From assembly GCA_021154065.1 (NCBI GenBank), contig JAJKJG010000282.1, forward strand, positions 1-8,293: 8,293 bases of DNA, written 5' to 3'. The notes beneath the pieces are model-generated. The model saw only the letters and a list, made by a program, of their open reading frames with translations. It ran no database searches and had not been told where the DNA came from. The DNA is from Methylobacterium sp. Its GTDB lineage: Bacteria; Pseudomonadota; Alphaproteobacteria; Rhizobiales; Beijerinckiaceae. This document shows, piece by piece, positions 1 through 8,293 of this stretch; position 1 is the first letter of the stretch; the number at the start of each line of letters is the position of its first letter. Made by a program: the position numbers and the translations under genes.

Positions 1-537
1 GAGCGGATGGTCGGCGAGGCGGTCGCGGCGCTGGGTAAGCTCGACATCCTGATCAACAATGCCGGCACGCCGGGCTCGCTGCAGCCGATCGAGTTTGCCG
101 ACCTCGACGCCATGACGGAAGCGTTCTGGCAGCTCATCCTGTCGACGAACCTCATCGGCCCGTTCCGCTGCGCGCACGCCGCCGCGCCGGCGCTGAAGGC
201 CGCGAAGGGCGCGATCGTCAACACCGCGTCGGTCGCGGGGCTTGGGCGGCGCGGCAGCAGCATGGCCTACGGCGCCTCGAAGGCCGGCGTCATCAACCTG
301 ACGAAGGGCCTCGCCCGGGCGCTCGCGCCTGAGGTGCGCGTCAACGCCGTCGCGCCGGGCCTCGTCGCGACGCCGTGGACGAACCCGTGGCCGGACGAGC
401 GCAAGCAGGCGACGCTCGAGCGCACGCTCCTCGGCAAGGTGGCGCAGCCGATGGACATCGCGCAGGCGATGCTGTTCCTTGCCGTGCACGGCCACATCAC
501 CGGTGAGACCATCGTGGTCGACGGGGGATTCAGCTAG
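1..537 (+). CDS. SDR family NAD(P)-dependent oxidoreductase, C-terminal part
   Basis: This is a short-chain dehydrogenase/reductase cut off by the left window edge. About 178 residues are visible; family members are usually about 250, so roughly 70 N-terminal residues with the TGxxxGIG cofactor loop lie outside. Seen directly: the NNAG motif (visible residues 19-22), a candidate catalytic Ser in NTASVAG (77), the YxxxK pair as YGASK (Tyr90, Lys94), the RVNAVAPG segment, and the usual C-terminal ITGETIVVDGGF ending. The reading frame is open from base 1, so the internal ATG at 7 is not a real start. SDRs of this type oxidise alcohols or reduce ketones in the cytoplasm using NAD(P)(H). The substrate cannot be told. 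The next gene encodes a beta-keto acid cleavage enzyme, so a beta-hydroxy acid is an inferred candidate. The stop codon lies inside the left arm of an inverted repeat. Confidence 0.93.
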   Translation, partial: ERMVGEAVAALGKLDILINNAGTPGSLQPIEFADLDAMTEAFWQLILSTNLIGPFRCAHAAAPALKAAKGAIVNTASVAGLGRRGSSMAYGASKAGVINLTKGLARALAPEVRVNAVAPGLVATPWTNPWPDERKQATLERTLLGKVAQPMDIAQAMLFLAVHGHITGETIVVDGGFS

Positions 538-576
538 AGCAAAATCCGGTCATGCTGACTCGATTTTCGCTCTAGC
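533..576. repeat. Inverted repeat overlapping the SDR stop codon
   Basis: Positions 533-546 pair with 562-576 with a single one-base bulge, around a 15-nt loop. The SDR stop codon TAG (535-537) is inside the left arm. It could act as a transcription end for the SDR gene, but there is no T-tract after it. It directly precedes the palindrome at 587-633, and the two together look like one intergenic repeat element. Confidence 0.6.
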
Positions 577-586
577 TTCTCGTTTG

Positions 587-633
587 AGCATGATCTTTTC
601 CGCGAACCGGTGTCCACTTCGCGGGATCATGCT
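587..633. repeat. Rhizobiales-type intergenic palindromic repeat
   Basis: AGCATGATC (587-595) is perfectly complementary to GATCATGCT (625-633). Inside it, CCGCGAA (600-606) pairs with TTCGCGG (618-624). This leaves a TTTT bulge and an 11-nt loop containing CCGGTGTCCAC. The organisation GAGCATGATCTTTTC - ACCGGTGTCCACTT - GATCATGCT matches, from memory, a very common intergenic palindrome of Bradyrhizobium and related genera. It sits between the SDR and BKACE genes and may separate their transcripts. Confidence 0.7.
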
Positions 634-698
634 GAATACGGAGAATACGTAACGCAGGCGGCGGGATTGCGGGAACACGGGCCGGGAATGGAGAGAAC

Positions 699-1574
699 AT
701 GTCGCGGAAAACCGTCATCACCTGCGCGCTCACCGGCTCCTTCGACACGCCGTCGAAGAATCCGGCGGTGCCGGTCACGCCGGCCGAGATCGCGAATTCC
801 GCGCTCGACGCCGCGAAGGCCGGGGCCGCCGTGGTGCACATTCATGTGCGCGATCCGAAGACCACGAAGCCATCGATGGAGCTCGCGCTGTACCAGGAGG
901 TCGTCGACCGCATCCGCGACAAGAACGGCGATGTGGTCCTGAACCTGACGACCGGGGCCGGCGGGCGCTTCGCGCCGGACCCGGCCGAGCCGAGGAAGGC
1001 CGGCGAGGGCACGACGCTGACGACGCCCGCCATCCGCATGCGCCACATCGAGGCGATCCGGCCTCCGATCTGCACGCTCGACGTCGCCACGATGAACTTC
1101 GGCGAGACGATTTTCGCCAATACTCCCAGCCACTTGCGCGAGATGGCCGATCGCGCGAAGGCCGCCGGCGCGAAGCCCGAGATCGAAGTCTTCGACCTCG
1201 GCCATATCGAGCTCGCGAAGCGCCTCATCGCCGACGGCCACCTCGCCGAGCCGCCGCTGTTCCAGATCTGCCTCGGCATCTCCTATGGGGCGCCGGCGAC
1301 GCCGGAAACGCTCATCCAGATGCGCGACCGCCTGCCGAAGAACGCCGCCTGGTCGGCCTTCGGCATCGGCCGGACCGAGTTCCCGATGGCGGCGGTCGCG
1401 GTCGCGGCCGGCGGCAACGTCCGCGTCGGGCTCGAGGACAACCTCTATCTCGGCAGAGGTCAGCTCGCGCCGAGCAACGCGGCGCTCGTCGAGCGCGCCG
1501 CGACCATCGTCGAGCTCCTCGACGCGTCGGTCGCGAGCCCGGCCGAGGCGCGGGAGATCTTCGGGCTTGGTTGA
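699..1574 (+). CDS. BKACE-family beta-keto acid cleavage enzyme (DUF849, Kce-like)
   Basis: The 291-residue protein belongs to the BKACE family, whose founder is 3-keto-5-aminohexanoate cleavage enzyme (Kce). The family performs a Zn-dependent reversible Claisen-type exchange: a beta-keto acid plus acetyl-CoA gives acetoacetate plus a new acyl-CoA. Seen directly: an N-terminal ITCALTGS strand, the hallmark HIHVRDP with the two presumed Zn-binding histidines His47 and His49, the NLTTGAGG segment (about 87-94), and GLEDNLY, whose Glu246 fits the third metal ligand (Glu230 in Kce). Length is normal and nothing is broken. The ATG at 699 is supported by a GGAG at 690-693 with a 5-nt spacer. It lies 161 nt after the SDR gene with palindromes between, so co-transcription is uncertain, but a dehydrogenase-then-cleavage pair is biochemically sensible. 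Substrate specificity in this family varies widely and is not assigned here. Confidence 0.93.
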   Translation: MSRKTVITCALTGSFDTPSKNPAVPVTPAEIANSALDAAKAGAAVVHIHVRDPKTTKPSMELALYQEVVDRIRDKNGDVVLNLTTGAGGRFAPDPAEPRKAGEGTTLTTPAIRMRHIEAIRPPICTLDVATMNFGETIFANTPSHLREMADRAKAAGAKPEIEVFDLGHIELAKRLIADGHLAEPPLFQICLGISYGAPATPETLIQMRDRLPKNAAWSAFGIGRTEFPMAAVAVAAGGNVRVGLEDNLYLGRGQLAPSNAALVERAATIVELLDASVASPAEAREIFGLG

Positions 1575-1595
1575 TCCTTCCGCGGAACGCTCGCC

Positions 1596-1625
1596 GTCAT
1601 GATGAAAGTGTCCGATCATCATGAC
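1596..1625. terminator. Hairpin after BKACE, possible terminator
   Basis: A perfect 10-bp stem (1596-1605 with 1616-1625, GTCATGATGA/TCATCATGAC) with a 10-nt loop begins 21 nt after the BKACE stop. There is no T-tract, so intrinsic termination is only possible. The right arm is shared with the longer stem at 1617-1669. Confidence 0.45.
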
Positions 1626-1669
1626 CGGGGGACGTTGGAATCGCAGGCGAATCCGATCCGGTCATGATG
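1617..1669. terminator. Hairpin at the end of the TRAP permease gene
   Basis: CATCATGACCGG (1617-1628) is a perfect 12-bp inverted repeat of CCGGTCATGATG (1658-1669), around a 29-nt loop. Read on the - strand, the arm at 1658-1669 contains the permease stop codon (1662-1664). It is a candidate transcription end for the TRAP operon, competing with the 1596-1625 stem. No T-tract is present. Confidence 0.4.
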
Positions 1670-3710
1670 GCGATGCGCCGGCCTCTGCGGCTCGGTCGAG
1701 GCGGTACGCGGCGAGCTGGCGGATCAGCACCGGCACGACGAGCGTCGCGCCGAGGAGCGACGAATAGAGTTCCGGCGCGACGAGCAGGATCGCCGCGACG
1801 ATGAGGAGCACCCGCTCCCAAAAGGCGGTCCGGGTCAGGAGCCAGCCGGTAATTCCTGCGCTGAGGCAGCTGATGCCGGCGGCGCAGCCGAGGAAGGCGA
1901 GCCAGAAATCCGGCCAGTTGAAGCCCTTGGCGACGAGGAGAAGCGAGGGCGAGAACACGAACACGAACGGCACCAGCACCTTGCCGAGGCCGAGCCGGAA
2001 GGCGGTGTTGCCGGTCCGGAAGGGGTCGGCTCCCGCCATGCCGGCGGCCGCATAGGCGGCGAGCGCCACCGGCGGCGTGATGTCGGCAAGCACGCCGTAA
2101 TAGAACACGAAGAAATGCGCGACGATCGGCTCGACGCCGAGGAGGCCGAGCGCCGGCGCGGCGATCGTCACCATGATGATGTAGTTTGCCGTCGTCGGTA
2201 TCCCGCAGCCCATCAGGATGCAGACGATTCCGGTCATGATCAGCGTGAAGAGCAGCGTCAGGCTCTTGAGCGAGGCGAGCCAGGCCGGCAGCACCGCCGC
2301 GATGCCGGCGGCGAGGCTCCCGGCGGTGGACGTCACGATGTAGGACAGCTTGAAGCCGACGCCGGTGAGCGTCACGACGCCGACGACGATGCCAACGGTC
2401 GCGGCGGCGGCGCCGACCGCGAGCGCATATTTCGCGCCGTCGCGGAGGCCGTCGAAGACCTCGCCGGGGCTCATCCGCCGGCGCGGGTTGAGGAGGCCGA
2501 CGGCGATGCACAGCGTGATGCCCCAGAACGCCGCCATGTAGGGCGTGTAGCCGGCCATCAGGATGGCGATCAGCGCGACGAGCGGGATGACGGTCGGCCA
2601 GTCGCGGCGGAAGGCCTCCCTCAGGTCGGGCATCTCGTCTGGCCGCAGCCCGCGCAGCCCGTTGCGCTTGGCCTCGAAATGCACCTGCATGAAGACGCCG
2701 AAGAAATGCATGAAGGCCGGCACGATCGCCGCCATGATGATGGTGGTGTAGGGCAGGTTCAGGAACTCGATCATCAAGAACGCCGCCGCGCCCATGATCG
2801 GCGGCGTGATCTGCCCGCCGGTCGAGGCGGTCGACTCGACCGCCGCCGCGAAATGCTTCTTGTAGCCGAGGCGGATCATCGCCGGGATGGTCAGCGAGCC
2901 GACCGTGACGGTGTTCGCGACCGACGAGCCGGAGATCATCCCGAACAGGGCCGAGCCGAAGATCGCGACCTTCGCCGGCCCGCCGGCGTAGCGCCCCGCG
3001 ACCCAGGCGGCGCAATCGAGGAAAAGCTGGCCGAGGCCGATGCGGGTCGCGAAGACGCCGAACAGCACGAAGTGGAAGACGTAGGTCGCGACGACGCCGA
3101 GCGCGATACCGTAGATGCCTTGCGTCGTCAGGTAGAGATGGTCGATCAGCTGCGCGAAGCTCGAGCCGGGATGGACCAGGATGCCGGGCATCGACTGGCC
3201 GAGCATGGCGTAGGCCATGAACAGAAGCGCGATGATCGGCAGCGGCCAGCCGACGGAGCGTCGGGTCGCTTCGAGCAGCACGAAAACCAGCACGGCGCCG
3301 AGGATCACGTCGCTCCGGGTCGGGTTGCCGACCCGGAAGGCGAGATCGTCGAGCGGAATCAGCGGCACGTGCAGCACCGCCACCACCGCGGCAACGGCGA
3401 GGATCCAGTCCGGCAGGGAGATGCCCAGCGGATGAAGCAGGCCCGGTGGCACCGGCCGCTCGTAGCCGCGCTTGGCAATCGGGAAGACGAGGAAGATGAG
3501 GCCGAGGACGAAGGAGAGGTGGACGCCGCGGTGGATCATCTCGGGCAGGAGCCCGAAGCCGGCCGTGTAATAATGGAACAGCGACAGCACCACGAGGAGC
3601 GTGCCGACGAGCCGCGCCGCGAGCGGCGCGAGCGGGCGGAAGCGGATCTCGGAGTCGAATTTCTCCTCGAGCTCGCGGGCCTTCGCCTCGTCGAGTTCCA
3701 TCGTGGGCAT
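1662..3710 (-). CDS. TRAP transporter permease, 4TM/12TM fusion (DctQM type)
   Basis: The 682-residue membrane protein fuses the small (4TM, DctQ-like) and large (12TM, DctM-like) subunits of a TRAP transporter, the arrangement usually paired with TAXI-type binding proteins. It imports a solute delivered by the periplasmic protein, driven by an ion gradient. Seen: a soluble charged N-terminus (1-25), many hydrophobic helices from about 30 on, and family signatures SGSSVANTVTVGSLTIPAMI (260-279), STGGQITPPIMGAAAF (296-311), GCGIPTTANYI (501-511) and DITPPVALAAYAAAGMAGADP (543-563). Length is normal. The ATG at 3710 has GGAG 5 nt upstream on the - strand; a second ATG three codons in is possible. 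It lies downstream of the solute-binding gene, with a large palindromic element in the 184-nt gap. Substrate is unknown. Confidence 0.95.
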   Translation of the reverse strand: MPTMELDEAKARELEEKFDSEIRFRPLAPLAARLVGTLLVVLSLFHYYTAGFGLLPEMIHRGVHLSFVLGLIFLVFPIAKRGYERPVPPGLLHPLGISLPDWILAVAAVVAVLHVPLIPLDDLAFRVGNPTRSDVILGAVLVFVLLEATRRSVGWPLPIIALLFMAYAMLGQSMPGILVHPGSSFAQLIDHLYLTTQGIYGIALGVVATYVFHFVLFGVFATRIGLGQLFLDCAAWVAGRYAGGPAKVAIFGSALFGMISGSSVANTVTVGSLTIPAMIRLGYKKHFAAAVESTASTGGQITPPIMGAAAFLMIEFLNLPYTTIIMAAIVPAFMHFFGVFMQVHFEAKRNGLRGLRPDEMPDLREAFRRDWPTVIPLVALIAILMAGYTPYMAAFWGITLCIAVGLLNPRRRMSPGEVFDGLRDGAKYALAVGAAAATVGIVVGVVTLTGVGFKLSYIVTSTAGSLAAGIAAVLPAWLASLKSLTLLFTLIMTGIVCILMGCGIPTTANYIIMVTIAAPALGLLGVEPIVAHFFVFYYGVLADITPPVALAAYAAAGMAGADPFRTGNTAFRLGLGKVLVPFVFVFSPSLLLVAKGFNWPDFWLAFLGCAAGISCLSAGITGWLLTRTAFWERVLLIVAAILLVAPELYSSLLGATLVVPVLIRQLAAYRLDRAAEAGASPS

Positions 3711-3733
3711 GACGGCTCCATGGCGCGCAAACT

Positions 3734-3876
3734 GTCATTCCGGGGCGCGCCGCAGGCGCGAGCCCGGAACCCATAAACACTTGCGGCGCCGATCGCGCAC
3801 GAGCGTTCGAGCGCGATCGGAAGGGCTAGCGGTTATGGGTGCCGGGCTCTCCGCTTCGCGGAGCCCCGGAATGACG
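3734..3876. repeat. Composite palindromic element between SBP and permease genes
   Basis: The outer arms are inverted copies: GTCATTCCGGGG (3734-3745) against CCCCGGAATGAC (3864-3875), and ACCCATAA (3769-3776) against TTATGGGT (3833-3840). Each arm can fold by itself; the right one has CTCCGC/GCGGAG with a 3-nt loop. The centre holds a perfect 10-bp stem, CCGATCGCGC (3789-3798) with GCGCGATCGG (3811-3820), whose 12-nt loop contains CGAGCGTTCG. The GTCATTCCGGGGC..GCCCGGAACCCATAA form is one I recognise as a high-copy intergenic repeat in Bradyrhizobium-like genomes, comparable to enterobacterial REP/BIME elements. It lies inside the TRAP operon and may protect the upstream SBP mRNA or damp expression of the permease. 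Confidence 0.8.
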
Positions 3877-3894
3877 ATGGCGAAGCGGCTCGGG

Positions 3895-4881
3895 TTACTT
3901 CAGCAACCCTGCTTCCTTGTAGAACTTCTCGGCGCCGGGATGGAGCGGAATGCCGAGCCCGGTGGTCGCGGTCTTCGCGGTGATCAGCTTGCCCTTGGCG
4001 TGACCGGCGTCGAGCTGCTTGCGGGTCTCGTCGCTCCAGAGCGCCTTGGTGATCTTGTAGACGAGGTCCTCCGGCTGCTTTGCCGTCGTGACCCACTGGG
4101 CGTTGACCGAGATGGTCTGCGTCTCGGCGACGTCCTTGTAGACACCGGCCGGCACCGTGTCCTTGGCGAAGAACTTGTATTCCGCCAGCAGCTTCTCGAC
4201 CTGCGGTCCGGCGATCGGAACGAGGCTGATGCCGGAGGAGGTCGCAAGCTCGGAGATCGCCCCGGTCGGATAGCCGCCGACGAAGAAGAAAGCGTCGAGC
4301 GCGTTGTCCTTCAGCCGGTCGCCGGCCGGTCCGGGCTTGAGGTATTCGGGCTTGATGTCCTTCTCGGTGATCCCGAAGGCGGCGAGCACGAGCCGCGAGT
4401 CGACGATCGTGCCCGAGCCCGGCTCGTCGATCGAGACGCGCTTGCCCTTGAGGTCGGCGACCGATTTGATGTTGGCATCCTTGCGCGCGACGATGTGGAC
4501 CGTTTCGGGGTAGAGCGTTGCGATGACGCGCAGGTCCTGGACCTTGGGCTTGCCCTCGTAGAGGCCGGTGCCGGTGTAGGCCCAATAGGCGACGTCCGAC
4601 TGCGTGAAGCCCGATTCGGACGAGCCGCCCTGGATGGCGTTGATGTTCGCGACCGAGCCGTTCGAGGAGACCGCGGTCGAGACGAGGCCGGCGACGCCCT
4701 TGCCGCCGTCCTGGCCCGAGATCGCGTTCGCGATGAGGCCGCCGATCGGGTAATAGGTGCCGCCCGTCCCGCCGGTGCCGATGCGGAAGAAGGCCTGCTG
4801 CGCGAGCGCAGCGCCGGCGGAGCCGACGGCAATAAGCAACGCGCCGGCCACGGCTTGGCGTCTGCTGGTCCTGAATATCAT
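3895..4881 (-). CDS. TAXI-family TRAP transporter solute-binding protein
   Basis: This is a periplasmic solute receptor of the TAXI family that hands its ligand to the fused permease encoded downstream. It has 328 residues from the ATG at 4881. That start is preferred over the ATG at 4908 because a strong purine-rich site (GGAGGGAGAG) precedes it and because it gives a compact signal peptide: SRRQ, a hydrophobic stretch, then ALA before QQ, with predicted cleavage after residue 27. The twin arginines (7-8) hint at Tat export, but the rest of the Tat motif is poor. The mature N-terminus carries the family signature IGTGGTGGTYYPIGGLIAN (about 34-52), and the C-terminus has the usual GIPLHPGAEKFYKEAG ending. 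Length is normal. TAXI proteins bind small organic acids or amino acids; the ligand here is not predictable. The cupin gene starts the same strand run 94 nt upstream. Confidence 0.94.
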   Translation of the reverse strand: MIFRTSRRQAVAGALLIAVGSAGAALAQQAFFRIGTGGTGGTYYPIGGLIANAISGQDGGKGVAGLVSTAVSSNGSVANINAIQGGSSESGFTQSDVAYWAYTGTGLYEGKPKVQDLRVIATLYPETVHIVARKDANIKSVADLKGKRVSIDEPGSGTIVDSRLVLAAFGITEKDIKPEYLKPGPAGDRLKDNALDAFFFVGGYPTGAISELATSSGISLVPIAGPQVEKLLAEYKFFAKDTVPAGVYKDVAETQTISVNAQWVTTAKQPEDLVYKITKALWSDETRKQLDAGHAKGKLITAKTATTGLGIPLHPGAEKFYKEAGLLK

Positions 4882-4975
4882 TCGGGTCTCTCCCTCCGGG
4901 ACGATCAAATGCCGCCCAATGCAACCGTCGGGTATCCGGACGTGCGTTTCAAGCCCGGTCGCGGGGAACGGCCGG

Positions 4976-5383
4976 TCAGCCCGTCGGCGCGACCGCGTAT
5001 TGCTCGTCGGTGACGTGCTCGAGCCAGGTCACGTGGACGCCGTTCTGGTGCTCGTGCAGGGCGAGGTGGACGAGCCCGCTCGTCGGCGACGCGCCATGCC
5101 AATGCTTCTCCTCCGGCGGGATCCAGACCGTGTCGCCGGGGCGGATCTCCTCGACCGGGCCGTTCCATGTCTGCACCCGCCCGACGCCCGAGACGACGTG
5201 CAGCGTCTGCCCGAGCGGATGGGTGTGCCAGGCGGTGCGCGCGCCGGGCTCGAACGTCACCCGCACCGCCTTGACCCGCGCCGGCTCGGGAGCCTCGACG
5301 ATCGGGTCCTGCCACACCGTCCCGGTGAACCATTCGCCGCGCCCGCGCCGCGTCGCGACCGCAACCGCCCGGGTGATGTCCAT
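4976..5383 (-). CDS. Small manganese-type cupin, (R)-hydroxynitrile lyase-like
   Basis: The 135-residue single-domain cupin closely resembles, from memory, the bacterial hydroxynitrile lyase-type cupins of Granulicella tundricola (GtHNL) and Acidobacterium. Seen directly: WFTGTVWQDP (18-27), FEPGARTAWHTHPLGQT (44-60), the GD turn (83-84), EEKHWHGASPT (91-101) and LEHVTDEQY at the C-terminus. The metal-ligand set His53, His55, Gln59 and His94 falls at the same residue numbers as in GtHNL, as do His96 and His106 in the pocket. Many such proteins are annotated only as cupins and their natural role is unclear, so hydroxynitrile lyase activity is a hypothesis. The ATG at 5383 has an excellent AAAGGAGG 6 nt upstream; a longer frame to 5557 would run through the tRNA remnant and is rejected. 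It lies 94 nt before the TRAP binding-protein gene on the same strand and could be co-transcribed. Confidence 0.88.
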   Translation of the reverse strand: MDITRAVAVATRRGRGEWFTGTVWQDPIVEAPEPARVKAVRVTFEPGARTAWHTHPLGQTLHVVSGVGRVQTWNGPVEEIRPGDTVWIPPEEKHWHGASPTSGLVHLALHEHQNGVHVTWLEHVTDEQYAVAPTG

Positions 5384-5464
5384 GGCCGGCCTCCTTTGGC
5401 AGCCGATCATAGGTGCGAAAGCCCCACCCGCAAGCGCCGGGCAAGAGATTCTCGACGACGGAGC

Positions 5465-5512
5465 TGGCTGGGGCGCCAGGATTCGAACCTGGGAATGGCG
5501 GTACCAAAAACC
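5465..5512 (-). tRNA. tRNA-Gln(UUG) 3' fragment, attachment-site remnant
   Basis: Read on the - strand this is the 3' portion of a tRNA-Gln gene. It has the anticodon loop TTTTGGT (5509-5503) with anticodon TTG at 5507-5505, the 3' anticodon strand ACCGC (5502-5498), variable CATTC (5497-5493), a perfect T-arm CCAGG-TTCGAAT-CCTGG (5492-5476), the 3' acceptor strand CGCCCCA (5475-5469), discriminator G and encoded CCA (5467-5465). Upstream of about 5512 the sequence does not resemble a tRNA: no D-arm, no 5' acceptor strand, and the 5' anticodon strand carries a mismatch. It is therefore not functional as it stands. With a tyrosine integrase 157 nt away, it is best read as the att duplicate left when an element inserted into the tRNA gene. 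Confidence 0.88.
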
Positions 5513-5524
5513 TCCAGTCGGTAA

Positions 5525-5606
5525 TTCCGGGCATTTCCCTGAATTTCCTGTGATCATCTAAGTCTCTGCGACAACGCAGGTTCTGATTGTCAGTTGTTTC
5601 CGGGCA
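5525..5606. repeat. Direct repeat TTCCGGGCA beside the att core
   Basis: The 9-mer TTCCGGGCA occurs at 5525-5533 and again at 5598-5606, with further TTTCCC and TTTCC runs at 5534-5548. This lies in the AT-richer strip between the tRNA remnant and the integrase. It could be an integrase-binding site; no match to a characterised att site can be claimed. Confidence 0.4.
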
Positions 5607-5623
5607 GGTCCGGACGTAAGCTC

Positions 5624-5645
5624 CCAGGTGGTAGCCAGGTGGTAG
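5624..5645. repeat. 11-bp perfect tandem repeat upstream of the integrase
   Basis: CCAGGTGGTAG is repeated exactly head to tail at 5624-5634 and 5635-5645, 24 nt before the integrase ATG. A period of about one helical turn in front of an integrase gene fits arm-type integrase sites or an operator for the integrase promoter. That role is an inference. Confidence 0.55.
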
Positions 5646-5668
5646 CCCGCTGGCCTTCGAGCACGAAA

Positions 5669-6934
5669 ATGCCTCAAGCCAAATTGACCAAGCGAGCGGT
5701 TGACGCGCAAAAGCCAGGTCCGGTGCGCTTCACGGTTTGGGACGCCGACGTGTCGGGCTTCGGGTTGCGTGTCACCCCTGCGGGAGAGCGCGTCTACGTC
5801 CTGAAATACCGGGCGCGCGGCAAGCAGCGCTGGTACACCATTGGCCGTCACGGCTCTCCCTGGACTCCCGAGATGGCACGAAGGGAGGCAATACGGTTAT
5901 TGGGCGAGGTCGCGCGTGGCGTCGACCCGGCTGACAAGCGGGAGGCGGATAATCAAGCAGAGACGGTTGCGCAGCTCTGCGACCTCTATCTAGCTGAGGG
6001 TGTCGGGCACAAGAAGGCGTCCACCCTCAAGGCTGATCGCGGTCGAATAGAGCACCACATAAAGCCCCTCCTCGGCAGGCAGCGGGTTGATGCAATTACG
6101 CGAGCTGACGCCGAGCGAGTTCTCGGTGACGTGAGCAAGGGCAGGACCGCGGCCGCGCCATTGCGGAACGGTGCACGAAAGCCGGGGAGCATGCCGCGAG
6201 GAGGCAGGGGAGCCGCCGCTCGGACCGTTGCCCTTCTCGGGACGATTATGGCTTTTGGAGTGAGCCGGAACATCCGAGCCGATAATCCGGCGCGCGGCAT
6301 CAAGCTGCCGAAATCCCGCAAGATGGAACGCTTTCTGTCCGAGGCGGAGATTGCCCGGCTGGCGTCCGCGCTCGACGAAGAGGCGAACACAAGCGGCAAC
6401 GTATTCCCCAGCGCGGCCATTAAGCTCCTCCTCCTGACCGGCTGCCGCCGAAGCGAGGTCCTGAACCTCCTTTGGCCCGAAGTCGACTTGGATCACCGAT
6501 GCCTGAGGTTGCCCGACAGCAAGACGGGGGCAAAGGTCGTCTATCTGAACGCACCAGCCTTGGCTCTGATCGCCGGTCTGCCACGGCGAGACGGCAACCC
6601 GCATCTCATCCCAGGCATGCGGGCCGGCGAGCCTTTCATTGGAATAGACAAAGTGTGGGTGCGAGTGCGGGCCCGGGCGGGGTTGGAGAATGTCCGCCTC
6701 CACGACCTGCGGCACTCGTTTGCATCCGTGGGCGCAAGCGGCGGATTGAGCCTACCGTTGATCGGCGCACTGCTAGGTCACCGCCACAGTACGACGACGA
6801 GTCGCTACGCCCACCTCTCCGCGGACCCGATCCGCGCCGCCAACGAAGCTGTGGGAGCACGGATCGCCGCCGCGCTTGAAGGGAAGCCCTCGGGCGAGGT
6901 TGTGCCGCTCCAGCGGCCCGGCAATTGGGGCTAG
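5669..6934 (+). CDS. int: Tyrosine-type site-specific integrase (DUF4102/P4 family)
   Basis: This 421-residue tyrosine recombinase inserts and excises the island at the tRNA-Gln target. Seen: an N-terminal arm-binding DUF4102-type domain (about 1-85, with DADVSGFGLRVTPAG and YRARGKQRWYTIGRHG), a core-binding SAM-like domain (about 90-210), and a catalytic domain with the full set: Arg260 in TGCRRSEVL, His345 and Arg348 in LHDLRHSF, His371 in LLGHRHS and nucleophile Tyr380 in SRYAHLS. The core-binding domain carries an R/G-rich segment (about 156-187), which I recall in other alphaproteobacterial integrases. The ATG at 5669 is chosen because DUF4102 proteins start just before the KLT motif. 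A TTG start at 5594 would add 25 atypical residues and run through the tandem repeat. The ribosome site is weak. Third positions hold more A/T than in the chromosomal genes to the left. Confidence 0.95.
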   Translation: MPQAKLTKRAVDAQKPGPVRFTVWDADVSGFGLRVTPAGERVYVLKYRARGKQRWYTIGRHGSPWTPEMARREAIRLLGEVARGVDPADKREADNQAETVAQLCDLYLAEGVGHKKASTLKADRGRIEHHIKPLLGRQRVDAITRADAERVLGDVSKGRTAAAPLRNGARKPGSMPRGGRGAAARTVALLGTIMAFGVSRNIRADNPARGIKLPKSRKMERFLSEAEIARLASALDEEANTSGNVFPSAAIKLLLLTGCRRSEVLNLLWPEVDLDHRCLRLPDSKTGAKVVYLNAPALALIAGLPRRDGNPHLIPGMRAGEPFIGIDKVWVRVRARAGLENVRLHDLRHSFASVGASGGLSLPLIGALLGHRHSTTTSRYAHLSADPIRAANEAVGARIAAALEGKPSGEVVPLQRPGNWG

Positions 6935-6989
6935 GCTCAGCCTGTGGACGGGCGACGGGGCGGCGCTGCTCTTCCCGTTGCGACCGGTG

Positions 6990-6995
6990 TAGAAT
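6990..6995 (+). promoter_or_regulatory. Possible -10 element in the integrase/7090-gene gap
   Basis: TAGAAT, preceded by TG, resembles a sigma-70 -10 box about 95 nt before the GTG at 7090. No convincing -35 hexamer sits 16-18 nt upstream, so this is a weak call. The rest of the 155-nt gap (6935-7089) shows only the inverted repeat described next. Confidence 0.2.
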
Positions 6996-7034
6996 CTCCC
7001 ATGCGCGGGGCCGGCAGGCCAGCCGTCGCGTCCA

Positions 7035-7087
7035 TGTCACCGCCGGGACGCTGCCCCGCGCAACTCCCTCGGCGGTGGGCGGTGACA
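7035..7087. promoter_or_regulatory. Inverted repeat ending at the start of the 7090 gene
   Basis: TGTCACCGCC (7035-7044) is perfectly repeated in inverted form as GGCGGTGACA (7078-7087), with a 33-nt loop. The right arm ends 2 nt before the GTG start at 7090 and covers the only G-rich stretch that could serve as its ribosome-binding site. It could be a translational hairpin or an operator. Confidence 0.45.
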
Positions 7088-7089
7088 AA

Positions 7090-7791
7090 GTGACAGAACA
7101 CGATTGGCCGGAGCTTGCGGCTCAGGAACTCGAATGGGCGCCGAGCCCGACGTTGGACCCGAATGCTGTGCCGGTGGGGGATGGCGATTGGGTGCCACTT
7201 ACGCCCGTAATCGACTTCTTGGCCGAGCACGGCAATCCGGTCGGCGTGACGCAAGGCGCGGCCCGCGCGCTATTCAAGCCCGCAAAGCGGGGCGAATTAC
7301 GTTTGGAAGGCTCGGAGACGAAGTGCGGGAACCCGTCAATAGCTATTCCTCCGAGCTACTTCCGCAACGCGCGTATCGCCCGCGGGGATACCGTTGCTAT
7401 AGACTACGATGCGGTCTCCAGCGGCGAAGAGTTTGTCGATCTCAGACTAGCTGGCCATAAGCCATGGCATCATGTGCACGTGTATAGGCCGGACTTGGTG
7501 ACGTGGCTCCTCACCTTGTTGCCGCAACCCGATCTGAAACCTGTTGCTGCTGACCTTAAAGCGGCGCAGCTCCCCGACCCCCCGCGCCGAGCTTCACTGA
7601 AGCTGGACCTGGAGAACGCCTACAAAGCTTGGGTAGCGGAGTACCCCGACCCGCCGTATCCCAACGAAAAGGCCGACTGTCTACACATGCAGGCGCTGTT
7701 TACCATCAACCGCGACCGCGTGCGCGAACTCCGCCGGGACTTTTCTCCAGAGGAATGGAAGAAAACGGGACGACGCCGTAAGGTGGTTTAA
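7090..7791 (+). CDS. Conserved hypothetical protein of integrated elements
   Basis: The 233-residue protein has no function I can name. It is soluble, with no signal peptide or membrane segment. Seen: an acidic, Trp-rich N-terminus containing WVPLTPVIDFLAEHG (about 34-48); a middle part with FRNARIARGDTVAIDYDAV (about 90-108) and HVYRPDLVTWL; then a highly charged, probably helical C-terminus, RDRVRELRRDFSPEEWKKTGRRRKVV. From memory, proteins with a W(V/L)PL start and an RDRVRELRR..W...GRRK end recur in prophages and islands of Hyphomicrobiales without an assigned role. The basic tail suggests nucleic-acid contact. The GTG at 7090 is chosen because upstream residues to 6925 are Arg/Cys/Gly-rich and unlike protein, and 6925 overlaps the integrase. 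An in-frame GTG at 7075 is an alternative. The repeat array begins at its stop codon. Confidence 0.72.
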   Translation: MTEHDWPELAAQELEWAPSPTLDPNAVPVGDGDWVPLTPVIDFLAEHGNPVGVTQGAARALFKPAKRGELRLEGSETKCGNPSIAIPPSYFRNARIARGDTVAIDYDAVSSGEEFVDLRLAGHKPWHHVHVYRPDLVTWLLTLLPQPDLKPVAADLKAAQLPDPPRRASLKLDLENAYKAWVAEYPDPPYPNEKADCLHMQALFTINRDRVRELRRDFSPEEWKKTGRRRKVV

Positions 7792-7824
7792 TCTCGCGGC
7801 TAATCTCGCGGCTAATCTCGCCGT
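7789..7824. repeat. Three tandem 12-bp repeats (TAATCTCGCGGC)
   Basis: TAATCTCGCGGC is present exactly at 7789-7800 and 7801-7812. A third copy at 7813-7824 differs at two positions (TAATCTCGCCGT). The first copy includes the TAA stop of the preceding gene. Two further CTCGCSG copies follow in inverted orientation (7833-7839 and 7846-7852). The array resembles iterons or clustered regulator sites. Confidence 0.85.
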
Positions 7825-7855
7825 TTTCTCTCCCGCGAGTTTTGACGGCGAGATT
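7814..7855. promoter_or_regulatory. 11-bp inverted repeat closing the repeat array
   Basis: AATCTCGCCGT (7814-7824) is perfectly complementary to ACGGCGAGATT (7845-7855) around a 20-nt loop that contains a further CCGCGAG. It could end transcription of the 7090 gene, though no T-tract follows, or be part of a protein-binding array controlling the next gene. Confidence 0.6.
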
Positions 7856-7870
7856 CCTGTGTGAATATTA

Positions 7871-7956
7871 GGTGTCCTCGCCGCTTGGCATGTTGCCCGG
7901 CGGCTCCGGTAGAGGATGCCCCGCGTATCAGGGTGTCCTCTTCGACAAGAGGACAC
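7871..7956 (+). promoter_or_regulatory. Leader with GGTGTCCTC half-sites and RBS-containing hairpin
   Basis: GTGTCCTCTT (7933-7942) and AAGAGGACAC (7947-7956) form a perfect 10-bp stem with a 4-nt CGAC loop. The right arm contains AGAGGA, the ribosome-binding site of the gene starting at 7960. GGTGTCCTC occurs once more as a direct copy at 7871-7879, giving three half-sites. A weak promoter-like pair, TTGGCA (7885-7890) and TAGAGG (7910-7915), lies between them with a long 19-nt spacer. It may be an operator for autoregulation or a translation-limiting hairpin. Confidence 0.6.
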
Positions 7957-7959
7957 ACA

Positions 7960-8178
7960 ATGCCTTCCGATTACATGACCCCGAAAGAGGCGGCTGACTA
8001 CGTCCGCAGCTCGCCCTCTACTCTCGCCAAGCGCAGAATTACCGGACAGCTTCCGAATTTCAGTCGGATCGGAAAGGCAATCCGGTACCGGAGAGCGGAC
8101 CTCGACGCCTGGATGACCGGCAACGTTCGCCGCTCCACGTCCGAGCTTCCGCCCGCTCCCGCGCAAGTCGGGGCCTGA
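7960..8178 (+). CDS. AlpA/excisionase-like helix-turn-helix protein
   Basis: This 72-residue DNA-binding protein is of the MerR-like excisionase/AlpA type (helix_turn_helix_17). Seen: MTPKEAADYVRSSPSTLAKRRITGQLPNF (winged helix-turn-helix, about 6-34), then the wing and closing helix RIGKAIRYRRADLDAWM (about 36-52), followed by a Pro/Ala-rich tail. In known elements such proteins act as excisionases (directionality factors for the integrase) or as activators of integrase or replication genes. Its place in the same island as the integrase supports either role. The ATG at 7960 is chosen for its AGAGGA ribosome site and because the protein then begins just before the domain; an open frame upstream to 7861 is Cys/Arg-rich and unlikely. 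The ribosome site is buried in a hairpin, so expression may be kept low. Confidence 0.85.
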   Translation: MPSDYMTPKEAADYVRSSPSTLAKRRITGQLPNFSRIGKAIRYRRADLDAWMTGNVRRSTSELPPAPAQVGA

Positions 8179-8184
8179 TCCTCA

Positions 8185-8293
8185 ATGACCAGCGCACGAC
8201 CGCAAAAGGAAGCCCCGCAAACGGGGCTAACCGCGCGGGGCTTGAAAGTGATTTTTGCTATGACGACGCTACACGCCCGCGCCTCTGTGCGCA
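8185..8293 (+). CDS. Possible partial ORF running off the window
   Basis: An ATG 6 nt after the preceding stop opens a frame that stays open for 36 codons to the window edge (MTSARPQKEAPQTGLTARGL...). I recognise no domain in this short piece, and the ribosome-binding site is poor. The spacing is typical of an operon, and small genes or primase/helicase genes often follow AlpA-like genes in such islands. The GC-rich hairpins at 8210-8243 lie inside the frame, so the stretch may instead be non-coding. Confidence 0.3.
   Translation, partial: MTSARPQKEAPQTGLTARGLKVIFAMTTLHARASVR
8210..8243. terminator. Alternative GC-rich hairpins after the AlpA-like gene
   Basis: Two exclusive stems share a left arm. 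AGCCCCG (8211-8217) pairs with CGGGGCT (8222-8228) with a 4-nt loop, and AAGCCCCGC (8210-8218) pairs with GCGGGGCTT (8235-8243) with a 16-nt loop. A run of five T follows at 8252-8256, 8 nt past the longer stem. This could be a terminator or attenuator; it overlaps the tentative ORF from 8185. Confidence 0.45.

Follow-up and report, generated by a model that had tools for sequence, protein, structure and literature searches.

The DNA analysed here, which we call the window, is a stretch of 8,293 nt from Methylobacterium sp. carrying five genes on its left, a short segment that resembles part of a tRNA gene, and on its right the gene of a tyrosine integrase followed by two smaller reading frames (Table 1). 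The tRNA-like segment lies between the cupin and the integrase genes and overlaps no conserved coding domain.

Table 1. Features of the window around the tRNA-Gln fragment
Feature	Position	Strand	Basis
Probable host-side block: SDR, BKACE, DctM transporter, TAXI receptor, cupin	1..5383	.	Order as in L001; Pfam
Cupin gene, first on the left of the junction	4976..5383	-	Pfam Cupin_2; 81% amino acid identity to L001
Displaced 3' half of tRNA-Gln(UUG), very probable core of attL	5465..5512	-	Exact match to intact tRNA-Gln(TTG) genes
Anticodon loop TTTTGGT, where the crossover (overlap) probably lies	5503..5509	-	Intact genes are identical up to 3 nt past the loop
Paired repeat GGCTACCA-N3-GGCTACCA, start-to-start distance 11 nt: putative arm-type sites of the integrase	5629..5647	-	
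Tyrosine integrase, 421 aa	5669..6934	+	Pfam Arm-DNA-bind_3, SAM-like, Phage_integrase; PHROG integrase
Island ORF, 233 aa, no known family	7090..7791	+	No match at E 0.001
HTH_17 / excisionase-like small DNA-binding protein	7957..8178	+	Pfam HTH_17; PHROG 66

Read on the minus strand from 5512 to 5465, the segment is GGTTTTTGGTACCGCCATTCCCAGGTTCGAATCCTGGCGCCCCAGCCA, 48 nt whose first three bases precede the anticodon loop and which end in CCA. Three Microvirga genomes (G002, G003 and G011) have this 48-mer, with 0 mismatches, in their intact tRNA-Gln(TTG) genes, and a search of 397 family genomes found it in many others, an exact match to a functional tRNA that rules out chance. In the 35 intact loci that were read (L081-L083, L145, L147-L174, L181, L183 and L184), all of them called tRNA-Gln by ARAGORN, the letters up to and including the first three of the 48-mer are GGCAGCGGT, whereas the window has ACTGGAGGT at the corresponding place, so that identity stops three bases before the anticodon loop. 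The D arm and the 5' acceptor strand are missing. In this line, ARAGORN detected no tRNA in the window; at a lowered score it returned 92 low-scoring candidates, among which the one over the fragment was on the other strand and without isotype, and an Rfam search of the window with E up to 1 gave no tRNA and nothing near the junction. The sequence-only reading had described the segment as the 3' half of tRNA-Gln(UUG), running from the anticodon arm to CCA and broken at about 5512, with the 5' half gone and an integrase beside it; the 48-nt identity, the ARAGORN result and an integrase start codon 157 bp from the break bear out this description in full. With that ATG at 5669, the span 5465-5668 comprises the fragment plus the integrase-side attachment arm. 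To judge from the letters at which identity ends, strand exchange would have taken place within the anticodon loop, a preferred sub-site of tRNA genes. Genome G127 was also noticed to have the tRNA-Gln(TTG) 3' end twice, the further copy being on another contig and differing by one mismatch (G127:C5:7143 and G127:C56:2735).

The integrase gene contains the complete R...K...HxxR...H...Y set, as R260, K286, H345, R348, H371 and Y380, which we take to be the catalytic residues of the enzyme. The 233-aa reading frame that follows matched nothing in Pfam, NCBIfam, PHROG or PADLOC at E 0.001, and BLASTP revealed no similarity to the ORF at the same place in L175, a locus of the related genome G332; a perfect 12-nt tandem repeat, TAATCTCGCGGC, occurs at its end (7789-7812). 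The small HTH_17 protein matches a PHROG described as excisionase and transcriptional regulator, scores just below the cut-off of TIGR01764 (27.6 against 28.8 bits) and, from these similarities, is probably a candidate directionality factor for excision. It also shows a weak similarity to mad1 (PADLOC E 7.5e-6; NCBIfam 23.3 bits where the cut-off is 80), beyond which PADLOC and NCBIfam yielded no defence genes. No tRNA gene was found by ARAGORN in the visible part of the island (5513-8293).

On the other side of the junction, the five left-hand genes keep their order in L001, a locus of a Microvirga sp. MAG, and this common order indicates that the left side is probably host chromosome. In L001, the cupin gene adjoins an indolepyruvate oxidoreductase gene (a name read from its translation) and not tRNA-Gln, and a tRNA-Gln(TTG) 3' segment was not found in that genome, a MAG that may be incomplete, even with 3 mismatches allowed; tRNA-Gln and cupin were seen side by side only in the window. 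Moreover, no empty site of the window's island appeared among the matches listed, best first, from the 397 family genomes, none of which aligns past query position 74 of 129. The proposed division into chromosome on the left and island on the right is partly supported by the gene order of the Microvirga MAG, but is not matched by an equivalent junction there or by an empty site among those listed matches. Around intact tRNA-Gln(TTG) genes, tRNA-Pro lies upstream in 27 of the 35 loci, while the 3' flanks are alike in little between most loci compared. Homology to the integrase within 1.5 kb downstream was found in none of the 35 (L183 offered only 64 nt), so the variable flanks fit an integration hot spot but prove none.

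These data bear on an accretion scenario, in which the DNA left of the fragment would be an older island, or a rearranged block at the same tRNA, and the boundary would be one of island against island. Such a history is compatible with the interpretation favoured below, from which it differs on the left side only, and it would account for the oxidoreductase gene that precedes the L001 cupin without any tRNA-Gln, as well as for the dissimilar 3' flanks; tandem islands do exist in the same integrase family (genome G097, see below). We nevertheless regard it as unlikely, given the five genes conserved in order in the Microvirga MAG (main BLASTN pieces at 82-89% identity), none of them a mobile-element gene according to Pfam, and the lower GC content right of the fragment (62.9%, against 68.0% on its left).

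Some minor features of these flanks can be mentioned. A palindrome-like repeat between two genes (window 3732-3888) matches L001 at 12131-12283, in both orientations, and at 8902-9057. The minus strand at 492-642 has a weak match to the Brucella sRNA BASRCI27 (29 bits, with the gathering score at 59.8); positions 568-633, moreover, have matches of 83-85% in L008 and L054. One genome, G404, has two different intact tRNA-Gln(TTG)/tRNA-Pro(CGG) loci (C179 and C270), possibly a sign of a mixed assembly.

Relatives of the integrase (E up to 1e-60) occur in 81 of the 397 family genomes, and their 30 best-scoring loci were scanned for a T arm, acceptor strand and CCA within 700 bp upstream of the integrase. 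Counting the window, a tRNA 3' half was found in 18 of 31 loci (17 of the 30 relatives), compared with 10 of 2000 random 750-bp background segments taken from L001-L080. All 18 fragments are on the strand opposite to the integrase, with their CCA end 193-243 bp from its start, and those of the relatives break off at a boundary similar to that of the window, near the anticodon loop. ARAGORN found a whole tRNA in none of the 30 loci. The remaining 13 relatives (L119, L122, the seven loci L128-L134, L136, L139, L142 and L144) may use other sites, or tRNAs that escape the strict search pattern. The fragments correspond to nine tRNAs: Gln UUG, Gln CUG, Arg CCG, Gly CCC, Gly GCC, His GUG, Ala CGC, Thr GGU and Val CAC, types that come from our own reading of the anticodon loops and are backed by ARAGORN on intact genes for Gln UUG, Gln CUG, Arg CCG and Gly GCC.

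The nearest integrases with readable surroundings are those of G332, G237 and G019 (59-64% identity) and of an Azospirillum oryzae plasmid (52%), each found beside the 3' half of a tRNA-Gln(CUG) on the opposite strand; in the first three, the CCA end lies 193-195 bp from the integrase start. Closer homologues (93%, 90% and 78%) are present in the protein database as proteins only, without context. A scan of IMG/VR with the window integrase gave two pattern matches and no relative, and identity to phage records reached at most 33.3% among the 20 listed of 586 records.

In each of the genomes G332, G237 and G019 the tRNA-Gln(CTG) 3' segment, with up to 3 mismatches allowed, is present twice: next to the integrase and, on another contig, within an intact gene, with a 46-nt segment common to both. 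The search for such partners covered 12 of the 17 relatives with a fragment (all except G315, G012, G291, G025 and G250) and recovered an intact gene in 8 of the 12, or in 8 of the 10 where the pattern also recovered the fragment itself. Among the nine further genomes, the partner was intact in G058, G096 and G329 (Arg CCG) and in G376 and G097 (Gly GCC). No intact copy within 3 mismatches accompanied the two tRNA-Arg(CCG) fragments of G285 (G285:C1:548280-562319) or the single one of G224 (G224:C1:1994695), and in G132 and G247 the pattern matched nothing, their own fragments included. The earlier prediction of an intact tRNA with the same 3' segment, carried over to the relatives, therefore held in 8 of 12 genomes, while no intact copy was found within 3 mismatches in G285 and G224, two of the ten.

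Two genomes display both ends of an island on one contig, with the intact tRNA at the far end and in the same orientation as the fragment. In G096, a fragment at 4238512-4238556 is followed by the integrase (4238742-4239998) and, 10.4 kb from the fragment and on the same strand, by an intact tRNA-Arg(CCG) starting at 4248937. In G097, two fragments, at 568936 and 612061, are each accompanied by a separate integrase and lie ahead of a single intact tRNA-Gly(GCC) at 628029, so that two islands stand in tandem. A comparable layout involves tRNA-Gln(TTG) in G299, where the intact gene and a 45-nt 3' fragment are 58 kb apart and an integrase stands beside the fragment, although this enzyme is distant from that of the window (26% identity over part of its length). 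For the G237 island, a search of 20 other genomes from the same genus revealed no empty site.

The element ends share a further trait. Among the loci compared, a double motif, GGCTACCA...GGCTACC, was found at seven distinct places, each of which is an element end. Four of these copies adjoin the integrase (window, G332, G237 and G019), two adjoin the intact tRNA (G237 and G019), and one closes the G332 element on the right. The corresponding positions in the Azospirillum plasmid element (integrase side) and in G096 (intact tRNA side) carry paired repeats of a different sequence. From their position and the Arm-DNA-bind domain of the integrase, the GGCTACCA repeats are probably its arm sites. 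The predicted far end of the window's island, that is, tRNA-Gln(TTG) followed at 25-55 bp by an exact GGCTACCA, had 0 matches in the 397 family genomes.

Altogether, the window combines a truncated tRNA, an intact integrase gene and paired repeats, and its relatives have a like anatomy, including both ends on a single contig. It is very probable that 5465-5512 is the core of attL, the integrase-proximal end of an island integrated in the anticodon loop of tRNA-Gln(UUG), with the tRNA rebuilt at the far end. In such a model, the attP of the island would bring along a tRNA copy that spans anticodon loop to CCA, the empty attB would read tRNA-Gln(UUG), then GCTCCGTCGTCGAGAATC, then the cupin gene, and integration would join the attP copy to the 5' half of the host at the right end, rebuilding a working tRNA-Gln and leaving the original 3' half of the host stranded beside the integrase. 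This enzyme would read the tRNA-derived core and the paired GGCTACCA arm sites, and the small HTH_17 protein would drive the direction of excision. From the relatives, an intact tRNA is expected at the far end of the window's own island, and the host would, if the model holds, rely on the island for the 3' half of its tRNA-Gln(UUG). In many better-known islands the integrase adjoins the rebuilt tRNA and not a dead half; in the integrase family of the window, a lone tRNA 3' half beside an integrase marks the island end.

A different outcome of the same reaction would be an attP with only a short core, in which case the tRNA would not be rebuilt and a complete tRNA-Gln would be encoded elsewhere on the element. 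Insertion of this tRNA-dependent kind is known in mycobacteriophages, where a tyrosine integrase likewise splits an essential tRNA gene and, according to excerpts of PMC10865867, about 10 bp are common and the tRNA is not rebuilt. The far end of the window's island lies outside the window, which leaves room for this arrangement, but at least 46 nt are common to fragment and intact gene in the three nearest relatives, the intact gene is found at the far end in G096 and G097, and the visible part of the island has no tRNA gene; we consider it extremely improbable.

One related element does not fit the anatomy just described. In G332 (contig C152), the stretch L175 5050-13753 is an 8.7-kb element with integrase, HTH and primase (RepB_primase, PriCT_2, DUF3631) genes, and with no capsid gene among the ORFs searched, a part of the set, which gives it a satellite- or plasmid-like look. 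Both of its end stretches have counterparts in G237, at 98.4% and 100% identity, and its last 734 bp are identical to the G237 end that abuts the intact tRNA; its own right end (L175 13700-14003), however, meets DNA that ends in CAGCCA and is not a tRNA, in the place of a rebuilt tRNA-Gln(CUG). This genome does have an intact tRNA-Gln(CUG), on another contig and beside a different repeat. A secondary-site insertion, a later deletion or a chimeric contig are possible readings. A serine recombinase ORF (L175 3490-5082) overlaps the dead tRNA half with its last bases, and another mobile element may border the G332 island. A right end of this kind, together with G285 and G224 and their lack of a recognisable intact partner, would also agree with the window holding an old tRNA pseudogene or attachment remnant whose element lost its right end and is no longer live. 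This we judge very unlikely for the window, where the integrase is open with its catalytic residues present and the 48 nt are unmutated relative to intact genes; close homologues of the integrase (93% and 90%) exist in the protein database.

With a rebuilt tRNA as the favoured interpretation, the window agrees with islands already described. The Islander tDNA islands, which are recognised by this very signature, comprise 3' fragments in 3760 of 3919 cases and anticodon-centred sites in 2083 (excerpts of PMC4383910); the window shares with them the tyrosine integrase, the displaced 3' fragment and the anticodon-centred site, but its far end is out of view and the paired-end rule is thus inapplicable to it. 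PYG1 of Pyrococcus yayanosii lies between a partial and a whole Gln-TTG gene, with a repeat of 44 bp that is similar in length to the 48 of the window (excerpts of PMC9897764); its host is archaeal, and the comparison concerns target and repeat. The available excerpts of PMC11476347, on integration hot spots in Sinorhizobium, include no passage on tRNA-Gln, and we found no literature joining tRNA-Gln, genomic island, integrase and Methylobacterium, which may still exist in print. In this regard, the window contains an island boundary that is real, correctly placed and of a kind already well known, the ordinary attachment-site scar of a tDNA-targeting island, with one island end fixed to the base.

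The apparent switch between tRNA-Gln isoacceptors is a mildly new point in an otherwise ordinary case. The G332, G237 and G019 elements, from the family of the Microvirga MAG G001, have the same opposite-strand tRNA half and the same paired GGCTACCA repeats as the window, but these elements and that of the Azospirillum oryzae plasmid sit in tRNA-Gln(CUG) and not in tRNA-Gln(UUG). In a maximum-likelihood tree of 18 integrases (L117 is partial), the window enzyme groups with the three tRNA-Gln(CUG) integrases with a support of 98/97, and these three form a group of their own (91/88). This grouping, combined with the 52% Azospirillum oryzae relative at tRNA-Gln(CUG), places the window integrase in a Gln-specific lineage, at the other isoacceptor. 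We give roughly even odds to a switch of isoacceptor within this lineage, from CUG to UUG or the reverse, in which the anticodon-loop crossover and the arm sites would have been kept and the island would now depend on, and rebuild, the tRNA that reads CAA codons, tRNA-Gln(UUG); the UUG case is a single one, that of the window. Integrase sequences set against their target tRNAs, nine types in one geometry, form a small data set useful for studies of target change. If the geometry is truly fixed across the nine tRNAs, with the dead half about 200 bp from the integrase and on the opposite strand, the target would be predictable from the letters upstream of the integrase.
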